From NCBI RefSeq assembly GCF_008281175.1, contig NZ_CP036524.1, positions 1,860,001-1,924,000 of the forward strand: DNA of 64,000 nt. Reading direction: 5' to 3'. Shown here in pieces: positions 1 through 64,000 of this stretch. The position numbers were made by a program, and so were the translations under genes. Within the stretch, counting starts at the first letter, position 1; each line of letters begins with the position of its first letter. A model generated the notes under the pieces. It did no database searches. It was not told the origin of the DNA and saw only the letters and a list, made by a program, of their open reading frames with translations. Origin of the DNA: [Clostridium] hylemonae DSM 15053. GTDB lineage: Bacteria > Bacillota > Clostridia > Lachnospirales > Lachnospiraceae.

Positions 1-164
1 AAGGCCTGCCGCCGGAAATTCTCGAAGACTACCTCAAATCATTCCCGATGAAACGTATGCTGAAAGCGGAGGAGATCGCCAACGTATATCTTTTCCTGGC
101 GTCAGACCTTGCCAGCGGCATTACGGCAACGACGGTCAGCGTAGACGGGGCATACAGGCCATAA
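1..164 (+). CDS. SDR-family oxidoreductase, C-terminal fragment
   Basis: The window opens inside this gene. The last 53 codons read in frame from position 3 to the TAA at 162-164. The tail has the layout of classical short-chain dehydrogenases: a KAEEIANVYLFLASDLASGI stretch followed by TVSVDGAYRP, which corresponds to the usual 'A..V.FLASD.A..ITG....VDGG' C-terminus. The catalytic Tyr-Lys and Rossmann parts lie outside the window, so substrate cannot be inferred. A bidirectional hairpin terminator follows at 218-269. Confidence 0.8.
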   Translation, partial: GLPPEILEDYLKSFPMKRMLKAEEIANVYLFLASDLASGITATTVSVDGAYRP

Positions 165-217
165 GACAAGCGCGTTATAAAATAAGTATACATAGTTCAG
201 CGTTCCTCTGGTAAAAA

Positions 218-269
218 AGAGCAGGCATGAAACTTCCGCGGTCACACCGCGCGGGATTCTGCCTGCTCT
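218..269. terminator. Bidirectional rho-independent terminator
   Basis: AGAGCAGGCA at 218-227 pairs with TGCCTGCTCT at 260-269, with a further CCGCG/CGCGG stem inside the loop. The stem is preceded by A residues and followed by T residues, so it can work for both the SDR gene (plus) and the convergent LysR gene (minus). Confidence 0.85.
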
Positions 270-304
270 TTTACTGTATGTCACAACGGTATGTCATAGC
301 CGTT

Positions 305-1216
305 TCAGTCAGCGCCGTCTGACGCTTCCGTATCTTTATCCTTCAGCGTCATGAGAAATTCTTCCCGCACAGGGTTGGAACTGCTCTCCATATAGATGAC
401 AGAACAGCTTGTCTTAAGTGTCCGTCCTGTGATCGGGACATAAGAAAGTCCATCCATGGGCATGGTACTCATACACGCGGGGACGATGCCGAAGCCGATA
501 TCCGACTTGGCGAGCAGCGCCATGCTGTAATAATCATTGGCATAGATGACTTCATTTCCGCCGAGTCCGAGAAAATTCATGACATTCCAAATCTGCCATT
601 CATAGGACGTGAAGTCATTTTCTACCGTTCTAAGCAGAGGTTTTCCGACCAGTCTGGAAGGTTCGAGACTGGAAGACGCAGCGAGCTCACTGTCGGAGCT
701 AAGCAGGAACAGACAATTGTCGTGCCTGAGAGGGACGGATTTCAGCCATTGGCTGTAGTTGCGGTCATAATCAGATACGACCGCCAGATCCAGAAAGCCG
801 TCCTCCAGCTGCTGAAGGACTTTTTTCTTTCGTTTACCGTAGATGAGCTCTACCTGGGAGGATGGATGTCCTTTGTAGAACCGGGATACGAAGGGCGTGA
901 CCGCCAGCTGTTCATACGCGCCGGAATATCCGATCCTCACCTGTGGTTTATCTTCTTCCGACAACTGCCGGGCATGGGCGACCGCCTGATTGTAATCAGC
1001 CATGATATACTGGCAGCGTTTGTAAAGGTAACCGCCTGCCTTCGTGAGGGTCACTCCTGTGTTGCTCCGGTTAAAAAGCTGAAACCCGAGTTCATCTTCA
1101 AATTTTTTGATCTGCAGGCTCATTGCGGTCTGTGAAATGAACTGCTCGCTGGCTGCTTCCGTAAAATTCAGATATTTGGCTGCAGATAGAAAAAAGGGGA
1201 GCCTTTTGATGCTCAT
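305..1216 (-). CDS. LysR-family transcriptional regulator
   Basis: 303-residue LysR-type regulator. The N-terminal winged helix-turn-helix is clear (FFLSAAKYLNFTEAASE, then SQTAMSLQIKKFEDELG and FQLFNRSNTGVTLTKAG), followed by a periplasmic-binding-like effector domain from about residue 90. I chose the ATG at 1216 over the upstream in-frame start at 1270 because AGGAGGT lies 6 bases before it and the HTH begins at once. It is divergent from the phosphorelay operon at 1502, across a 285-bp region, so it may regulate that operon; this is inference from position only. The ligand is unknown. Confidence 0.9.
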   Translation of the reverse strand: MSIKRLPFFLSAAKYLNFTEAASEQFISQTAMSLQIKKFEDELGFQLFNRSNTGVTLTKAGGYLYKRCQYIMADYNQAVAHARQLSEEDKPQVRIGYSGAYEQLAVTPFVSRFYKGHPSSQVELIYGKRKKKVLQQLEDGFLDLAVVSDYDRNYSQWLKSVPLRHDNCLFLLSSDSELAASSSLEPSRLVGKPLLRTVENDFTSYEWQIWNVMNFLGLGGNEVIYANDYYSMALLAKSDIGFGIVPACMSTMPMDGLSYVPITGRTLKTSCSVIYMESSSNPVREEFLMTLKDKDTEASDGAD

Positions 1217-1302
1217 GGCGGTACCTCCTGTCAGTGTATCGGCGGGGTGTCTGTGATTTAATTGTACCATAGATCATACTTATAGAACACCATATTGTTA
1301 TC

Positions 1303-1331
1303 TTGATAAATAAAGGCCTGCATGATACAAT
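1303..1331 (+). promoter_or_regulatory. Sigma-A-type promoter of the phosphorelay operon
   Basis: TTGATA at 1303-1308 and TACAAT at 1326-1331 are 17 bases apart, in the region between the divergent LysR gene and the REC-GGDEF-EAL gene. A start near 1338 would give a leader of about 160 nt before the ATG at 1502. Confidence 0.6.
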
Positions 1332-1358
1332 ATGTTGAGATAGTTATAGCCTCAGATG

Positions 1359-1405
1359 TGAAACAGGACGGGAGGAATTGCCATTATTTCTCCTGTCCAG
1401 TTTCA
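1359..1405 (+). other. Stable hairpin in the 5' leader of the phosphorelay operon
   Basis: TGAAAC (1359-1364) pairs with GTTTCA (1400-1405), and after an A-A mismatch GGACGGGAG (1366-1374) pairs with CTCCTGTCC (1390-1398) with one G-T pair. The loop is about 15 nt. No T-run follows, so it is not a simple terminator. It does not show the conserved GEMM (c-di-GMP) riboswitch core, so the role is open. Confidence 0.5.
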
Positions 1406-1501
1406 TGTTCAGGTATTTCTGCGGTTCAGCAAGAGGCTGCCCGTAAGTCATTAAAAATTCGTGCGGGGATCATACCGGCCGGAGAGATAAGAGGATGATA
1501 T

Positions 1502-4102
1502 ATGAGTGCAAAGAAAAAGATATTAGTGATAGAGGACAATGCCATCAACCGGATGATGCTTTGTGAGATCCTCGCGCCGGAATATGAAGTTCTGGAAGCA
1601 GAAAACGGACAGACGGCGCTCGCCATGCTGGAGCAGTGCAGTGAAGAAATATCTCTGATCCTCCTTGATATCGTCATGCCGGTCATGGATGGACATACGT
1701 TTCTATCCATTGTAGAAAAGACTCCTTCTTATGCGTCGATCCCTGTCATTGTGACGACGCAGAGCGACAGTGAGGCTGATGAAATAGCCGCCCTTTCAAG
1801 CGGAGCAACGGAATTTGTCACAAAGCCGTACAGACCGCAGGCTATCCTGCGCAGAGTGGCCAGTATTATCCGTCTGCGTGAGACAGCGGCGATTATCAAT
1901 CAGTTCCAGTTCGACAGTCTTACTGGATTATACAGCAAGGAATTTTTTTACCGCCGTGTAAAAGAGACACTGGAGCAGAACCCGGGGAAGGAATATGATA
2001 TCCTCTGCTCAGACATTGAAAATTTTAAACTGGTAAATGATATTTTCGGGGTGCCTGCGGGTGACCGTCTGCTTGGCAGCATAGCTGCAATATACACAAA
2101 GCTTGTGGGGGAAAAAGGGATCTGCGGACGTCTGCATGCGGACCAGTTTGCCTGTTTGATGGAGCGGCGGTACGATTATGCAGATGCCTTTTTTGTGCAG
2201 GCAGATATGGAGCTTGGCAGGACGAGCAACATGAGGAATACTGTGATGAAATGGGGGATCTATGCCGTCGAGGACCGCACGCTGGCAGTGGAGCAGATGT
2301 GCGACCGCGCGCTTCTGGCCGCCCGCAACATCAAGGGACAGTATGGAAAGCATTATTCCAGATATGATGATGAACTGCGCAACAAGATGCTCCACGAACA
2401 GGCGATCACAGATATTATGGAAGAGGCGCTTTCAGAGGAGCAGTTTGTGATTTATCTGCAGCCAAAGTACAGTATAAGCAAAGACCGGCTGGCCGGAGCG
2501 GAGGCGCTTGTACGCTGGGAACATCCGGAGTGGGGCTTCCAGTCTCCGGCGGCCTTTATACCGCTTTTTGAAAGAAATGGATTTATAACAAAACTTGACC
2601 AGTATGTCTGGAAGAAAACGTGTGCTGTCATGCAGGAATGGGACAGGAAGGGCTATCCTCAGATCCCGGTGTCTGTCAATGTGTCCAGGGCGGACGTATA
2701 TCAGGTGGATCTGGCAGAAGTTCTGATGGAAACAGTGCGCAGATACGGAATCGCCCCTTCGCGCCTTCATCTTGAGATTACAGAAAGCGCCTATACAGAA
2801 GACCCGGAGCAGATCATCGACACCGTACGCCATCTGCGTAAACTGGGCTTTATCATAGAGATGGATGACTTCGGCAGCGGCTATTCTTCTTTAAATATGC
2901 TGAATCAGCTTCCGCTTGATATCTTAAAGCTGGATATGAAATTTATTCAGAGTGAGACGGCAAAACCGATCGATAAGGGAATCCTTGGCTTCATCATGGG
3001 GCTGGCGCGGTGGATGAAATTAAGTGTGGTGGCAGAGGGCGTGGAGACACGGGAGCAGCTGGAGCGTCTGAGAGAGATCGGCTGTGATTTTGTACAGGGA
3101 TATTATTTCGCCCGTCCTATGCCATGCACTGATTTTGAGGCTCTTCTGAAAAGACTCGACACCGAAGTCTGTGAGAATGAGACGCAGGCGGGAGGCGGTC
3201 AGGAAAGCGACGCGGCGCAGAGTTATATTCTGATAGCAGAAGAGGATGAAGAGCAGCGCCGCGAACTGCGAAAGCTCTTCCAGGGCAGGTATCAGATCGC
3301 GGAGGCGGCTACAGGGCAGGAGGCGCTGGGATTTATCGTGCGTTTTGAACGTGAACTTTCCGCTGTTGTTTTAAGTCTGACACTGCCGGAATTAGACGGT
3401 TTTTCAATTCTGGACGTTCTGCAGAGAGAAAAAGCGGTCTGGAATATACCGGTTATCGCTACAGGGCAGCCGGATATCACGCTGGAGGAAAGAGCGGTCG
3501 AACTGGGCGCCGATGATTTTGCGTATAAGCCTTATTCGGCCGGTATGCTGGAGAGACGTCTTATCCATGCAATGAGACGCACGCTGTCCCGCGAACGGGA
3601 ACAGGCGCTGCAGGAGGAGGCGGGCAGAGATTTCCTCACCGGCCTTCTCAACCGCCGCGGGCTTAATGCGTCAGCCCGCCTTGTGAGAAAAGAGGATGCG
3701 CCTATGGCGGTATATCTGTTTGATCTGGACGATCTAAAACAGATCAATGACACTTACGGACATGAATACGGCGACCGGCTCATTAAAAAGTTTGGAACGC
3801 TTCTAAGCGAACGTACGAGAAGCTGTGACATCCTTGCAAGGTTCGGGGGAGATGAATTCATCGCTGTCATCAAACAGATGGATTCAAGAGCGTCGGCGCT
3901 TAAAAAGGGAGAAGAAATCTGCAGTGCGTTCCGGGAAGGAGAGCTTACGGAACAGTTTGCCACGAGCTGTACAGGCGGTGTCGCCATCTGGGATGCCGAT
4001 ATCCCCATCGCCAATATAATCGTCGAAGCTGACAAAGCCTTATACTGGGCAAAACGGAGCCGTAAAGGCGGATGTTGTCTGCAAAGAGGGAGTGACATAT
4101 GA
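1502..4102 (+). CDS. REC-GGDEF-EAL-REC-GGDEF response regulator for c-di-GMP turnover
   Basis: 866-residue cytoplasmic protein with five domains. Receiver 1 (about 5-125) has its phosphoacceptor Asp in LLDIVMP at residue 56. A first GGDEF-like domain (about 134-285) has LHADQF where GGDEF should be, so it is probably not a cyclase. The EAL domain (about 312-555) keeps EALVRW, ITES, DDFGSGYSS and VAEGVET and should be an active c-di-GMP phosphodiesterase. Receiver 2 (about 574-690) has Ser (VLSLTLP, residue 625) at the phosphoacceptor place and is probably a pseudo-receiver. The last domain has intact FGGDEF (781-786) and DLDDLKQIND and should be a diguanylate cyclase. The stop overlaps the kinase start as ATGA, so the two genes are translationally coupled. 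Confidence 0.93.
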   Translation: MSAKKKILVIEDNAINRMMLCEILAPEYEVLEAENGQTALAMLEQCSEEISLILLDIVMPVMDGHTFLSIVEKTPSYASIPVIVTTQSDSEADEIAALSSGATEFVTKPYRPQAILRRVASIIRLRETAAIINQFQFDSLTGLYSKEFFYRRVKETLEQNPGKEYDILCSDIENFKLVNDIFGVPAGDRLLGSIAAIYTKLVGEKGICGRLHADQFACLMERRYDYADAFFVQADMELGRTSNMRNTVMKWGIYAVEDRTLAVEQMCDRALLAARNIKGQYGKHYSRYDDELRNKMLHEQAITDIMEEALSEEQFVIYLQPKYSISKDRLAGAEALVRWEHPEWGFQSPAAFIPLFERNGFITKLDQYVWKKTCAVMQEWDRKGYPQIPVSVNVSRADVYQVDLAEVLMETVRRYGIAPSRLHLEITESAYTEDPEQIIDTVRHLRKLGFIIEMDDFGSGYSSLNMLNQLPLDILKLDMKFIQSETAKPIDKGILGFIMGLARWMKLSVVAEGVETREQLERLREIGCDFVQGYYFARPMPCTDFEALLKRLDTEVCENETQAGGGQESDAAQSYILIAEEDEEQRRELRKLFQGRYQIAEAATGQEALGFIVRFERELSAVVLSLTLPELDGFSILDVLQREKAVWNIPVIATGQPDITLEERAVELGADDFAYKPYSAGMLERRLIHAMRRTLSREREQALQEEAGRDFLTGLLNRRGLNASARLVRKEDAPMAVYLFDLDDLKQINDTYGHEYGDRLIKKFGTLLSERTRSCDILARFGGDEFIAVIKQMDSRASALKKGEEICSAFREGELTEQFATSCTGGVAIWDADIPIANIIVEADKALYWAKRSRKGGCCLQRGSDI

Positions 4103-7100
4103 TAACACAATTAACGGCATTAGAGACAGTAGAAAAATTTTGCCACAGCTGGTTTGAACTGCGTGATCTGGAGCTTACCCTTTCTTTTCTGTCGGAGAAT
4201 GTAAGCTTTGTAGGCAGCGGAGAGGGAGAGTCAGCCTGGGGAAAAGAGGCCATGGCTGATTATATCCGGCAGGATATCGCCGAGATCCCGGAGCCTTTTT
4301 CCTGCCATATATCAGTCATATATGAGCAGACTCCGGCCGGGAATGTCCGGAATCTGTCCATGGAGATCACACTTAAAAACACAATGTATACCTGGTATCT
4401 GCGCGGTTTCTATACACTCGTCCTGGAAGACAGCAGATGGAAAGTGTTCAGCATACATGTTGCAGAGCCAAGCCGCAATCAGGCCGGCGGGGAACACTAC
4501 CCTCAGACTCTGGTGGTGGAACATATCGCGCAGCAGCGCCAGAAACTTCTGAACGATTCCGTTCCCGGCGGAATGATGGGAGGATATATAGAGGAAGGCT
4601 TCCCTTTCTACTTTATCAACCATAACATGCTTGATTATCTCGGCTATGAGAATGAGGAAGAGTTCTGTCTTGATATTGACGGTATGATCGCCAACTGTAT
4701 GCACCCCGACGACCGGGACATGGTGGATACGGAAGTGGCCGCACAGTTGGAGAAGGGCGGAGAATATGCGGTTGATTACCGGATGAAAAAGAAAGACGGT
4801 TCTTATATATGGGTGCACGATTCCGGGCGGAAAACGGTGGCGGAGGACGGCAGGGATGCCATCGCCTCTGTATGTGTCGATATCACAGCCCAGAAAACGG
4901 CGCAGGAGGAAGTGCTCCATCTCTATAATAATATACCCGGCGGTGTTTTCCGGTGCAGATTTGATGATGATCTATCGGTGATCGGAGCGAACGACGGTCT
5001 GTATGAATTTCTTGGCTACGGCAGGGAGGAATTCGCTGCAATGGGCAATAAAATGTCGGCGGTCATCCATCCCGACGACTTGGGACCGATATCCGGCAAT
5101 CTGACGGAACAGTTGAAACACAGCAATGCGATTCATTATGAGAACCGCGTCATCTGCAAAGACGGAACAGTCAGATGGGTGTCAGTAAAAGCCCAGCTCT
5201 TTGCGGAGCAGAATGGGGAACGTCATTTCTACTGTGTGCTCGTGGACAATACGAAAGAAAAGCGTCTGCAGGAGAGGGCCAACGAGCTGTATGAGCAGGA
5301 GATGACTTATTTTGCAGAACTCTCATCAAGGGACGGCGCTTTTCAGGGACGCATCAATGTGACACAAAATAAGCTGGAAAATTACATATCGACTGCCAAT
5401 GTGGCGGTATCCCGGGCGGGGGACAGTTATGAACAGACGGTGGAGCATCTGGCCTGTTCTGCAGTAGATCCCCATTATGGGCAAAAACTGCGCGAGACAT
5501 TAAAACGGGACAAGGTACTGGAAGATTATGCGGCGGGGAAGGCAGATTATAATTTTAGTTTTCTGTGCAGGAGAAAAGACGGAACAGCCTTCTGGAGTGG
5601 CTCAAATTTCCATACTTGCCTGAACCCCGAGACCGGCGACGTGATGATGTTCTTTTACACGCAGGATATCACAGAGCAAAGGCTGCAGGATCAGCTGCTG
5701 AAAAAGATCACAAAACTAGATTACGATCTTATCACAGAGATAGACATCACAACATCCACGTACAGGCTGGTCGGGTTTTCCGACGAATGGAAGCAGGCTG
5801 TTTTACAGCAGGGAGATTTTCAGCAGGAGATCCGCCGGATAGCCGAGAGCCGGATGAACGAGGAAGCCCGGAAGGTATTTCTGGAAAAACTGGATTTTGA
5901 ATACATGAAGTCCTGTCTGGCCCGGCAGAATTCATATACTTTTATATTGGAACTCACAGAGGACCGGGGGACACGGGTAAAGAGATTTCAGGTGTTTTAT
6001 ATTAATGAAGAGCTTGGCCGGGTATGCATGACCTGGTCTGATGTGACAGATGTGGTGAGACAGGAACAGCGGCAGAAGGAAGAATTGGCGGCCGCGCTCG
6101 TGGCTGCTGAACAGGCTAATGTTGCAAAATCAGATTTCCTCTCCCGCATGAGCCATGAAATCCGGACGCCGATGAATGCGATAATAGGAATGAGTACGAT
6201 AGCCGCCCAGTCCATTGGAGATGACGAGCAGATTGAAGACTGTATCTCCAAGATAGGTATCTCCTCGAGGTTCCTTCTGTCGCTGATCAATGACATTCTG
6301 GATATGAGCCGTATTGAGAGCGGCAAGATGCTGCTCAAATCCGAGAGGATACCCACGGAAGAATTTTTAAACGGTATCAACTCTATCTGTTATTCACAGG
6401 CAGCGGTCAAGAATGTAGACTATGAATGCATTATCGATCCGGTTCTCGCTGATTATTATGTAGGTGATGCGATGAAGCTTCAGCAGGTCCTGATCAATAT
6501 ACTGTCCAATGCGATCAAATTTACAGGGGAAGGCGGAAAAGTGACTTTTTCTGCGGCGGAGCGCAGGAAGACAAAGACCGATGCGGTTCTGCGCTTTATC
6601 GTAAATGATACCGGTGTCGGTATGAACGAGGATTTTCTGCCGCATATATTTGAGCCTTTCTCCCAGGAGTCTACAGGTACGACCGCGTTGTACGGCGGCA
6701 CAGGACTCGGTCTTGCCATATCCAAAAATATCGTGGACTTAATGGACGGAAAGATAACAGTGCGCTCTATCAAAGGGATCGGCACCGAGTTTACCGTTGA
6801 TGTTAAAGTAGGGATCAGTGAGGAAGAGAAGCTGCGGCACCACCAGAAGAAGCAGAATTATAATTTTGCTCATTTAAAGACGCTCGTTGTAGACGATGAC
6901 GTGGCTGTATGTGAAAGCGCGGTCGTCACGCTGCGTGAGATGGGAATCACCGCAGAATGGATCGACAGCGGGAGAAAAGCGATCGACAGGGTCAAGATGC
7001 TTTGGGGAGAAGGCCGGTACTATGATATGATCCTCATAGACTGGAAGATGCCGGAGATGGACGGGCTTGAAACCGCACGGCGCATACGTTCCATTGTAGG

Positions 7101-7683
7101 GCCGGAAGTCACGATCATCATTATGACGGCCTACGACTGGGTCTCCATCGAGCATGAGGCAAAACTCGCCGGTGTGAACATGCTTATGAGCAAGCCCATG
7201 TTCAAATCTTCTTTGATATCTGCCTTTACGAAAGCGCTCGGTGATAAGGAAGAGCAGTCGCAGAGGCCGGAGCCGGAGGATTTTGATTTTACAGGCAAAC
7301 GAGTGCTTCTGGCGGAAGATAATGCCATTAACACAGAAGTCGCCGTAATGCTGCTGGAGAGCAAGGGCTTCCAGGTAGAAACAGCGGAAAACGGTCTGCG
7401 CGCACTGGAGATGTTCAGTAAGTCCGAGACGGGGTATTATGACGCCATACTTATGGATATACGCATGCCGATCATGGACGGGCTGACGACAGCTTCCAAT
7501 ATAAGGCATCTCAGCAATTCTGACGCGGGCAATATCCCTATCATCGCCATGACGGCCAACGCCTTTGATGATGATATAGAAAAGAGCAAGGCCGCGGGAA
7601 TGGATGCGCATCTTGCGAAACCGATCGATCCGGGCCGCATGTATCAGACATTGTATGATTTTATATATGATAAGGAGGATTGA
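4099..7683 (+). CDS. Hybrid sensor histidine kinase with NTF2-like and PAS domains and two receivers
   Basis: 1194 residues with no membrane helices. Order: an NTF2/SnoaL-like fold at about 5-125, PAS domains at about 150-265 and 270-390, further PAS-like segments to about 650, a HisKA domain with His686 in LSRMSHEIRTPMN, a HATPase domain (N box NAIKFTGEGG, DTGVGMN, GTGLGLAI) at about 787-905, receiver 1 with Asp981 in LIDWKMP, and receiver 2 with Asp1120 in LMDIRMP. This is a cytoplasmic sensor of unknown signal. With the preceding REC/c-di-GMP protein and the following Hpt protein it makes a complete His-Asp-His-Asp relay. The N-terminal NTF2-like fold may be the ligand-binding part (inference). 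Confidence 0.93.
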   Translation: MITQLTALETVEKFCHSWFELRDLELTLSFLSENVSFVGSGEGESAWGKEAMADYIRQDIAEIPEPFSCHISVIYEQTPAGNVRNLSMEITLKNTMYTWYLRGFYTLVLEDSRWKVFSIHVAEPSRNQAGGEHYPQTLVVEHIAQQRQKLLNDSVPGGMMGGYIEEGFPFYFINHNMLDYLGYENEEEFCLDIDGMIANCMHPDDRDMVDTEVAAQLEKGGEYAVDYRMKKKDGSYIWVHDSGRKTVAEDGRDAIASVCVDITAQKTAQEEVLHLYNNIPGGVFRCRFDDDLSVIGANDGLYEFLGYGREEFAAMGNKMSAVIHPDDLGPISGNLTEQLKHSNAIHYENRVICKDGTVRWVSVKAQLFAEQNGERHFYCVLVDNTKEKRLQERANELYEQEMTYFAELSSRDGAFQGRINVTQNKLENYISTANVAVSRAGDSYEQTVEHLACSAVDPHYGQKLRETLKRDKVLEDYAAGKADYNFSFLCRRKDGTAFWSGSNFHTCLNPETGDVMMFFYTQDITEQRLQDQLLKKITKLDYDLITEIDITTSTYRLVGFSDEWKQAVLQQGDFQQEIRRIAESRMNEEARKVFLEKLDFEYMKSCLARQNSYTFILELTEDRGTRVKRFQVFYINEELGRVCMTWSDVTDVVRQEQRQKEELAAALVAAEQANVAKSDFLSRMSHEIRTPMNAIIGMSTIAAQSIGDDEQIEDCISKIGISSRFLLSLINDILDMSRIESGKMLLKSERIPTEEFLNGINSICYSQAAVKNVDYECIIDPVLADYYVGDAMKLQQVLINILSNAIKFTGEGGKVTFSAAERRKTKTDAVLRFIVNDTGVGMNEDFLPHIFEPFSQESTGTTALYGGTGLGLAISKNIVDLMDGKITVRSIKGIGTEFTVDVKVGISEEEKLRHHQKKQNYNFAHLKTLVVDDDVAVCESAVVTLREMGITAEWIDSGRKAIDRVKMLWGEGRYYDMILIDWKMPEMDGLETARRIRSIVGPEVTIIIMTAYDWVSIEHEAKLAGVNMLMSKPMFKSSLISAFTKALGDKEEQSQRPEPEDFDFTGKRVLLAEDNAINTEVAVMLLESKGFQVETAENGLRALEMFSKSETGYYDAILMDIRMPIMDGLTTASNIRHLSNSDAGNIPIIAMTANAFDDDIEKSKAAGMDAHLAKPIDPGRMYQTLYDFIYDKED

Positions 7684-7687
7684 GCGG

Positions 7688-8053
7688 ATGGATGAAGTTC
7701 AGGAGATAATGAAGTCTTATGGAATGGACGGCGAGGCCACAATGAGGCGGTTCATGGGTAACACGAAGCTGTATATCAAACTGCTTGATATGCTGCCTGC
7801 CGACAACAGTATCCATGAACTTGACGACGCCCTGTCCGCAGGCGATCTTGACAAAGCTTTTGAGGCAGCGCACACGCTCAAGGGAGTTGCCGGAAATCTT
7901 GGGCTGTCCCCTCTTTACGATGCTGTCTGCGTGATCGTAGAGCCGCTTCGCAAGCGGGAGGCAATGGATGGCTACCCGGCGCTTTTCGGGGCTGTACAGA
8001 AAGAATTTAAGAATGCCCTTGCCATGCTGGAGGCATTAAAAAACTATGGTTAG
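7688..8053 (+). CDS. Hpt-domain phosphotransfer protein
   Basis: 121 residues, a free-standing histidine phosphotransfer domain. The phosphorylated His is His62 in AAHTLKGVAGNLG. The ATG at 7688 is 4 bases after the kinase stop and sits behind AAGGAGG, so I use it rather than an upstream in-frame codon inside the kinase gene. It is likely the intermediate carrier between the hybrid kinase receivers and receiver 1 of the GGDEF-EAL protein (inference from operon structure). Confidence 0.92.
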   Translation: MDEVQEIMKSYGMDGEATMRRFMGNTKLYIKLLDMLPADNSIHELDDALSAGDLDKAFEAAHTLKGVAGNLGLSPLYDAVCVIVEPLRKREAMDGYPALFGAVQKEFKNALAMLEALKNYG

Positions 8054-8079
8054 AATTTTTGCAGGGAGGGAGAAAAAAG

Positions 8080-9477
8080 GTGGCAGATGACCAGAAAATA
8101 CTGTTATTTGAGAAGTTGCCGATACCGAAGGCTGTAATGCAGCTGTCAGTTCCCACTGTACTTAGTTCACTCGTCATGGTGATCTATAACCTGGCTGATA
8201 CTTATTTTGTCGGAATGATGAATGATCCGGTTCAGAACGCTGCAGTGACGCTGGCGGCACCGGTACTCCTGGCATTCAACGCAGTCAATAACCTGTTTGG
8301 TGTCGGAAGTTCCAGTATGATGAGCCGGGCTCTTGGGAGCCGGGATTACGATAAGGTCGGCAGGAGTTCTGCATTTGGATTCTACTGTTCGCTGATCGCC
8401 GGTCTGCTGTTTTCATTTTTGTGCTTTTCTTTCCGCGGTCCGCTGCTTAGAGTGCTAGGGGCTGATCCGAGTACAGTGGCGGCAACACTGGAATATTTAC
8501 GCTGGACGGTAATGTGCGGCGCGGCTCCGGCAATTCTGAACGTTGTAATGGCTTATATGGTGCGGGCGGAGGGGGCATCCCTGCATGCCAGTATCGGAAC
8601 GATGAGCGGTTGTCTTTTAAATATTATTCTGGACCCTGTTTTTATTCTGCCATGGGGGCTTAATATGGGAGCAGCAGGCGCCGGTCTGGCCACATTTTTG
8701 TCAAACTGCGCGGCGTGCTGTTATTTCTTTGTACTATTGTATGTGCGCAGAAAGAAAACAGTTGTATGTATATCTCCGAGAAAATTCGGCTTCCGGAAGG
8801 AAATAGTTCTGGGAGTCTGCGGCGTCGGGGTTCCCGCGGCGATCCAGAATCTGCTCAATGTGACCGGCATGACGATCTTAAATAACTTTACGGCGCCGTT
8901 CGGTGCCCACGCTGTAGCTGCAATGGGGATCGCCCAGAAAGTGAATATGGTACCGCTGCAGGTGGCGATAGGATTCTCCCAGGGAGTCATGCCGCTGATC
9001 AGTTATAATTACGCCAGCAAAAACCGGGAGCGAATGAAAGCGTCTATTATGTTTACGATCAGGACGATCGTTCCGCTGATGGTTGTTGTATCAGTTCTGT
9101 TCAGCGCAGGGGCAGGGCCGATCATCAGTGCTTTTATGAAAAATGAAGACATCATCGCCTATGGGACAAGGTTTCTGCGCGGCGCCTGCCTTTGTCTGCC
9201 GTTTCTCTGTATGGATTTTATCGCGGTGGGAGTGTTCCAGGCATTGGGCCATGGAAGGAAAGCGCTGGTGTTTGCCATCCTGCGGAAGATCCTGCTTGAG
9301 ATCCCGGCACTGTATGTATTGAATTTTCTGTTTCCGCTGTATGGGCTTCCGTATGCACAGTTTGTTGCGGAGTTTGTATTGTCCATTGCATCGGTTGTGA
9401 TGCTGAATCGGATATTCAAGTCAGAGGGAAGACCGGCAGGGCAGAAAGATACCGGAGAGCAGGAGTCTTTAAATTAA
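8080..9477 (+). CDS. MATE-family multidrug/cation exporter
   Basis: 465-residue integral membrane protein, the usual MATE length, with about 12 hydrophobic segments and two homologous halves (PTVLSSLVMVIYNLADTYFVG in the first, VPAAIQNLLNVTGMTILN in the second). I prefer the GTG at 8080, which follows GGGAGGGAG by about 8 bases, over the TTG at 8059. It follows the Hpt gene after 26 bases and may be the last gene of that operon. It converges on the recombinase gene with only 5 bases between stops and no visible terminator. The substrate is unknown. Confidence 0.9.
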   Translation: MADDQKILLFEKLPIPKAVMQLSVPTVLSSLVMVIYNLADTYFVGMMNDPVQNAAVTLAAPVLLAFNAVNNLFGVGSSSMMSRALGSRDYDKVGRSSAFGFYCSLIAGLLFSFLCFSFRGPLLRVLGADPSTVAATLEYLRWTVMCGAAPAILNVVMAYMVRAEGASLHASIGTMSGCLLNIILDPVFILPWGLNMGAAGAGLATFLSNCAACCYFFVLLYVRRKKTVVCISPRKFGFRKEIVLGVCGVGVPAAIQNLLNVTGMTILNNFTAPFGAHAVAAMGIAQKVNMVPLQVAIGFSQGVMPLISYNYASKNRERMKASIMFTIRTIVPLMVVVSVLFSAGAGPIISAFMKNEDIIAYGTRFLRGACLCLPFLCMDFIAVGVFQALGHGRKALVFAILRKILLEIPALYVLNFLFPLYGLPYAQFVAEFVLSIASVVMLNRIFKSEGRPAGQKDTGEQESLN

Positions 9478-9482
9478 ATAGT

Positions 9483-10541
9483 TCAGCTTTCCCGAAGCTT
9501 CACAGCCGATGCTGCTTTACGCCGCCGGTCTTCATCTATGGCAGCATAGTGCTTTTTCGTCGTATTGACATCCTTGTGGCCGAGAACGTCGGCGACAAGA
9601 TAAATATCGCCCGTCTCTTTGTATAGTGAAGTGCCGTAAGTGCTTCTCAGCTTATGCGGTGTGATCTTTTTGTTTGGAGTTACCTGTCTGGCGTATTTCT
9701 TTACCATATTTTCCATCGCCTGTATTCCCATCCGTCTGCGCTGAGTAGAAAGAAAGAGGGCATTTTCATGGCCGGAGAGGGGAGTGGCGGCTTTTCTGTC
9801 TCCATTGATATATGTCAGCAAAGCTTTCTCAACCTCTTCTCCGAAATAGACTACCATCTGGTTGCCGCCCTTTCGCGTCACGGTAATTCCATTGTTCTTA
9901 AAATCCACATCCGTCAGATCAAGTCCTACACATTCCGACACACGGATGCCTGTGCCAAGAAGCAAGGTCAAAATAGCCAGATCCCGGTCCTTAGTCTTGT
10001 GGTAATAAGTCAATGCCTGTCCGGATAATTTACTTCCGCATGTTTCTACGTAGTCCAGAAGCAATGCGACTTCATCTGCGTCAAGCCGTATGATCGCCTT
10101 GTCGTGCAGCTTTGGCATGTCTACAAGCAAAGTGGGATTCTTTGTAATTATCTGGTGCTTAAAATAATAGCTGTAGAAGCTCCGCAGGGCGGACATTTTT
10201 CTGGAAAGGCCTTTTTCACTGTTTGTGATCAGTTCATCCTCATGCCTGTATACTTTCAGATATTCCATATATTCCTCAATGTCTACGGGTTCGAGCTTCT
10301 CCAGATCTGAAACGTCAAACTGCGAGATCGTATGATTTTTATAGTTCGGATTGGCCTCCATAAGAAAATGAAAGAAAACCCGTATGTCATATGCATAGTT
10401 TATCCTCGTTTTAGCTGAAGACTTTGGCTCCATTGCGCGAAAATAATCCCTGGCAAACGGCGGCAGGGTTTTTAAGACTTCTCTGAGCCGAAGTGTCTGA
10501 TTGATCTGTGTCTGTTCATGATACGATTTTGATTCTGCCAT
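9483..10541 (-). CDS. XerC/D-like tyrosine recombinase
   Basis: 352 residues if started at the ATG at 10541 (AGGGGGAA upstream; a 12-residue longer form is possible). It has an N-terminal SAM-like core-binding domain followed by a catalytic domain with the full set: Arg in GTGIRVSE, Lys in RKGGNQ, HKLRSTYGT (H-x-x-R), His in LGHKDVNTT and the Tyr nucleophile in KKHYAAI. Length and lack of phage neighbours fit a chromosomal Xer-type enzyme rather than a prophage integrase. A short MATE-gene relic on its far side hints that this spot has been rearranged. Function as a dimer resolvase is not proved by the sequence. Confidence 0.88.
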   Translation of the reverse strand: MAESKSYHEQTQINQTLRLREVLKTLPPFARDYFRAMEPKSSAKTRINYAYDIRVFFHFLMEANPNYKNHTISQFDVSDLEKLEPVDIEEYMEYLKVYRHEDELITNSEKGLSRKMSALRSFYSYYFKHQIITKNPTLLVDMPKLHDKAIIRLDADEVALLLDYVETCGSKLSGQALTYYHKTKDRDLAILTLLLGTGIRVSECVGLDLTDVDFKNNGITVTRKGGNQMVVYFGEEVEKALLTYINGDRKAATPLSGHENALFLSTQRRRMGIQAMENMVKKYARQVTPNKKITPHKLRSTYGTSLYKETGDIYLVADVLGHKDVNTTKKHYAAIDEDRRRKAASAVKLRES

Positions 10542-10716
10542 AAGAAATAAATTCCCCCTTGTTATCTTGTCAGGCATGTATTGATGCCTGAAACCCCTTG
10601 AATTATGGTAATTATAGCATTATATGATTTCTTTGTCCATATCTTTTGGAAAAATCGGTATTTGTCGTATAGATGTATTGCGCAAATAAAAAAGAAAGTG
10701 TCCGGCACAGTATAAC

Positions 10717-10761
10717 GGCGGCATGTTCTGTCATGCGTTACTGCTCTTTGAACACGCCGCC
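10717..10761. repeat. Inverted repeat in the recombinase-yneA intergenic region
   Basis: GGCGGCATGTTC (10717-10728) pairs with GAACACGCCGCC (10750-10761) with one mismatch around a 21-nt loop. It could be a leader or terminator hairpin of either minus-strand neighbour, or a recombinase-related site. No T-run follows directly. The rest of 10542-10885 holds no convincing gene. Confidence 0.45.
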
Positions 10762-10820
10762 AATAGGTGAGTATAATATATATAAGGCTGTATAAGCTTA
10801 TATATCCATCTGAATTACAT

Positions 10821-10860
10821 ACTTGGGATCCCGGCACTGTATGTGCTGAATTTCCTATTT
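10821..10860 (+). pseudogene. 40-bp relic of a second MATE transporter gene
   Basis: Positions 10821-10860 match 9294-9333 inside the intact MATE gene at 34 of 40 bases, in the same orientation. In frame it reads IPALYVLNFLF, the same as the MATE protein, and within that peptide the differences are at silent codon positions. So it derives from a homologous coding sequence that had diverged under selection, not from a recent copy. It loses similarity abruptly at 10861, where a T/A-rich repeat begins. Confidence 0.6.
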
Positions 10861-10888
10861 TATCTATATCTATTTTTATCTATATCTA
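10859..10888. repeat. Two direct copies of a 14-bp TTTATCTATATCTA unit
   Basis: The unit occurs at 10859-10872 and 10875-10888. The second copy contains the stop codon of the LysM gene. It marks the right edge of the MATE relic. Confidence 0.7.
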
Positions 10889-11245
10889 TCTGAATGCAGT
10901 ATCATAATACGCGATCGTCAGATACTGGCTGTCCTGGATATCGTCAGACTTGAGTCCGTTGATCTCTTTTACTTCATCAATATATTCAATTATAGAACCG
11001 TCTTTCTCATTCATATATTCCTCGGCAATTCCCCACAGTGTGTCACCTGACTGAATCTCGATACTTTTGTAATATCTGTGTTCCACCGGCGCTTCGTCTG
11101 TGCTGCCGTGCGCATCGGCAAAATTGCAGCCGAGCAGGATGCTCATGCACAACACCAATACGAGTGCCGATACAACAACTGCCAGTTTCTTCATATATAC
11201 TTGTCTTCTTCTCTTGCCTGCCGCGTATGATCTGTGTGCTCTCAT
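10886..11245 (-). CDS. LysM-domain protein, YneA-like SOS cell-division inhibitor candidate
   Basis: 119 residues: a basic N-terminus, a hydrophobic segment (about 19-39) ending in a lipobox-like LLGC, then a short linker and a LysM domain (IQSGDTLWGIAEEYM ... YLTIAYYD). Size, layout and the divergent position next to lexA match Bacillus YneA, the SOS-induced division suppressor. Bacillus YneA has a plain membrane anchor; the LLGC motif here suggests a lipoprotein instead. The ATG at 11245 follows GAGGAGG. A consensus promoter with LexA-like boxes lies upstream. Function is inferred from context and architecture. Confidence 0.8.
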   Translation of the reverse strand: MRAHRSYAAGKRRRQVYMKKLAVVVSALVLVLCMSILLGCNFADAHGSTDEAPVEHRYYKSIEIQSGDTLWGIAEEYMNEKDGSIIEYIDEVKEINGLKSDDIQDSQYLTIAYYDTAFR

Positions 11246-11279
11246 AACTGCTCCTCCTCATTACCCCTTCTTCTAAACG

Positions 11280-11291
11280 AACAACTGTTCT
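11280..11291 (-). promoter_or_regulatory. LexA operator 1 (downstream of the yneA-like -10)
   Basis: Read on the minus strand this is GAAC-AGTT-GTTT, a match to the Gram-positive LexA (Cheo/DinR) box GAAC-N4-GTTY. It lies just downstream of the -10 of the LysM-gene promoter, where a bound repressor would block transcription. Confidence 0.65.
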
Positions 11292-11300
11292 ATATAAAGA

Positions 11301-11329
11301 TTATATAATCCGAACGCACGTTTGTCAAT
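11301..11329 (-). promoter_or_regulatory. Consensus sigma-A promoter of the yneA-like gene
   Basis: On the minus strand TTGACA (11329-11324) and TATAAT (11306-11301) are both perfect and 17 bases apart. The spacer contains LexA operator 2. Confidence 0.85.
11313..11324 (+). promoter_or_regulatory. LexA operator 2 (inside the yneA-like promoter spacer)
   Basis: GAAC-GCAC-GTTT at 11313-11324, preceded by C, closely matches the CGAAC-N4-GTTY LexA box of Firmicutes. It sits between the -35 and -10 of the divergent LysM-gene promoter. Confidence 0.75.
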
Positions 11330-11348
11330 AGTAATCCTTAAATTAATC

Positions 11349-11373
11349 GAACATATTTTCTAAACATTTGTTT
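11349..11373 (+). promoter_or_regulatory. Two degenerate LexA-like boxes at the lexA promoter
   Basis: GAAC-ATAT-TTTC (11349-11360) and AAAC-ATTT-GTTT (11362-11373) each miss the GAAC-N4-GTTY box by one base. The second overlaps the likely -35 of lexA. They may allow weak autoregulation, as is common for lexA. Confidence 0.4.
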
Positions 11374-11395
11374 GCTTTTTTACTTTTGCTATGAT
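11368..11395 (+). promoter_or_regulatory. Probable lexA promoter
   Basis: TTGTTT (11368-11373) and TATGAT (11390-11395) are 16 bases apart, and the -10 is extended (TGCTATGAT). The lexA ATG lies 50 bases downstream behind AAGGAGG. Confidence 0.5.
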
Positions 11396-11445
11396 AAAAT
11401 AAGTATAAAAGCAGAAAGTACGGATAAAAATTAAGGAGGTTTCTT

Positions 11446-12063
11446 ATGGCGCAAGGTAAAATCAGTCCTAAGCAGCAGGAAATATTAGAATACATAAAGG
11501 CACAGATACTGGAACGGGGATTTCCGCCTGCAGTGCGCGATATCTGCGAAGCGGTACATCTCAAATCTACGTCATCGGTCCACTCTCACCTGGAGACGCT
11601 GGAAAAGAACGGATATATCCGTAGAGACCCGACCAAGCCGAGAGCAATTGAGATATTGGATGATTCCTTTAATTTTACGAGACGTGAGATGGTAAATGTC
11701 CCGATCCTCGGGCGTGTAGCGGCAGGGGAACCTATTCTTGCCGAGCAGAATATAGAGAACTACTTCCCTATTCCGATGGAATACATGCCGAACAAGCAGA
11801 CGTTTATGCTCAAGGTGAAAGGTGAAAGCATGATCAATGCCGGGATCCTGGACGGAGATTATGTATTGGTGGAGGAACGAAAGACAGCCCGCAACGGGGA
11901 AATGGTCGTCGCGCTCGTCGATGACGGAGCTACGGTCAAGACGTTCTACAAAGAAGAAGGCATTATCCGCCTGCAGCCGCAGAACGATACAATGGATCCT
12001 ATTATCGTGCGTGACGTTCAGATATTGGGGAAGGTTATTGGCGTATTCCGTTTTTTTGACTGA
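11446..12063 (+). CDS. lexA: LexA, SOS-response repressor
   Basis: 205 residues, normal length. The N-terminal winged HTH reads SPKQQEILEYIKAQILERG and STSSVHSHLETLEKNGYIRR. The self-cleavage site is the Ala-Gly in VAAGEPILAEQ, and the catalytic Ser is in GESMINAG and Lys in GATVKTFYKEEG. On DNA damage RecA filaments trigger cleavage and derepression. It is divergent from a YneA-like gene with LexA boxes in between, the same arrangement as in Bacillus. Confidence 0.97.
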   Translation: MAQGKISPKQQEILEYIKAQILERGFPPAVRDICEAVHLKSTSSVHSHLETLEKNGYIRRDPTKPRAIEILDDSFNFTRREMVNVPILGRVAAGEPILAEQNIENYFPIPMEYMPNKQTFMLKVKGESMINAGILDGDYVLVEERKTARNGEMVVALVDDGATVKTFYKEEGIIRLQPQNDTMDPIIVRDVQILGKVIGVFRFFD

Positions 12064-12093
12064 TCCCTTACATAACATAAATAAAATATGAAA

Positions 12094-12137
12094 AAGAGCG
12101 TTCCGTGACTGTGTTAATAGTCATGAAGAACGCTCTT
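12094..12137. terminator. Bidirectional rho-independent terminator
   Basis: AAGAGCGTT (12094-12102) pairs with AACGCTCTT (12129-12137), flanked by A and T runs. It separates lexA from the convergent ABC permease gene. Confidence 0.85.
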
Positions 12138-12156
12138 TTCCTATTTTGGCATTTTG

Positions 12157-13260
12157 TTATGTCACCTGATGTCCGCCAAAGATGTTTCGGCAGCCTTTCC
12201 ACGCTGTCAATCCCATAACAATGGTCAGAAAGATATTCAAATATGACATCGGTATGCGAAGGCCGCCAAGCCTCATGTCTTCCATTCCTAGCACTAACGC
12301 TGCGTTGAAATCCCCCGACGGCATGATGGAAAGGAACTGGTTGAGCGGCAGAATGTCCAGTTTATCAATCAGTATGATCGGAACAATGTACAGCAGCAGG
12401 GCGACCAGCACAGCTGTAAATGCATTTTTTGATAACGCAGATATAAGCAGTGTGATGCAGGTGAGAAGCACAGCGCCTATTACCGCGAATATTATGACAA
12501 GTATCATAGCCTGCAGACAGCTGAGTGTGCGGGGGACTGTCCAGAACAGGCCGTGTGCGGCTGCCTGCACCGTCGCATCCCATCCTTTTACGCCATATTG
12601 TATAAATATTGCCCCGGCCGGGAGGGCGATCGTGAAAAGGGCAAGCAGGACGGAAAAGCAGACGGATGCTGTTATCTTAGCCCGGATGCACGTGCTCTTT
12701 CCTTTTTTGGATGTCAGCAGGAGCGCGTCCATACCGCTGGAATATTCCTCCGAGAAAACAGGCGCCACGGTGATGACGATCAGAAACCCGGCTATGAGAA
12801 GCATGGATTCCATGCATAGCATAGCTGTCTCCCACCCCCTTGTATACCCGATCTGAAATGGCTGCTCTTTGATCTGCGGGTAAGCGGATTCAATGTCTTC
12901 CTCAGTCAAAGGTTTCACCTTATCCCACGATTCCCATACAAACATGGACGATATGGATTTTGTCACCCAGTCTCCCTTGTAAGATAATTCCTCCGGGCTG
13001 CCGGAGTCTATGGCTGCCTTTAGAATATCATTTACCTTGTCTGCATTCAGCTCTCCTCTGTACTTATCTGCAATTGTTTTTTCATACGCCGCGGCTTTCC
13101 TGCCGTGATATGTCGTTCCATCCGCAGTTTTTACTTCCAGATAGTCGATGCGCTGATTAAGCAGCAATATGATCATAACGAGCGTGTAAGCCGCAACGGC
13201 AGCCAGAATGAGCTTTTTATGAATTAATTTTCCGAACTCAAAGCGAAACAGCTGTCCCAT
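12157..13260 (-). CDS. ABC-2-type transporter permease
   Basis: 367-residue membrane protein. A TM helix at about 17-34 is followed by an extracytoplasmic loop of roughly 120 residues and then about five TM helices, with FSEEYSSGMDALLLTSKKGKS in the cytoplasmic loop typical of ABC-2 permeases. The ATG at 13260 lies inside the 3' end of the ATPase gene (23-nt overlap), so the pair is co-translated. No substrate can be read from the sequence; clostridial modules of this kind often export peptides or confer resistance. Confidence 0.85.
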   Translation of the reverse strand: MGQLFRFEFGKLIHKKLILAAVAAYTLVMIILLLNQRIDYLEVKTADGTTYHGRKAAAYEKTIADKYRGELNADKVNDILKAAIDSGSPEELSYKGDWVTKSISSMFVWESWDKVKPLTEEDIESAYPQIKEQPFQIGYTRGWETAMLCMESMLLIAGFLIVITVAPVFSEEYSSGMDALLLTSKKGKSTCIRAKITASVCFSVLLALFTIALPAGAIFIQYGVKGWDATVQAAAHGLFWTVPRTLSCLQAMILVIIFAVIGAVLLTCITLLISALSKNAFTAVLVALLLYIVPIILIDKLDILPLNQFLSIMPSGDFNAALVLGMEDMRLGGLRIPMSYLNIFLTIVMGLTAWKGCRNIFGGHQVT

Positions 13261-14134
13261 AAGCGTCCTCTCCTTTCCCGCTGAAATAATAGAGATATAT
13301 GTCTTCCAGCGCCGCCTCTGCTTTTACCGCCTCCTCAGCAGGTTTTTCCTCAGATACAATGCGCAGTACGGTCCTGTCTCCCCTGCTTTTTACATTTACG
13401 ACTGTATAAGCCTCCTCCATTTTGGCAGCTCTTGATGCGCTGACCTCACATTCCCATACAAAGTCTCTGATATCCGAAGTGATCTCTTCCAGTGTTCCGG
13501 TTTTGATAAAACGTCCTTCCTTCATGATGAAAATTTTATCCGCAATGTATTCAATATCCGCCACAATGTGCGTTGAGAGCAGCACGATCTTATCTTTTGA
13601 AAATGAGCTGATAAGGTTGCGGAAACGCACGCGTTCCTTCGGGTCAAGGCCCGACGTCGGTTCATCCAGCACGAGTATTTTCGGATCGTTCAGCATTGCC
13701 TGGGCAATACCGAGCCTGCGCTGCATTCCGCCGGAAAAGGTTTTGATCTTTCTGTCTTTCTCAGACAGAAGCCCCGTAAGCTCCAGCAGTTCCATGGACC
13801 GCTCCGCAGCTGTCATTTTATTGAGTCCTTTTAGCGCTGCCATATAGAGTAAGAACTTAAGTGCTGTAAATTCGGGATAATAACCAAACTTCTGAGGCAG
13901 ATAGCCTAAAATACCGCGGTAGTCCTCTCCCATCATATGAATGTCCTGCCGGCAGTAGTATATGGAGCCGGAGGTGGGGGCGAGTATGTCGCATATAAGC
14001 CGCATCAGCGTCGTCTTGCCCGCTCCGTTGGCCCCAAGCAGACCGTAAATGCCCGGTGTCAGGCACATACTGAGCTGATCTACCGCCAGTTTGGCGCCGT
14101 ACCTTTTTGTTATCTGTTCTAATTGTAATTCCAT
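13238..14134 (-). CDS. ABC transporter ATP-binding protein
   Basis: 298 residues. Walker A GANGAGKTT, signature FSGGMQRRLGIAQAML, Walker B ILVLDEPTSGLD and switch His in LLSTHIVADIE are all intact. The C-terminal 70 residues form a small extra domain typical of drug and bacteriocin exporter ATPases. It overlaps the upstream membrane-protein gene by 16 nt and the permease by 23 nt, in one operon with the sigma factor. Confidence 0.93.
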   Translation of the reverse strand: MELQLEQITKRYGAKLAVDQLSMCLTPGIYGLLGANGAGKTTLMRLICDILAPTSGSIYYCRQDIHMMGEDYRGILGYLPQKFGYYPEFTALKFLLYMAALKGLNKMTAAERSMELLELTGLLSEKDRKIKTFSGGMQRRLGIAQAMLNDPKILVLDEPTSGLDPKERVRFRNLISSFSKDKIVLLSTHIVADIEYIADKIFIMKEGRFIKTGTLEEITSDIRDFVWECEVSASRAAKMEEAYTVVNVKSRGDRTVLRIVSEEKPAEEAVKAEAALEDIYLYYFSGKGEDAYGTAVSL

Positions 14135-14907
14135 AACTCATCCCATCCTTTCCCTTTCTGTCCGATAAACCTGACATATAAATATACCTGAACGCTAAGA
14201 AGGATCATGCTGGCAGCGAGCGCGGCAGCGGTTACGGCTGTTGTCTGAATGCCGGAAAGAATCTCCTCCAGCAGAACATAATACTTCTGCATGTACAGGC
14301 AGACGAGACAGAGAAAGATTCCGGCGCATACAAGGATATAATTCACACTGCTGTTCCTTATTCTGCGTATCAGATACATGTATACGGAACAGGATACAGT
14401 GAAAGGGACCACTACCCGGAGCAGACAGCTGTATGGTGCAGTACCGGTTTTCACTATGGCCGCCGAAAGGACGGCCAATATGAACGTATCGGCCAGCCCG
14501 AATATGAGAAGTCTCATGCAGCATATGTCTTTCAGGTTATATCTGGATGACTGCTCCAGCTCCCACATTCCTTCCGAAAAGCTGCGGGCGAGCACTGGAA
14601 ATACAGTGACGCCTAACACCGGGGAAGCCACTGACAGCGTGGTGAGTCCGTTTGAGTGCGGAGCATGCACGCAGATCCACAGTCCAAATATAAGAAGGAA
14701 GCTTTCTGTCAGCCAGAGTGAGGCTGGAATATAGGCCAGCTGTATTTTCAGCCGCAGCCAGAATGGAGTCTTCTCCTTTTTGTGCTCTTTCCCTGCCTCT
14801 GTTTTCAGTTTGTAAAGTGCAGCGTTTTTCCGGCCGGAACTGATATCCGGAGGGCTGTACGCTTCCAGAAGTGTCTGCAGTTCCTTTTCTTTTTTTGATA
14901 AAGTCAA
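14119..14907 (-). CDS. Six-TM membrane protein of an ECF sigma/ABC module, possible anti-sigma factor
   Basis: 262 residues: an N-terminal cytoplasmic part of about 55 residues rich in Lys/Glu, then six predicted TM helices. The start is a TTG at 14907 that overlaps the sigma-factor stop and has GGAGG 7 bases before it. No zinc-finger (HC2) motif is seen. It lies directly after the sigma factor, the usual place of an anti-sigma factor, but it could equally be a second permease subunit. The family is not recognised. Confidence 0.7.
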   Translation of the reverse strand: MTLSKKEKELQTLLEAYSPPDISSGRKNAALYKLKTEAGKEHKKEKTPFWLRLKIQLAYIPASLWLTESFLLIFGLWICVHAPHSNGLTTLSVASPVLGVTVFPVLARSFSEGMWELEQSSRYNLKDICCMRLLIFGLADTFILAVLSAAIVKTGTAPYSCLLRVVVPFTVSCSVYMYLIRRIRNSSVNYILVCAGIFLCLVCLYMQKYYVLLEEILSGIQTTAVTAAALAASMILLSVQVYLYVRFIGQKGKGWDELWNYN

Positions 14908-15392
14908 TTGAATTCCTCCTCATCCAGCAGTTTCCGCAGCTTGTCCATGCTTTGTCGCAGCCTGGATTTGACCGTGGGGATGCTGCTGTCCGTTATCGTT
15001 GCTATTTCCTGTATCGAGAGCTGGTGGTAAAATCTCAAAATCACCACATCCCTCTGCATCCGGGGCAGTTTCTCAAGTGCGGCCCTGATGACCTGGCCGC
15101 TCTCCATACGGGCAAGATTTTTATCCTCTTCTGCCCTGCCTGGGGAGAGACCGAGCGTGACAGCTTCTTCGGGAATCTCTTTTTCCTTACGGAAATGATC
15201 ATAGCAGACGTTCCGGGCTATCCGGAACAGCCACGCTTTGAACTTCCGCTTTTCTGTATATGTGCCGTAAAACCGGATCAGCCGCAGAAAAGTCTCCTGG
15301 GTGCAGTCATACGCGGCCTCTTCATTGCCTGTCATGTAATAGGAAAAACGGAAAATCTCGTCATAATACTGAAGTATCTTTTTTTCGTCCAG
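14904..15392 (-). CDS. ECF-type RNA polymerase sigma factor
   Basis: Sigma-70 family with region 2 (CTQETFLRLIRFY ... FKAWLFRIARNVCYDHFRKE) and region 4 (LPRMQRDVVILRFYHQLSIQEIATI ... TVKSRLRQSMDKLRKLL). The first ATG (15335) would cut off the front of region 2. The same frame continues upstream as LDEKKILQYYDEIFRFSYY, which belongs to the family, back to a stop near 15422, with no ATG, GTG or TTG. The best start is a CTG at 15392 with AGAAGG 9 bases upstream (162 residues). Alternatively the A7 run at 15379-15385 marks a frameshift from a GTG frame. It heads the ABC-module operon. Confidence 0.85.
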   Translation of the reverse strand: MDEKKILQYYDEIFRFSYYMTGNEEAAYDCTQETFLRLIRFYGTYTEKRKFKAWLFRIARNVCYDHFRKEKEIPEEAVTLGLSPGRAEEDKNLARMESGQVIRAALEKLPRMQRDVVILRFYHQLSIQEIATITDSSIPTVKSRLRQSMDKLRKLLDEEEFN

Positions 15393-15467
15393 TTTCCGGC
15401 ACCTTCTTTCTGTCTGTAAAACGTCTTACATATATATAACGCATAAAATCGAGAAAAGGATTTAAAA

Positions 15468-15493
15468 AAGAGGAATGTTTTTTCATTCCTCTT
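15468..15493 (-). terminator. Rho-independent terminator of the obgE-rsfS operon
   Basis: AAGAGGAATG (15468-15477) and CATTCCTCTT (15484-15493) form a stem. On the minus strand it is followed by a T run. It lies 12 bases beyond the rsfS stop. Confidence 0.85.
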
Positions 15494-15504
15494 ATCATAC
15501 AGCA

Positions 15505-15858
15505 TTAATTCAGTTTTTCACGTTCCACGGGCGTGCCGTCGCTCCAGATTCGTTCCAGGTTATAGAAAGCACGATTTTCTTTCTCAAACACATGCACGAT
15601 GATATCGCCGTAGTCCATCAGTACCCATGAACCGCTGCTCAATCCCTCCTGCTGTCTCAGCGTGTAACCGGCCTTTGTCATCTTCTCATCTACATTTTCT
15701 ACAAGCGCCTTTATCTGACTGTCGCTTGTTCCGTCAGTGATAATAAAATAATCCGCGAGAACCGATACACCGGATATATCGATGATCTGTATATTCTCTC
15801 CTTTTTTATCAGATAATGCATCGTATGCGATGCGGGCCATTTCCATTGCGTGTTCCAT
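15505..15858 (-). CDS. rsfS: Ribosomal silencing factor RsfS
   Basis: 117 residues, complete RsfS/Iojap fold: IQIIDISGVSVLADYFIITDGTSDSQI, then GSWVLMDYGDIIVHVF and the FYNLERIW tail. RsfS binds L14 and blocks 30S-50S joining under starvation. The ATG at 15858 follows AAGGAGG. It is the last gene of the obgE-yhbY-nadD-yqeK-rsfS block. Confidence 0.96.
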   Translation of the reverse strand: MEHAMEMARIAYDALSDKKGENIQIIDISGVSVLADYFIITDGTSDSQIKALVENVDEKMTKAGYTLRQQEGLSSGSWVLMDYGDIIVHVFEKENRAFYNLERIWSDGTPVEREKLN

Positions 15859-15863
15859 ACAGG

Positions 15864-16451
15864 CTATTCCTCCTTCTTGCCAAGTTTTTCTTTATAATAT
15901 TGATATGCTTTTTCTGTCATAGGGTCAATGGGCATATTTTTGGAGTCCAGATAGACGAGGGAGTCTTTCAGGATCCGGTAAAGACACTCATCGATATCGG
16001 AAAATGCAAGCTTTCTCACCGCCGCCATATTGGGGAGTTCTTCTCTTCCAGGTTCGATATAGTCCGAAATATATATAATCTTCTCAAGCAGTGTCATATG
16101 TGGCCTGCCGGTCGTATGGCTTGCTATGGCGTCAATGACGTCCTTATCGCGGATATGGAATTTCTTGGCGGCGAGGTACGCGCCCAGTTTTGCGTGAAGA
16201 AGGCTTGGATTGGCAAGCTCAATATCTGACACGCTCAGATGATACCGGTCACAGAGCTTTATTTTTGTATCTGGCGCGATACATTTTGCACAGTCGTGGA
16301 GAAGTCCTGCCATGAGCGCCTGGTCTATGTCCTCATCGTACCGCATGGCCATGGCTGCCGCAGTATACATGACGCCCAGCGTATGCTCATAGCGCTCTCT
16401 GTCGAGGTCTGCCTTTATCCTTCTGCGTATTCTGCTTATCTTCTGCTTCAT
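15864..16451 (-). CDS. yqeK: YqeK, HD-domain Ap4A hydrolase
   Basis: 195 residues with the HD-domain signature: His in RYEHTLGV, HDCAKC in the centre, and IASHTTGRPHM. YqeK enzymes split diadenosine tetraphosphate symmetrically to ADP. The start is 2 bases after the nadD stop and 5 bases before rsfS, the conserved Firmicutes order. Confidence 0.93.
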   Translation of the reverse strand: MKQKISRIRRRIKADLDRERYEHTLGVMYTAAAMAMRYDEDIDQALMAGLLHDCAKCIAPDTKIKLCDRYHLSVSDIELANPSLLHAKLGAYLAAKKFHIRDKDVIDAIASHTTGRPHMTLLEKIIYISDYIEPGREELPNMAAVRKLAFSDIDECLYRILKDSLVYLDSKNMPIDPMTEKAYQYYKEKLGKKEE

Positions 16452-16452
16452 A

Positions 16453-17064
16453 TTACACTTCCTTATATAGATGATGTTTCTTAATATATGCGCGGACTTT
16501 GTCCGGCACCATTGCCCGTATGTCCCCGTTCTGCTTTAATCTCATCCTCAGTCCGCTGGATGAGACGTTCATCAGCGGAGTTGCAAGCAGTTCGATCCTC
16601 GCATCATATTTATCCCTGAGATAATTGATCTGCCCGCACATCTCTTCTTTCGTATCTATATCGTCTCTGTAAGCGGCGAGTATCGTACACGTCGGAAAGA
16701 GCCGCTCCGGGTGGACCCAGCTTTCAATGGCAAAAAGAGAATCTGCGCCTATAATAAAGAAGAACTCACAGTTCTCATATACGCTGCTGAAATGCTCCAT
16801 TGTATCGCAGGAATAGGAGACTTCCTTTTTCCTCGATTCGTATTGCTGAAGTTTAAAATTATCGTGTCCTTCGATCGCAAGCCGTACCATCTCCACCCGG
16901 TCTTCCACATCTGACTCTATAGATGAACGGCGCTTATGCGGCGGATTTCCGTTTGGCATGAACCATACTTCATCGAGCCTGAATAACTCATATGCCGCCT
17001 CGCCAAGCATGAGATGCCCATTGTGTATGGGATCAAATGTACCTCCCATAATGCCTATTTTCAT
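16453..17064 (-). CDS. nadD: Nicotinate-nucleotide adenylyltransferase NadD
   Basis: 203 residues. The N-terminal GGTFDPIHNGHL carries the nucleotidyltransferase HxGH motif, VWFMPNGNPPHK follows and SSSGLRMRL near the C-terminus is the ISSTxIR-like motif. It makes deamido-NAD from nicotinate mononucleotide and ATP. Confidence 0.96.
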   Translation of the reverse strand: MKIGIMGGTFDPIHNGHLMLGEAAYELFRLDEVWFMPNGNPPHKRRSSIESDVEDRVEMVRLAIEGHDNFKLQQYESRKKEVSYSCDTMEHFSSVYENCEFFFIIGADSLFAIESWVHPERLFPTCTILAAYRDDIDTKEEMCGQINYLRDKYDARIELLATPLMNVSSSGLRMRLKQNGDIRAMVPDKVRAYIKKHHLYKEV

Positions 17065-17105
17065 TTATCTGACCTCTGTTTCGGTAATTGGTTTACATAA
17101 ATAAA

Positions 17106-17396
17106 TTATGGTAACTCAATGCGCTTGTTTTTATCTTTTCCTTCTCTGTAAAGGACTATTTTCTTTCCGATGACCTGTACGACCTGCGATTGTGTACGCT
17201 CTGCGAGAAGCTGTGCGATCTCTTTAGGATCATCCGCGCAGTTCTTAAGTACGGCGACTTTGATGAGTTCTCTCGCCGCAAGCGCCTCCCGTACTGCCTC
17301 CGTCACTTCGGGGGTTATACTGTTCTTTCCCACCTGAAATACCGGGTCCATTGTCATGGCCAGGCTTTTCAGGTACGCTCTCTGTTTTGTCGTCAT
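17106..17396 (-). CDS. yhbY: YhbY-type (CRM domain) RNA-binding protein
   Basis: 96 residues, whole length one CRM domain: LKSLAMTMDPVFQVGKNSIT, then IKVAVLKNC and the QVIGKKIVLYRE end. The family associates with pre-50S particles. It lies between obgE and nadD. Confidence 0.94.
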   Translation of the reverse strand: MTTKQRAYLKSLAMTMDPVFQVGKNSITPEVTEAVREALAARELIKVAVLKNCADDPKEIAQLLAERTQSQVVQVIGKKIVLYREGKDKNKRIELP

Positions 17397-17414
17397 AGTA
17401 ATGTCGCTCCTGTT

Positions 17415-18734
<1,320 letters not shown>

Positions 18735-18759
18735 TTACTTTATATGATGCTCAATATAT

Positions 18760-18788
18760 ATCATATCATGACTGAAACATTGATTCAA
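18760..18788 (-). promoter_or_regulatory. Probable obgE operon promoter
   Basis: On the minus strand TTGAAT (18788-18783) and TATGAT (18765-18760) are 17 bases apart. The -35 overlaps the outer end of the 18785-18830 palindrome. Confidence 0.55.
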
Positions 18789-18830
18789 TTGGGGACGGGG
18801 GAAATTTAATTTTCCCCCGTCCCCAATTGA
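18785..18830. repeat. Perfect 20-bp-arm palindrome, second REP-like family
   Basis: A 20-nt arm at 18785-18804, containing GGGGACGGGGGAAA, is perfectly mirrored at 18811-18830 around a 6-nt loop. It lies between the rpmA terminator and the obgE promoter. It is similar in size and design to the 33-35 kb REP repeats but has a different core. It does not resemble a terminator, since no T-run follows. Confidence 0.75.
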
Positions 18831-18840
18831 ACCTGGTTAA

Positions 18841-18871
18841 AATAACCCTGCCAGTGTCTGGCAGGGTTATT
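18841..18871 (-). terminator. Rho-independent terminator after rpmA
   Basis: AATAACCCTGCCAG (18841-18854) pairs with CTGGCAGGGTTATT (18858-18871) around a 3-nt loop. On the minus strand the stem ends in TTATTTTA. Confidence 0.85.
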
Positions 18872-18881
18872 CGTCAACTCA

Positions 18882-19166
18882 CTATTGTGCTGCTGGGTAG
18901 ATAGAAACCTGTTTCTTGTCTCTTCCTTTTCTTTCAAATCTTACAACGCCGTCAGCAAGTGCGAATAATGTATCATCGCCGCCGCGTCCAACATTCACAC
19001 CCGGGTGAATCTTCGTTCCGCGCTGTCTGTAAAGAATATTTCCAGCTTTAACAAACTGTCCGTCAGCTCTTTTCGCACCGAGTCTTTTGGACTCTGAATC
19101 ACGGCCGTTCTTAGTAGAACCAACCCCTTTTTTATGAGCGAAAAATTGAAGGTTTAATTTCATCAT
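18882..19166 (-). CDS. rpmA: 50S ribosomal protein L27
   Basis: 94 residues from the ATG at 19166, which is 9 bases after GAGGAGG (a longer in-frame start at 19184 lies inside the prp gene end). The N-terminus [17 protein letters not shown] carries the Firmicutes leader that Prp removes after FF to expose AHKKG, which reaches the peptidyl transferase centre. The Prp gene is directly upstream. Confidence 0.97.
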
Positions 19167-19170
19167 GTTT

Positions 19171-19503
19171 TTACACCTCCTCAAATATAATATCGATGTA
19201 TCGCGTGTAATCTTCGTCGTCTTCCATAGCTGTCAGTCCCTGGACCATAGTTTTCAGAAGAAGCTCTGCTTCTTTTGACGGATATTCCGCAAGCATACAT
19301 TCCATACTGCCGCTGCTTTCTTCAGTCTCAAGGGAAAACTTGTCTCCGGTGTACTGTTCGATCGCGTTTACGGTGTTGATCATCAATATGGATGCCGCCG
19401 CGCATACGATATCCTGTCCACTTTCATTCTGTCCTGCATGGCCGGAAGCTTTAAATCCTACACATTCATTCTTTTCATTGTTATAGATAGTTACCTTAAT
19501 CAT
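19171..19503 (-). CDS. prp: Ribosomal-processing cysteine protease Prp
   Basis: 110 residues. His22 in ASGHAGQ and Cys34 in DIVCAAAS form the catalytic pair of the Prp family. It cuts the N-terminal extension of L27, whose gene follows 4 bases on. It lies between rplU and rpmA, the standard Firmicutes order. Confidence 0.95.
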
Positions 19504-19517
19504 CGGTCATTTCCGGA

Positions 19518-19826
19518 TTAGGCGTTGATCTTGTCAATCTTTACAGCAGTATACTGTTGTCTGTGACCGTTTTTCTTATGGTATCCAGATTTTCTCTTAT
19601 ACTTGTAAACGATGACTTTTTTAGCTTTTCCATTTTCAACTACAGAAGCTTCTACAGTTGCACCTTCAACGGTCGGATTACCAACCTTTAAACCGTTGTC
19701 GTTTACTGCAAGCACTTGGTCAAATGTATAAGTCTCGCCGGCTTCTGCACCAAGTTTCTCTACTTTAATGATATCGCCTTCAGCTACTTTGTACTGTTTA
19801 CCACCTGTTGCTATGATCGCGTACAT
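19518..19826 (-). CDS. rplU: 50S ribosomal protein L21
   Basis: 102 residues from the ATG at 19826 behind AGGAGG. It begins [14 protein letters not shown] and ends with the [20 protein letters not shown] signature. First gene of rplU-prp-rpmA. Confidence 0.97.
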
Positions 19827-19908
19827 ATGGCACCTCCTATTATCATTACTCGCCAATTATGGTGGCTGCATAGAAAAGCAGCGCTTTAAAACCTCATTGT
19901 GCGGCATA
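19827..19908 (-). ncRNA. L21-leader-type 5' untranslated element
   Basis: The roughly 80-nt leader of rplU contains GCTGC-TTTTCTAT-GCAGC and then GGTGGC/GCCACC-like and TTGGCGAGT segments just before the start region. Firmicutes rplU genes usually have such a structured L21 leader for autoregulation. Position and hairpin fit; a covariance model search was not possible. Confidence 0.5.
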
Positions 19909-19915
19909 CTGTTGT

Positions 19916-19944
19916 ATTATAGCATAGACTTTTGTCAAAATCAA
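19916..19944 (-). promoter_or_regulatory. rplU operon promoter
   Basis: On the minus strand TTGATT (19944-19939) and an extended -10 TGCTATAAT (-10 at 19921-19916) are 17 bases apart. Confidence 0.7.
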
Positions 19945-19981
19945 CCAGAATATCTCTTTTATTTTACAAATACATTTGCGC

Positions 19982-22669
19982 TCATTCATATTTCCCCTTC
20001 ACCTGTTTACGGCCATTTAAGATACGGTCATTCTTGCAGGCGAAAGAACGGAGCCTGGCCTTTAAAAGCAGCCTGCGGCCCTCAGGGGTTCTCGTATATA
20101 TGGCCTCATAGTTTCCAAGTACCCTCTTCATGCACATACGAAACGTCATGGCATCTTCCTTGTTCCTGCCGAATATTTCAGGTACGGCATAACAGTCGCT
20201 GATCTTGCCTCTCCACTTCTTTCGCGCCAGAATATATCTCGGATTGTCGATCACGCCCCAAAACTGCGCAAGACATTCTGCAAACAAAGTCTTATCCCGT
20301 GTAGTTCCGCCTTTCAGGCATGCCAGTACCAGAATCTCTTCTTCTTTTACTTCCGATCTGCAGTGCTGAGGTTCTTCTATCTTTCCGGTCTGGACAAGCG
20401 CGTCCAGGATTCCTTCTGCGGCCCTCTTCATCCGCTTCTGCGGTGTACAGAGGCGGAAGATCCGGAAGCCGTATTTACCTGCAAAGGCTGCGGCTGCAAG
20501 GAATAAAACTCCGGCAGCCGTAAACCAGAAAGAAGCATGTTCCAGTCCCGCTGTTATAAATATTCTAAAAAACAGAAGCAGAAGCATCCAGACGCACGAT
20601 ACTATTTCCATTACAACCGCGTTCAGAAAAAGATAACCCGGTGCCAGTATCTGTTTGTCTACTTCCCGGATTTCCTCCACACACATGTCGTCGTGGATCA
20701 CTTTTAAAGATTTTTCCCAGGAACGCCGGAGTTCATCCCGTTTTCTGGATCTTGCAAGCATATTTTTGTTAATGCTTTTGAAATCGTTTTCTACATTCAG
20801 ATATCTGTCCAGTCCCAGTCTTTCAATTCCGCTTTCAATGACGTCCTCTTTGTAGGAAATACCGAGAAAGGCTCCGAATCTGCGCACCAGTGTGTCGTAG
20901 TCCCCCGCCGGTGCTTCTTCAGAATTATAGGTTATCCGGCCCGGAAGGATACAGGCAAGATGCCAGATATTACTCGTTTTGTCCGGCTGCTCCTTGCATG
21001 TGCGGATCGCGCGTCCGCGCATCTGGTTGCTGAGCATGAAGGATCCTACGTAGGTAGCCAGAATCAGTGAATTGATGCAGGGCGAATCCCAGCCCTCCCC
21101 CAAGAGTGACTTTGTACCAGCAAGCACATGGATACTTCCTCTCGTAAATAACTCTGTTATAACTGCGACGATATTATGGCTGCTTCCTTTTACCGTCAGA
21201 CTTCCATAACCGGTATCCTCAAGTTCTGCAAGCGCCCCTTGCAAGCCGTAGACGTCAAGCAGTCCCATAAGTTCATCCTCCACATCCATCGGCACGATGA
21301 TCACGCTTCCACTGAGCACACCGAGACGTAAGCCTTCTATACCGGCTCTTCTCACATATTCAAATATAGGAACTGCCCCGATCTCTCCGGTAAAAGCTTC
21401 TGTCCCCCCCACTTTACTCAGATATTCCTTTTTTATAAAATCACAAAGTATCAAAAGCCGCAGGCCGTTTCCCATTCCGGCATATTCTGATTTGACAATT
21501 TCCCGGATACTGTTCAGTTTCCCCCTGCTCTTGATCAGTAATCTGTTTATTTCCTCATTTCTAACGAGCCGGACTTTTCTGCGGTACATACAGCCGGCTT
21601 CCTTCAGTCTGGCGATCAGCCCCTCTCTGTACACCGTATCCGACGGATAAGCCGCGGCATCATCGTACAGAAAGCCCTGGAGCAGCACCTCCAGCCAGGT
21701 ATTATCAAGGCTCGGGAGATGTCCTTTTGTGCCGGTCAGTTTCTTAAGATATGGTGAAAAAGGAATTCCCATTTCCTGCAGGAAGATTAATATCGAAGAA
21801 AAATATCTGGGATTGTCCAGGAATTTTTCACCGTACTCTTCCGGAGCCTGCAGTCCTTCATGGGCTGAGATCATCGCTTGGAATTCCCTGTCCTGTATGA
21901 GTTCTCTGACAAATGCTTCCGCCTGCTGTGTGTATCCTTTTACAGCCTCCAGTTCCTCCTTTGCCGGCTGATTGAAATAGACATAATCCTGATGCGGGCA
22001 CAGGCTGCCTTCCTTTACCAGTTCCGGTGTAAATATCTCTTCGTCGATCGGACCGCACAGATCGATATATCTTTTCCACTGAGCCGGCGTACTGTCATAA
22101 GGCGGTGTGGCCGTGAGCGACACCAGTTTTACGTCCGTCACATTCTTCAGGAATTCTTCCAGCGCCCGCCACCATTCACTGCGGAGATGGTGGGCCTCGT
22201 CCAGACAGAGCGTCCGGATTCCATTCTCACGGATCACTTCGTAGATGTCAAAATTCTTGTAATCTACCATTTCCGTGTTTTTCTCTTCACTTTCTTCTTC
22301 TGAATCCTCCAGCAGTCCTGTATATTGCTTCATACTGCTGTAAAGCGCCTGGTATGTGATCGCTGTGATCGGTTTTGCCTTACGGATATCATTAGAAAAC
22401 CACTTTTCCGCATCTTCCCCTTCGGTAAGAAATCCTTCTTCCAGCCGTGCGATCCACTGTTGCCGGATAGTTATACTCGGGGACAGAATCAGACACGGGT
22501 TTCCAAGTCTTCGGATGAGTTCAATACCGAGCGTTGTCTTTCCGGACCCGGGAGCAGCCACAATGTGTACTTTGTTGTCGGACATATACGCTTCGGAGTG
22601 ATGAAGCACACGCTCCTGATAATCTCTCCATATTCCTTTGAATTCTAATACGCCGTCAAAGATGTTCAT
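19982..22669 (-). CDS. SF2 DEAD/DEAH-box helicase with two C-terminal membrane helices
   Basis: 895 residues. The helicase core has Walker A AAPGSGKTT (38-46), DEAH (157-160), SLTATPP (184-190), a second RecA-like domain with GEGWDSP (about 524-530) and the arginine-finger motif NQMRGRAIR (548-556). About 680-705 and 714-737 are strongly hydrophobic and look like two TM helices. A C-terminal soluble domain of about 155 residues follows (ending at 895) with no recognised fold. TM segments are unusual for this superfamily and would place the motor on the inner face of the membrane. It stands alone between rplU and a DMT exporter. Function is not known; a role in phage defence or DNA processing at the membrane is only a guess. 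Confidence 0.85.
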   Translation of the reverse strand: MNIFDGVLEFKGIWRDYQERVLHHSEAYMSDNKVHIVAAPGSGKTTLGIELIRRLGNPCLILSPSITIRQQWIARLEEGFLTEGEDAEKWFSNDIRKAKPITAITYQALYSSMKQYTGLLEDSEEESEEKNTEMVDYKNFDIYEVIRENGIRTLCLDEAHHLRSEWWRALEEFLKNVTDVKLVSLTATPPYDSTPAQWKRYIDLCGPIDEEIFTPELVKEGSLCPHQDYVYFNQPAKEELEAVKGYTQQAEAFVRELIQDREFQAMISAHEGLQAPEEYGEKFLDNPRYFSSILIFLQEMGIPFSPYLKKLTGTKGHLPSLDNTWLEVLLQGFLYDDAAAYPSDTVYREGLIARLKEAGCMYRRKVRLVRNEEINRLLIKSRGKLNSIREIVKSEYAGMGNGLRLLILCDFIKKEYLSKVGGTEAFTGEIGAVPIFEYVRRAGIEGLRLGVLSGSVIIVPMDVEDELMGLLDVYGLQGALAELEDTGYGSLTVKGSSHNIVAVITELFTRGSIHVLAGTKSLLGEGWDSPCINSLILATYVGSFMLSNQMRGRAIRTCKEQPDKTSNIWHLACILPGRITYNSEEAPAGDYDTLVRRFGAFLGISYKEDVIESGIERLGLDRYLNVENDFKSINKNMLARSRKRDELRRSWEKSLKVIHDDMCVEEIREVDKQILAPGYLFLNAVVMEIVSCVWMLLLLFFRIFITAGLEHASFWFTAAGVLFLAAAAFAGKYGFRIFRLCTPQKRMKRAAEGILDALVQTGKIEEPQHCRSEVKEEEILVLACLKGGTTRDKTLFAECLAQFWGVIDNPRYILARKKWRGKISDCYAVPEIFGRNKEDAMTFRMCMKRVLGNYEAIYTRTPEGRRLLLKARLRSFACKNDRILNGRKQVKGKYE

Positions 22670-22708
22670 ATTATCTGTTCCTTATTTTATATTTGGGATA
22701 TTTCATAT

Positions 22709-23593
22709 TTAACATGGTTTACTCTCGGGCATTACATTTGCGTAAATAATGCCTCCCATTATGATCACAGCGCCTGCCGTCTGAAGCCCTGCCATCCGTT
22801 CACCGAGCAGGACGAAGGATGCCGCTGTAGTAAAAACAGGCTGAGAGCACATGATAAGAGCAGCCTTTGTGGAATCGATCTTACTGAGCGCAAAGTTCTG
22901 CAGGCAGTAGCTGATACCGGTGCAGCCGATCCCCAGATACACAAGCGCGCCCCATGCTGCCGCCGGCACGCCTGTAAATGCCGGCATAACCTCATTGTTC
23001 GCAATACCAAGGACGAGACAGACGACACCGGTAAAGCCGGACTGGTATGCCGCCAGAAGCAAAGGCTCCATATGTTCCAGATAGTGGGAACTGAACTCAA
23101 AAACGCAGGCGACAAGAAAAGAACTCGTTACAGCCATAGCCTCTCCCGGGCCGAACACAAACCCTCCGCTGCCGCAGCAGAGCAGGTACGTCCCTGCGAC
23201 TACAATGCATATCGGTATGTATTTTTTCTTTTCTATTTTTACTTTAGAGATGAACCGCATGAGAAACGGGGTAAATATAACAGGAAGCGCAAACAGGAAT
23301 CCCGCGCTGGTCGCCGTCGTATATTTGAATGTAAGCGTCCCGAGGATATACGCGCCTGCGTTCAGCGCCGCGATGAGCGTACCGGGCATCCAGAAGGAAG
23401 TCTTCATCCCCTTAAATATCTTTTTATGAAACAGGAGAATGAGAAACAGGCTTCCCATGAGGAAGCGCACGGCCACGTACAAAAAGAACGGAAAGGACGA
23501 CATCCCGTACTTGGCGATTGGATTGCCGACGCCGAGCAGAATATTCTGCGTCAGGATCAGGGATCCATAGAAAAGGCTGCTTCTCTGTTTCAT
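22709..23593 (-). CDS. EamA/DMT-family transporter
   Basis: 294 residues, ten predicted TM helices in two EamA repeats (FLYVAVRFLMGSLFLI in the first; LGIGCTGISYCLQNFALSKIDSTKAAL and ERMAGLQTAGAVIIMGGI in the second). Probable metabolite exporter; substrate unknown. It lies 35 bases after nrdB on the same strand without a visible terminator. Confidence 0.88.
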   Translation of the reverse strand: MKQRSSLFYGSLILTQNILLGVGNPIAKYGMSSFPFFLYVAVRFLMGSLFLILLFHKKIFKGMKTSFWMPGTLIAALNAGAYILGTLTFKYTTATSAGFLFALPVIFTPFLMRFISKVKIEKKKYIPICIVVAGTYLLCCGSGGFVFGPGEAMAVTSSFLVACVFEFSSHYLEHMEPLLLAAYQSGFTGVVCLVLGIANNEVMPAFTGVPAAAWGALVYLGIGCTGISYCLQNFALSKIDSTKAALIMCSQPVFTTAASFVLLGERMAGLQTAGAVIIMGGIIYANVMPESKPC

Positions 23594-23628
23594 ATCATTT
23601 TCCCTCCGTCATTTCTGCAAAACCACGG

Positions 23629-24672
23629 TTACAGGTCGTCGACCAGTGCGCTGCTCTTGGCATAGGCGGTGCTCTTTGCCTCAAAAAAATCTGTCTTTAT
23701 TAAATTGGCGTTGGAGTATTGCTCCACCCAGCGCATACTCTCCGGTATTGTGTCATACCCTTCATATATACGTTCAAATCCAAGTCCGGTACATCTGAGA
23801 TTTCCGAGATACCGGATATAGCTTGTTATCATATCCTTCGTCAGACCTTGTATCTTATCTCCGATGACATAATGTCCCCACCGTATCTCCTGTTCACAGC
23901 CTTCCCGTATCATTTGGCGGTACATTTTTATATCTTCCGCAGCAAACAGCTGTGGTTCCTCTTTTTTCAGCTCCTGTAGCATGCTGCGGAACAGCCACAG
24001 ATGCGTGTTTTCGTCCCGGTTGATATAACGGATCTCCTGTACAGAGCCGGGCATCTTCTGGTTTCTTCCAAGATTATAAAAGAACATAAATCCACTATAA
24101 AAGTATACACCCTCCAGTATATAATTGGCAATAAGAGTCCGTACAAGCGACCGGGCGCTTTTTGTCTCCTGAAACTCATTATACAGGCTGCCGATAAACT
24201 CATTGCGCAGAAGCAGGTGTTCGTCCTCCTTCCACTGGTACAAAATCTCCTCTCTCTTCTGTGGTTCACAGATGGTGTCCAGCATGTAACTGTAGCTCTG
24301 GCTGTGCACCGCCTCCTGGAACGTCTGGATGGACAGACAGAGATTGATCTCATTTGCGGTGATATATTCTCCTATATGTGGAAGATTTGCCGTCTGTATA
24401 CTGTCCAGGAAGATAAGGAAAGAAAGAATTTTGTCGTAAGCCCTGCGTTCCTCGGCGGGAAGACGAGGGTAATCCTTGATGTCCACTCCGAGACTGATCT
24501 CCTCCGGAATCCAGAAGTTATTCATCGCCTGCCTGTACCAGTCGCTGACCCACGTGTATTTCATATTATTAAAGTCATTCAGATTTGTCGTATTGCCGCC
24601 GATCATCCTTCTGCTTCGGACATCCGTATCTCCGTCCGGATTAAAAAGCATTTTCTTTATCAATTCTGCCAT
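23629..24672 (-). CDS. nrdB: Class I ribonucleotide reductase, radical (beta) subunit
   Basis: 347 residues from the ATG at 24672 behind GAGAGGAG. The ferritin-like fold keeps the dimetal ligands: Asp in FLDSIQ, Glu and His in QTFQEAVHSQSY, Glu in ILEGVYFY, and Glu and His in RDENTHLW. It generates the radical passed to the alpha subunit, whose gene lies immediately upstream. No nrdI or nrdH is nearby, so it looks more like an NrdB than an NrdF system. Confidence 0.92.
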   Translation of the reverse strand: MAELIKKMLFNPDGDTDVRSRRMIGGNTTNLNDFNNMKYTWVSDWYRQAMNNFWIPEEISLGVDIKDYPRLPAEERRAYDKILSFLIFLDSIQTANLPHIGEYITANEINLCLSIQTFQEAVHSQSYSYMLDTICEPQKREEILYQWKEDEHLLLRNEFIGSLYNEFQETKSARSLVRTLIANYILEGVYFYSGFMFFYNLGRNQKMPGSVQEIRYINRDENTHLWLFRSMLQELKKEEPQLFAAEDIKMYRQMIREGCEQEIRWGHYVIGDKIQGLTKDMITSYIRYLGNLRCTGLGFERIYEGYDTIPESMRWVEQYSNANLIKTDFFEAKSTAYAKSSALVDDL

Positions 24673-24699
24673 AATATTCTCCTCTCTGTCAAACATGCC

Positions 24700-26925
24700 T
24701 TACGAAGAGCATACATCACACTCTTCCACTTCCAGACTTCTGGAACGTATATAATAGACCGTTTTAACCCCGCACTCCCATGCAAGGAGATACAGATCGA
24801 GTACGTTCCGAAAAGTATATTCGTTTGTAATGTACAAGTTCATGCTCTGCGCCTGGTCGATATGCCGCTGCCTGACACCGCAGGCTCGTACAGACCATGT
24901 CTGGTCAATAAGATGCGCATTCTTGTAATACCAGAATGTATCCATGGATAACTCCGGAGCCACCCTTGGCACGAGTCCGTTTTTCTTTTCCTCCAGATAG
25001 AACCTGTGCATGACCGGATCAAGCCCGGCTGTAGTGCCGGCAATAATACTCGTGCTGCTCGTCGGAGCCGCGGCCAGCATATATCCGTTTCTTACGCCGC
25101 AGGAGGCTGCCCGTGCGCGAAGCTGTTCCCAGGCCGCTCCGGTCAGCTTCCGCTTGTCAAAGTAAGCACCCGTCTGCCAGTCACTTCCCTCAAAGCAGGC
25201 ATAGACACCCTTTTCTTCCGCAATATCACAACTCGCCGCTATGGCGGCACGGTGCAGTGTGTCGAACACCTTGTCGGCAAATGCCAGGTGCTCTTCGCTT
25301 TCCCACTGGATCCCATGTTTTGCGAGCATATGATGATAACCGCTGACGCCGAGACCGACCGGGCGGTATTTTTCATTGTTCAGCTTTGCGTACGGGACCG
25401 GAAAGAAGTTGAGGTCTATGACATTGTCCAGCGCGCGCATGGCTGAGGATACGGTGCGGTATATTTCTTTTTCATCCGACACGTCAATATGTCCAAGTGA
25501 CACGCTTGCCAGATTGCACACGACAAATTCACCGGGCTTTGTGACAGTTACGACAACGGTCTCTCCGTCCACGGTCTCGATACTCTGCCTGACCTCTTCC
25601 ACCGCGCCCATGTTCTGTGCGATCTCCGTGCAGAGATTGCTGCAGTAGATAATGCCCTTGTGGCCATTTGGATTCATCCGGTTTACCTCGTCGCGGTTGA
25701 AGACAAACGGAGTACCGGTCTCCACGGCGCTGCGTATGATGAGACGGATGATCTCCTTTATGGGCAGGACCCGCTTGGATATCCTCTCATCCGCTACACA
25801 GTCCAGATATTTTTCTTCCCATTCTTTGCCGTAACAGTCCTCAAGCGCATACCCTTTCACAGTCAGTACCTCGTGGGGGCACATGAGATACCAGTCGCCT
25901 TCTATATGATCCCTGGCCATTTTCCAGAAATAGTCCGGATAGCAGACGGCCGGAAATACGTCATGCGCTTTCATCCTGTCGTCGCCGTTGTTCGTCCGAA
26001 GCTTCAGAAATTCAGGAAGGTCTCTGTGCCATACGTCCAGATACACGGCAACTGCCCCCTGCCGGACGCCCAGCTGGTCCACGGCAACTGCAGTGTCATT
26101 TGCAAGCTTGATCCAGCGGATAACGCCGCCCGCCGCTCCTTCAAACCCGCGGATGGCACTGCCCCCTGCCCGCACTTTTCCGAAATACATTCCCATTCCG
26201 CCGCCGTATTTACTCACCTTCGCAAAGCTGTCAATGCTCCGGTAAATGCCGTCCAGGCTGTCCGGGACCGTGTCGATGAAACAGGATGAGAGCTGATGGT
26301 AGGGCTTTCTGGCATTGGAAAGGGTCGGAGTAGCCATCGTCACCTTCAGAAGACTCAGCATGCCATAAAACCGTTTTACCCATTCTGAGCGGTTTTCCTT
26401 TTCTTTCATGGCCAGATGCATGGAGATACCCATAAACATCTCCTGAGGGGTCTCAAGGATAACACCCTTTCGTGTGCGGATAACATAACGGTTAAGAAGC
26501 AGGTCAAGGCCGGAGTATGTAAACAGCCGGCTTCGGTCTTCCTCGATCAGTTTGGCGAACGCTTCTATCTCCTGTCTGCTGTAATGTTCCAGTATATAAC
26601 TGCCGTACAGGTTCTCTTTTGTCAGATATACGATTTTTTCATAAAAGCTTCTGATGCCGCGGCTTTTCATGGCATCCTCCAGGCTGTCGCGAAAACCGGC
26701 ATACAAAAGCCGTGCCGCGATCATTTCCCAGCCCGGCGCCTCCTGGGTCGTGAGTTCTACCGCAGCCTTTGTAAGCAGGGAAAGCTGTTCTTTGTCCGTC
26801 AGCCCGGGTTTTTGAAGAGACGCGTATTTTTGGTACAGCTGTGCCAGGTCATATTCAGGCTCTTTGAAATCTCCTTGTATATGTGCAAGAACTTGATTTA
26901 GTCCTTTTATTTTTATGTCTTCCAT
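24700..26925 (-). CDS. nrdA: Class I ribonucleotide reductase, catalytic (alpha) subunit
   Basis: 741 residues. The active site has Cys in LSSCFIDTVPDS and SNLCTEI (Asn-Cys-Glu), and the C-terminal redox pair is CDVC in the last six residues. The N-terminal part is short and has no clear ATP cone, so allosteric activity control by dATP may be missing. It reduces NDPs to dNDPs. Upstream lie NrdR-like boxes. Confidence 0.94.
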   Translation of the reverse strand: MEDIKIKGLNQVLAHIQGDFKEPEYDLAQLYQKYASLQKPGLTDKEQLSLLTKAAVELTTQEAPGWEMIAARLLYAGFRDSLEDAMKSRGIRSFYEKIVYLTKENLYGSYILEHYSRQEIEAFAKLIEEDRSRLFTYSGLDLLLNRYVIRTRKGVILETPQEMFMGISMHLAMKEKENRSEWVKRFYGMLSLLKVTMATPTLSNARKPYHQLSSCFIDTVPDSLDGIYRSIDSFAKVSKYGGGMGMYFGKVRAGGSAIRGFEGAAGGVIRWIKLANDTAVAVDQLGVRQGAVAVYLDVWHRDLPEFLKLRTNNGDDRMKAHDVFPAVCYPDYFWKMARDHIEGDWYLMCPHEVLTVKGYALEDCYGKEWEEKYLDCVADERISKRVLPIKEIIRLIIRSAVETGTPFVFNRDEVNRMNPNGHKGIIYCSNLCTEIAQNMGAVEEVRQSIETVDGETVVVTVTKPGEFVVCNLASVSLGHIDVSDEKEIYRTVSSAMRALDNVIDLNFFPVPYAKLNNEKYRPVGLGVSGYHHMLAKHGIQWESEEHLAFADKVFDTLHRAAIAASCDIAEEKGVYACFEGSDWQTGAYFDKRKLTGAAWEQLRARAASCGVRNGYMLAAAPTSSTSIIAGTTAGLDPVMHRFYLEEKKNGLVPRVAPELSMDTFWYYKNAHLIDQTWSVRACGVRQRHIDQAQSMNLYITNEYTFRNVLDLYLLAWECGVKTVYYIRSRSLEVEECDVCSS

Positions 26926-26953
26926 TGTTCTTCCTCCATATATCGCAATTTAT

Positions 26954-26989
26954 TGTGGATATATCAGATGTTATCACAACATATAGTAT
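26954..26989 (-). promoter_or_regulatory. Candidate tandem NrdR boxes upstream of nrdA
   Basis: On the minus strand 26989-26974 matches the NrdR consensus ACACWATATATWGTGT at about 13 of 16 positions. A weaker copy with only the ATATAT core is centred 20 bases away (26969-26954), two helical turns. Both lie within 65 bases of the nrdA start. The rest of 26926-27061 holds nothing else that I recognise. Confidence 0.45.
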
Positions 26990-27061
26990 TTATCAAGATG
27001 AAGTTCTTTCCACAAAATTCCTGCTTTATTCTGCCGTGGTAAAATCCGCATCAAGAATCGC

Positions 27062-27089
27062 TTGACTTAAGCCTGTCTGTAAGTATACA
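27062..27089 (+). promoter_or_regulatory. asnA promoter
   Basis: TTGACT (27062-27067) and TATACA (27084-27089) are 16 bases apart, about 37 bases before the asnA ATG. Confidence 0.65.
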
Positions 27090-27125
27090 TTAAAAGGTAG
27101 AATAATACGCAAAGGAGTCTTACAT

Positions 27126-28136
27126 ATGGAACATTTAATCACCCCGGACAACTACACATCTCCTCTTACTATCCGGGAAACTGAAGTCGCGATCAAAGAA
27201 GTGAAGGACCACTTTGAACGCGCGCTGGCCAAATCCTTACACCTGACACGTGTCTCTGCCCCTCTGTTTGTAAAGCCGGAGTCAGGTCTTAATGATAATC
27301 TCAATGGAGTAGAAAGACCGGTATCTTTCGGTATCAGGGAGCAGGAGGATGCGCCGGCTGAGATCGTCCACTCTCTTGCAAAATGGAAACGCTACGCTCT
27401 GAAGCGCTATGATTTTCACTCAGGGGAAGGTCTGTACACAGATATGAGCGCGATCCGCCGCGACGAGGATACCGATAATATCCACTCTATCTATGTGGAC
27501 CAGTGGGACTGGGAAAAGGTCATCTCAAAAGAGGAGCGGAATACAGAGACACTTCAGTACACAGTACGTAAAGTATATTCTGCGCTGAAAGAGACGGAAG
27601 AATTCATGTCGAGAAGATATAACTACATAGAACCATTTCTTCCGGATGAAATAACCTTCATCACCTCACAGGAGCTTGAGGACTTGTATCCCGGCGCCGA
27701 CGCAAAAGAACGTGAATACCGCATTGCCAGGGCAAAAGGCGCAGTGTTTATCTCACAGATCGGCAAGGTGCTTTCCTCCGGTGAAAAACATGACGGGCGT
27801 GCGCCTGACTATGACGACTGGGAATTAAACGGCGATATCATCGTATACTATCCGGTTCTGGACATTGCACTTGAACTTTCATCCATGGGCATCCGTGTGG
27901 ACGAGGAGGCGCTACGGCGCCAGCTTAAGGCTGCCGGCTGCGAGGACCGGGCAGAACTTGAATTTCAGAGACTGCTGCTTAACGGACAGCTTCCCTACAC
28001 GATCGGAGGCGGTATCGGCCAGTCCCGGATCTGTATGTTATATCTGAGGAAAGCGCATATCGGAGAAGTTCAGTCGTCCATATGGCCGAAAGAAATGCTT
28101 GAGGAAGCTTCTTCACACAACATAAATCTTCTGTAG
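27126..28136 (+). CDS. asnA: Aspartate-ammonia ligase AsnA
   Basis: 336 residues, full length. Class II aminoacyl-tRNA-synthetase-like fold with KRYALKRYDFHSGEGLYTDM, the IHSIYVDQWDWEKVI segment and a C-terminal TIGGGIGQSRICMLYL motif. It makes asparagine from aspartate, ammonia and ATP. AAAGGAG precedes the ATG. Confidence 0.97.
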   Translation: MEHLITPDNYTSPLTIRETEVAIKEVKDHFERALAKSLHLTRVSAPLFVKPESGLNDNLNGVERPVSFGIREQEDAPAEIVHSLAKWKRYALKRYDFHSGEGLYTDMSAIRRDEDTDNIHSIYVDQWDWEKVISKEERNTETLQYTVRKVYSALKETEEFMSRRYNYIEPFLPDEITFITSQELEDLYPGADAKEREYRIARAKGAVFISQIGKVLSSGEKHDGRAPDYDDWELNGDIIVYYPVLDIALELSSMGIRVDEEALRRQLKAAGCEDRAELEFQRLLLNGQLPYTIGGGIGQSRICMLYLRKAHIGEVQSSIWPKEMLEEASSHNINLL

Positions 28137-28155
28137 AACAGAGGTTAATGATAGA

Positions 28156-28191
28156 GGGAAACGGCCGTGGGTTTTACCGCGGCCGTTTCCC
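28156..28191 (+). terminator. Terminator after asnA
   Basis: GGGAAACGGCCG (28156-28167) pairs with CGGCCGTTTCCC (28180-28191) and is followed by TTCTGTTGTTT, 20 bases after the asnA stop. Confidence 0.85.
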
Positions 28192-28237
28192 TTCTGTTGT
28201 TTATGGGCTTTAGTCTGGGGTAACAAAGTAGTACAAA

Positions 28238-28362
28238 CGCCCTTTGAAGGGCGGCGACGAGTCAAAGGCATAGTAACTTGAACAAAGTGAAAGCCAGCGT
28301 CTTTAGGCACTGGCCGGTAACAGAGGCTTATAACTTCAGAGCAAACCACCCGTTTTACGGGT
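28238..28362 (+). ncRNA. Structured relic resembling a TnpB omega-RNA scaffold (IS200/IS605 end)
   Basis: Three hairpins follow one another: CGCCCT/AGGGCG (28238-28253), GCCAG/CTGGC (28293-28314) and ACCCG/CGGGT (28348-28362). Between them is CCGGTAACAGAGGC and a CTTCAGAGC segment. This resembles the 3' end of IS605-type tnpB elements, where the guide-RNA scaffold lies before the right end. No tnpB or tnpA coding remains are seen. The rest of 28192-28545 shows nothing else I can name. Identification is by pattern memory only. Confidence 0.35.
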
Positions 28363-28545
28363 TACATACTTTACACGCCCTGTATTTGCCGGACCGTGCC
28401 TGTGCTGCAGACATGTAAGTAAAAGAACTGAAATGCTGATACGATACTTAGTATTCCTTTGTTGTTGTTCAGTTTTTTCGTATGATTTGATTCCCTTGCC
28501 GGCAGATCTTGAGATGGAAATATTGAACTATTGTCTTCTGTATGA

Positions 28546-29445
28546 TTATTCATTTTGGTCTCTCTGTGATTTTTTAGGGTTCAGCTGCAGTATTACGAGC
28601 GCAGCCACCACACATATGATTCCGACAAGGTTAAACAGATCGAGTGTCTCGCGGTACAGGACAACGCCAAAAAGGCTTGCGGCCACCACTTCAAAGGACG
28701 CAATAATAGACGCTTTACTGCTCTCGATATATTTAAGAGCCGTTGAGTAACAGATGTACGGCAGCGCGAGCGTGATGACACTTCCAATGACCGTCACAGG
28801 CATTTTTGAGGCATTGGAGGCTATGATCCTTCCCATGGAGAGCGGTTGTGCAATGAGGAGCGATGCAATACTTGCAAGGATAAAGGTATATACTGTGACA
28901 GTGAGCGATTCATATTTTCCCATTAGAACCTTGCCGAAAATACTGTAAAGCGAATAGCCGAAGCCTGCGCTCAGGCCGATCAGAAGCGTGACGAGTGCGT
29001 TATCGCCTACATTCGCTCCTGAAAGCCCTACCACAAGTATACATCCCGCAAACGACAGGAATAAAGCTGCTATTTTCTGTACCGTCAACTTTTCCTTAAA
29101 AAAGATGACGGACATGATCATAACAAAAAACGGCGCGGTATAAAGAAGCACTACCGCCACGGAGAGAGATGCCCTCTGCACAGTGGCAGCATATGCCAGA
29201 TTATTGATAAAAAGACTTCCGAGGCCGGTGCCCAGGAACCATTTGAGATCCTTTTTGTCTATCTTAAGTTTGTTCCGGTCTGTGATAAGAAGGAACAGTA
29301 TGAGCACGACCGCTGCGGACGTTATCCTTACTGCGGCGGTCTGTCTTGTGTTGAACCCTATTGCCGCCACGTATCTCGTGATAATTCCCATGGAGCCCCA
29401 AAGTACCGAGGCCATCAAAACAAATACAGGTGCCAGTCTTTTCAT
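28546..29445 (-). CDS. EamA/DMT-family transporter
   Basis: 299 residues from the ATG at 29445 (AGGGCAGGG upstream). Ten TM helices in two EamA repeats; the start MKRLAPVFVLMASVLWGSMG and the conserved YIESSKASIIASFEVVAASLFGVVLYRE in repeat 2 are typical. Substrate unknown. It lies 25 bases after the amidohydrolase gene on the same strand. Confidence 0.9.
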   Translation of the reverse strand: MKRLAPVFVLMASVLWGSMGIITRYVAAIGFNTRQTAAVRITSAAVVLILFLLITDRNKLKIDKKDLKWFLGTGLGSLFINNLAYAATVQRASLSVAVVLLYTAPFFVMIMSVIFFKEKLTVQKIAALFLSFAGCILVVGLSGANVGDNALVTLLIGLSAGFGYSLYSIFGKVLMGKYESLTVTVYTFILASIASLLIAQPLSMGRIIASNASKMPVTVIGSVITLALPYICYSTALKYIESSKASIIASFEVVAASLFGVVLYRETLDLFNLVGIICVVAALVILQLNPKKSQRDQNE

Positions 29446-29470
29446 AGGCCATTCCCTGCCCTTTCTTGGT

Positions 29471-30262
29471 TTACTGAAGATCAAGAAGCCGCTGCGCATT
29501 TTCTCCCAATATACTGTTCTTTTCTTCGTCGGTAAGGTCCATAGATTTCAGATAATCGACAAACTCCTTCTGTCCGGCCCATGGAGAATCTGTTGCAAAC
29601 AGAATTCTGTCTGCGCCGTGGGTCCTGACAATTCTAATGAACTGCTCGTCGGAGATCCTGCCGAATACAACGCCTGTGTCAAAATAGACATGCTTTCCGA
29701 CAAGACACTCTTCTACTTCATCCCACTGAAAATTGCCGCCGAGATGGGCTAGCACAAGTTTTTCCGGCTGCACTTCACGGATGAGCTCCGCGGCCATCTG
29801 CGGGGTACAGTGAACATCGTCCGGACATTTCGGGTCTTTCCCGGCGTGAACACTTATGATAAAACCAAGTTCCGAGGCATACTCGACGATCCGTTTATAG
29901 CGTATATCGTTAAAATATACTTCCTGATAATCCGGATGTATCTTGATCCCTTTTATCCCCATATCTTTGATCTGTCTCAGCTGTTCTTTATAGTTTTCAC
30001 TGTCAGGGTGAACGCTGCCGAATGAAAGGATACTGCCATTTTGGTGTTCCGATGCAAACCGGTTGATGGATGCAAACTGTGACGGCTTTGTCACGATGGG
30101 AAGTGCAACGCTTAAATCGACCCCGGCTGCCTTGCCGGATGCCTTCAGTCCTTCGTACGTACCGTCTGTATATGGTTTTATGTGGCAGACCGACCCGAGA
30201 AAGTCAAGCGTTCCTGCCGCGATTTTGTCAGGAAACATATGTGTGTGAAAATCTATCGTCAT
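29471..30262 (-). CDS. Amidohydrolase-2-family metal-dependent hydrolase
   Basis: 263 residues from the ATG at 30262, 9 bases after AAAAGG. The TIM-barrel metal site reads DFHTHMF at the N-terminus, with VHAGKDP, LAHLGGNFQW and FATDSPWAGQ, the last Asp being the usual catalytic residue. The family includes decarboxylases and lactonases; substrate unknown. It sits 59 bases after the CBS gene. Confidence 0.88.
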   Translation of the reverse strand: MTIDFHTHMFPDKIAAGTLDFLGSVCHIKPYTDGTYEGLKASGKAAGVDLSVALPIVTKPSQFASINRFASEHQNGSILSFGSVHPDSENYKEQLRQIKDMGIKGIKIHPDYQEVYFNDIRYKRIVEYASELGFIISVHAGKDPKCPDDVHCTPQMAAELIREVQPEKLVLAHLGGNFQWDEVEECLVGKHVYFDTGVVFGRISDEQFIRIVRTHGADRILFATDSPWAGQKEFVDYLKSMDLTDEEKNSILGENAQRLLDLQ

Positions 30263-30320
30263 TGTTCTCATCCTTTTATTGTTATATCTGTCCGTCCCTG
30301 CCTGCAGAGGCACGCATTGT

Positions 30321-30737
30321 TCAGCGTTTATCACAGTCGCTCAGTTTATTATAGCAGTAGCCGATAATATCACGGCGCGTGATAATGCCGATAAAATGCT
30401 CCTCATCATCCACTACAGGAACAAAATTCTGCTCCATGGCTCTGCCGATCAGATCTTCCATATTGGATTCTGCGTTGACGCATTGGTAGTCCAGTCTTCG
30501 GTCTATCTTCATGATACTGATATCCTCAGCGTCGTGGAGATTCATCAGATCCAGCCGCTTCAGTCCCCACAACAGGTCTCCCTCTGTGATGGAACCGACA
30601 TATTTGCCGTCCCTGTTCAATATGGGCACGGAAGAATATTTGTGGTATTCCATGATCTCAAGCGCCTGACGGAGTGTATGGTAATCATATATGTAAGCCA
30701 GCTCACTTTTGGGTTTCAGAAAAAATAAAATATTCAT
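30321..30737 (-). CDS. CBS-domain pair protein
   Basis: 138 residues made of two CBS motifs (LRQALEIMEYHKYSSVPILNR and FVPVVDDEEHFIGIITRRDIIG) after a short leader. CBS pairs bind adenosyl nucleotides and act as energy sensors. It is 21 bases downstream of aspartokinase; a regulatory link is only inference. Confidence 0.88.
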   Translation of the reverse strand: MNILFFLKPKSELAYIYDYHTLRQALEIMEYHKYSSVPILNRDGKYVGSITEGDLLWGLKRLDLMNLHDAEDISIMKIDRRLDYQCVNAESNMEDLIGRAMEQNFVPVVDDEEHFIGIITRRDIIGYCYNKLSDCDKR

Positions 30738-30758
30738 TGCAGACCTCCCCTTGTCTTA

Positions 30759-32078
30759 TTATATCTGCGTTGTCACAAAAATATCGTACAGTGCCCTTAC
30801 CGCGGCTTCAAAATCATGGTTTCGTACGCCGATTATGATATTAAGCTCACTGGAGCCCTGGTCGATCATCTTTACATTTACATTGGCGTGTGCCAGCGCT
30901 GAGAATATACGTCCTGACGTGCCTCTGGTCGCGCGCATTCCGCGGCCCACGACGGCGATAAGTGCAAGATCAGATTCCAGCTCGAGGAAATCCGGTTCCA
31001 CGGCCCTGTGTATACCGGCGATCACTTTCTGCTCTTTCTCCTCAAATTCATCCTGATGCACAAAAATCGTCATTGTGTCAATGCCGGACGGCATATGCTC
31101 GATAGAAATATCATTATCTTCAAATACTTCCAGCACTTTTTTACAGAATCCGACTTCGGAGTTCATCATTGCTTTTTCTATAGTGATAGAGGCAAAATCT
31201 TTTTTCCCGGCGATACCGGTGATCGTAAACCTCGGCTTGCGGCACGTTCCTTCTACTATGAGTGTTCCCTTATCTTCCGGAATATTCGTGTTTCGGATAT
31301 TGATCGGAATCCCCTCTTTTCGGACAGGGAAGATGGCATCCTCATGCAGTACGGTGGCTCCCATGTAAGACAATTCTCTGAGCTCACGGTATGTGATGAC
31401 ATCAATTGCTTTGGGATTTCGGATGATTCTCGGATCTGCGATCAAAAACCCGGACACATCCGTCCAGTTTTCATACATATCTGCATGCACGGCTTTTGCG
31501 ACGATGGAACCGGTGATATCGGAACCGCCTCTTGAAAAGGTCTTGATCTTTCCGTTAGGCATGGCACCGTAAAATCCCGGGATCACCGCACGTTCTGTCT
31601 CTGCAAGTCTTTCGGACAGAAGCTTATCTGTAGAGAATGCGTCAAATTCGCCTGCTTCATCAAATACAATGATCTCTGCGGCATCAATAAACTCATATCC
31701 GAGATAAGCGGCCATAATAATGCCGTTTAAATATTCTCCTCTGGAGGCAGCATAGTCTCTCCCGACTTTTTTGCTGAAATTTTCTTCTATTATTTTGAAT
31801 TCAGCATCCAGCGACAAGTCCAGTTTAAGGCCCTTTATGATGCCTTTATACCTTGCCTTTATCTCTTTGAGCTGCTCTTCAAACTCTTCCTCTATGATGG
31901 CCTGGCCGTAACAGCTGTACAGCATGTCTGTGACCTTTGTATCATTCGGCGTTCGCTTCCCGGGTGCAGACGGAACGACATAGCGTCTTGAGTCATCTTT
32001 TTTGATTATTGTTCCTGCTTTCTCAAACTGCGCGGCACTTGCCAGTGAACTTCCGCCAAACTTTACAACTTTCTTCAT
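30759..32078 (-). CDS. lysC: Aspartokinase
   Basis: 439 residues. Kinase domain begins VKFGGSSLASA and has SRGGSDITGSIVAKAV and EDWTDVSG-like ENWTDVSGFLIADPR; the last 150 residues hold two ACT-like domains (ITIEKAMMNSEVGF and LALIAVVGRGM). The layout is that of a monofunctional feedback-regulated enzyme. First step of the lysine, threonine and methionine pathway. No lysine riboswitch is seen: only about 60 bases separate it from the preceding HAD gene. Confidence 0.94.
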   Translation of the reverse strand: MKKVVKFGGSSLASAAQFEKAGTIIKKDDSRRYVVPSAPGKRTPNDTKVTDMLYSCYGQAIIEEEFEEQLKEIKARYKGIIKGLKLDLSLDAEFKIIEENFSKKVGRDYAASRGEYLNGIIMAAYLGYEFIDAAEIIVFDEAGEFDAFSTDKLLSERLAETERAVIPGFYGAMPNGKIKTFSRGGSDITGSIVAKAVHADMYENWTDVSGFLIADPRIIRNPKAIDVITYRELRELSYMGATVLHEDAIFPVRKEGIPINIRNTNIPEDKGTLIVEGTCRKPRFTITGIAGKKDFASITIEKAMMNSEVGFCKKVLEVFEDNDISIEHMPSGIDTMTIFVHQDEFEEKEQKVIAGIHRAVEPDFLELESDLALIAVVGRGMRATRGTSGRIFSALAHANVNVKMIDQGSSELNIIIGVRNHDFEAAVRALYDIFVTTQI

Positions 32079-32139
32079 CTTTTCTGTGATCCTCCATAAC
32101 TGCCATTGTTTTCTTGCGTAATTCTCTATCTATATTACA

Positions 32140-32745
32140 TCATTTTCCGAGCATCCGCAATGGAATATCTGTAGTAAATAACACTCCGTTTATACCTGAC
32201 TTCTGTGCTGCTTCCACATTTTCCAGGCAGTCGTCAAAGAAAAGAGCTTCCTGCGGTTCTATGTCATACCGCTTTAGAAGCAGGCTGTATATTGCGGGAT
32301 CCGGCTTCATCATCTGCTCTTTCCAGGAGAATATCCCACCGTCGAGCATATTGAGAAATGAAAGCTGATCCTTTGACTGACGGTACATCTCGGCTGAATA
32401 GTTGGACAGATAGTAGAGCCGAACGCCCTGATCTTTGAAGTATTGGATCCACTGTTCCGTGAAGGAATACGGAAGGATGGAGCGCCCGAAATGTGCGAAG
32501 ACTTCCCTGATCTGGGGCTCTGCATCCGGTGCATTTTCGATAAACAGTTCAAGCCATTTCTCTGTCGTGATCAGACCGGAATCGCCCATGTTCCAGTCCT
32601 CGTTCCGGAACATGGCGTCCGCCACTTTCTCGTACATGTCGGGACTGTACCGGAACGAAGCCAGGTAGCGGTCCCAGGCAAAGTCGATGAGGACATTGCC
32701 GATGTCGAGTATCACTGTATCAATATTTTTACCAAGGTATTCCAT
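32140..32745 (-). CDS. HAD-superfamily hydrolase (HAD-IA)
   Basis: 201 residues from the ATG at 32745 behind AGGAGG. Motif I is LDIGNVLIDF, in which the second Asp of DxD is Asn, as in the YihX-like group where DxGNV is normal. Motif II YYLSNYS, Lys in WKEQMMKPDP and motif IV FFDDCLENVEAA are present. Probably a small sugar-phosphate phosphatase. Confidence 0.9.
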   Translation of the reverse strand: MEYLGKNIDTVILDIGNVLIDFAWDRYLASFRYSPDMYEKVADAMFRNEDWNMGDSGLITTEKWLELFIENAPDAEPQIREVFAHFGRSILPYSFTEQWIQYFKDQGVRLYYLSNYSAEMYRQSKDQLSFLNMLDGGIFSWKEQMMKPDPAIYSLLLKRYDIEPQEALFFDDCLENVEAAQKSGINGVLFTTDIPLRMLGK

Positions 32746-32782
32746 CTGTGTTTCCTCCTGTCTGTTGTGCTGCCTGTTTTGG

Positions 32783-33265
32783 TTACTCGTGTATGACATC
32801 GGCATACGACGCGTCTGCCGCTCTTCTAAGATCCTCCGGCGCAAGTTTCAGCTGCATGCCAAGCTTACCCCCGCTTACATACATATGAGAAAGAGATTGT
32901 GCCGATTCCTGGATCACCGTCGGATACTGCTTTTTCATCCCGATCGCTGTGCACCCTCCGCGGATATAGCCTGTCACCTTTGTCAAGTCCTTGAGATGCA
33001 GCATCTCCAGCGACTTCTCGCCGACGACGCGGGCAGCCTTCTTAAAATCGATCTCCGCCTCGATCGGAATGACAAACACATAAAAGCCCCCGCTCTTCCC
33101 GACAGTCACCAGCGTCTTGTAGACAAGACTGCGGTCCGTACCAAGCATGTCGGCAACCTGGAGCCCGTCCACAAACTCATCACATTCGTAAGTATCATAC
33201 TCGTACGAGATCTTCATACGATCCAGAATGCGCATCGCATTCGTCTTAACTTCCTTCTTGCCCAT
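32783..33265 (-). CDS. ybaK: YbaK/EbsC-family Cys-tRNA(Pro) deacylase
   Basis: 160 residues of the YbaK/ProX fold: KTNAMRILDR..., YKTLVTVGKSG, VGEKSLEMLHLKDLTKVTGYIRGGCTAIG with the conserved Lys and Gly-Gly. It trans-edits mischarged Cys-tRNA(Pro). The ATG at 33265 follows AAAGGAGG, and REP repeat A abuts this ribosome binding site, so the 5' leader carries the palindrome. Confidence 0.93.
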   Translation of the reverse strand: MGKKEVKTNAMRILDRMKISYEYDTYECDEFVDGLQVADMLGTDRSLVYKTLVTVGKSGGFYVFVIPIEAEIDFKKAARVVGEKSLEMLHLKDLTKVTGYIRGGCTAIGMKKQYPTVIQESAQSLSHMYVSGGKLGMQLKLAPEDLRRAADASYADVIHE

Positions 33266-33276
33266 AGCTCCTCCTT

Positions 33277-33329
33277 TTTTGAAAGGGGTCAGACCCCTGT
33301 GATATGAAGGGGTCTGACCCCTTTCAAAA
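33277..33329. repeat. REP-like double palindrome, copy A
   Basis: 22-nt arms at 33277-33298 and 33308-33329 are perfect inverted copies around GTGATATGA. Each arm holds its own near-palindrome GGGGTC-A-GACCCC. It lies between the radical SAM stop (33350) and the ybaK ribosome binding site. Its 39-bp core (33284-33322) is identical, in inverted orientation, to that of copy B. Confidence 0.95.
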
Positions 33330-33349
33330 TTCTCCTTATTTTCAGACTT

Positions 33350-34267
33350 CTAAGTGAATTGGTTATCGTCAAACAAACTCAACTGTTCACACTTATATGG
33401 TGCCTTGTAGTTGTGTATGATATCTTTCATACTGTATAAAATCTCATTTTTTTCGCATTCTTCTTTGAAACATGTCCATAGCTTTCCTGCTCTTGGACTT
33501 CTGCATTCATAATATGTTCCGTACCGCTTGTTATATTTTTCGGAAAGCTTCTCTCCGGGAAACAACTGATCCAGCTTTTGCAGATACCACTGCCGTTGAT
33601 TATTGCGCAGTGTCACACCAAATGCAGGATAGATAAAACGTGCTCCGCATTGCGCAGCTCTACGAACAATTGCACGTATATTGTCGTCACTGTCCTCCAG
33701 AAATGGGAGGACAGGCATGAGGAGAATTCCGGCCGGGATTCTCCGGCCGGACAACTCGCCGAGCATATCAAAACGACTGGAAGATACCGGCGCCCCGGGT
33801 TCAATTTTGGAAGAAAGGGCGTCGCCCGCCGTAGTAATGGTAACTTTACACAGAACAGGTGAATGTTCCCTGATACTTTCCAATATATCGATATCTCTCA
33901 TGAGCAAGGTACTTTTTGTCGCGATCGTGACGCCGAATTCAAATGCATCGCACAACTCAAGTGCATGTCGCGTCAGCATAAGTTCTTTTTCATACGGGTT
34001 ATACGGATCGCTCATCGCTCCGGTAGCAATGACCCCTTTTTTCGTCTTCCTCCGCAAATCATCTCTGATTATCTGTAGCGCATTTTCCTTAGCACGGACT
34101 TCGTCGAACCTGTCAATGCCGTAACAGTCTGAACGACTGTCACAATAGATACAGCCGTGACAGCAGCCTTTATAAATATTCATATTATAATCCGCACCAA
34201 ACCACTCTCCTGGTTTCTTCATACGCGTCACAATCGTTTTTGCCGGTATATATTCCATAATTTTCAT
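33350..34267 (-). CDS. SPL/Rv2578c-type radical SAM protein
   Basis: 305 residues. The 4Fe-4S site is CCHGCIYC (C-x3-C-x2-C), after NMNIYKGC, with GAMSDPYNPYE and TKSTLLMRDIDIL further on, as in the Rv2578c/spore-photoproduct-lyase-like family. The annotated ATG (34267) lies inside repeat B, and its only possible Shine-Dalgarno (AAGGGG) is also in the repeat; a second ATG is 9 bases on, at 34258. The gene is bracketed by REP copies A and B. Function not known; DNA repair is one possibility. Confidence 0.85.
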   Translation of the reverse strand: MKIMEYIPAKTIVTRMKKPGEWFGADYNMNIYKGCCHGCIYCDSRSDCYGIDRFDEVRAKENALQIIRDDLRRKTKKGVIATGAMSDPYNPYEKELMLTRHALELCDAFEFGVTIATKSTLLMRDIDILESIREHSPVLCKVTITTAGDALSSKIEPGAPVSSSRFDMLGELSGRRIPAGILLMPVLPFLEDSDDNIRAIVRRAAQCGARFIYPAFGVTLRNNQRQWYLQKLDQLFPGEKLSEKYNKRYGTYYECRSPRAGKLWTCFKEECEKNEILYSMKDIIHNYKAPYKCEQLSLFDDNQFT

Positions 34268-34313
34268 AGGGGTCAGACCCCTTCATATCACAGGGGTCTG
34301 ACCCCTATGAAAA
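34261..34313. repeat. REP-like double palindrome, copy B
   Basis: 22-nt arms at 34261-34282 and 34292-34313 around TCATATCAC, the reverse complement of the copy A spacer. The outer few bases differ from copy A (CATAGG in place of GAAAGG). It overlaps the start codon of the radical SAM gene and lies between that gene and the divergent transposase gene. Confidence 0.95.
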
Positions 34314-34393
34314 TTCTCTCCTTTTTCTGAATTCTTCTGGTCTTTTTATTATAACTGTGATATCATGTTTGCACAATAAGAAAGGAGGTAACT

Positions 34394-35137
34394 ATGCCGA
34401 GAAAACCGAGAATGCGAAGCTCTACAGATATGTATCATATTACAAACCGCGGCATCAACAAAGTCAACATCTTCAACTCTGAAAATGATAAGAAACAGTT
34501 CTTACGTATCTTACATAAAACATGTAAACAGTATCCAATTGAAATCTATTCTTATTGTGTAATGTCAAATCATTTCCATTTGCTTCTGAGAATTCCTTTT
34601 GCCGAGCTGTCCGCTTTCATCCAACAGATTTCCACTACTTATGCAGTGTATTACAATTTCAAATATAATAGAGTAGGTCATGTATTTCAGGGACGTTATC
34701 ACAGTGAGACTGTTGAGAGCGAAAGATATTTCTGGTGCTGTGTCCGCTATATCCATCTCAATCCAGTTCACGCCTCACTTGCACCCTCTCCTGCACATTA
34801 TAAGTTCAGCAGTATGAAAGAATATCTCAAAAAATCCAGACTTCTTCTCCATCCGAAAGCATTTCAGCTATATATCCAAAATTTCCCGGGCGCCGCCGAT
34901 TTCCAACAATTCCATAACAATCGTGACCATTTCATCTATATTGATACGCCTGAAGAATTGTTTGCCAGAAAAGAACTGCTTATTGACGAATGCGCAAAAA
35001 TTTTCCTGGCGGGAAAAAATCTGCCTTCCAAAGAAGCAATCTTCTGGTCTCCCGAGTTAAAGAAAGAGTTTATAACATATGCGTCAGACAACTTAAAGGT
35101 ATCGAAAGCAGAAGTCAGTCGATATGTTAAATTTTGA
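34394..35137 (+). CDS. REP-associated tyrosine transposase (RAYT, Y1/HUH)
   Basis: 247 residues. N-terminal RxYHITNRG, HUH metal motif SNHFHLLLR (His60 and His62), GHVFQGRYHS and the Tyr region CVRYIHLNPVHA are the marks of TnpA-REP proteins. A C-terminal part of about 100 residues extends beyond the Y1 core. AAAGGAGG precedes the ATG. The TGA stop (35135-35137) lies inside the left arm of REP copy C, and copy B lies 80 bases upstream, so the gene sits between two of its presumed target repeats. RAYTs are single-copy, domesticated relatives of IS200 transposases that spread REP palindromes. Confidence 0.93.
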   Translation: MPRKPRMRSSTDMYHITNRGINKVNIFNSENDKKQFLRILHKTCKQYPIEIYSYCVMSNHFHLLLRIPFAELSAFIQQISTTYAVYYNFKYNRVGHVFQGRYHSETVESERYFWCCVRYIHLNPVHASLAPSPAHYKFSSMKEYLKKSRLLLHPKAFQLYIQNFPGAADFQQFHNNRDHFIYIDTPEELFARKELLIDECAKIFLAGKNLPSKEAIFWSPELKKEFITYASDNLKVSKAEVSRYVKF

Positions 35138-35182
35138 AAGGGGTCAGACCCCTATGCGCATAGGGGTCTGACCCCTTTCAAA
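35133..35182. repeat. REP-like double palindrome, copy C
   Basis: A perfect 50-bp palindrome centred on ATGCGCAT, with the same GGGGTC-A-GACCCC arm as copies A and B but a different, self-complementary spacer. It contains the RAYT stop codon and ends 6 bases before the DUF2344 stop at 35189. Confidence 0.95.
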
Positions 35183-35188
35183 TTCCTT

Positions 35189-35905
35189 TCAAATTTCAAG
35201 CGCATCAAGCGGCACGAGCTGGCTGTCTTTTCTGGCGTATACTTCGAGTCTGTGATAGTGTACGGGTATTTCTGCCATATCAAGTCCCATATATGTGCCA
35301 AACGCTTCCATTACAAGGTCAGGTTTCAGATTTTGTTCGCTTCCGGTGGCGAGCAGCAGATAGATACTGTCCTCGCTCACTTTTAACTCGTAGATCATTG
35401 GTTTTATGTCTACTTCTTTTTCACTTCGCTTCGTCTTTTTCCATACGACGATCTGTTCTTGATCCATGAAAGATTCTGCCTGCTCCGCCCACGATTCGGG
35501 CAGTTTTTTTGTGACTTCAGACGTCCGGAACGTCTCCGGAAGTGTCACTTGATAACCTGCGGCTGCCACGATGGTCATGCCGCTGCTTTTCTTATCGTCT
35601 GCTATTCTTACAAAACTGACAACTTCGATTCCTTCTACCATGACTGAGTTGAGCTGGCTTACGGCATCGTCAGGTGAGATATTCCCGGTCAGTTCAATAT
35701 CGAAATACTCTGCATCACTTGTGATTCCAATGCCAAGCGGCTGTGCGAACGACATGACCATATGCGGACTGTAGCCCGATGTAAACGCTATCGGAATCTC
35801 TGCCCGCCTCATAGCCTTTTGAAAATAACGCATGACATCCAGGTGGCCGATGAACTTCATGACCCCGAACTTACGAAACTTGATTCTTGCTTTCAACACA
35901 GACAC
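35189..35905 (-). CDS. DUF2344 / TIGR03936-family protein
   Basis: 238 residues, starting ARIKFRKFGVMKFIGHLDVMRYFQKAMRRAEIP with the characteristic FTSGYSPHMVMSFAQPLGIG. Always found next to a TIGR03960 radical SAM gene; here it overlaps that gene by 35 nt. The molecular role is not established. In many Firmicutes rng and rplU come next; here rplU is 15 kb away and no rng is in the window. Confidence 0.9.
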   Translation of the reverse strand: MSVLKARIKFRKFGVMKFIGHLDVMRYFQKAMRRAEIPIAFTSGYSPHMVMSFAQPLGIGITSDAEYFDIELTGNISPDDAVSQLNSVMVEGIEVVSFVRIADDKKSSGMTIVAAAGYQVTLPETFRTSEVTKKLPESWAEQAESFMDQEQIVVWKKTKRSEKEVDIKPMIYELKVSEDSIYLLLATGSEQNLKPDLVMEAFGTYMGLDMAEIPVHYHRLEVYARKDSQLVPLDALEI

Positions 35906-37745
35906 CTCCTCCCCATATGGCCGCGCCGCAGCCGGAACATTTCTGCCGGCAGTTCAGAGTGACCTCTCCGTCCATGGCACGTTTCCATTCCTTTATGAGG
36001 AACTCTTTCGTCACACCGATATCGATAAAATCCCACGGAAATACTTCTTCCAGGGAACGCTCCCTCTGATTATAAAATGCAATATCAACGCCGGTATTAT
36101 CAAATGCCTGCATCCACTTTGCGTTGTCAAAATGTTCACTCCAGGAGTCATACAGACAGCCGAGGCGGTAAGCTTCCTCAACCACAGCCGCTGTCCTGCG
36201 GTCTCCCCTTGCAAATACGCCTTCCAGCACCGTGACCTCCGCATCGTGCCAGTGATAACGGAGACTTTTCCGGTTCAGCTGGTCATTGAAGGCCCGTTTC
36301 ACCGTGGCCGCCCTGGAAATGTATTCTTCATTTGTATACATTTTTGCCCACTGAAACGGTGTAAACGGCTTAGGTATAAAGAAGGAAGAGCTTGCCGTGA
36401 TCTGACATTTTCCGCTGCGCTCCTCTTTCGGGATCTCGTAATATCTTCTCGCCACCTTGTCCGCCAGAACGGCGATCTCCTTCATATCCTCTTCCGTCTC
36501 GGTAGGAAGTCCAAGCATAAAGTAAAGCTTCACCTTGCTCCAGCCTCCCTCAAAGGCCTGTCCTGCGCCGCTTATGATATCCTCCTGCGAAAGTCCCTTG
36601 TTGATGACATCGCGCATCCTCTGGGACCCAGCCTCGGGGGCAAAGGTAAGACTGCTTTTCCGGATATCCTGCACCTTGCTCATAACATCCAGTGAAAAAG
36701 CGTCAATGCGAAGTGACGGCAGGGAAATATTGATCCCCTTCCCCTTAAATTCATCGATGAGAAATGCCACCAGTTCCTGCAGGCAGCTGTAGTCACTGGA
36801 ACTGAGCGAACTGAGGGAAATCTCCTCATGTCCGGTGCTTTTCAGCATTTTATAAGCATATTCTTTGAGCACGTTTACATCCCGCTCCCTCGTAGGACGG
36901 TAAAGCATACCGGCCTGACAGAAACGGCAGCCGCGGATGCAGCCGCGCTGTATCTCCAGCACAACTCTGTCCTGGGTTGCTTTGATAAATGGCACAACAG
37001 GCGCCTCCGGGTAAGGGATTGCCGTCACATCCATGGCGGCCTGCTTTTTGATTTTTGCTTTGGCATGCACATTATTCGGAACAAATGATGCGATCGTCCC
37101 GTCGTCGTTGTAGGAGACATCGTAAAAAGAAGGCACATATATGCCTTCTATCCCGGCGGCCGCCTCGAGAAATTCTTTTTTTGAACCGCCTCTCTGCTTG
37201 ATGTCCTTATAAACATCCAGCAGTTCATCATAGACCGTCTCCCCTTCTCCCATATAGAAAAGGTCAAAAAACGGTGCCAGCGGTTCCGGATTATACGTAC
37301 AGGGTCCGCCTCCGATGACGATCGGCCCTTCCTCTCCACGTTCCTTTGCCTTTAAAGCCAGTCCGCTCAATTCCAGTATCTGCAGGATATTCGTATAGCA
37401 CATCTCATACTGGATCGTAATTCCCAGAAAATCAAATTCCTTGATATCGTCCTGAGATTCGAGCGCAAAGAGCGGAATCTGCTCGCTGCGCATAATATGA
37501 TCCAGGTCTGTCCACGGAGAATACACCCGCTCACACCAGACATCTTCTCTGCGGTTGAACATATCATACAATATTTGAATGCCCAGATGGGACATGCCGA
37601 TCTCGTACACGTCGGGGAAACACATAGCAAAGCGTATCTCCACCTTACTAACGTCCTTAATTACCGAATTCACCTCATTCCCAATGTATCGGGCCGGCTT
37701 TTCGATTTTTAATAATATATCATCTCTTAAAGCTAATTTTCTCAT
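35871..37745 (-). CDS. TIGR03960-family B12-binding-domain radical SAM protein
   Basis: 624 residues from the ATG at 37745 (GAGAGG upstream). An N-terminal cobalamin-binding-like domain (MCFPDVYEIGMSHLGIQILYDM) precedes the radical SAM core with C-x3-C-x2-C in RGCIRGCRFCQAG. The C-terminus has a Cys pair motif (CRQKCSGCGAA) that could bind another cluster. Paired with DUF2344, probably acting on RNA or on a ribosomal substrate (inference only). Confidence 0.92.
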   Translation of the reverse strand: MRKLALRDDILLKIEKPARYIGNEVNSVIKDVSKVEIRFAMCFPDVYEIGMSHLGIQILYDMFNRREDVWCERVYSPWTDLDHIMRSEQIPLFALESQDDIKEFDFLGITIQYEMCYTNILQILELSGLALKAKERGEEGPIVIGGGPCTYNPEPLAPFFDLFYMGEGETVYDELLDVYKDIKQRGGSKKEFLEAAAGIEGIYVPSFYDVSYNDDGTIASFVPNNVHAKAKIKKQAAMDVTAIPYPEAPVVPFIKATQDRVVLEIQRGCIRGCRFCQAGMLYRPTRERDVNVLKEYAYKMLKSTGHEEISLSSLSSSDYSCLQELVAFLIDEFKGKGINISLPSLRIDAFSLDVMSKVQDIRKSSLTFAPEAGSQRMRDVINKGLSQEDIISGAGQAFEGGWSKVKLYFMLGLPTETEEDMKEIAVLADKVARRYYEIPKEERSGKCQITASSSFFIPKPFTPFQWAKMYTNEEYISRAATVKRAFNDQLNRKSLRYHWHDAEVTVLEGVFARGDRRTAAVVEEAYRLGCLYDSWSEHFDNAKWMQAFDNTGVDIAFYNQRERSLEEVFPWDFIDIGVTKEFLIKEWKRAMDGEVTLNCRQKCSGCGAAIWGGGVCVESKNQVS

Positions 37746-37866
37746 GTTGTTCCTCTCATGTTTTCTGCTGATGCATAAATACAGCGTTGATGTAATCTTA
37801 GATATTATATCCATTTTGAGGAAGAACTTCAAGTAGATATTGAAGCAGTAACCACGACTTTACTTT

Positions 37867-38580
37867 TCAACTGAGATAAACGGTGGAAAGGTATAGTAAT
37901 TTCTTTTTCTGTACTCGATCCCATTCCTGGTCCTCGCACCAATATACCATGTTGTCTGAAGCATCGAATACCATGGATACCACGGTTGGGCATACGGTTT
38001 GTGCGGTTGCCTTTAAAATAGCAAAGCAGTCCGAAACATTAAGATCGTCTTTTTTATTCTCAAGCATTTCCGCAGCCTTATTGTACCTGTCCCACCCCAT
38101 CCACGGATGCTGCTCTGTATCACCCTTAAAGGGAGAAAAGTTAGTCAGGACCGCATATTCAGGTTTTGAAAAATACTGATATCCCTGTCCCGGAATGATC
38201 CGCAGAACATTCCCGTCTTTATCTGAAAGCTGTGATTGAAATGTCACGCCTGGAACGCTGTAAACAGGTTCGCGCTCAACGATATCTTTGATCTCATTTA
38301 ACGTCTTTTTACCAAGAAGAAGATCAATATCCAGCGTAATGATATTATGACAGTCCTCGTTCACAGGATTACTTCTATCATCAAATGGCCAGCAGGTCGG
38401 CATGGCTACAAAATCACCTCTTGCATTAGCGCCAAATAATGGCAGCCACCCTTCTGTTTTATCATTTATAGCAATATAAACCTTATCATCTTCAGCTACA
38501 ACCTTGTGATCCATATCTGAAATATCAAGATTCCAGCCAATAATCGTTTTCTTTTTATTTGAAATTATACTTGTACACAT
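37867..38580 (-). CDS. Ntn-hydrolase of the penicillin V acylase/choloylglycine superfamily
   Basis: 237 residues from the ATG at 38580 behind GGGGGAG. The second residue is Cys (MCTSII), which would become the N-terminal nucleophile after Met removal, so this start rather than 38604 is needed for activity. IIGWNLDI follows with the family Arg/Asp region changed. The chain is about 80-100 residues shorter than typical bile salt hydrolases, so bile salt hydrolase activity is doubtful. Confidence 0.75.
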   Translation of the reverse strand: MCTSIISNKKKTIIGWNLDISDMDHKVVAEDDKVYIAINDKTEGWLPLFGANARGDFVAMPTCWPFDDRSNPVNEDCHNIITLDIDLLLGKKTLNEIKDIVEREPVYSVPGVTFQSQLSDKDGNVLRIIPGQGYQYFSKPEYAVLTNFSPFKGDTEQHPWMGWDRYNKAAEMLENKKDDLNVSDCFAILKATAQTVCPTVVSMVFDASDNMVYWCEDQEWDRVQKKKLLYLSTVYLS

Positions 38581-38645
38581 CTTATACTCCCCCTGCCCCT
38601 CCATAATTTACCAATGTATGGAAAGCAATAATACACCGGCCCTTG

Positions 38646-39299
38646 CTAGATAATGATCCGCAAATAACCGATGACTTTATTTGTATCAATTCCCACTGTA
38701 TCATAGTACCTTCCTTTATAAAAAAGAGAAAAATGATTCTTTTGTTCACTCTTCACATTAACGATACAGCAGTCCGGCAATGTAACCTCCTTGCCTTTCG
38801 TGTAAATGATTTTACCTTCGTGTGAAATTCCAAAATAATCCAATGTCTCTATTAATTTAGAAAAGGAACACTGCCATGCCCCTGCCTGCATGATCTCAAC
38901 AATTTCATCTACGCTGAGCCCGGTAAGCATAGCGATACAAATTTGGCCGCAATATCCGTTTTTTGGATAAGTTATATGACGGATGCCGTCAATTTTTCGT
39001 ATAGGATCCTCCTTCGTATAAGGACTGTCATGATTGATCCGAGTCAGGCCGTTAATGACCTCAAAGCAGACGCCTGTCTCATGATTGCTGTCAATCTTAT
39101 TTACAACAGACTTTTTAACAGGAATGTAGTAGTTACCCGCCCCTTTTGGAATAAGTCTGCACTCAAATTTATGATCCTCAACGGACACTTTGACGGGCAC
39201 CAGTCCTTTTTGGCCGCATTCTTCCCAGATATTAAAGGGAATTTTAATAAAATACCGGTTCCCTTGCCTCAATAATTTTTCTGTAAATGTGTATTTCAT
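38646..39299 (-). CDS. DUF1905 domain fused to a C39-like cysteine peptidase fold
   Basis: 217 residues. Residues 1-90 match the DUF1905 small barrel (FTEKLLRQGNRYFIKIPFNIWEE, GAGNYYIPVKKSV). From about 110 a papain-like C39-type fold begins: NGYCGQICIAMLTGLSVDEIV has the likely catalytic Cys, with His in KNHFSLFY and Asp in GRYYDTVG. No transporter or leader-peptide substrate is near. The fusion is uncommon. Function unknown. Confidence 0.7.
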   Translation of the reverse strand: MKYTFTEKLLRQGNRYFIKIPFNIWEECGQKGLVPVKVSVEDHKFECRLIPKGAGNYYIPVKKSVVNKIDSNHETGVCFEVINGLTRINHDSPYTKEDPIRKIDGIRHITYPKNGYCGQICIAMLTGLSVDEIVEIMQAGAWQCSFSKLIETLDYFGISHEGKIIYTKGKEVTLPDCCIVNVKSEQKNHFSLFYKGRYYDTVGIDTNKVIGYLRIII

Positions 39300-39304
39300 A
39301 ATAC

Positions 39305-39481
39305 TCAGTTACCTTTCCGGCACTTGACCGTGCTGTAAATAAACGAAAATATCCCGATCAACATTACAATACCGTCTGCCCTGATGATCCAGTCTGCCAG
39401 AGAAACAAGGAAGGTATTCACCCCCATTATGATCAATGAAACAATTAAAATAATGATACTCGCCGACTGAATCTTTTTCAT
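39305..39481 (-). CDS. Small two-helix membrane protein
   Basis: 58 residues. ATG at 39481 has GGAGGG 6 bases upstream, and the TGA is at 39307-39305, 5 bases before the next gene. MKKIQSASIIILIVSLIIMG begins the first helix; a second hydrophobic run (GIVMLIGIFSFIYS) follows, then a basic tail KCRKGN. The strong ribosome binding site and good fit between neighbours make it a real gene. No family recognised. Confidence 0.7.
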   Translation of the reverse strand: MKKIQSASIIILIVSLIIMGVNTFLVSLADWIIRADGIVMLIGIFSFIYSTVKCRKGN

Positions 39482-39526
39482 CCGTTTCCCTCCGACTTAT
39501 AATTTTAAGCTTTCAACAGCTTTAAT

Positions 39527-39985
39527 TCATCTCAAACATGCATTCACAAATTTTACCGGTACATCCATGCGTTCTGCAACCTGCTCTGGTGTCATGCCAC
39601 TATCTGAGAAGCGTTTACAGACAACTTTTATATTTTCCCCGACTTCGATAATATGCCTGTCCGGATCATAGATACGGACCACGCGCTGTCCCCATGAATG
39701 TTCCTTAACAGAGTGGACATATTCAACGTCCAATTTTTCCAGTTTCTCTGCAAACGTATCAAAGTTGTCTTCTTCAAAATAAACTTCCGCGTTATTTGTA
39801 CCAAACGAAATGTCGCTCCTGCCTGTGAAGTCTTTCCATGTTTCCGCTGTCTGCAGAGACAGACCGCCGGTTAAAGTTTTATTCGCCCCAAAATCCATGA
39901 TCACATGAAGTCCGAGCACTTTTTTGTAAAACTGAACCGACTTATCCATATCGGTCACAACTAATAAAGAATTTTTAAATTTCAT
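39527..39985 (-). CDS. VOC-superfamily (glyoxalase/bleomycin-resistance) protein
   Basis: 152 residues from the ATG at 39985. The beta-alpha-beta repeat begins MKFKNSLLVVTDMDKSVQFY; VRIYDPDRHIIEVGENI ends the domain with the Glu metal ligand. A C-terminal tail (MTPEQVAERMDVPVKFVNACL) looks like a small helical extension. The start overlaps the stop of the SAP-DUF6434 gene as ATGA, so they are translationally coupled. Confidence 0.88.
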   Translation of the reverse strand: MKFKNSLLVVTDMDKSVQFYKKVLGLHVIMDFGANKTLTGGLSLQTAETWKDFTGRSDISFGTNNAEVYFEEDNFDTFAEKLEKLDVEYVHSVKEHSWGQRVVRIYDPDRHIIEVGENIKVVCKRFSDSGMTPEQVAERMDVPVKFVNACLR

Positions 39986-40566
39986 GATCCGGCCCCCCAT
40001 ATTGCCGCAAGGTCTGCGCGTTCATAACGGTTATGTCCCTGCATCTGCTTTTTATAGTTCCAGCACTTTATCGCTTCTTCTAAAGATCTGCCCTGATTAT
40101 CCGCAAAGAAATCACGGATATAGGTGTTGTATTCAAATTGCTTCTCTATTTTCGTTTTTCCTTTTTTCTTATCTTCGAGAATTTGTTCATAAGCTGCGAC
40201 TGCTTCTTTATAAGTTTTGCCGGCATTATTTTTTAACCATTTTTGAAAGGCAACATTAAATGTAAAGCGGTTTCCGATCTGCTCCTTAAAAAACGCCCTG
40301 TGCCTTTCAGAACAGACAAAGTCCGGTTCGATCTCTGTATCTTCCTGAATGTCAGTGATTTCCGCCGCCCTTTTCCGTGAGGAAGAGGGAGACTGGATTT
40401 TGCCGGTATCAAGGAAATAAGCGATCCTGTCTGTTATTTCAATCTTCCCTCCGGACGCAGGCAGACCGTTTTTTCTGCAAAAGTCCACCAATTCCTCTTT
40501 TAAGTAATAAAAATCCCGAAATGTCTTGCTGTCTAACTCTCGGTCTAAGGCTGGTCTTTCATTCAT
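39982..40566 (-). CDS. SAP-domain protein with DUF6434
   Basis: 194 residues. The N-terminal part (KEELVDFCRKNGLPASGGKIEITDRI) is a SAP-like helix-extended-loop-helix DNA-binding motif. From about 78 the DUF6434 domain begins (EPDFVCSERHRAFFKEQIG, then FNVAFQKWLKNNAGKTYKEA). The sequence suggests nucleic-acid binding. ATGA overlap with the VOC gene. Confidence 0.8.
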   Translation of the reverse strand: MNERPALDRELDSKTFRDFYYLKEELVDFCRKNGLPASGGKIEITDRIAYFLDTGKIQSPSSSRKRAAEITDIQEDTEIEPDFVCSERHRAFFKEQIGNRFTFNVAFQKWLKNNAGKTYKEAVAAYEQILEDKKKGKTKIEKQFEYNTYIRDFFADNQGRSLEEAIKCWNYKKQMQGHNRYERADLAAIWGAGS

Positions 40567-40596
40567 ACCTTTCCCCTCTCCATGTGCCGTTCTGCT

Positions 40597-41214
40597 TTAA
40601 CTGTTCCACGTCGCCGCATCCTGCGGCATGGCGGCTTCATAATAACCAAGTTTATGAAAATTGTACCATTCTGTGATTTTTTCTTCGGGCGCGGCCTTTA
40701 AAGCGAGCAGAACTTCTTTGGCAAATTCAAGCGGCGCGGTGCCGTTTGCTGTGATTACATTCTTATCACGGACCGCCTGCCGCGTCACGTACCGTTCCTC
40801 TCCTGTATACATTCCGCCTGCCCACTGCTTTAGATCATCCAGATCGTTGCTCGTATGCTTGACATTGTTCAGCGCCCCGGTCGTCCCAAGAAATGCGGAA
40901 GCATCGCAGATTCCTCCCAGGACTTTCCCTTCTGCCAGACAGCTGTCTACCAGAGGCCTGATCTTTCCGGCGTTTTCATTTCTCCAGGCCATACCTCCGA
41001 TCAATATAAGGGCCTCGTAGTCGGACGGCACAGACTCGATACTGTGATCAGGCACCACATGAAACCCTCCGATCGATGTAACCATATCTGTTGACAGAGA
41101 TACCGTTTTAACATCGTATTCTCCCATTCCGAGCATATAGACCGCGGAGGAGAGATAAGCTGCCTCCCAGTCCGCAAACTGTTCTAATATAACAAATAAA
41201 ATCTGTTTTTTCAT
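40597..41214 (-). CDS. DJ-1/PfpI-family protein
   Basis: 205 residues from the ATG at 41214 behind AAAGAAAGGA. Type-1 glutamine-amidotransferase-like fold with Cys in the nucleophile elbow GGICDASAFLG, and IGGMAWRNE earlier. Members act as chaperones, deglycases or hydratases; the exact role is unknown. Confidence 0.9.
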   Translation of the reverse strand: MKKQILFVILEQFADWEAAYLSSAVYMLGMGEYDVKTVSLSTDMVTSIGGFHVVPDHSIESVPSDYEALILIGGMAWRNENAGKIRPLVDSCLAEGKVLGGICDASAFLGTTGALNNVKHTSNDLDDLKQWAGGMYTGEERYVTRQAVRDKNVITANGTAPLEFAKEVLLALKAAPEEKITEWYNFHKLGYYEAAMPQDAATWNS

Positions 41215-41245
41215 GTTATTCCTTTCTTTTTTCAAATGCATCTTT

Positions 41246-41668
41246 TCAATTGATCTCAAAAGTTTCTGAATGAAAATTTGCATAATAGCGCCCGCTGACT
41301 GCTGTAAACTTCAGAACACAATAGTCCGGATCCGTTACACCTTCGGGATAATACATCGTGTCACCTTCCTGCCAGATCATTTCTTTGCTGTCAGAGTCCT
41401 CCAATACTTCCATATGTCCGACCAGCATAACACCTCTGAAGAAGCGCCTGTCGCAGAAGTAAATGCTGGCATTTGGATTATTTCTATATTGAGCCACCCG
41501 CATGGAAGACGTGTTTGTTGTAAAATAAAATTCCCGGATGCCTGTCCGTTTACGGGGCGGGAGCATCGCTTTCATGTTGGGAAAGCCATCCTCTGAAACA
41601 GAGGCAATAAATGAGACTCCCTGTTTATCAATTAAATTTCCGATTGTTTTTTCAGCGTCACGCAGCAT
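41246..41668 (-). CDS. Pyridoxamine-5'-phosphate-oxidase-like flavin-binding protein
   Basis: 140 residues. Split-barrel fold with IASVSEDGFPNMKAML, FTTNTSSMRVAQYRNNPNASIYF and RFFRGVMLVGHMEV. This is the FMN-binding general-stress group rather than true PdxH. It follows PfpI in the minus-strand cluster of small detoxification-like genes. Confidence 0.88.
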   Translation of the reverse strand: MLRDAEKTIGNLIDKQGVSFIASVSEDGFPNMKAMLPPRKRTGIREFYFTTNTSSMRVAQYRNNPNASIYFCDRRFFRGVMLVGHMEVLEDSDSKEMIWQEGDTMYYPEGVTDPDYCVLKFTAVSGRYYANFHSETFEIN

Positions 41669-41784
41669 GTTCTTATTCTCCTCTCAATTGTTATATGAAT
41701 CAATTCTACCATATTTTACTTATTTTTTCTTGTATTATATGGCACAAAAAATACTTATGAGACATCTCATAAGTATTCCGGTTT

Positions 41785-42279
41785 TTAGTTCCAGCTGGAT
41801 CTCTCGCAAGCCTCGATTTCAGATAATATCAACGATTGGATATACGGATTATTTTGCGGACAGACCAAAAACATAAAAGCGCCGTTACGGCATTTTTGAT
41901 AGCGCTCACCTTTCAGCCTGAAGTCATACCCCATAGAACATCTGGGATTGCAGGAATCCGGGACGGCCAGACGCTTACATATCGGAGCATCCTGAACTGC
42001 ATGAATCATTTCATCCGGCAGCGTTTCCAACAGCTTTTCATATTGACCGGCATGAGCCCCATAGATCCGCACAAGCATTCCCTTTTTTCGGAACACATAA
42101 TTTGAGATGGTCTTCTTATTGTAAATGTAAGAAACCATGTAGCCACTTTTGGCTGACTTGATCTCTGTCCTGCAGCCGAGTTCTGTCAGTCTGTTATGTA
42201 ATTCCTTGACAAAATCCTGGCTTTCAACAGGTACAGAAGTAATGAAATCATTGAATTCAATTTTCTTGTCCATAGTCAT
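41785..42279 (-). CDS. Conserved cysteine-rich hypothetical protein
   Basis: 164 residues; the family is not recognised. The ATG at 42279 follows GGAGG. The N-terminal half is a mixed alpha/beta stretch; the C-terminal half has Cys at 101, 110, 114, 130 and 140 (CKRLAVPDSCNPRCSMGYDF and later KCRNGAFMFLVC), a possible zinc or redox site. Region 42280-42484 upstream shows no gene. Confidence 0.65.
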   Translation of the reverse strand: MTMDKKIEFNDFITSVPVESQDFVKELHNRLTELGCRTEIKSAKSGYMVSYIYNKKTISNYVFRKKGMLVRIYGAHAGQYEKLLETLPDEMIHAVQDAPICKRLAVPDSCNPRCSMGYDFRLKGERYQKCRNGAFMFLVCPQNNPYIQSLILSEIEACERSSWN

Positions 42280-42484
42280 AAATTCCTCCGTTATTCTCTA
42301 AATTATATTCACTATTCCCTGTTATTCTGGCAAATGTAATACCGCGTCTTTCATACTTGATCATAACTTATCTGCCAGAGTGTTTCCTCTCTTTTGACGC
42401 ACCGTTTTGAGAGCTTATGTGATTTATTTTAACATCTGCCTTCAATCTTTTCATCAGGGGAATATTTCCAGCGTCACGATCTTT

Positions 42485-44737
42485 CTATTGCCCTTCTTCA
42501 ATGCACGATGCCCGAAGGCAGCCGGCTGTCAGTGTTTTTGCGTTTCTGGCCATGTCCGCAGGCGTGCCGGTAAATACAACTTCCCCGCCGTTTTTGCCTC
42601 CGTCAGGACCGATGTCTATGATCCAGTCCGCCTGCTTCATCACATCCAGGTTATGTTCGATCACTATCAGCGTATTTCCCCGGGAAACGATCATATCAAA
42701 CAGCTGCAGCAGATTTTTAATGTCGGACATATGCAGACCGGTCGTAGGCTCATCGAGCACAATGATACTGCCCCTTTTCCCCAGGTTCTTTGCCAGCTTG
42801 ATCCTCTGCCGCTCTCCTCCGGAAAGGGTACTGAGCGGCTGGCCTAGAGTCAGGTAAGATAATCCTACCTGCTCCATCACTTTCAGGCACTTTCTGATCT
42901 TGGCATCCTCAAAGAGTTCCATTGCCTGTGAAGCAGTCAGGTTCAGCAGTTCGACGATGTTCCTTCCCTTGTATGTACAGGCAAGCGCCTCCTCACTGTA
43001 CCGTGCGCCGCCGCAGGTCTCACATTCCGTGACGATCGGGTCCATGAAAGCAAGTTCTGTCACGATGACGCCTTTGCCGCCGCAGACCGGGCAGGCGCCG
43101 GCAGAGTTGAAACTGAACAGGCCTTCCGGCCTGCCGCTGTTTTGCGACATAAGTTTTCTTATCTCATCAAAGAAACCGAGATAAGAGGCCGGAGTGGAGC
43201 GGTTCGTTGCTGTGATGGGACCCTGGTCTACCATAACGGTATCACTTTCGTACTGTCCGGCAAATACGCCGGAAATGAGGGTGCTTTTTCCCGAACCTGC
43301 GACGCCGGTCACAACAGTCATGATCCCCAGCGGTATGTCCACATCTATATGTTTCAGGTTGTGCAGACTGGCATCCCGCACGGGCAGACTGCCCAACGGC
43401 TGCCGGAAGGACTCTTTTATCGGAAGGGACTGCCGCATGGCCTTTCCCGTCAGTGTATCGGAGCAAAGCAGTTCCGCATAACTTCCTGCAAAAACAATTT
43501 CTCCTCCGTTTTGCCCTGCCAGCGGGCCCACTTCGATCACATGGTCCGCGATCGAGATCACATCCTTGTCATGCTCTACAACAAGAATGGTATTTCCCTT
43601 GTCCCGCAGCCTCTCAAGCAGACGGTTCATGCGGTGGACATCGCGGGGATGCATTCCGGTGCTTGGCTCGTCAAAGATATACGTCATTCCGGTCAGACTG
43701 CTTCCCATATACCGGACCAGCTTCAGCCGCTGCGCCTCCCCTCCGGACAGAGACGGGGTCTCCCGGTTCAGATGAAGATACGGCAGGCCAATCTCAATCA
43801 TTCTGTCCAGTCCTTCAATGATCGTCTGGACGAGCACTGTCACTGTCCGGTCTGTGATCTGCCGCAGGACTTTCCGAAGCAGAGTCAGCTCCATATCACA
43901 CATGTCCGCAATAGAATATCCTCCTATTTTACAGTTCAGGGCCGCCTCATTCAGCCGTTTCCCGCGGCAGTCGGTGCATTCTGATTCCACGAGCAGGTTC
44001 TGGGATTTTTCTTTCGTATGCCTACTTTTTTTACTGATATCCCGGTTCAGAAGCGTTTTTGTGTACTTGTGGAACAGCCCGGCCACTTTCGGGTTCTCCG
44101 GCTCTCCCCTGCCGTCCCGGGATCCGTACAGAAGAAGGTTATATTCCTCCTTTGAATACTCCCTGACCGGCTTGTCCAGGTCAAACAGTCCCGATGCGGC
44201 GTACTGTTTCCAATACCAGGAACCGGGACGGTACAGAGTGTCCCTTACGCAGCCTTCATTCCATGATTTATCTGGCTCTAACAGAGCGTTTATATCAACT
44301 TGCGTGATCTTCCCGAGACCGGAACATGTCTTACACATCCCATTGGGATCGTTGAAGGAGAAGCAGGAGGCCGTGCCGGCACAGGGCTGTCCGATCCTGG
44401 AAAACAGCAGCCGCAGGCTGGCATACAGTCCGCTTATGGTGCCTACCGTAGAGCGGGCATTTCCCCCGAGCGGTGACTGGTCCACTACAACGGCCGCTGT
44501 CAGATTGTCAATGCGCTCCACGGCCGGTTTGGGATATTTAGGAAGCCGCGCCCTTACGAACGCCGGATACGTGGCGTTCATCTGCCGTTGTGACTCCGCG
44601 GCGATCGTGTCGAATACAATGCTCGATTTACCGGAGCCGGACACGCCGGTAAATACTGTGATCTTCTCCTTTGGAATTCTGAATGTGATATGTTTTAAAT
44701 TATTTTGCGTAAGTCCGTGTACAATGATATCTTCCAT
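42485..44737 (-). CDS. UvrA-like ABC protein (short, drug-resistance type)
   Basis: 750 residues, about 190 shorter than housekeeping UvrA. Two ABC modules: GVSGSGKSSI with CKTCSGLGKI and LSGGEAQRLKLV in the first, GVAGSGKSTLI with CPVCGGKG / CETCGG and LSGGERQRIKLAKNLG in the second. The UvrB-binding region is missing. This type includes DrrC-like proteins that protect against DNA-binding drugs. It is divergent from an AraC/GyrI-like regulator, which supports a drug-response role (inference). Confidence 0.85.
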   Translation of the reverse strand: MEDIIVHGLTQNNLKHITFRIPKEKITVFTGVSGSGKSSIVFDTIAAESQRQMNATYPAFVRARLPKYPKPAVERIDNLTAAVVVDQSPLGGNARSTVGTISGLYASLRLLFSRIGQPCAGTASCFSFNDPNGMCKTCSGLGKITQVDINALLEPDKSWNEGCVRDTLYRPGSWYWKQYAASGLFDLDKPVREYSKEEYNLLLYGSRDGRGEPENPKVAGLFHKYTKTLLNRDISKKSRHTKEKSQNLLVESECTDCRGKRLNEAALNCKIGGYSIADMCDMELTLLRKVLRQITDRTVTVLVQTIIEGLDRMIEIGLPYLHLNRETPSLSGGEAQRLKLVRYMGSSLTGMTYIFDEPSTGMHPRDVHRMNRLLERLRDKGNTILVVEHDKDVISIADHVIEVGPLAGQNGGEIVFAGSYAELLCSDTLTGKAMRQSLPIKESFRQPLGSLPVRDASLHNLKHIDVDIPLGIMTVVTGVAGSGKSTLISGVFAGQYESDTVMVDQGPITATNRSTPASYLGFFDEIRKLMSQNSGRPEGLFSFNSAGACPVCGGKGVIVTELAFMDPIVTECETCGGARYSEEALACTYKGRNIVELLNLTASQAMELFEDAKIRKCLKVMEQVGLSYLTLGQPLSTLSGGERQRIKLAKNLGKRGSIIVLDEPTTGLHMSDIKNLLQLFDMIVSRGNTLIVIEHNLDVMKQADWIIDIGPDGGKNGGEVVFTGTPADMARNAKTLTAGCLRASCIEEGQ

Positions 44738-44977
44738 TTATTTATACTCCTCCTGCCTGTTTTAAGCTGTCTCTCTGATCTGTGACAGCGCTGTCCCTTT
44801 ATTTTACAAAATCCCTGCGTCATATACATGATATATTTTGCGGTCCTGTATATCCATTTTATGGTAAAGGAAAACAATATCCCTGCATAAGGTGTGATTT
44901 TCATAAGGTAAACATATTGCCTGTGGAGATATAAAATGCACTGTGATACAATATAAGCAGCAAAAGGAGGTGTCTGC

Positions 44978-45841
44978 TTGAAACAATATTCCCCTTTAGA
45001 AAGGGCATTGGAATATATCGAAGAACACTTAAACGATAACATCGGACTGAATGAGGTATCTAAGGAGACAGGTTACTCCTACTACTATATGACGAGGCTG
45101 TTTACCTCTGTTTTAGGCGAATCTGTCGGCCGTTATATCAACCGTAGAAAGCTATACAATGCGTCCAGGAAGCTCATAGATACCGACGAGAGGGTCCTTG
45201 ATATTGCGGTTGACTGTGGTTTTGCATCGTCGGAAGCATTCAGCAGAGCCTTTAAGAGCGAATTTGGAAGTAGTCCGGCAGAATATCGAAAAGCAGGGGC
45301 TGATCTGGTGGTGAACGCCAAAAGAGAACTTGTGCCGGAAGATGTATATCATATTGCGCATAATATTTCCCGTTCCCCTGAGATCATCATGACAGATGAG
45401 ACAAAGGTCGCCGGAGTCCGGGGAACGACTTCTCTGTCGGATAACCGTATCCCTGAAATATGGAAGCAGTTTCTGCTTTTTCCAAAAGAGCTTTTCGATG
45501 GAGCGGACGTAGGATATGGCATCTGTGAAACAAAAAGGGCCGTTTATACAAGAGACGGCGACGTATTGTTTACAGTCATGGCCGCCGGAGCGGTGGACAC
45601 TTTTGAGAGTCTGCCGCGGACACTGGACAGAAAAATTCTGAGCGCGGGGAAATATGCCGTTTTTACCCATCGGGGAACTTTTGCAAACTTGCATAGGACA
45701 TATCGGTATATTTTTGGAACGTGGCTTAAGACAGCCGGTGAGGAATTAGACGATCGGGAGGACTTTGAAATGTATCAACGGAAAATCGTATCGTATGATG
45801 ATCCGGATAACGAGGTTAAAATATTTATTCCAATTAAGTGA
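44978..45841 (+). CDS. AraC-family regulator with GyrI-like effector domain
   Basis: 287 residues. It starts with a TTG at 44978 that has AAAGGAGG 7 bases upstream. The N-terminal double HTH is clear (LNEVSKETGYSYYYMTRLFTSVLGESVGRYI and VLDIAVDCGFASSEAFSRAFKSEFGSSPAEYR), followed from about 120 by a GyrI-like/Rob-type ligand-binding domain. Such regulators sense lipophilic drugs. It is divergent from the UvrA-like gene across 240 bp; I did not find a clear consensus promoter in that gap. Confidence 0.9.
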   Translation: MKQYSPLERALEYIEEHLNDNIGLNEVSKETGYSYYYMTRLFTSVLGESVGRYINRRKLYNASRKLIDTDERVLDIAVDCGFASSEAFSRAFKSEFGSSPAEYRKAGADLVVNAKRELVPEDVYHIAHNISRSPEIIMTDETKVAGVRGTTSLSDNRIPEIWKQFLLFPKELFDGADVGYGICETKRAVYTRDGDVLFTVMAAGAVDTFESLPRTLDRKILSAGKYAVFTHRGTFANLHRTYRYIFGTWLKTAGEELDDREDFEMYQRKIVSYDDPDNEVKIFIPIK

Positions 45842-45867
45842 AGAAAACATCAAATAATGAAAAGCAA

Positions 45868-45905
45868 ATAAAGCAGGACAGCCCCAAAGGGTTATCCTGC
45901 TTTAT
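45868..45905. terminator. Bidirectional terminator
   Basis: ATAAAGCAGGA and TCCTGCTTTAT form a stem with CCC/GGG inside, between the AraC gene and the convergent BclA-like gene. Confidence 0.8.
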
Positions 45906-45951
45906 CGTGCCTTTCCGCTTCTAATTTGGAAGACGTGTTATAGTTCTCAAA

Positions 45952-46473
45952 TCATTTATTAAGCATTTCGCTGCCTAACCGTACAAGCGTCATGGAACGG
46001 TTCATATATCCTAAAGCAGGGAAGTTCGTATAAATACTCACTCCCACTTCATCTCCCGCGGACAAAGGAGCTTGAATGACAAACGTCGAACTGTCTCTGT
46101 TAGATATATTGAAAAAAGTAGAAATATCGCCAAAAACCGGTGCTCCGTTGACCGTGATCACCGCGGTCAAATAGGGCTGTTCCGGATCAGGCTCTGTCGT
46201 CGTTTCAGCATTGATGGAGACAGTTATCTGATAAACTCCACTTTCCAGAACCACTAATTCATTTCCGGACGCACTGACGGAAATCGTATCGGATAACGGT
46301 CCGGCCGTATTGAACGGCACCGGTGTCAATGACGTCCCTGGCGTCTCTGCCCGGCCCCCTCTTAAGGATCCAAATGCCCAAACAGCTTGTTCCCCGGGAA
46401 CATCCGGTTGATCGCATGGTTTACATCCACAGGGAGCGTTACATTTATTACAATTATGATTTATTATATCCAT
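45952..46473 (-). CDS. BclA-like C-terminal domain protein (exosporium/spore surface type)
   Basis: 173 residues from the ATG at 46473 (AAGGAGA upstream). The N-terminus is Cys-rich (CNKCNAPCGCKPC). The body is a TNF/C1q-like jelly roll: LSDTISVSASGNELVVLESGVYQITVSINA, then SAGDEVGVSIYTNFPALGY. This fold forms trimers at the tips of BclA filaments. There is no Gly-X-Y collagen repeat, so it is a short relative. Confidence 0.7.
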   Translation of the reverse strand: MDIINHNCNKCNAPCGCKPCDQPDVPGEQAVWAFGSLRGGRAETPGTSLTPVPFNTAGPLSDTISVSASGNELVVLESGVYQITVSINAETTTEPDPEQPYLTAVITVNGAPVFGDISTFFNISNRDSSTFVIQAPLSAGDEVGVSIYTNFPALGYMNRSMTLVRLGSEMLNK

Positions 46474-46571
46474 TTTAGTCTCCTTTTCGGCACTGCGTAA
46501 ATACAGTGTCATGCTCCCTAATATAGTATGTAAAGTCTGCTTCTATGGTGTTCTTTAAAACAGCCAATGTT

Positions 46572-49500
46572 TTATCTGTTCTTTTTTATACATGCATTCA
46601 GCGTAACCAGCATCTGTTCTACCTGAAGCGGTTTGGACAGATGTCCGTCCATCCCGCTTGCAATAGATTTCCTTGTGTCTTCGTCAAATGCATTGGCAGT
46701 GAGCGCAATGACGGGAACTGTACGGGCATCCGGCCTTCCTGAGGTTCGGATGCGCCTGGCGGCTTCCAGGCCGTCCATGACCGGCATGCGGATATCCATG
46801 AGAATGGCATCAAATGTGCCTGTTTCACTCCGGCAGAAGCACTCCAGCGCTTCACGGCCGTTAGGGGCGCATGTCACGTCAAAACCATGCATTTCCAGGA
46901 TGGACTGCGCGATCTCTCTGTTCAGTTCGTTGTCTTCTGCCAGCAGAATACGCCGGCCGGTGAAGTCTGCCGGATGCGCCTCCATTTCCGGCTGTGTATC
47001 TGTTTCTTCCTCTTCTTCCTCCGCGTATCCAAGATGCAGTGTAAAGAAGAATTCCGAACCCTCTCCCACTTTGCTGTCCGCTTCCAGTGTTCCACCCATC
47101 ATCTGTACGAGGCGGCTTGAGATCGCAAGTCCAAGGCCGGTCCCCCCGTTTCGGGCCGCTGTCGCGGGGTCTGCCTGTTCAAAAGCATTGAACACACGTG
47201 ACAACGCCTCCGGCTCGATACCGATACCTGTATCGGCAACAGAAAACCGCAGCACTGCCATGGGGGATGCCTCCAGTTCTTCCACCCGAACCGTGATGCG
47301 TCCCTGTCCGGTAAATTTCAGAGCATTTCCGATGATATTGACCAGCACCTGATTTAACCGGAGACTGTCAGCGTTGAGGCGTCTGCCTCCGCTGTATTCA
47401 TTGACAAAAATCAGTTCCAGATGCTTTTCCTCCGCCTGGGCTTTGAATAAATATTCCAGTTTCTGCATCAGCTGCACTAGATCCACAGGCTCATAATTAA
47501 GTTCCATCTTTCCGCTCTCAATGCGGGACATGTCCAGTATGTCATTGATAAGGCTTAATAGATAGGCATTGGCGGATTCGATCTTATTCAGGCAGTCCAT
47601 AGTTTTTTTCCTGTCGTCCAGGACACTTTTGGCTATCGTTGTCATGCCGCTGATGGCATTCATCGGAGTGCGTATCTCATGGCTCATCCGTGAAAGAAAG
47701 TCTGTCTTCGCACGGCTCACCGCATCTGCTTTTGATTTCATGATAAAGGAAGGAACGATCTTGACCAGCTCTTTTAAAAGTTTCCGCTGCTCCTGCGTCC
47801 ACTCATAATCTTCTACATCTATCTCAAAGCTCATAGAACCGACGTATTCCCCGTAATTCCAGATCCCTCCGTGGAGGCAGGACGCAATATGGGAAATTCC
47901 TTCTCTGACATTATGATCTGCCAGGCCATCCTCGTCATACATATTGGCACAGATATCAAAATCCTCTTCAGAGGCATAAAAGTCTTGTCCAAGCTGCAGA
48001 TCATTCCGGTTTCTGGCCCACTGATAGGAAAACCGGTAGCTAAGATACGCCCGGTCCGCCTCGATGATAGATACCCGGTCAAACTGAAATGTCCTTCCGA
48101 TCCGTGACAGGAGCAGAAACACTGCGTCGTCCAGATTTTTGGATTTTCCCAGCAGATCAAGGGCAAAAGACACAAGGTCATCGTCCGGCCGGGAAGTCTC
48201 CCGGTTAATGTCATTGACCGGATGACTGTCTGTATAGAGCTGCGTCAAAAAAACGCCAAGTTCATTGGAAGTATCCAGATAGCAGGCGGCCTGTCCTTTC
48301 CCGTTTTCCTTCACGTATTTTAACGTACTCTCGGCGCAGCGGTACAGGGCGTTATATTCATCCACCACCTCCGTGCTGCACATGCCGACACTGACGGATA
48401 TTTGAATCTTCTTGTCCGTACTTACAAGGATACTGCGCACCTGATCGGCAATACGGGGCCCGATGACTGTAGCCTCCGCTTTGCAGCTGTTTTTAAAGAA
48501 CACCATGAATTCATCGCCGCCGAGGCGGATCTGAATATTGTCCGGTCTGCTCTCCGACCGCAGAAGATCCGCCACCTCCTGAAGAAGCGCATTGGCAAAA
48601 ATACTGCCCTCCGTCCTGTTGATCTGCTTGAAATCATCCATGTCAAACAGCATCATGACGCCATGTTCGCCCGGTTTCTTCGTCCTTAGATATTCCTTCA
48701 CAAGCCGGATGCCGCTTTCTTTGTTATAAAGTCCTGTCAGTTTGTCCCGGGAGCGCGCTTCTTCCAGGGCGCATTCCATCTCTTTCTGCTTCGTAATATT
48801 CTCTACGATACCGATCACAAGTTTGGGCCGCCCATTTTCGCCGGTCTGTATGACAGACATTGTCTCTCTGCACCAGGAGCCTCCCTCCAGTATCTTAAAC
48901 TCACAGGAAGCCGTGTGCGCGCCGTCCTGGATCCGCCTGTACATCTCGTAGAAGTCCGCCCTCGTCTCTTCGTCCACATGCTCCTTTGCAAAACTGCGCG
49001 GCATATCATCGTACCGCTCCCGGCAGTGATAGATTTGGCACGTACGTTTCGGCACGATACATTCTTTTGTCTCCGGGTAATAATAGATTTCACAAGTAGT
49101 CGTATGCTCCAGCGCCAGATGTAGGATCTCATTGCTCGCCTCCAGCTGTTCGGACAGCCGTCTGCTGCGCTGCTCGGCATTTTTTCTTTCGTTGATATCC
49201 AGGTACACGCTCTGGATGACCTCTTCACCGTCCACATCCACGATCAGTTCCGCGCTTCCGATGATCCAGCAGGGCGTGCCGCCCTTTTGGAGCAGACGGT
49301 ATTCAAAGCTGATCTTATCTCCCGGCCTGCGAAGCTCTCTGAGAAGCCCCAGAATGTACGCACGGTCTTCCTCCGCTATCAGGACGTCCGCCGCCCATTC
49401 CCCGACAGACCAGAACTCTTCATGAGAATACCCGAATATGCGTACTGCCTCCCTGTTGGCCTTTTTAAAAACAGCCTTCTCGTTCGTCAGCCGGTACTGT

Positions 49501-49586
49501 ACAATACCACACATGACAGACTGAAACAGATTGTTGTAATCGTCCATCTGTTTTATCTGGCCGCCGTCCTCTTTGCCTGGCTGCAT
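46572..49586 (-). CDS. Hybrid histidine kinase with internal GGDEF domain
   Basis: 1004 residues, soluble. Order: PAS (about 17-133), PAS-like (about 155-270), GGDEF (about 277-435, intact LGGDEF 355-360 and FDMDDFKQINR), a GAF-like segment (about 465-620), HisKA with His636 in LSRMSHEIRTPMN, HATPase (NALKFTGQG, DTGIGI, GTGLGLAI) and a receiver with Asp931 in LMDIRMP. The GGDEF domain sits between sensor domains instead of at the end, so one protein couples c-di-GMP synthesis and phosphotransfer. No Hpt or output gene is adjacent. Confidence 0.92.
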   Translation of the reverse strand: MQPGKEDGGQIKQMDDYNNLFQSVMCGIVQYRLTNEKAVFKKANREAVRIFGYSHEEFWSVGEWAADVLIAEEDRAYILGLLRELRRPGDKISFEYRLLQKGGTPCWIIGSAELIVDVDGEEVIQSVYLDINERKNAEQRSRRLSEQLEASNEILHLALEHTTTCEIYYYPETKECIVPKRTCQIYHCRERYDDMPRSFAKEHVDEETRADFYEMYRRIQDGAHTASCEFKILEGGSWCRETMSVIQTGENGRPKLVIGIVENITKQKEMECALEEARSRDKLTGLYNKESGIRLVKEYLRTKKPGEHGVMMLFDMDDFKQINRTEGSIFANALLQEVADLLRSESRPDNIQIRLGGDEFMVFFKNSCKAEATVIGPRIADQVRSILVSTDKKIQISVSVGMCSTEVVDEYNALYRCAESTLKYVKENGKGQAACYLDTSNELGVFLTQLYTDSHPVNDINRETSRPDDDLVSFALDLLGKSKNLDDAVFLLLSRIGRTFQFDRVSIIEADRAYLSYRFSYQWARNRNDLQLGQDFYASEEDFDICANMYDEDGLADHNVREGISHIASCLHGGIWNYGEYVGSMSFEIDVEDYEWTQEQRKLLKELVKIVPSFIMKSKADAVSRAKTDFLSRMSHEIRTPMNAISGMTTIAKSVLDDRKKTMDCLNKIESANAYLLSLINDILDMSRIESGKMELNYEPVDLVQLMQKLEYLFKAQAEEKHLELIFVNEYSGGRRLNADSLRLNQVLVNIIGNALKFTGQGRITVRVEELEASPMAVLRFSVADTGIGIEPEALSRVFNAFEQADPATAARNGGTGLGLAISSRLVQMMGGTLEADSKVGEGSEFFFTLHLGYAEEEEEETDTQPEMEAHPADFTGRRILLAEDNELNREIAQSILEMHGFDVTCAPNGREALECFCRSETGTFDAILMDIRMPVMDGLEAARRIRTSGRPDARTVPVIALTANAFDEDTRKSIASGMDGHLSKPLQVEQMLVTLNACIKKNR

Positions 49587-49606
49587 CTAATCGCCCCTCT
49601 TTCCTG

Positions 49607-49640
49607 TGAGACCGCGCGGCCGGCTGCCGGCCGCGGTCAC
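49607..49640. other. GC-rich hairpin between the symporter and the hybrid kinase genes
   Basis: GACCGCGCGGCCGG and CCGGCCGCGGTC can pair with a small bulge. There is no T-run on the minus strand, so it may slow or attenuate transcription into the kinase gene rather than terminate it. Confidence 0.4.
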
Positions 49641-49679
49641 ATATATGTTCCTAAAGCATATCATATCCTGCGGTCAAAC

Positions 49680-50978
49680 TCAATGACCTGCACCGGCTGT
49701 CCGGCTGAATACATCCCTGTCCAGCGCTTTGTTCTGGTGTGCCACGATCGTCGTGCAGACAGCATCCCCCGTAATATTGACTGCGGTCCTTGTCATATCC
49801 AGTATTCTGTCAATGCCCATGATCAGTCCGATGGCCTCCACCGGAAGTCCTACGGAATTAAACACCATGGTCAGCGTGACAAGCCCGACACTTGGAACGC
49901 CCGCTGTTCCGATAGAGGCCAGTGTGGCCGTCCCGATGACGGTAATGTAATCTACGATATCAAGCTGTATCCCAAACGCCTGGGCGGCAAATACAACCGC
50001 GACTCCCTGCATGATAGCCGTTCCGTCCATGTTGATCGTAGCCCCGAGCGGTATGGTGAACGACGAGATCCTTTTCGATACTCCCATCTTTTTCGCAAGT
50101 GTGTCAATTGACAGAGGTATCGTTGCATTTGAGGTGGCTGTAGAGAATGCAAATGCCATGACCGGGAAAAAGTTTTTGATGAATTTCAGCGGATTCAGTC
50201 CCGTGAACAGCTTTAAAAGCCCCAGATAAACGACAAAGCACTGGACAGCCAGGGCGATCAGTACGCCGAGCATGTATTTCCCAAGCGGGACGAAAGCGGA
50301 GAACCCAATTCCAGCAAAGGTCTTGGCGATCAGACAGAACACACCGACCGGCGCCAGATTCATGACCATCATTGTCATTTCCATCATAATATCATTGAAC
50401 TGACTGAAGAAATTGCTTACCGTCTCGGTCCGCTCTCCGAGCTTTGCAAGTATGACGCCGACAATAAGGGCAAATACGATGATCTGGAGCATACTGCCGT
50501 TTGCAAGAGAGTTGATCGGGTTGTCCGGAATGATATTGAGCAGCGTATCGGTCAGAGACACTGCTTCCGTGCTTCCCACATCTGCGGCGCCCGACTGTAT
50601 TTTGGACATGTCCAGTCCCCGTCCCGGATTGATAATATTTCCTACGGACAAGGCCACAGTTATGGCAAGCGCTGTCGTACAGAGATAGAAGACGAGTGTG
50701 CGCACGCCCACAGTGCCGAGCTTTTTCGTATCGCCTATGGACATACTGCCGCATACGAGGGAACAGAACACGAGCGGTACGACGAGCATCTTCATCAGGC
50801 GGATAAATCCTTGTCCGATGACGTGCAGAACGCCGTTTACGATAATATCATCTCTCACAGAGCCGGCAGGCACTGCGTAGCATAGAATAATGCCGCAGAC
50901 AGCCCCTGCGAGCAATGCTATAAAGATCTTTGTCGTAAGTCCTAATTTTTTCTTTGCCTCTATTTTGCTGTTTCCCAT
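49680..50978 (-). CDS. Dicarboxylate/amino acid:cation symporter (DAACS family)
   Basis: 432 residues, with the hairpin-loop motifs of GltP-like carriers: the serine-rich loop FSTATSNATIPLS, NMDGTAIMQGVAVVFAAQAFG, TATLASIGTAGVPSVG and DRILDMTRTAVNITGDA. Takes up glutamate, aspartate or C4 dicarboxylates with Na+ or H+. The ATG at 50978 is directly after the rfbD stop at 50979, with AGGAGG inside rfbD. Confidence 0.93.
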   Translation of the reverse strand: MGNSKIEAKKKLGLTTKIFIALLAGAVCGIILCYAVPAGSVRDDIIVNGVLHVIGQGFIRLMKMLVVPLVFCSLVCGSMSIGDTKKLGTVGVRTLVFYLCTTALAITVALSVGNIINPGRGLDMSKIQSGAADVGSTEAVSLTDTLLNIIPDNPINSLANGSMLQIIVFALIVGVILAKLGERTETVSNFFSQFNDIMMEMTMMVMNLAPVGVFCLIAKTFAGIGFSAFVPLGKYMLGVLIALAVQCFVVYLGLLKLFTGLNPLKFIKNFFPVMAFAFSTATSNATIPLSIDTLAKKMGVSKRISSFTIPLGATINMDGTAIMQGVAVVFAAQAFGIQLDIVDYITVIGTATLASIGTAGVPSVGLVTLTMVFNSVGLPVEAIGLIMGIDRILDMTRTAVNITGDAVCTTIVAHQNKALDRDVFSRTAGAGH

Positions 50979-51839
50979 CTATCCGATTCCTCCTTTGTTC
51001 TTCCATTCCTCCATGTATTCCTCCAGGGATGCCCTCCAGTCAGGCATCTCGTACACATCGATGATCCTCAGTATGAAGTTGTCCAGCACCGCATAGGCCG
51101 GCCGCACCGATGCCAGTTCAGACTCTCTTGCCGGCACAGGCTTCAGTTCGATGTTCCGGTCTGCCAGCTTCAGGATCTCCTCTGCAAACTCGTACCGGCT
51201 GCACGTGCCTTTGCATGTGGCGTGATACGTTCCATATTCGTTTGTCCCGATCAGATAAAGGATAAGCCGTCCAAGATCCCGCGCGCTTGTAGGGGAACCG
51301 AACTGGTCCGCCGCGACGGAAAGCTGTTTCTGGCTCCCGGCTTTTTCCAGCACACTGTTCACAAAATTGTCTCCTTTTCCGTAGACCCAGTTGCTGCGCA
51401 CGATAAAATGCTTGTGGGTAAATTCCTTCACATAATTTTCTCCTGCTCTCTTGGAACGCCCGTACACAGTGCGCGGATTCGTGTCATCAAACTCGGAATA
51501 CGGCGTAGTGCTCAGACCGTCAAATACATCATCAGTGGATAGCTGGACGATCTTGGCTCCTGTCTTTCTGGCGACAATACTCAAGTTCCTCGCTCCAAGC
51601 GCATTCACTCTGTACGCAAGCTCCGGCTGTTCCTCACAGAGCGCTGTGTCCGTGACTGCCGCACAGTTTATGATCACATCCGGCCGGTTGATCTCACCGA
51701 AACTGATCACCTCGTCGGTATGCGTAATATCAAGTTCTTCTTTATCTGTGTTGAACACTTCGGCGTCAAGCGGATCCAGTACATCATTAATGGCAGTTCC
51801 GAGCTGTCCCCCCGCACCTACGATCCATACTTTTAACAT
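50979..51839 (-). CDS. rfbD: RfbD-like dTDP-4-dehydrorhamnose reductase (SDR)
   Basis: 286 residues. It begins VWIVGAGGQLGTAI, then TVYGRSKRAGENYV with the Tyr-Lys pair and VRSNWVYGKGDNFV. The AGGAGG site precedes the ATG. No other dTDP-rhamnose genes are nearby, so the substrate is uncertain. Terminator hairpin at 51914-51943 lies just upstream. Confidence 0.88.
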   Translation of the reverse strand: MLKVWIVGAGGQLGTAINDVLDPLDAEVFNTDKEELDITHTDEVISFGEINRPDVIINCAAVTDTALCEEQPELAYRVNALGARNLSIVARKTGAKIVQLSTDDVFDGLSTTPYSEFDDTNPRTVYGRSKRAGENYVKEFTHKHFIVRSNWVYGKGDNFVNSVLEKAGSQKQLSVAADQFGSPTSARDLGRLILYLIGTNEYGTYHATCKGTCSRYEFAEEILKLADRNIELKPVPARESELASVRPAYAVLDNFILRIIDVYEMPDWRASLEEYMEEWKNKGGIG

Positions 51840-51913
51840 AATCTCTCCTCCTGTATCTTATAATTTCATGCATCCATAATTTACGTGCAGTGTCATAGTT
51901 TCACACCATAATA

Positions 51914-51943
51914 AAAGCGTTGATTACTTTTAATCAACGCTTT
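51914..51943 (-). terminator. Terminator of the his operon
   Basis: AAAGCGTTGATTA (51914-51926) pairs with TAATCAACGCTTT (51931-51943). It is downstream of the last minus-strand gene (stop at 52023) of the histidine operon. Confidence 0.85.
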
Positions 51944-52022
51944 ATATCCTGCTCATTTATTATATCAATGTTCCGGGACTGTGTCAACAATTCCGCACGC
52001 ACGGCACATTCCATCATTTACC

Positions 52023-52325
52023 TCAAAGATTCTTCCAGACTTCCGCCACATCCATGTCGGTCGTGATCTCCTGTATCACCCGGTCGCTGCTTACATGTTT
52101 GACTTCGATGCCGTTGTTCTCCATGGCAACAAAAGCTGCAAAAAGCATAAAGCACAGGAAGACCCGGATCCCAAACGTACTGACCGCTCCGGTTTCCTCT
52201 TCTCCATATAGTTTATGGTAAGCGGCGCCGTATCTCGGATGTACGGCCGGAGGGACCTTGCGGTCACTGTACAGATAGCGTGTTTCATCCAGCAGCTGGC
52301 GCCTTCGTTTTTCAGAGCTGTTCAT
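52023..52325 (-). CDS. Hypothetical single-TM protein after hisIE
   Basis: 100 residues from the ATG at 52325. A charged N-terminus (NSSEKRRRQLLDETRYLYSD), one TM helix at about 58-72, and a short acidic tail. The Shine-Dalgarno is weak (AAAGGA, about 12 bases away). It is the last gene before the operon terminator. Function not known. Confidence 0.6.
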   Translation of the reverse strand: MNSSEKRRRQLLDETRYLYSDRKVPPAVHPRYGAAYHKLYGEEETGAVSTFGIRVFLCFMLFAAFVAMENNGIEVKHVSSDRVIQEITTDMDVAEVWKNL

Positions 52326-52416
52326 AGTGCGTACCCGTCCTTTCCAGGCAGATATGTGTGAGTCTTTTCCTGCCTGGAATATTATATGCGGTATGCGTTT
52401 ACTTTCATTCCGTTTT

Positions 52417-53700
52417 TTACCGGTCCGCAAGCTCCTTTACGATGTCTTCCCAGCTGATTCCCCTCTCTACCATAAGCACCATGGCATGATAAAGGAAATC
52501 GGCCATCTCATATTTAACCTCTTCCGGATTCGGGTTCTTGGCGGCAATGACGATCTCCGTCGCCTCCTCTCCCACTTTCTTTAATATCTTATCGATCCCC
52601 TTATCAAACAGATAATTTGTGTAGGAACCTTCTTTTGGATTTTCACGTCTGTCCATAATGGTTCCGTACACTGTCTCAAACACTTGCAGCGGATTTGTCT
52701 CGTCATAGTCACTGCCGACAAGAGGCTGGAAAAAGCAGGTCGCATTGCCTGTATGGCAGGCCGGCCCTACCTGGTCGACTTTTGCCAGCAGTGTATCATA
52801 GTCGCAGTCTATCGTCAGAGATTTTACATACTGGAAATGGCCGCTTGTCTCGCCTTTTGTCCAGAGTTGTTCTCTGCTTCTGCTGTAATAAGTCATCTTG
52901 CCGGTCTTGATCGTGCTGTAAAATGCCTCCTCATTCATATAGGCAAGCATAAGCACTTCCTGTGTCTTGTAATGCTGTACCACGACCGGAATAAGTCCCT
53001 GTTCATTCGTCTTGAACTGTGAAAATTCCATCATGCTCTCGAAAGAAGTCATCTTGATTTCTTCCTGACCGCATTTTTCCTTAAACTCCACAAAGTCCAT
53101 ATCTGTCTGGCTGACAAACTTCCCTGACAGTCCCTTGACGCCGGGACATTTCAGTATTTTAAACAGTTCAGGCTCCTCCATTGTGTCGGTCACGATCACA
53201 CATGGAACATCCGTGACGTTCATGACAGAATTAAGATCCAGCCTGTGCATGAATACGATCTCACTGCTGTAGTCCTGAATAAGGTGCTGGTGCTTGAACA
53301 GAGCGTCAAAGTCGTTCAGTGATACTGCCATCTTTTCCTTGCCGAAACGTCTGGCGGCATCCTCGATCAGCTTTACGCTGTCTGCTTTGGAGAAGTTCAG
53401 CATCGCCCGCTTGGCTCCTGCGTACAGAATCTTCTTTATATCTTCCTGGCGCCGTATATTCCCCCCGGCCACCATCGGTATGCGTATGACACGGTTCATG
53501 CGCTTCATCAGGTCGATCGCTTCCTCATGTTCCTCATCAGAGTCTGACAAGTCGAACACGAGCAGTTCATCCGCCCCGTGGTCACTGTAATATTTGGCAA
53601 GCCCGATGACATCTTCCGATATCACCGTCTCGTCCGTAAACCATTTTACCGCTTTTGCGCCCCTGATAAATATGCAGGGTATCAATCGTTTATAGCTCAT
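52417..53700 (-). CDS. hisIE: HisIE with N-terminal degenerate HisF-like domain
   Basis: 427 residues. Residues about 1-220 look like a HisA/HisF barrel ([34 protein letters not shown]) but the catalytic Asp of CLDV is Phe, the second catalytic Asp is replaced, and the later phosphate-binding GGAG is lost. Then a HisI cyclohydrolase domain ([30 protein letters not shown]) and a HisE pyrophosphohydrolase domain ([24 protein letters not shown]). It catalyses steps 2 and 3 of histidine synthesis. The N-terminal domain is likely structural or regulatory. hisA, hisF and hisH are not in the window. Confidence 0.88.
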
Positions 53701-53715
53701 CGTATATAGTCTCCT

Positions 53716-54303
53716 TTATAGGCTTCCTTTTGTAGTCCATGCTTCTTTTATCCGCGGTTCCTCCATGGTCGCCATATCAAGCGCTTTCCCGAAGCTTTTG
53801 AACATGGCTTCCGCCATATGGTGGCTATTGCCTCCATTCAGTATCTTCAGGTGAAGATTCATCATGGCGCTGTAGGATACGGCGTAAAAGAACTCACGTA
53901 TCATCTCCGTATCCATCTCTCCGATCCGTTCTGTCGGAAATGAAGCGTCACAGCTTAAGTATGGGCGTCCTGACAGATCTGCCGCACAGAGGACGAGCGT
54001 CTCATCCATCGGGAGGATAAAGTGTCCGTATCTCTTGATACCGGCTTTATCGCCCACTGCCCGGGCGATAACCTGCCCGAGTACGATCCCTGTATCCTCG
54101 ACCGTGTGATGACAGTCCACGCGCAAGTCCCCCTTGACCTTCACCGTCAGGTCAAATAAGCCGTGCCGTGCAAACCCGTCCAGCATGTGGTCAAAAAACC
54201 CTATCCCGGTGCTGATATCATTCTGGCCGGTCCCATCCAGCGTAAGTTTAACAGTGATATCGGTCTCTTTCGTCTTTCTCGTACATTCGGCTGTCCGTTT
54301 CAT
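53716..54303 (-). CDS. hisB: Imidazoleglycerol-phosphate dehydratase HisB
   Basis: 195 residues from the ATG at 54303 behind AAGGAGG. GIGFFDHMLDGFARHG, DCHHTVEDTGIVLG and the second Mn motif SHHMAEAMFKSFG are intact. This is the monofunctional form without a phosphatase domain. Confidence 0.96.
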   Translation of the reverse strand: MKRTAECTRKTKETDITVKLTLDGTGQNDISTGIGFFDHMLDGFARHGLFDLTVKVKGDLRVDCHHTVEDTGIVLGQVIARAVGDKAGIKRYGHFILPMDETLVLCAADLSGRPYLSCDASFPTERIGEMDTEMIREFFYAVSYSAMMNLHLKILNGGNSHHMAEAMFKSFGKALDMATMEEPRIKEAWTTKGSL

Positions 54304-54316
54304 CGTCTTCTCCTCC

Positions 54317-55612
54317 TTATCTCTCTTCAAAACGCACTCTGACGGAATTGGCATGTGCAGTCAGCTGCTCCGCCTCCGCAAAGGCTTCGATATCCGTATG
54401 TATCTCTTCCAGCGCCTCTCTGGAATAGCCGATGATACTGGATTTCTTTATAAAATCATCCACGGACAGCGGGGAGAAGAACTTGGCGGTCCCATTGGTC
54501 GGCAGTACATGGTTAGGGCCTGCAAAATAGTCGCCCAGCGGCTCGCTTGAGTATTCCCCGATAAATATGGCTCCTGCATTTCTTATCTTCATCATAACAT
54601 TATATGGGTCTCTTGTCATTATCTCAAGATGTTCGGAGGCAATGTCGTTGGCGATATCTATCACGTCATCCATTGTGTCGGCCACAAGAATATAGCCGTA
54701 ATTATCCAGCGATTTCTTTATGATCTCTGAACGGGACAGCTGCTCTGCAAATGCATCTGCCTGAGCGGACACCTCGCCGGCCAGCTTCTCACTTGTCGTC
54801 ACAAGTATGGCGGACGCAAGTTCATCGTGTTCTGCCTGTGACAGAAGGTCGGCAGCCACATATCTTGGATCTGCGGTCTCATCGGCCACCACGAGTATCT
54901 CACTCGGACCTGCTATGGCATCAATGCTCACATGGCCGTACACTGCCTTTTTGGCGAGCGCTACGTATATATTTCCAGGACCTACGATCTTGTCCACCTT
55001 TGGTATGCTCTCCGTCCCATAAGCCAGCGCGCCGACTGCCTGAGCGCCGCCTGCCTTGTAGACGGCGTCAGCGCCTGCTTCCCTGGCGGCGACAAGCGTA
55101 TTGGGACTGACCCGTCCGTCTTTTCCGGGAGGCGTCACCATGATGATCTCCCCGACCCCTGCCACTTTCGCCGGAACGATGTTCATGAGCACAGAAGAAG
55201 GATACACGGCCTTGCCGCCCGGAACATACACGCCGACCCGGTAAAGGGGCGTGACTTTCTGTCCGAGGATCGTACCGTCCGGCTTACTGTCAAACCAGCT
55301 GTACTGACGCTGCTTTTCATGATAAGTGCGGATATTCACCAGCGCTTTTCTCATAATGGCAAGAAGAGAATCGTCCATCTGCTCATAGGCCTCCTGAAAC
55401 TCTTCTTCCGTTACCTTTATATTCCCGGCGTTGATATGAGCGCCGTCAAACTTTCTCGTATATTCATAAAGCGCGCTGTCTTTTTCCTCTTTTATCCTTT
55501 TAAGAATCTCTGATACGCCCTGCTCATAACCGGCGTAGTTGTTCGGGCTACGTTTCAGAAGGTCCTCCAGTACATTCTGTTTTGTCTCTTTGTCTAACCG
55601 CAGTATTTTCAT
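54317..55612 (-). CDS. hisD: Histidinol dehydrogenase HisD
   Basis: 431 residues from the ATG at 55612. Gene family marks include VPGGKAVYPSSVLMNIVPAK, IVGPGNIYVA, IAGPSEILVVADE, LLSQAEHDE and GPNHVLPTNGTA. The zinc enzyme oxidises histidinol to histidine. Confidence 0.97.
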   Translation of the reverse strand: MKILRLDKETKQNVLEDLLKRSPNNYAGYEQGVSEILKRIKEEKDSALYEYTRKFDGAHINAGNIKVTEEEFQEAYEQMDDSLLAIMRKALVNIRTYHEKQRQYSWFDSKPDGTILGQKVTPLYRVGVYVPGGKAVYPSSVLMNIVPAKVAGVGEIIMVTPPGKDGRVSPNTLVAAREAGADAVYKAGGAQAVGALAYGTESIPKVDKIVGPGNIYVALAKKAVYGHVSIDAIAGPSEILVVADETADPRYVAADLLSQAEHDELASAILVTTSEKLAGEVSAQADAFAEQLSRSEIIKKSLDNYGYILVADTMDDVIDIANDIASEHLEIMTRDPYNVMMKIRNAGAIFIGEYSSEPLGDYFAGPNHVLPTNGTAKFFSPLSVDDFIKKSSIIGYSREALEEIHTDIEAFAEAEQLTAHANSVRVRFEER

Positions 55613-55646
55613 ATTTATCCGTCCTCTCTTCATCTTCCGGCTGATC

Positions 55647-56288
55647 TTATATCTGAATCTGAGCGCGCAGCTTAGTGAGAAGCGCCTTGATCCTCCCGCT
55701 CTCCATGCGCATGCTTACCGGATTTACTATCATTCTGGCTGAAAGCGGGCATACTTCTTCCAGCACCTCCAGGCCGTTTTCTTTCAGTGTGGAGCCTGTC
55801 TCGACAATGTCCACGATCACCTCTGACAGCCCGACTATGGGCGCAAGTTCTATTGAACCGTTCAGCTTGATGATCTCCACGGTCTGATGCTTTGTATTAT
55901 AAAAATAGTCTTTTGCAATATTCGGGTATTTTGTGGCAACCCGGATGAGTTCGTGATGCTGGAGCAGAGGGGCCGCTTCCTTATGACCGCAGACGCACAT
56001 GCTGCATTTTCCGTACCCAAGATCCAGTACCTCATGAACCTTGCGCCGTTCTTCCAGTATGGTGTCTTTGCCTGCCACGCCGATATCCGCGGTGCCGTAT
56101 TCTACATAGGTAGGCACATCCGGCCCCTTTGCCAGAAAGAATTTCAGCTTCAGCTCCTCATTTGTAAATATCAGTTTTCTGGAATCTTTATCTTTCATCT
56201 CTTCACATGTGATTCCTATTTTTTCAAACAGCTCCAGTGTCTGATTTGCAAGGCGCCCCTTTCCAAGGGCAAATGTCAGATATCTCAT
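55647..56288 (-). CDS. hisG: ATP phosphoribosyltransferase HisG, short form
   Basis: 213 residues: the short form without a C-terminal regulatory domain. Starts FALGKGRLANQTLELFEKIG and has VEYGTADIGVAGKDTI. It needs the HisZ partner, whose gene is 4 bases upstream. First step of the pathway. Confidence 0.96.
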   Translation of the reverse strand: MRYLTFALGKGRLANQTLELFEKIGITCEEMKDKDSRKLIFTNEELKLKFFLAKGPDVPTYVEYGTADIGVAGKDTILEERRKVHEVLDLGYGKCSMCVCGHKEAAPLLQHHELIRVATKYPNIAKDYFYNTKHQTVEIIKLNGSIELAPIVGLSEVIVDIVETGSTLKENGLEVLEEVCPLSARMIVNPVSMRMESGRIKALLTKLRAQIQI

Positions 56289-56292
56289 ATTG

Positions 56293-57546
56293 TCAGCTCC
56301 TGTCCCTGGAGGCGATCACTTTATGCTCCCCTGTCACCAGGTTTATCATCGTGATCTCCCCATTTTTATTGATATAGATCAGATTTCCGGCATAATACTC
56401 CTTGCCGTATTCGATGTAATCTTCAATAAGTTTACCTTTGGATTTTTTGACGAGCTCCGTGTTCTTGGCCTTCTTACGGAAATCCCTCGCCAGTATGAGC
56501 GCCTCTTTCAGCCGCTCTTCATCATACACGATAAGCGTGTTTTTTCTCGTGTACACAATACGTACCTTCTGTCTTGTGAGCGCGTTCATAAGCTCGTCGA
56601 TAACGATGACAAATCCGATAGATGCAGACTCTTTACCGAATTTTTCAAGAAGCCGGTCGTAACGTCCGCCTTTTACAAACGCGTCCCCGGTCCCGAATGT
56701 GTATCCCCGGAAAATGATTCCCGTGTAGTACCCATAAGTACCACTCATGCTCAAATCAAAGGTTACGTATTCTTCGACGCCGTATATCTTCAGCACATCG
56801 TATATTCGTTCCAGCCGTTTCACTGCCATGATACCTTTTGAGTTCGGCGCGGTGTTTCTCGCCTGGGCAAGGATCTCCACGCCGCCCACAAGCTCATCCA
56901 GGGCGGAAAAGGCTTCTTTGGAGCTTCTTTTTACATGGATGCTGTCCAGAAATTGTTCTACGCCGAAATAATTCCGGTTGTTGATCAGTTCCCGCACCCT
57001 ATCTTCTGCTTCCTCGTCCAGGTCCGCATCCTCGATCAGACTCTGGAAATAGTCTACATTCCCGACATTCAGCTGAAATTCCTTCAGCCCGATGGACGTC
57101 AGACATTCAATGACAAGCGCCAGCATCTCTGCGTCTGCCTCCACCGAATCATCTCCCATCAGTTCCGCTCCCATCTGTGTGTTCTCCCTCAGACGTCCCT
57201 GATAGCTGGAATGATTTACAAACGTATTGCCGGTATAGCACAGGCGGATCGGCAGCTGTTCTTCTCCAAAAAGCGTTGCTGCCGCCCTTGCAACGGACGG
57301 CGTGATATCCGGCCGGAGAACAAGAGTGTTGCCGTCCTTGTCAAAAAATTTGTACAGATCCTTTGAAGGAATGGTGCCTATCTCCTTCCGGAACACGTCA
57401 AAGTATTCAAATGTAGGTGTCTGAATATCGTGATACCCGTAAAGATGGAATACTTTGCCAAGCCGGCTCTCCAGTGCCAGTTTTTTCCCGCATTCTACAT
57501 TATATATATCCCGGACTCCTTCCGGAGTGTGCAATAATTTTTTCAT
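56293..57546 (-). CDS. hisZ: HisZ, regulatory subunit of ATP phosphoribosyltransferase
   Basis: 417 residues, paralogue of HisRS. It begins MKKLLHTPEGVRDIY and has FDKDGNTLVLRPDITPSVARA and RYDRLLEKFGKE, but no anticodon-binding domain typical of HisRS. The ATG at 57546 follows GGGAGG. First gene of the his operon. The 66-nt leader is too short for a T-box. Confidence 0.93.
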   Translation of the reverse strand: MKKLLHTPEGVRDIYNVECGKKLALESRLGKVFHLYGYHDIQTPTFEYFDVFRKEIGTIPSKDLYKFFDKDGNTLVLRPDITPSVARAAATLFGEEQLPIRLCYTGNTFVNHSSYQGRLRENTQMGAELMGDDSVEADAEMLALVIECLTSIGLKEFQLNVGNVDYFQSLIEDADLDEEAEDRVRELINNRNYFGVEQFLDSIHVKRSSKEAFSALDELVGGVEILAQARNTAPNSKGIMAVKRLERIYDVLKIYGVEEYVTFDLSMSGTYGYYTGIIFRGYTFGTGDAFVKGGRYDRLLEKFGKESASIGFVIVIDELMNALTRQKVRIVYTRKNTLIVYDEERLKEALILARDFRKKAKNTELVKKSKGKLIEDYIEYGKEYYAGNLIYINKNGEITMINLVTGEHKVIASRDRS

Positions 57547-57618
57547 AATTCCTCCCAACGATGTCATGCTGTTTCACTCAGCGCCACTTTAGTATGCTAC
57601 CATGTTAAATCACATTGC

Positions 57619-57647
57619 ATTATACGCATTTTCTTATTCTTTGTCAA
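57619..57647 (-). promoter_or_regulatory. Perfect consensus promoter of the his operon
   Basis: On the minus strand TTGACA (57647-57642) and TATAAT (57624-57619) are exactly 17 bases apart. The -35 lies inside the last codons of recU. Transcription would start near 57612. Confidence 0.85.
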
Positions 57648-58182
57648 GTTTCTCCCTCAGCTCCAGATCCAGATTCATGGCATCCAGATACGGGACGAAA
57701 CAGCCATTTTTTAATTCAAGCAGGAAGCGTGGATCCAGCTCGTCAAACCGGAAGCTTTTTCTTCCTCCGTTTTTCGCCCGCTCCCAGAATCCCTGCATCT
57801 CACAAAAGCGCATGTAATACAATATATTTCTGGCCGAAAAATAGATGATGAGAAAGGCCATTCCCCCCTGCTTCTCATAGCTGCCCATGAACGCCACCTG
57901 GTGCTCATGGATATTCTGAAGCGGAAAGGTGTCGGCCACACACTCTTTCGCGTCAAAGCAGACAGGAATTCCCTGTACCACGCCGATATAGTCCACCGTA
58001 CTGCGCTGGTCAAAATAAGCCAGTGTGATCTGCCGGTGTTCCTTATCCATTTTTACCGGAGTGATCGGCGTCGGGATCTTCTGTATAAGTGCCAGATCTT
58101 TCTCCAGATACCGTTCATTTGTACGGTTTATCAAATCTTCCAGTGTAGAACCTCTAAGGCCTCTTGAGTTCCATGTTCCCAT
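57634..58182 (-). CDS. recU: Holliday junction resolvase RecU
   Basis: 182 residues. RecU family marks: NRTNERYLEKDLALIQK, STVDYIGV, CFDAKEC and HEHQVAFM. AAGGAGA precedes the ATG at 58182, which lies 52 nt inside the RluA gene in another frame. Confidence 0.92.
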   Translation of the reverse strand: MGTWNSRGLRGSTLEDLINRTNERYLEKDLALIQKIPTPITPVKMDKEHRQITLAYFDQRSTVDYIGVVQGIPVCFDAKECVADTFPLQNIHEHQVAFMGSYEKQGGMAFLIIYFSARNILYYMRFCEMQGFWERAKNGGRKSFRFDELDPRFLLELKNGCFVPYLDAMNLDLELREKLDKE

Positions 58183-59156
58183 GCTGTCTCCTTTATCACT
58201 TTTTGAAATAAGGCCGGCACCGGCGCCCGGAAGGTCCTTTCTGAAAGTGCCGCAAACTCGCCTTCCAGCACAGGAAGGACAAGCTCATATGAGTGGAGCA
58301 TCTGTGATGTGACGCCGTATTTCTTTCTATACCGCTCATTCACATCCCTGTCTCCGTATTTATAGTCACCGCACAGCGGGTGGGATACGTAAGCCAGATG
58401 TGCCCGTATCTGATGGGTACGTCCGGTGATCAGATGTACCCTGAGAAGCGAATGCTCCCTGCTGTACGCCAGAGGGATATACTCCGTCTCTATGGGCGCC
58501 GCTTTTTCAGCCTCCCCGGACGTTACGATCCTCACTTCATTCGTCTGTTCATTTTTGATAAGATATCCTTTGATATGGGACGGCTTGTCTACTTTGCCTT
58601 TTACGATACAGAGATAGTATTTTCGCAGGTTTCTGTCCCGGAAAAGGCTGCCGAACATCTGAAGCCCGGCCAGTGTTTTCCCCGCCGCCACAAGGCCGCT
58701 CGTATTGCGGTCCAGCCTGTTGCAGACGGACGGGCGGAAGGTCCGGAGCTCCTCCCGCGTAAGCTGTCCGCTGTCCAGCAGATACGAGATGATATGCTCA
58801 ACGAGAGAGATGTCTGTTTTTTCAGCTTTCTGTGACAGCATGCCGGCCGGCTTGTTCACAAATAGGACATGACTGTCTTCGTAGATAATATCAAGCGTGG
58901 TATTTCTGCCTTTTGCGCCTGCAACCGGCTCGTCATCCCCGGTAAATTTTTCAATGGTCTCATCCGACAGAAAAAGTCTGACTTCATCTCCTGTGTGCAG
59001 TTTCTCGTTTCCGCCGGCCCGGCGGCCGTTCAATGTTATATTTTTTTTGCGGAGCATCTTATACAGGAAACTTCCCGGCGCACGGTTCATATATTTTTTT
59101 AAAAATTTGTCAAGTCTCTGCTCCGATTCATTTGGTTTGATTATTATGATTTTCAT
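58131..59156 (-). CDS. RluA-family pseudouridine synthase
   Basis: 341 residues from the ATG at 59156 (upstream GTG at 59177 is possible). S4 domain (EQRLDKFLKKYMN) then the catalytic domain with VCNRLDRNTSGLVAAG, the Asp in NRLDRNT being the nucleophile, and GRTHQIRAHLA. Likely modifies rRNA uridines. Overlaps recU by 52 nt. Confidence 0.92.
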   Translation of the reverse strand: MKIIIIKPNESEQRLDKFLKKYMNRAPGSFLYKMLRKKNITLNGRRAGGNEKLHTGDEVRLFLSDETIEKFTGDDEPVAGAKGRNTTLDIIYEDSHVLFVNKPAGMLSQKAEKTDISLVEHIISYLLDSGQLTREELRTFRPSVCNRLDRNTSGLVAAGKTLAGLQMFGSLFRDRNLRKYYLCIVKGKVDKPSHIKGYLIKNEQTNEVRIVTSGEAEKAAPIETEYIPLAYSREHSLLRVHLITGRTHQIRAHLAYVSHPLCGDYKYGDRDVNERYRKKYGVTSQMLHSYELVLPVLEGEFAALSERTFRAPVPALFQKVIKETAWEHGTQEALEVLHWKI

Positions 59157-59194
59157 AGTAGTTCTATTAAAGAACACCTTTCTTTATCTCTGAT

Positions 59195-59770
59195 TTACAT
59201 GGAAGTGCTCAATATTGTGCCGCGGATTTTCTGTTCCAGCTTTTGCGTGTCGGGCCTGTCTATCGCGGCCATATTGTTCATCCCCTCCGCCCTGGCTATA
59301 AACGCAGCATAGTCGCTGAATATCTTCACCGTCACCTTGTCGAGGCGGTTCTGATGCAGTGTTTCTTTCAAATGCTTTGCCACCTTCGCCACATCCGTCT
59401 TCGGGTTGGACGCATAGCCGCACACCGTATTGCCTGATATGACGACTGCGTCTACGGGCATGATCTTCTCCTTACTTGTGATGACCATATCATAGGCTGT
59501 CGTAAGAAGCGCCGCTTTTTCTTCTGTCTCCATGTACTTCTCCGGGTCAACGGCCTTGTACGGGGCAATGGCGATAAACTCTACAAGCATCTTTGAGGCC
59601 GGAAGACAGCCAAGTACAGCGACTGCCGTGAGCAGATTCAGTTTTGTTCCCGTCTGGAAATACCCGAGCAGCAGAAGCGCCACTACGATGGCAAACTCCA
59701 TGATCGTGAACAGAAGCAGTTTTTGTTTTTGTGCCTTTATATAGCCCGGCTGTCCTTTTTGTATCTTCAT
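59195..59770 (-). CDS. Conserved two-TM hypothetical protein
   Basis: 191 residues. A basic N-terminus, two TM helices (about 19-38 and 45-65), and a cytoplasmic domain of about 120 residues that resembles no family I know. It lies between the SDR gene and the RluA gene on the same strand. Confidence 0.75.
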   Translation of the reverse strand: MKIQKGQPGYIKAQKQKLLLFTIMEFAIVVALLLLGYFQTGTKLNLLTAVAVLGCLPASKMLVEFIAIAPYKAVDPEKYMETEEKAALLTTAYDMVITSKEKIMPVDAVVISGNTVCGYASNPKTDVAKVAKHLKETLHQNRLDKVTVKIFSDYAAFIARAEGMNNMAAIDRPDTQKLEQKIRGTILSTSM

Positions 59771-59788
59771 TGTAATCTTTCGTCTCCC

Positions 59789-60556
59789 TTATTCTGCTTT
59801 TTTACTTCCTGTCTTCATCAACAGGATCACCAGCCTGGACGGGAGCAGCTTGGCAGCTGCCCTTGCCGCTTTCATGGCAGCTCCGTACACGGATACCTCC
59901 CGTCTTGCGGCGGAATCTGCGAGCGCCTTATGCACGACGTCCTTTGGACCGGACATAAATTTTTGCTTAAAATCACTGCCGGATGCTCCTGCGCGCTCAA
60001 AAAAGGCTGTATCTACAGGGCCGGGACAGACCACTGTCGTCACGATGCCCTTGCGCTTCAGTTCGCTGCCTGTTCCCCTGGCAAAACTGTATACATAAGA
60101 TTTAGTCGCCGCATAGACGGCAAAGTCCGGCTGCGGAGCGAACGCTGCGGCAGATGCGATCTGTAAGATACGGCTGCCCGCGGACATGTATGGTATGCAC
60201 ATAAGCGTCATCTTCGTCAGAGCCCTGCAGTTTAAGTCGATCATGCCCGCCTGTGACTTCATATCCAGTTTCGCCGCCTCACCGATCAGACCGTACCCTG
60301 CCGCGTTGACAAGCATGCGGATATCGGCGGACTTCCGTTCCAGTTCCCTGCCGATCCGCTCGTATATATAATCTCTCGTCAGATCCCCGTCAAAGATACG
60401 CACAGGAAGCGGAAGCTCTTTTTCCAGTTCTTTCAGCTTATCGGTACTTCTCGCAGCCACCCATATTTCATCCAGCTGCCTGTAAAGCTTAGGTATCTGC
60501 CTGGCAAACTCCCGGCCAATACCGGAAGATGCGCCTGTAATAATTGCTATTCTCAT
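59789..60556 (-). CDS. SDR-family NAD(P)-dependent oxidoreductase
   Basis: 255 residues. ITGASSGIGREFA binds the cofactor, NAAGYGLIG follows and Tyr-Lys is in AVYAATKSYVYSFA. The C-terminal segment is basic and hydrophobic (AARAAAKLLPSRLVILLMKTG). Substrate unknown. Confidence 0.93.
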   Translation of the reverse strand: MRIAIITGASSGIGREFARQIPKLYRQLDEIWVAARSTDKLKELEKELPLPVRIFDGDLTRDYIYERIGRELERKSADIRMLVNAAGYGLIGEAAKLDMKSQAGMIDLNCRALTKMTLMCIPYMSAGSRILQIASAAAFAPQPDFAVYAATKSYVYSFARGTGSELKRKGIVTTVVCPGPVDTAFFERAGASGSDFKQKFMSGPKDVVHKALADSAARREVSVYGAAMKAARAAAKLLPSRLVILLMKTGSKKAE

Positions 60557-60567
60557 ACTTCTGCCTC

Positions 60568-62478
60568 CTATCTCGTTTTCTTTTTTTTGTGAACGTTTCG
60601 TATCGTCTTTTTCTTTCTGGCAGTTCTGTTCTCCTGTCTGTTTGGTCCGTTTCCGGGCTTAGTCGCTTTATCGCTTCCCGAATGCCTCGGACGGATGAGA
60701 CAGTGTCTGTCAAACCCGACCAGATCCATGCGGCCTGCCTTTTTCAGCGCCTCGAGGACCAATTCGTGGTTTTTCGGGTTCCGGTACTGGATCAGCGCCC
60801 GCTGCATCGCCTTCTCGTGCGGATTTTTCGGTACATATACCGGCTTCATATCCCTCGGATCAACACCGGTATAATACATACACGTAGAGATCGTGGACGG
60901 CGTCGGATAAAAGTCCTGCACCTGCTCCGGCATATATCCCAGATCTCTTAAGTATTCTGCCAGTTCCACCGCCTCCTTCATCGTAGAGCCGGGATGTGAA
61001 GACATGAGATACGGGACGAGATACTGCTCTTTTCCTATATCATTATTTATCTTTTTGTATTTACTGACAAAGGATTGATACACACGGTTCTCCGGTTTCC
61101 CCATCTTCGACAGGACCGCGTCTGACACATGCTCGGGCGCAACTTTGAGCTGTCCGCTGACGTGGTACTGGCACAGCTCCCGGAAAAAAGTATCGTCTTT
61201 ATCTGCCATCACATAATCGAAACGGATGCCGGAACGGATGAATACTTTTTTCACTTTCGGCAGTTCCCTCAGTTTTCTGAGCAGCACGATGTAATCTTTG
61301 TGATCCACTTTCAGATTCCCGCACGGCTTTGGGAAGAGGCACTGCCGCTTTGTGCACACCCCGGTTCTCAGCTGTTTGTCGCAGGAAGGGTGTCGGAAGT
61401 TCGCCGTCGGACCGCCTACATCATGTATATATCCTTTAAAATCTTCTTCCCATATAAACTGGTTTGCCTCGGCCAGCAGCGACTCATGGCTGCGCACCTG
61501 CATGATCCTTCCCTGATGAAATGTCAGCGCGCAGAAGCTGCATCCTCCGAAACAGCCCCGGTTGCTCACAAGACTGAACTTCACCTCAGAAATGGCAGGC
61601 ACCCCGTTGTCTTTTTCATAGGACGGATGATAGGTCCTCATATACGGATAGCTGTACACACGGTCCATTTCCGACTGGGTAAGCGGTCTCGACGGTGGAT
61701 TCTGCACGACATATTGATGTTCTCCGTAAGGCTCTACGAGTCTCTTCCCCGCAAACGGGTCTGTATTGCAGTACTGCGTGTAAAAGCTTTTTGCATAATT
61801 AAGCCTGTCTCTTTTCAGATCATCAAAGGATGGCAGCACGACCGCGTCGTATACGCTCTCTAAATCCTTTACCTTGCATACCGTTCCGGGGATGTAGGTG
61901 ATATCCTTTACTTCAATTCCGGCATCGAGTGCCTCTGCTATCTCTACGACAGACAGTTCGCCCATCCCGTAGGAAATAAGATCTGCGCCGGAGTCAAGCA
62001 GGATGGAGCGTTTTAATTTATCGGACCAGTAATCATAATGGGCCAGTCTTCTCAGACTCGCTTCGATCCCTCCGATGATGACCGGCGTCTTTTTGTACAC
62101 CTGACGGATGAGATTACAGTATACGACAGTGGCGTAGTCCGGGCGCTTTCCCATCACGCCTCCCGGGGTGAACGCATCTGTCTTCCGCTTCTTTTTGGAG
62201 ACGGTGTAATGGTTCACCATAGAATCCATGTTGCCGGCAGACACGAAAAAGCCGAGCCTGGGTTCACCGAACTCTGTGATGCTCGTCTTGTCCTTCCAGT
62301 CCGGCTGCGGTATGATGGCCACTTTATATCCGTATGCTTCCAGCGTTCTCGTAATGATCGCATGGCCAAAAGACGGGTGGTCCACATAGGCATCCCCGGA
62401 CACATAGACAAAATCCGGACGTTCCCATCCCCGCTCTTCCATATCTCGTCTGCAGATCGGTAAAAATCCTTTTATCAT
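60568..62478 (-). CDS. YgiQ-family radical SAM protein
   Basis: 636 residues. UPF0313 form with an N-terminal B12-like fold (FVYVSGDAYVDHPSFGHAIITR), the C-x3-C-x2-C site in RGCFGGCSFCALTFHQ and a long C-terminal basic tail. Role unknown. The ATG overlaps the HAD stop as ATGA. Confidence 0.93.
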   Translation of the reverse strand: MIKGFLPICRRDMEERGWERPDFVYVSGDAYVDHPSFGHAIITRTLEAYGYKVAIIPQPDWKDKTSITEFGEPRLGFFVSAGNMDSMVNHYTVSKKKRKTDAFTPGGVMGKRPDYATVVYCNLIRQVYKKTPVIIGGIEASLRRLAHYDYWSDKLKRSILLDSGADLISYGMGELSVVEIAEALDAGIEVKDITYIPGTVCKVKDLESVYDAVVLPSFDDLKRDRLNYAKSFYTQYCNTDPFAGKRLVEPYGEHQYVVQNPPSRPLTQSEMDRVYSYPYMRTYHPSYEKDNGVPAISEVKFSLVSNRGCFGGCSFCALTFHQGRIMQVRSHESLLAEANQFIWEEDFKGYIHDVGGPTANFRHPSCDKQLRTGVCTKRQCLFPKPCGNLKVDHKDYIVLLRKLRELPKVKKVFIRSGIRFDYVMADKDDTFFRELCQYHVSGQLKVAPEHVSDAVLSKMGKPENRVYQSFVSKYKKINNDIGKEQYLVPYLMSSHPGSTMKEAVELAEYLRDLGYMPEQVQDFYPTPSTISTCMYYTGVDPRDMKPVYVPKNPHEKAMQRALIQYRNPKNHELVLEALKKAGRMDLVGFDRHCLIRPRHSGSDKATKPGNGPNRQENRTARKKKTIRNVHKKKKTR

Positions 62479-63161
62479 GTCAATACCTCGTAAGTTCCTT
62501 TTCTTATATCATAATAAGTCTGTATGTAATAATCGGCCAGTTCTTTCTTCCTGGACTCCTGCGGCCTGGAAAATTCGTCGTCCACCCCGCACACTTTCAT
62601 TCCGGCTCTCTTGCCCGCCAGTATTCCCATCGGGACATCCTCAAAGACGAGACATCGCTCTGGCGGTACCTTCAGTTCTTCCGCCACGAGCAGATACACG
62701 TCCGGCGACGGTTTTCCTCTTTCCACTTCACATGCACTGTGCACCGAGTCGAACAGACCGCGCACATCCAGCGCGTTCAACGCCGCGTCCGCCAGCGTGC
62801 CTGCATTGCTTGTGGCAATCCCTATTTTTCTGCCCTCAGCGCGCATGTCCAGAATAAACTCATGCGCCCCCTCTTTCAGTTCCACAGAATGGGTATATCT
62901 GTCATATGTCATATCCATCCACTCATCCATAACTTCCTGAAGCGTCCGGTCAAGCCCGGGAAAGAGATCCAGAAAAAGCTGGGCCACTTCAACATAACTT
63001 TTCCCTTCCATCATTTCATGAAAATCATCCGGCTTATCCAGATGATACTTGCAGAGATAATCGTCGTCAACGGACGGCCATATCCACATGGAATCTATGA
63101 GCGTCCCGTCCATATCAAATATAATCGCTTCCGTGTCCTTCAGCATGTCTGTCTGTTCCAT
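62475..63161 (-). CDS. HAD-IA phosphatase (beta-phosphoglucomutase/CbbY-like)
   Basis: 228 residues. Motif I FDMDGTLIDS, motif II IATSNAG, Lys in ERGKPSPDVY and motif III VFEDVPMGILAGKRAGM. AAGGA precedes the ATG. Its first 47 nt overlap the RsuA gene end in another frame. Confidence 0.92.
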   Translation of the reverse strand: MEQTDMLKDTEAIIFDMDGTLIDSMWIWPSVDDDYLCKYHLDKPDDFHEMMEGKSYVEVAQLFLDLFPGLDRTLQEVMDEWMDMTYDRYTHSVELKEGAHEFILDMRAEGRKIGIATSNAGTLADAALNALDVRGLFDSVHSACEVERGKPSPDVYLLVAEELKVPPERCLVFEDVPMGILAGKRAGMKVCGVDDEFSRPQESRKKELADYYIQTYYDIRKGTYEVLT

Positions 63162-63870
63162 ATATATTCCTTAACTCCTCATCTGTAAGTTTGCGGTATT
63201 CTCCCGGCTTCAGTGAACTGTCGAGGACGAGTCCGCCCATCCGCTCCCGCTTCAGGTAGACGACTTCCTTCCCTCTCGCCAGAAACATACGCTTTACCTG
63301 GTGGAATTTCCCCTCCTGTATGGTAAGCCGTACCGCCGATTCCTGTCCACTGGATATAATTTCCAGCACCGCGGGTCTTGTCCATTCCGGCAAAGCAGAA
63401 GTTCCTATATCAATGCCTTCTGCGAAAGCCCGCGCATCTTCTTCTGTGACGATGCCCTTTACCCTGGCATAATATGTCTTGTCCACATGCTTCTTCGGCG
63501 ACAGAAGGCTGTGAGCCAGTTTACCGTCGTTCGTTATCAGAAGCAGGCCTTCTGTATCTTTGTCGAGTCTGCCTGCAGGGAACAGATCCTTTCTTTCTTT
63601 TGTCTTTATGAGGTCAACTACGGTCTTCTCCCTGCGGTCTTCTGTCGCAGATATGACTCCGGCCGGTTTGTTCAGCATGTAGTACACAAAAGCTTCATAC
63701 CGCACCGGGCTGTCCCCGTACAATACAGTGCTCTCTTTTTCGTTTACTTTATATTCCGGAGATTTGACCACTGCCGCGTCCACCTTCACTTTTCCCTGGC
63801 GGATGTGCTTTTTTACTTCCTGACGTGTGCCGATGCCCATATCCGCCAGGTATTTGTCGAGCCTTATCAT
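63115..63870 (-). CDS. RsuA/RluB-family rRNA pseudouridine synthase
   Basis: 251 residues from the ATG at 63870. S4 domain (MIRLDKYLADMGIGTRQEVKKHI), then FPAGRLDKDTEGLLLITNDG with the Asp nucleophile and IQEGKFHQVKRMF. Probably acts on 16S or 23S rRNA. Its start overlaps the upstream gene's stop (TGATG). Confidence 0.94.
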   Translation of the reverse strand: MIRLDKYLADMGIGTRQEVKKHIRQGKVKVDAAVVKSPEYKVNEKESTVLYGDSPVRYEAFVYYMLNKPAGVISATEDRREKTVVDLIKTKERKDLFPAGRLDKDTEGLLLITNDGKLAHSLLSPKKHVDKTYYARVKGIVTEEDARAFAEGIDIGTSALPEWTRPAVLEIISSGQESAVRLTIQEGKFHQVKRMFLARGKEVVYLKRERMGGLVLDSSLKPGEYRKLTDEELRNIYGTDRHAEGHGSDYI

Positions 63871-64000
63871 CAGCACAGCCTCCATCCCGGAAGATATTTA
63901 TTCTTAAGCGTCCCCTGTGAGAGCTTGCCCCATCCGAGCGGATAACCGTCCACACAGACGAGATACCAGCCCTTGCTTCTGTCAGACACCATGTCGTCCA
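63870..64000 (-). CDS. RsmB/RsmF-type rRNA cytosine-5 methyltransferase, C-terminal fragment
   Basis: The last 43 codons read on the minus strand to TGA (63872-63870). WYLVCVDGYPLGWGKLSQG followed by LKNKYLPGWRL matches the C-terminal RNA-binding end of RsmF/NOL1 proteins (GWGK...KN.YP.G.R). The catalytic part lies beyond the window. The stop overlaps the pseudouridine synthase start by one base. Confidence 0.75.
   Translation of the reverse strand, partial: DDMVSDRSKGWYLVCVDGYPLGWGKLSQGTLKNKYLPGWRLC

Follow-up and report, generated by a model that had tools for sequence, protein, structure and literature searches.

What do three double palindromes, alternating with a radical-SAM gene (rSAM) and a RAYT gene, represent in a Lachnospiraceae chromosome? 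The initial annotation of this DNA proposed a mobilized block with rSAM as a possible passenger; the repeats may also belong to the RAYT and be kept in place for reasons other than mobility. The host role of RAYTs and the persistence of REP doublets are both standing questions, and the phylum of the Lachnospiraceae is hardly covered in the REP literature examined, in support of the earlier remark that such systems are little studied there. The window considered here is the whole stretch of 64,000 nucleotides that was analyzed. Its source genome, G000, is a single contig of 3.83 Mb and forms with G001, G002 and G003 a genus set of four genomes. This set offers a natural experiment, as shared sites can be compared between species that carry the RAYT and one that does not. 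The locus comprises the following features.

32783..33265, minus strand: ybaK, Cys-tRNA(Pro) deacylase (TIGR00011 above cut-off), a host gene on the left flank
33277..33331, no strand: double palindrome A, between ybaK and rSAM, with two GGGGTCWGACCCC cores and loop TGTGATATGAA
33350..34267, minus strand: rSAM, radical-SAM protein of the PA0069/Rv2578c type (profile searches), a probable ancestral neighbor
34259..34313, no strand: double palindrome B, between rSAM and the RAYT gene
34394..35137, plus strand: RAYT/TIRYT, Y1 (HUH) transposase of 247 aa (Pfam Y1_Tnp, 1.4e-15)
35130..35182, no strand: double palindrome C, 3' of the RAYT gene
35189..35905, minus strand: DUF2344/TIGR03936 radical-SAM-associated protein, a host gene on the right flank

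Each of A, B and C consists of two GGGGTC-W-GACCCC cores, starting 23 or 24 nt apart, within a longer perfect inverted repeat whose arms measure 22 nt in A, 24 nt in B and 25 nt in C. At up to two mismatches, the window holds six core matches where 0.75 are expected, a number reached in 0 of 100 shuffled windows, and as single-stranded DNA each doublet folds into one long hairpin (z = -8.7, -10.9 and -11.1 for A, B and C, respectively). A chance origin of the cores is thus excluded, and the three double palindromes first annotated are real by their coordinates and perfect arms, by shuffling and by folding, with all z-scores below -8. The 39 nt that A and B were said to share in opposite orientation are indeed identical. 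In G000 the loop of A is the reverse complement of that of B; since the A loop differs and the B loop is conserved in the other RAYT-bearing species, G001 and G003, the resemblance appears to stem from a local transfer that took place recently in the G000 lineage. Orthologs of A in G001 and G003 are perfect doublets, while B has orthologs in both species and, in mutated form, in G002, where a broken half copy of C persists at the DUF2344 end.

The repeats touch coding sequence at the three places previously reported: A adjoins the ribosome-binding site of ybaK, an arm of B includes the rSAM start codon (34265-34267), and an arm of C includes the TGA stop of the RAYT gene (35135-35137). Palindrome B also encodes the first rSAM residues, which places the start of rSAM translation within a hairpin arm; this step might be controlled by folding of the hairpin or by RAYT binding at B. 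An Rfam search of the doublets returned no family at gathering score, and weak microRNA-like matches were rejected as chance matches to long hairpins. An outer AATTnTCWGAnAATT motif, considered as a separate repeat, has only two exact matches in the genome, both beside doublets, and is therefore a loosely defined outer portion of the element.

The RAYT carries the HUH motif NHFH (H60, H62), Y119 in YIHLNP and an FQ motif, and scores 78.3 bits against the NCBI model NF047646 (REP_Tyr_transpos), whose cut-off is 80. None of H60, H62 and Y119 varies across 26 relatives, and the active site is intact. In the AlphaFold model (pLDDT 89.8), the long C-terminal extension is helical; the best PDB match of this model is 4er8, in which the E. 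coli RAYT is in complex with a REP hairpin. Together with the Y1 transposase and the REP-type doublets, this fold match supports the REP/RAYT-type system that had been suspected. Substitution rates between G000 and G001/G003 (dN about 0.13, dS above 1) reflect purifying selection on the gene. It is present in single copy in G000, with one 37%-identical paralogue besides, and the multiple near-identical transposase copies that are a hallmark of IS200/IS605 were not found in this genome. Inverted repeats flank the RAYT gene on both sides (B and C), as they do in L018 and L019. The orthologs in these two loci have YIHNNP, not the YIHLNP of the window protein, and helix-turn-helix profiles match the relatives L154, L157 and L161, not the window RAYT. 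The protein appears to fit TIRYT/subclass 2.1, an assignment by motif that the YIHNNP orthologs leave not fully clean.

Exact GGGGTCWGACCCC cores number 92 in the whole G000 genome, against none for a reversed-pattern control, so that the many genomic copies anticipated for this repeat do exist. Nearly all lie in inverted, REPIN-like doublets, about 45 in total, with arms of type AATTTTGAAA or AATTTTCATA, a variable loop of 10-11 nt and an A/T-rich hairpin foot (ATTTTGAAA or ATTTTCATA). The other three genus genomes have 86, 50 and 92 exact cores, and 57 genomes of other genera only three in total. The cores contain GGGGTCAG, a GGGGWSAS motif, on one strand or the other; no GTAG or CGTC guide was found in the arm consensus, and the doublet is therefore not a canonical GTAG REP. 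A text search of the literature for the core sequence gave no match. The G000 doublets are nearly all intergenic, in gaps that a simple ORF caller classifies as 35 codirectional, 10 convergent and 2 divergent.

Some sites have three cores, such as L101 (G000:360396) and L163 (G000:3468709), suggesting local duplication of half-units. One G003 doublet (L184:7999 and 9526), intact in G001, is interrupted by about 1.5 kb of sequence that recurs almost unchanged in other G003 stretches; doublets are therefore themselves targets of a mobile element. We also considered a functional regulon and rejected it, as no shared function was found among the nameable neighbors of doublets (selD, uvrB, ilvC, adenine deaminase, pstA, nifS-like and transketolase-like genes).

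The association of palindromes with RAYTs extends beyond this family of repeats. The paralogous RAYT of G000, at G000:528019, is flanked by palindromes of a second, GGGACG type, of which this genome has 74 copies. Matching hairpins occur on both sides of 10 of the 24 other RAYT loci with enough flank in the family and genus, with motifs that vary by lineage, and at none of the control loci (0 of 26; 0 of 18). At least seven GGGACG-type copies are found in 8 of 34 RAYT-bearing genomes versus 1 of 116 others, with a Fisher p of 3e-5 that serves as a guide only, the genomes being related. The window has one member of this second family, at 18785-18829 (TTGGGGACGGGGGAAATTTAATTTTCCCCCGTCCCCAA). A different long palindrome (beginning GGGACGGTTCYTCGTTCC) is present in 13 copies in G012, a RAYT-negative genome of the family.

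Within the genus, G002 differs from the other species in its RAYT locus. It aligns with the window across ybaK, rSAM, B and the leader of the RAYT gene as far as position 34384, and again from 35185, beside the broken half of C; synteny is lost at the RAYT ribosome-binding site and regained past the end of the gene, and about 22 kb of different DNA fills the interval. No orthologous RAYT was found in G002, only paralogues of 40-42% identity; this genome represents a natural RAYT loss. The DNA at the RAYT site (L260, G002:C52:108000-127500) has large ORFs of 1070 and 1012 aa and may be a mobile island.

To measure doublet integrity, we compared 41 canonical G000 sites with the orthologous positions in G001, G002 and G003, where flanks are mostly 73-95% identical. 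Doublets are perfect at 40 of 41 sites in G000, 37 of 39 in G001 and 41 of 41 in G003, versus 13 of 34 in G002 (Fisher p = 4e-10 for perfect and not perfect sites, G003 versus G002). The remaining doublets of G001 have no core substitution where the flank rate predicts 54, and those of G003 none where it predicts 37. The contrast between 0 of about 91 expected substitutions with a RAYT (78 doublets of G001 and G003 pooled) and 16 of 24 expected at the flank rate without it (22 doublets of G002) points to protein-dependent upkeep in place. At a further 12 G002 sites the doublet is gone; in most of them a loss of 23 or 24 nt has left a single perfect core, as slippage or recombination between two cores would be expected to produce. 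Two G001 sites have collapsed despite an intact RAYT.

The G002 genome is a draft. Collapsed repeats in its assembly could in principle give a false impression of lost cores, though not of point changes; sampling there was limited to sites that retain one or more exact cores, which underestimates decay. Tips are similar in a tree of 28.5 kb of flanks (0.056 for G001, 0.042 for G002 and 0.034 for G003), hence G002 has not evolved unusually fast. The GGGACG-type palindromes provide a small internal control: all three that could be compared are intact in G002, which retains their likely RAYTs. These observations suggest that the RAYT is needed for doublets to stay intact, apparently by selection in place, for the single loss lineage among the genomes compared; another change on the G002 branch could be responsible. 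The simplest reading is that the core of every site is under RAYT-dependent selection, with RAYT-driven local conversion as the rival.

We therefore favor, with moderate confidence, a TIRYT/RAYT-REPIN system whose doublets would be kept in place since the RAYT-doublet complex would be useful to the cell. The RAYT would recognize the doublet folded as a hairpin, in single-stranded DNA or possibly RNA, much as E. coli TnpAREP binds REP hairpins. In the ancestor of the genus, doublets would have spread by RAYT-catalyzed single-strand cutting and joining, and copies would have landed or survived mostly behind stop codons. New copying would now be rare, and old doublets would be retained at their sites through a useful complex that acts on the chromosome, the replication fork or transcripts. 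After loss of the RAYT, doublets would become nearly neutral, accumulating substitutions while their two cores recombine or slip to leave one. We propose more tentatively that the former transposase may act as the trans-acting partner of about 45 frozen hairpins, with a benefit to the host site by site and purifying selection only while the RAYT exists, a reading that contrasts with REPINs viewed as a copying population.

A selfish REPIN population, in which RAYT copying to new sites outpaces decay with no benefit per site, would agree with REPIN theory, with the larger number of REPINs in E. coli where a RAYT is present (PMC8049555), with the intact active site and selection on the RAYT gene, and with the loop transfer between A and B, by which inter-doublet exchange appears not to be absent. 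However, ongoing copying should produce turnover and leave decayed remnants. No movement of doublets is apparent: the 41 sites compared are at orthologous positions, nearly all sites are shared by species whose flanks diverge by 9-16%, and almost no decayed copies lie at old sites in RAYT-bearing species. Two sites are absent from G000 (one present in G001-G003, one in G001 and G003); unrelated intergenic sequence was found there and no clean empty site. Furthermore, loops are ortholog-specific, with an identity of 0.88 between G001 and G003, near flank level, versus 0.50 for random sites; whole-element replacement would mix loops and is therefore not the main upkeep route. We consider a selfish population unlikely.

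Less likely again is repair in place, in which nicking or remodeling of the doublet by the RAYT would cause its four GGGGTC half-cores to convert one another locally, with no host benefit. This process would be RAYT-dependent, would leave loops untouched and fits the G002 collapse, but correction within an element has no reason to favor one global core. It predicts site-specific variant cores, and the 78 doublets of G001 and G003 have none.

The position of the doublets calls to mind a cis function independent of the RAYT, which would be there by chance: hairpins could by themselves be transcript 3' ends, stability elements or attenuators. Stop codons adjoin many G000 doublets (23 of 55 within 12 nt of a core), doublets also precede ribosome-binding sites, and RNA folding is strong (-40 to -45 kcal/mol). 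Yet only one of the three window copies looks like a terminator, decay is specific to the RAYT-less species, the coupling of RAYTs and palindromes recurs elsewhere in the family, and single-core remnants can still fold, a plain hairpin role requiring no doublet. We regard such a function as improbable.

A mobile A-to-C cassette with rSAM as passenger is highly improbable: the three doublets do bracket both genes, but another genus (G104) has rSAM between ybaK and DUF2344 with neither RAYT nor palindrome, and rSAM homologues occur in 65 of 150 family genomes, nearly always single and, in the cases compared, on different contigs from the RAYT. Gene order in G104 is AspK, ybaK, rSAM, DUF2344 and a B12-type radical-SAM gene, with matched regions around rSAM 13 bp and 32 bp apart, which argues for rSAM as an old neighbor of ybaK and DUF2344, outside the element. 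Comparison of the ybaK-DUF2344 interval, as the initial annotation had advised, shows A-rSAM-B-RAYT-C at equal spacing in three of the four genus genomes (G000, G001 and G003). Mobilization of the whole block is contradicted; only the RAYT with B and C looks like an inserted unit, which plausibly entered between rSAM and DUF2344.

Part of this picture is already known, namely the TIRtron architecture with GGGGWSAS repeats (PMC3733652), REPINs (PMC3116915) and, at the level of counts only, the lower number of REPINs without a RAYT in E. coli (PMC8049555). According to the literature examined, the occurrence in Lachnospiraceae is new, as are the link between palindrome families and a RAYT group described as devoid of them (PMC6006769) and site-by-site evidence suggesting that doublets are fixed in position and stay free of changes only as long as the RAYT is present. 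Named sites and species are now given for testing RAYT-dependent upkeep.

In the TIRYT/TIRtron system (PMC3733652), a Y1 transposase gene lies between inverted repeats with GGGGWSAS, and the repeats can form a moderately abundant family, often of dimers; no obvious correlation was found between transposase genes and repeat families. The present system likewise has a Y1 gene flanked by GGGGWSAS repeats and a dispersed family of mostly dimers. It differs by its occurrence in Lachnospiraceae (Firmicutes), its approximately 45 fixed orthologous sites and the comparative sign of RAYT-dependent upkeep. With REPIN-RAYT systems (PMC3116915, PMC8049555) it shares inverted doublets, a hairpin with variable loop, a single-copy, vertically inherited RAYT, fewer elements without the RAYT and single cores, seen here as decay products and noted as a REPIN form in PMC3116915. 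Unlike REPINs, it has no GTAG-type guide, its cores are near-perfect palindromes, and its copies are frozen at their sites where REPINs are a population that turns over.

The window protein may belong to TnpAY1 subclass 2.1, or RAYT group 1 (PMC6006769): it has the NH[YF]H, FQ and Y[IV]HLNP motifs, the last of which reads YIHNNP in its orthologs, and a long C-terminal extension, for which a helix-turn-helix is matched in relatives; this subclass is described as probably corresponding to TIRYTs. That survey reported subclass 2.1 genes to have no REP-like sequences nearby, whereas matching hairpins lie on either side of the gene here and in the related Lachnospiraceae loci counted above. Finally, the predicted fold and the placement of HUH and tyrosine are those of E. 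coli TnpAREP-REP (4er8), at 18% identity across the aligned structures. The REPs of E. coli have a GTAG guide (PMC6006769) and are imperfect palindromes, whereas the cores described here are near-perfect and no such guide was seen.
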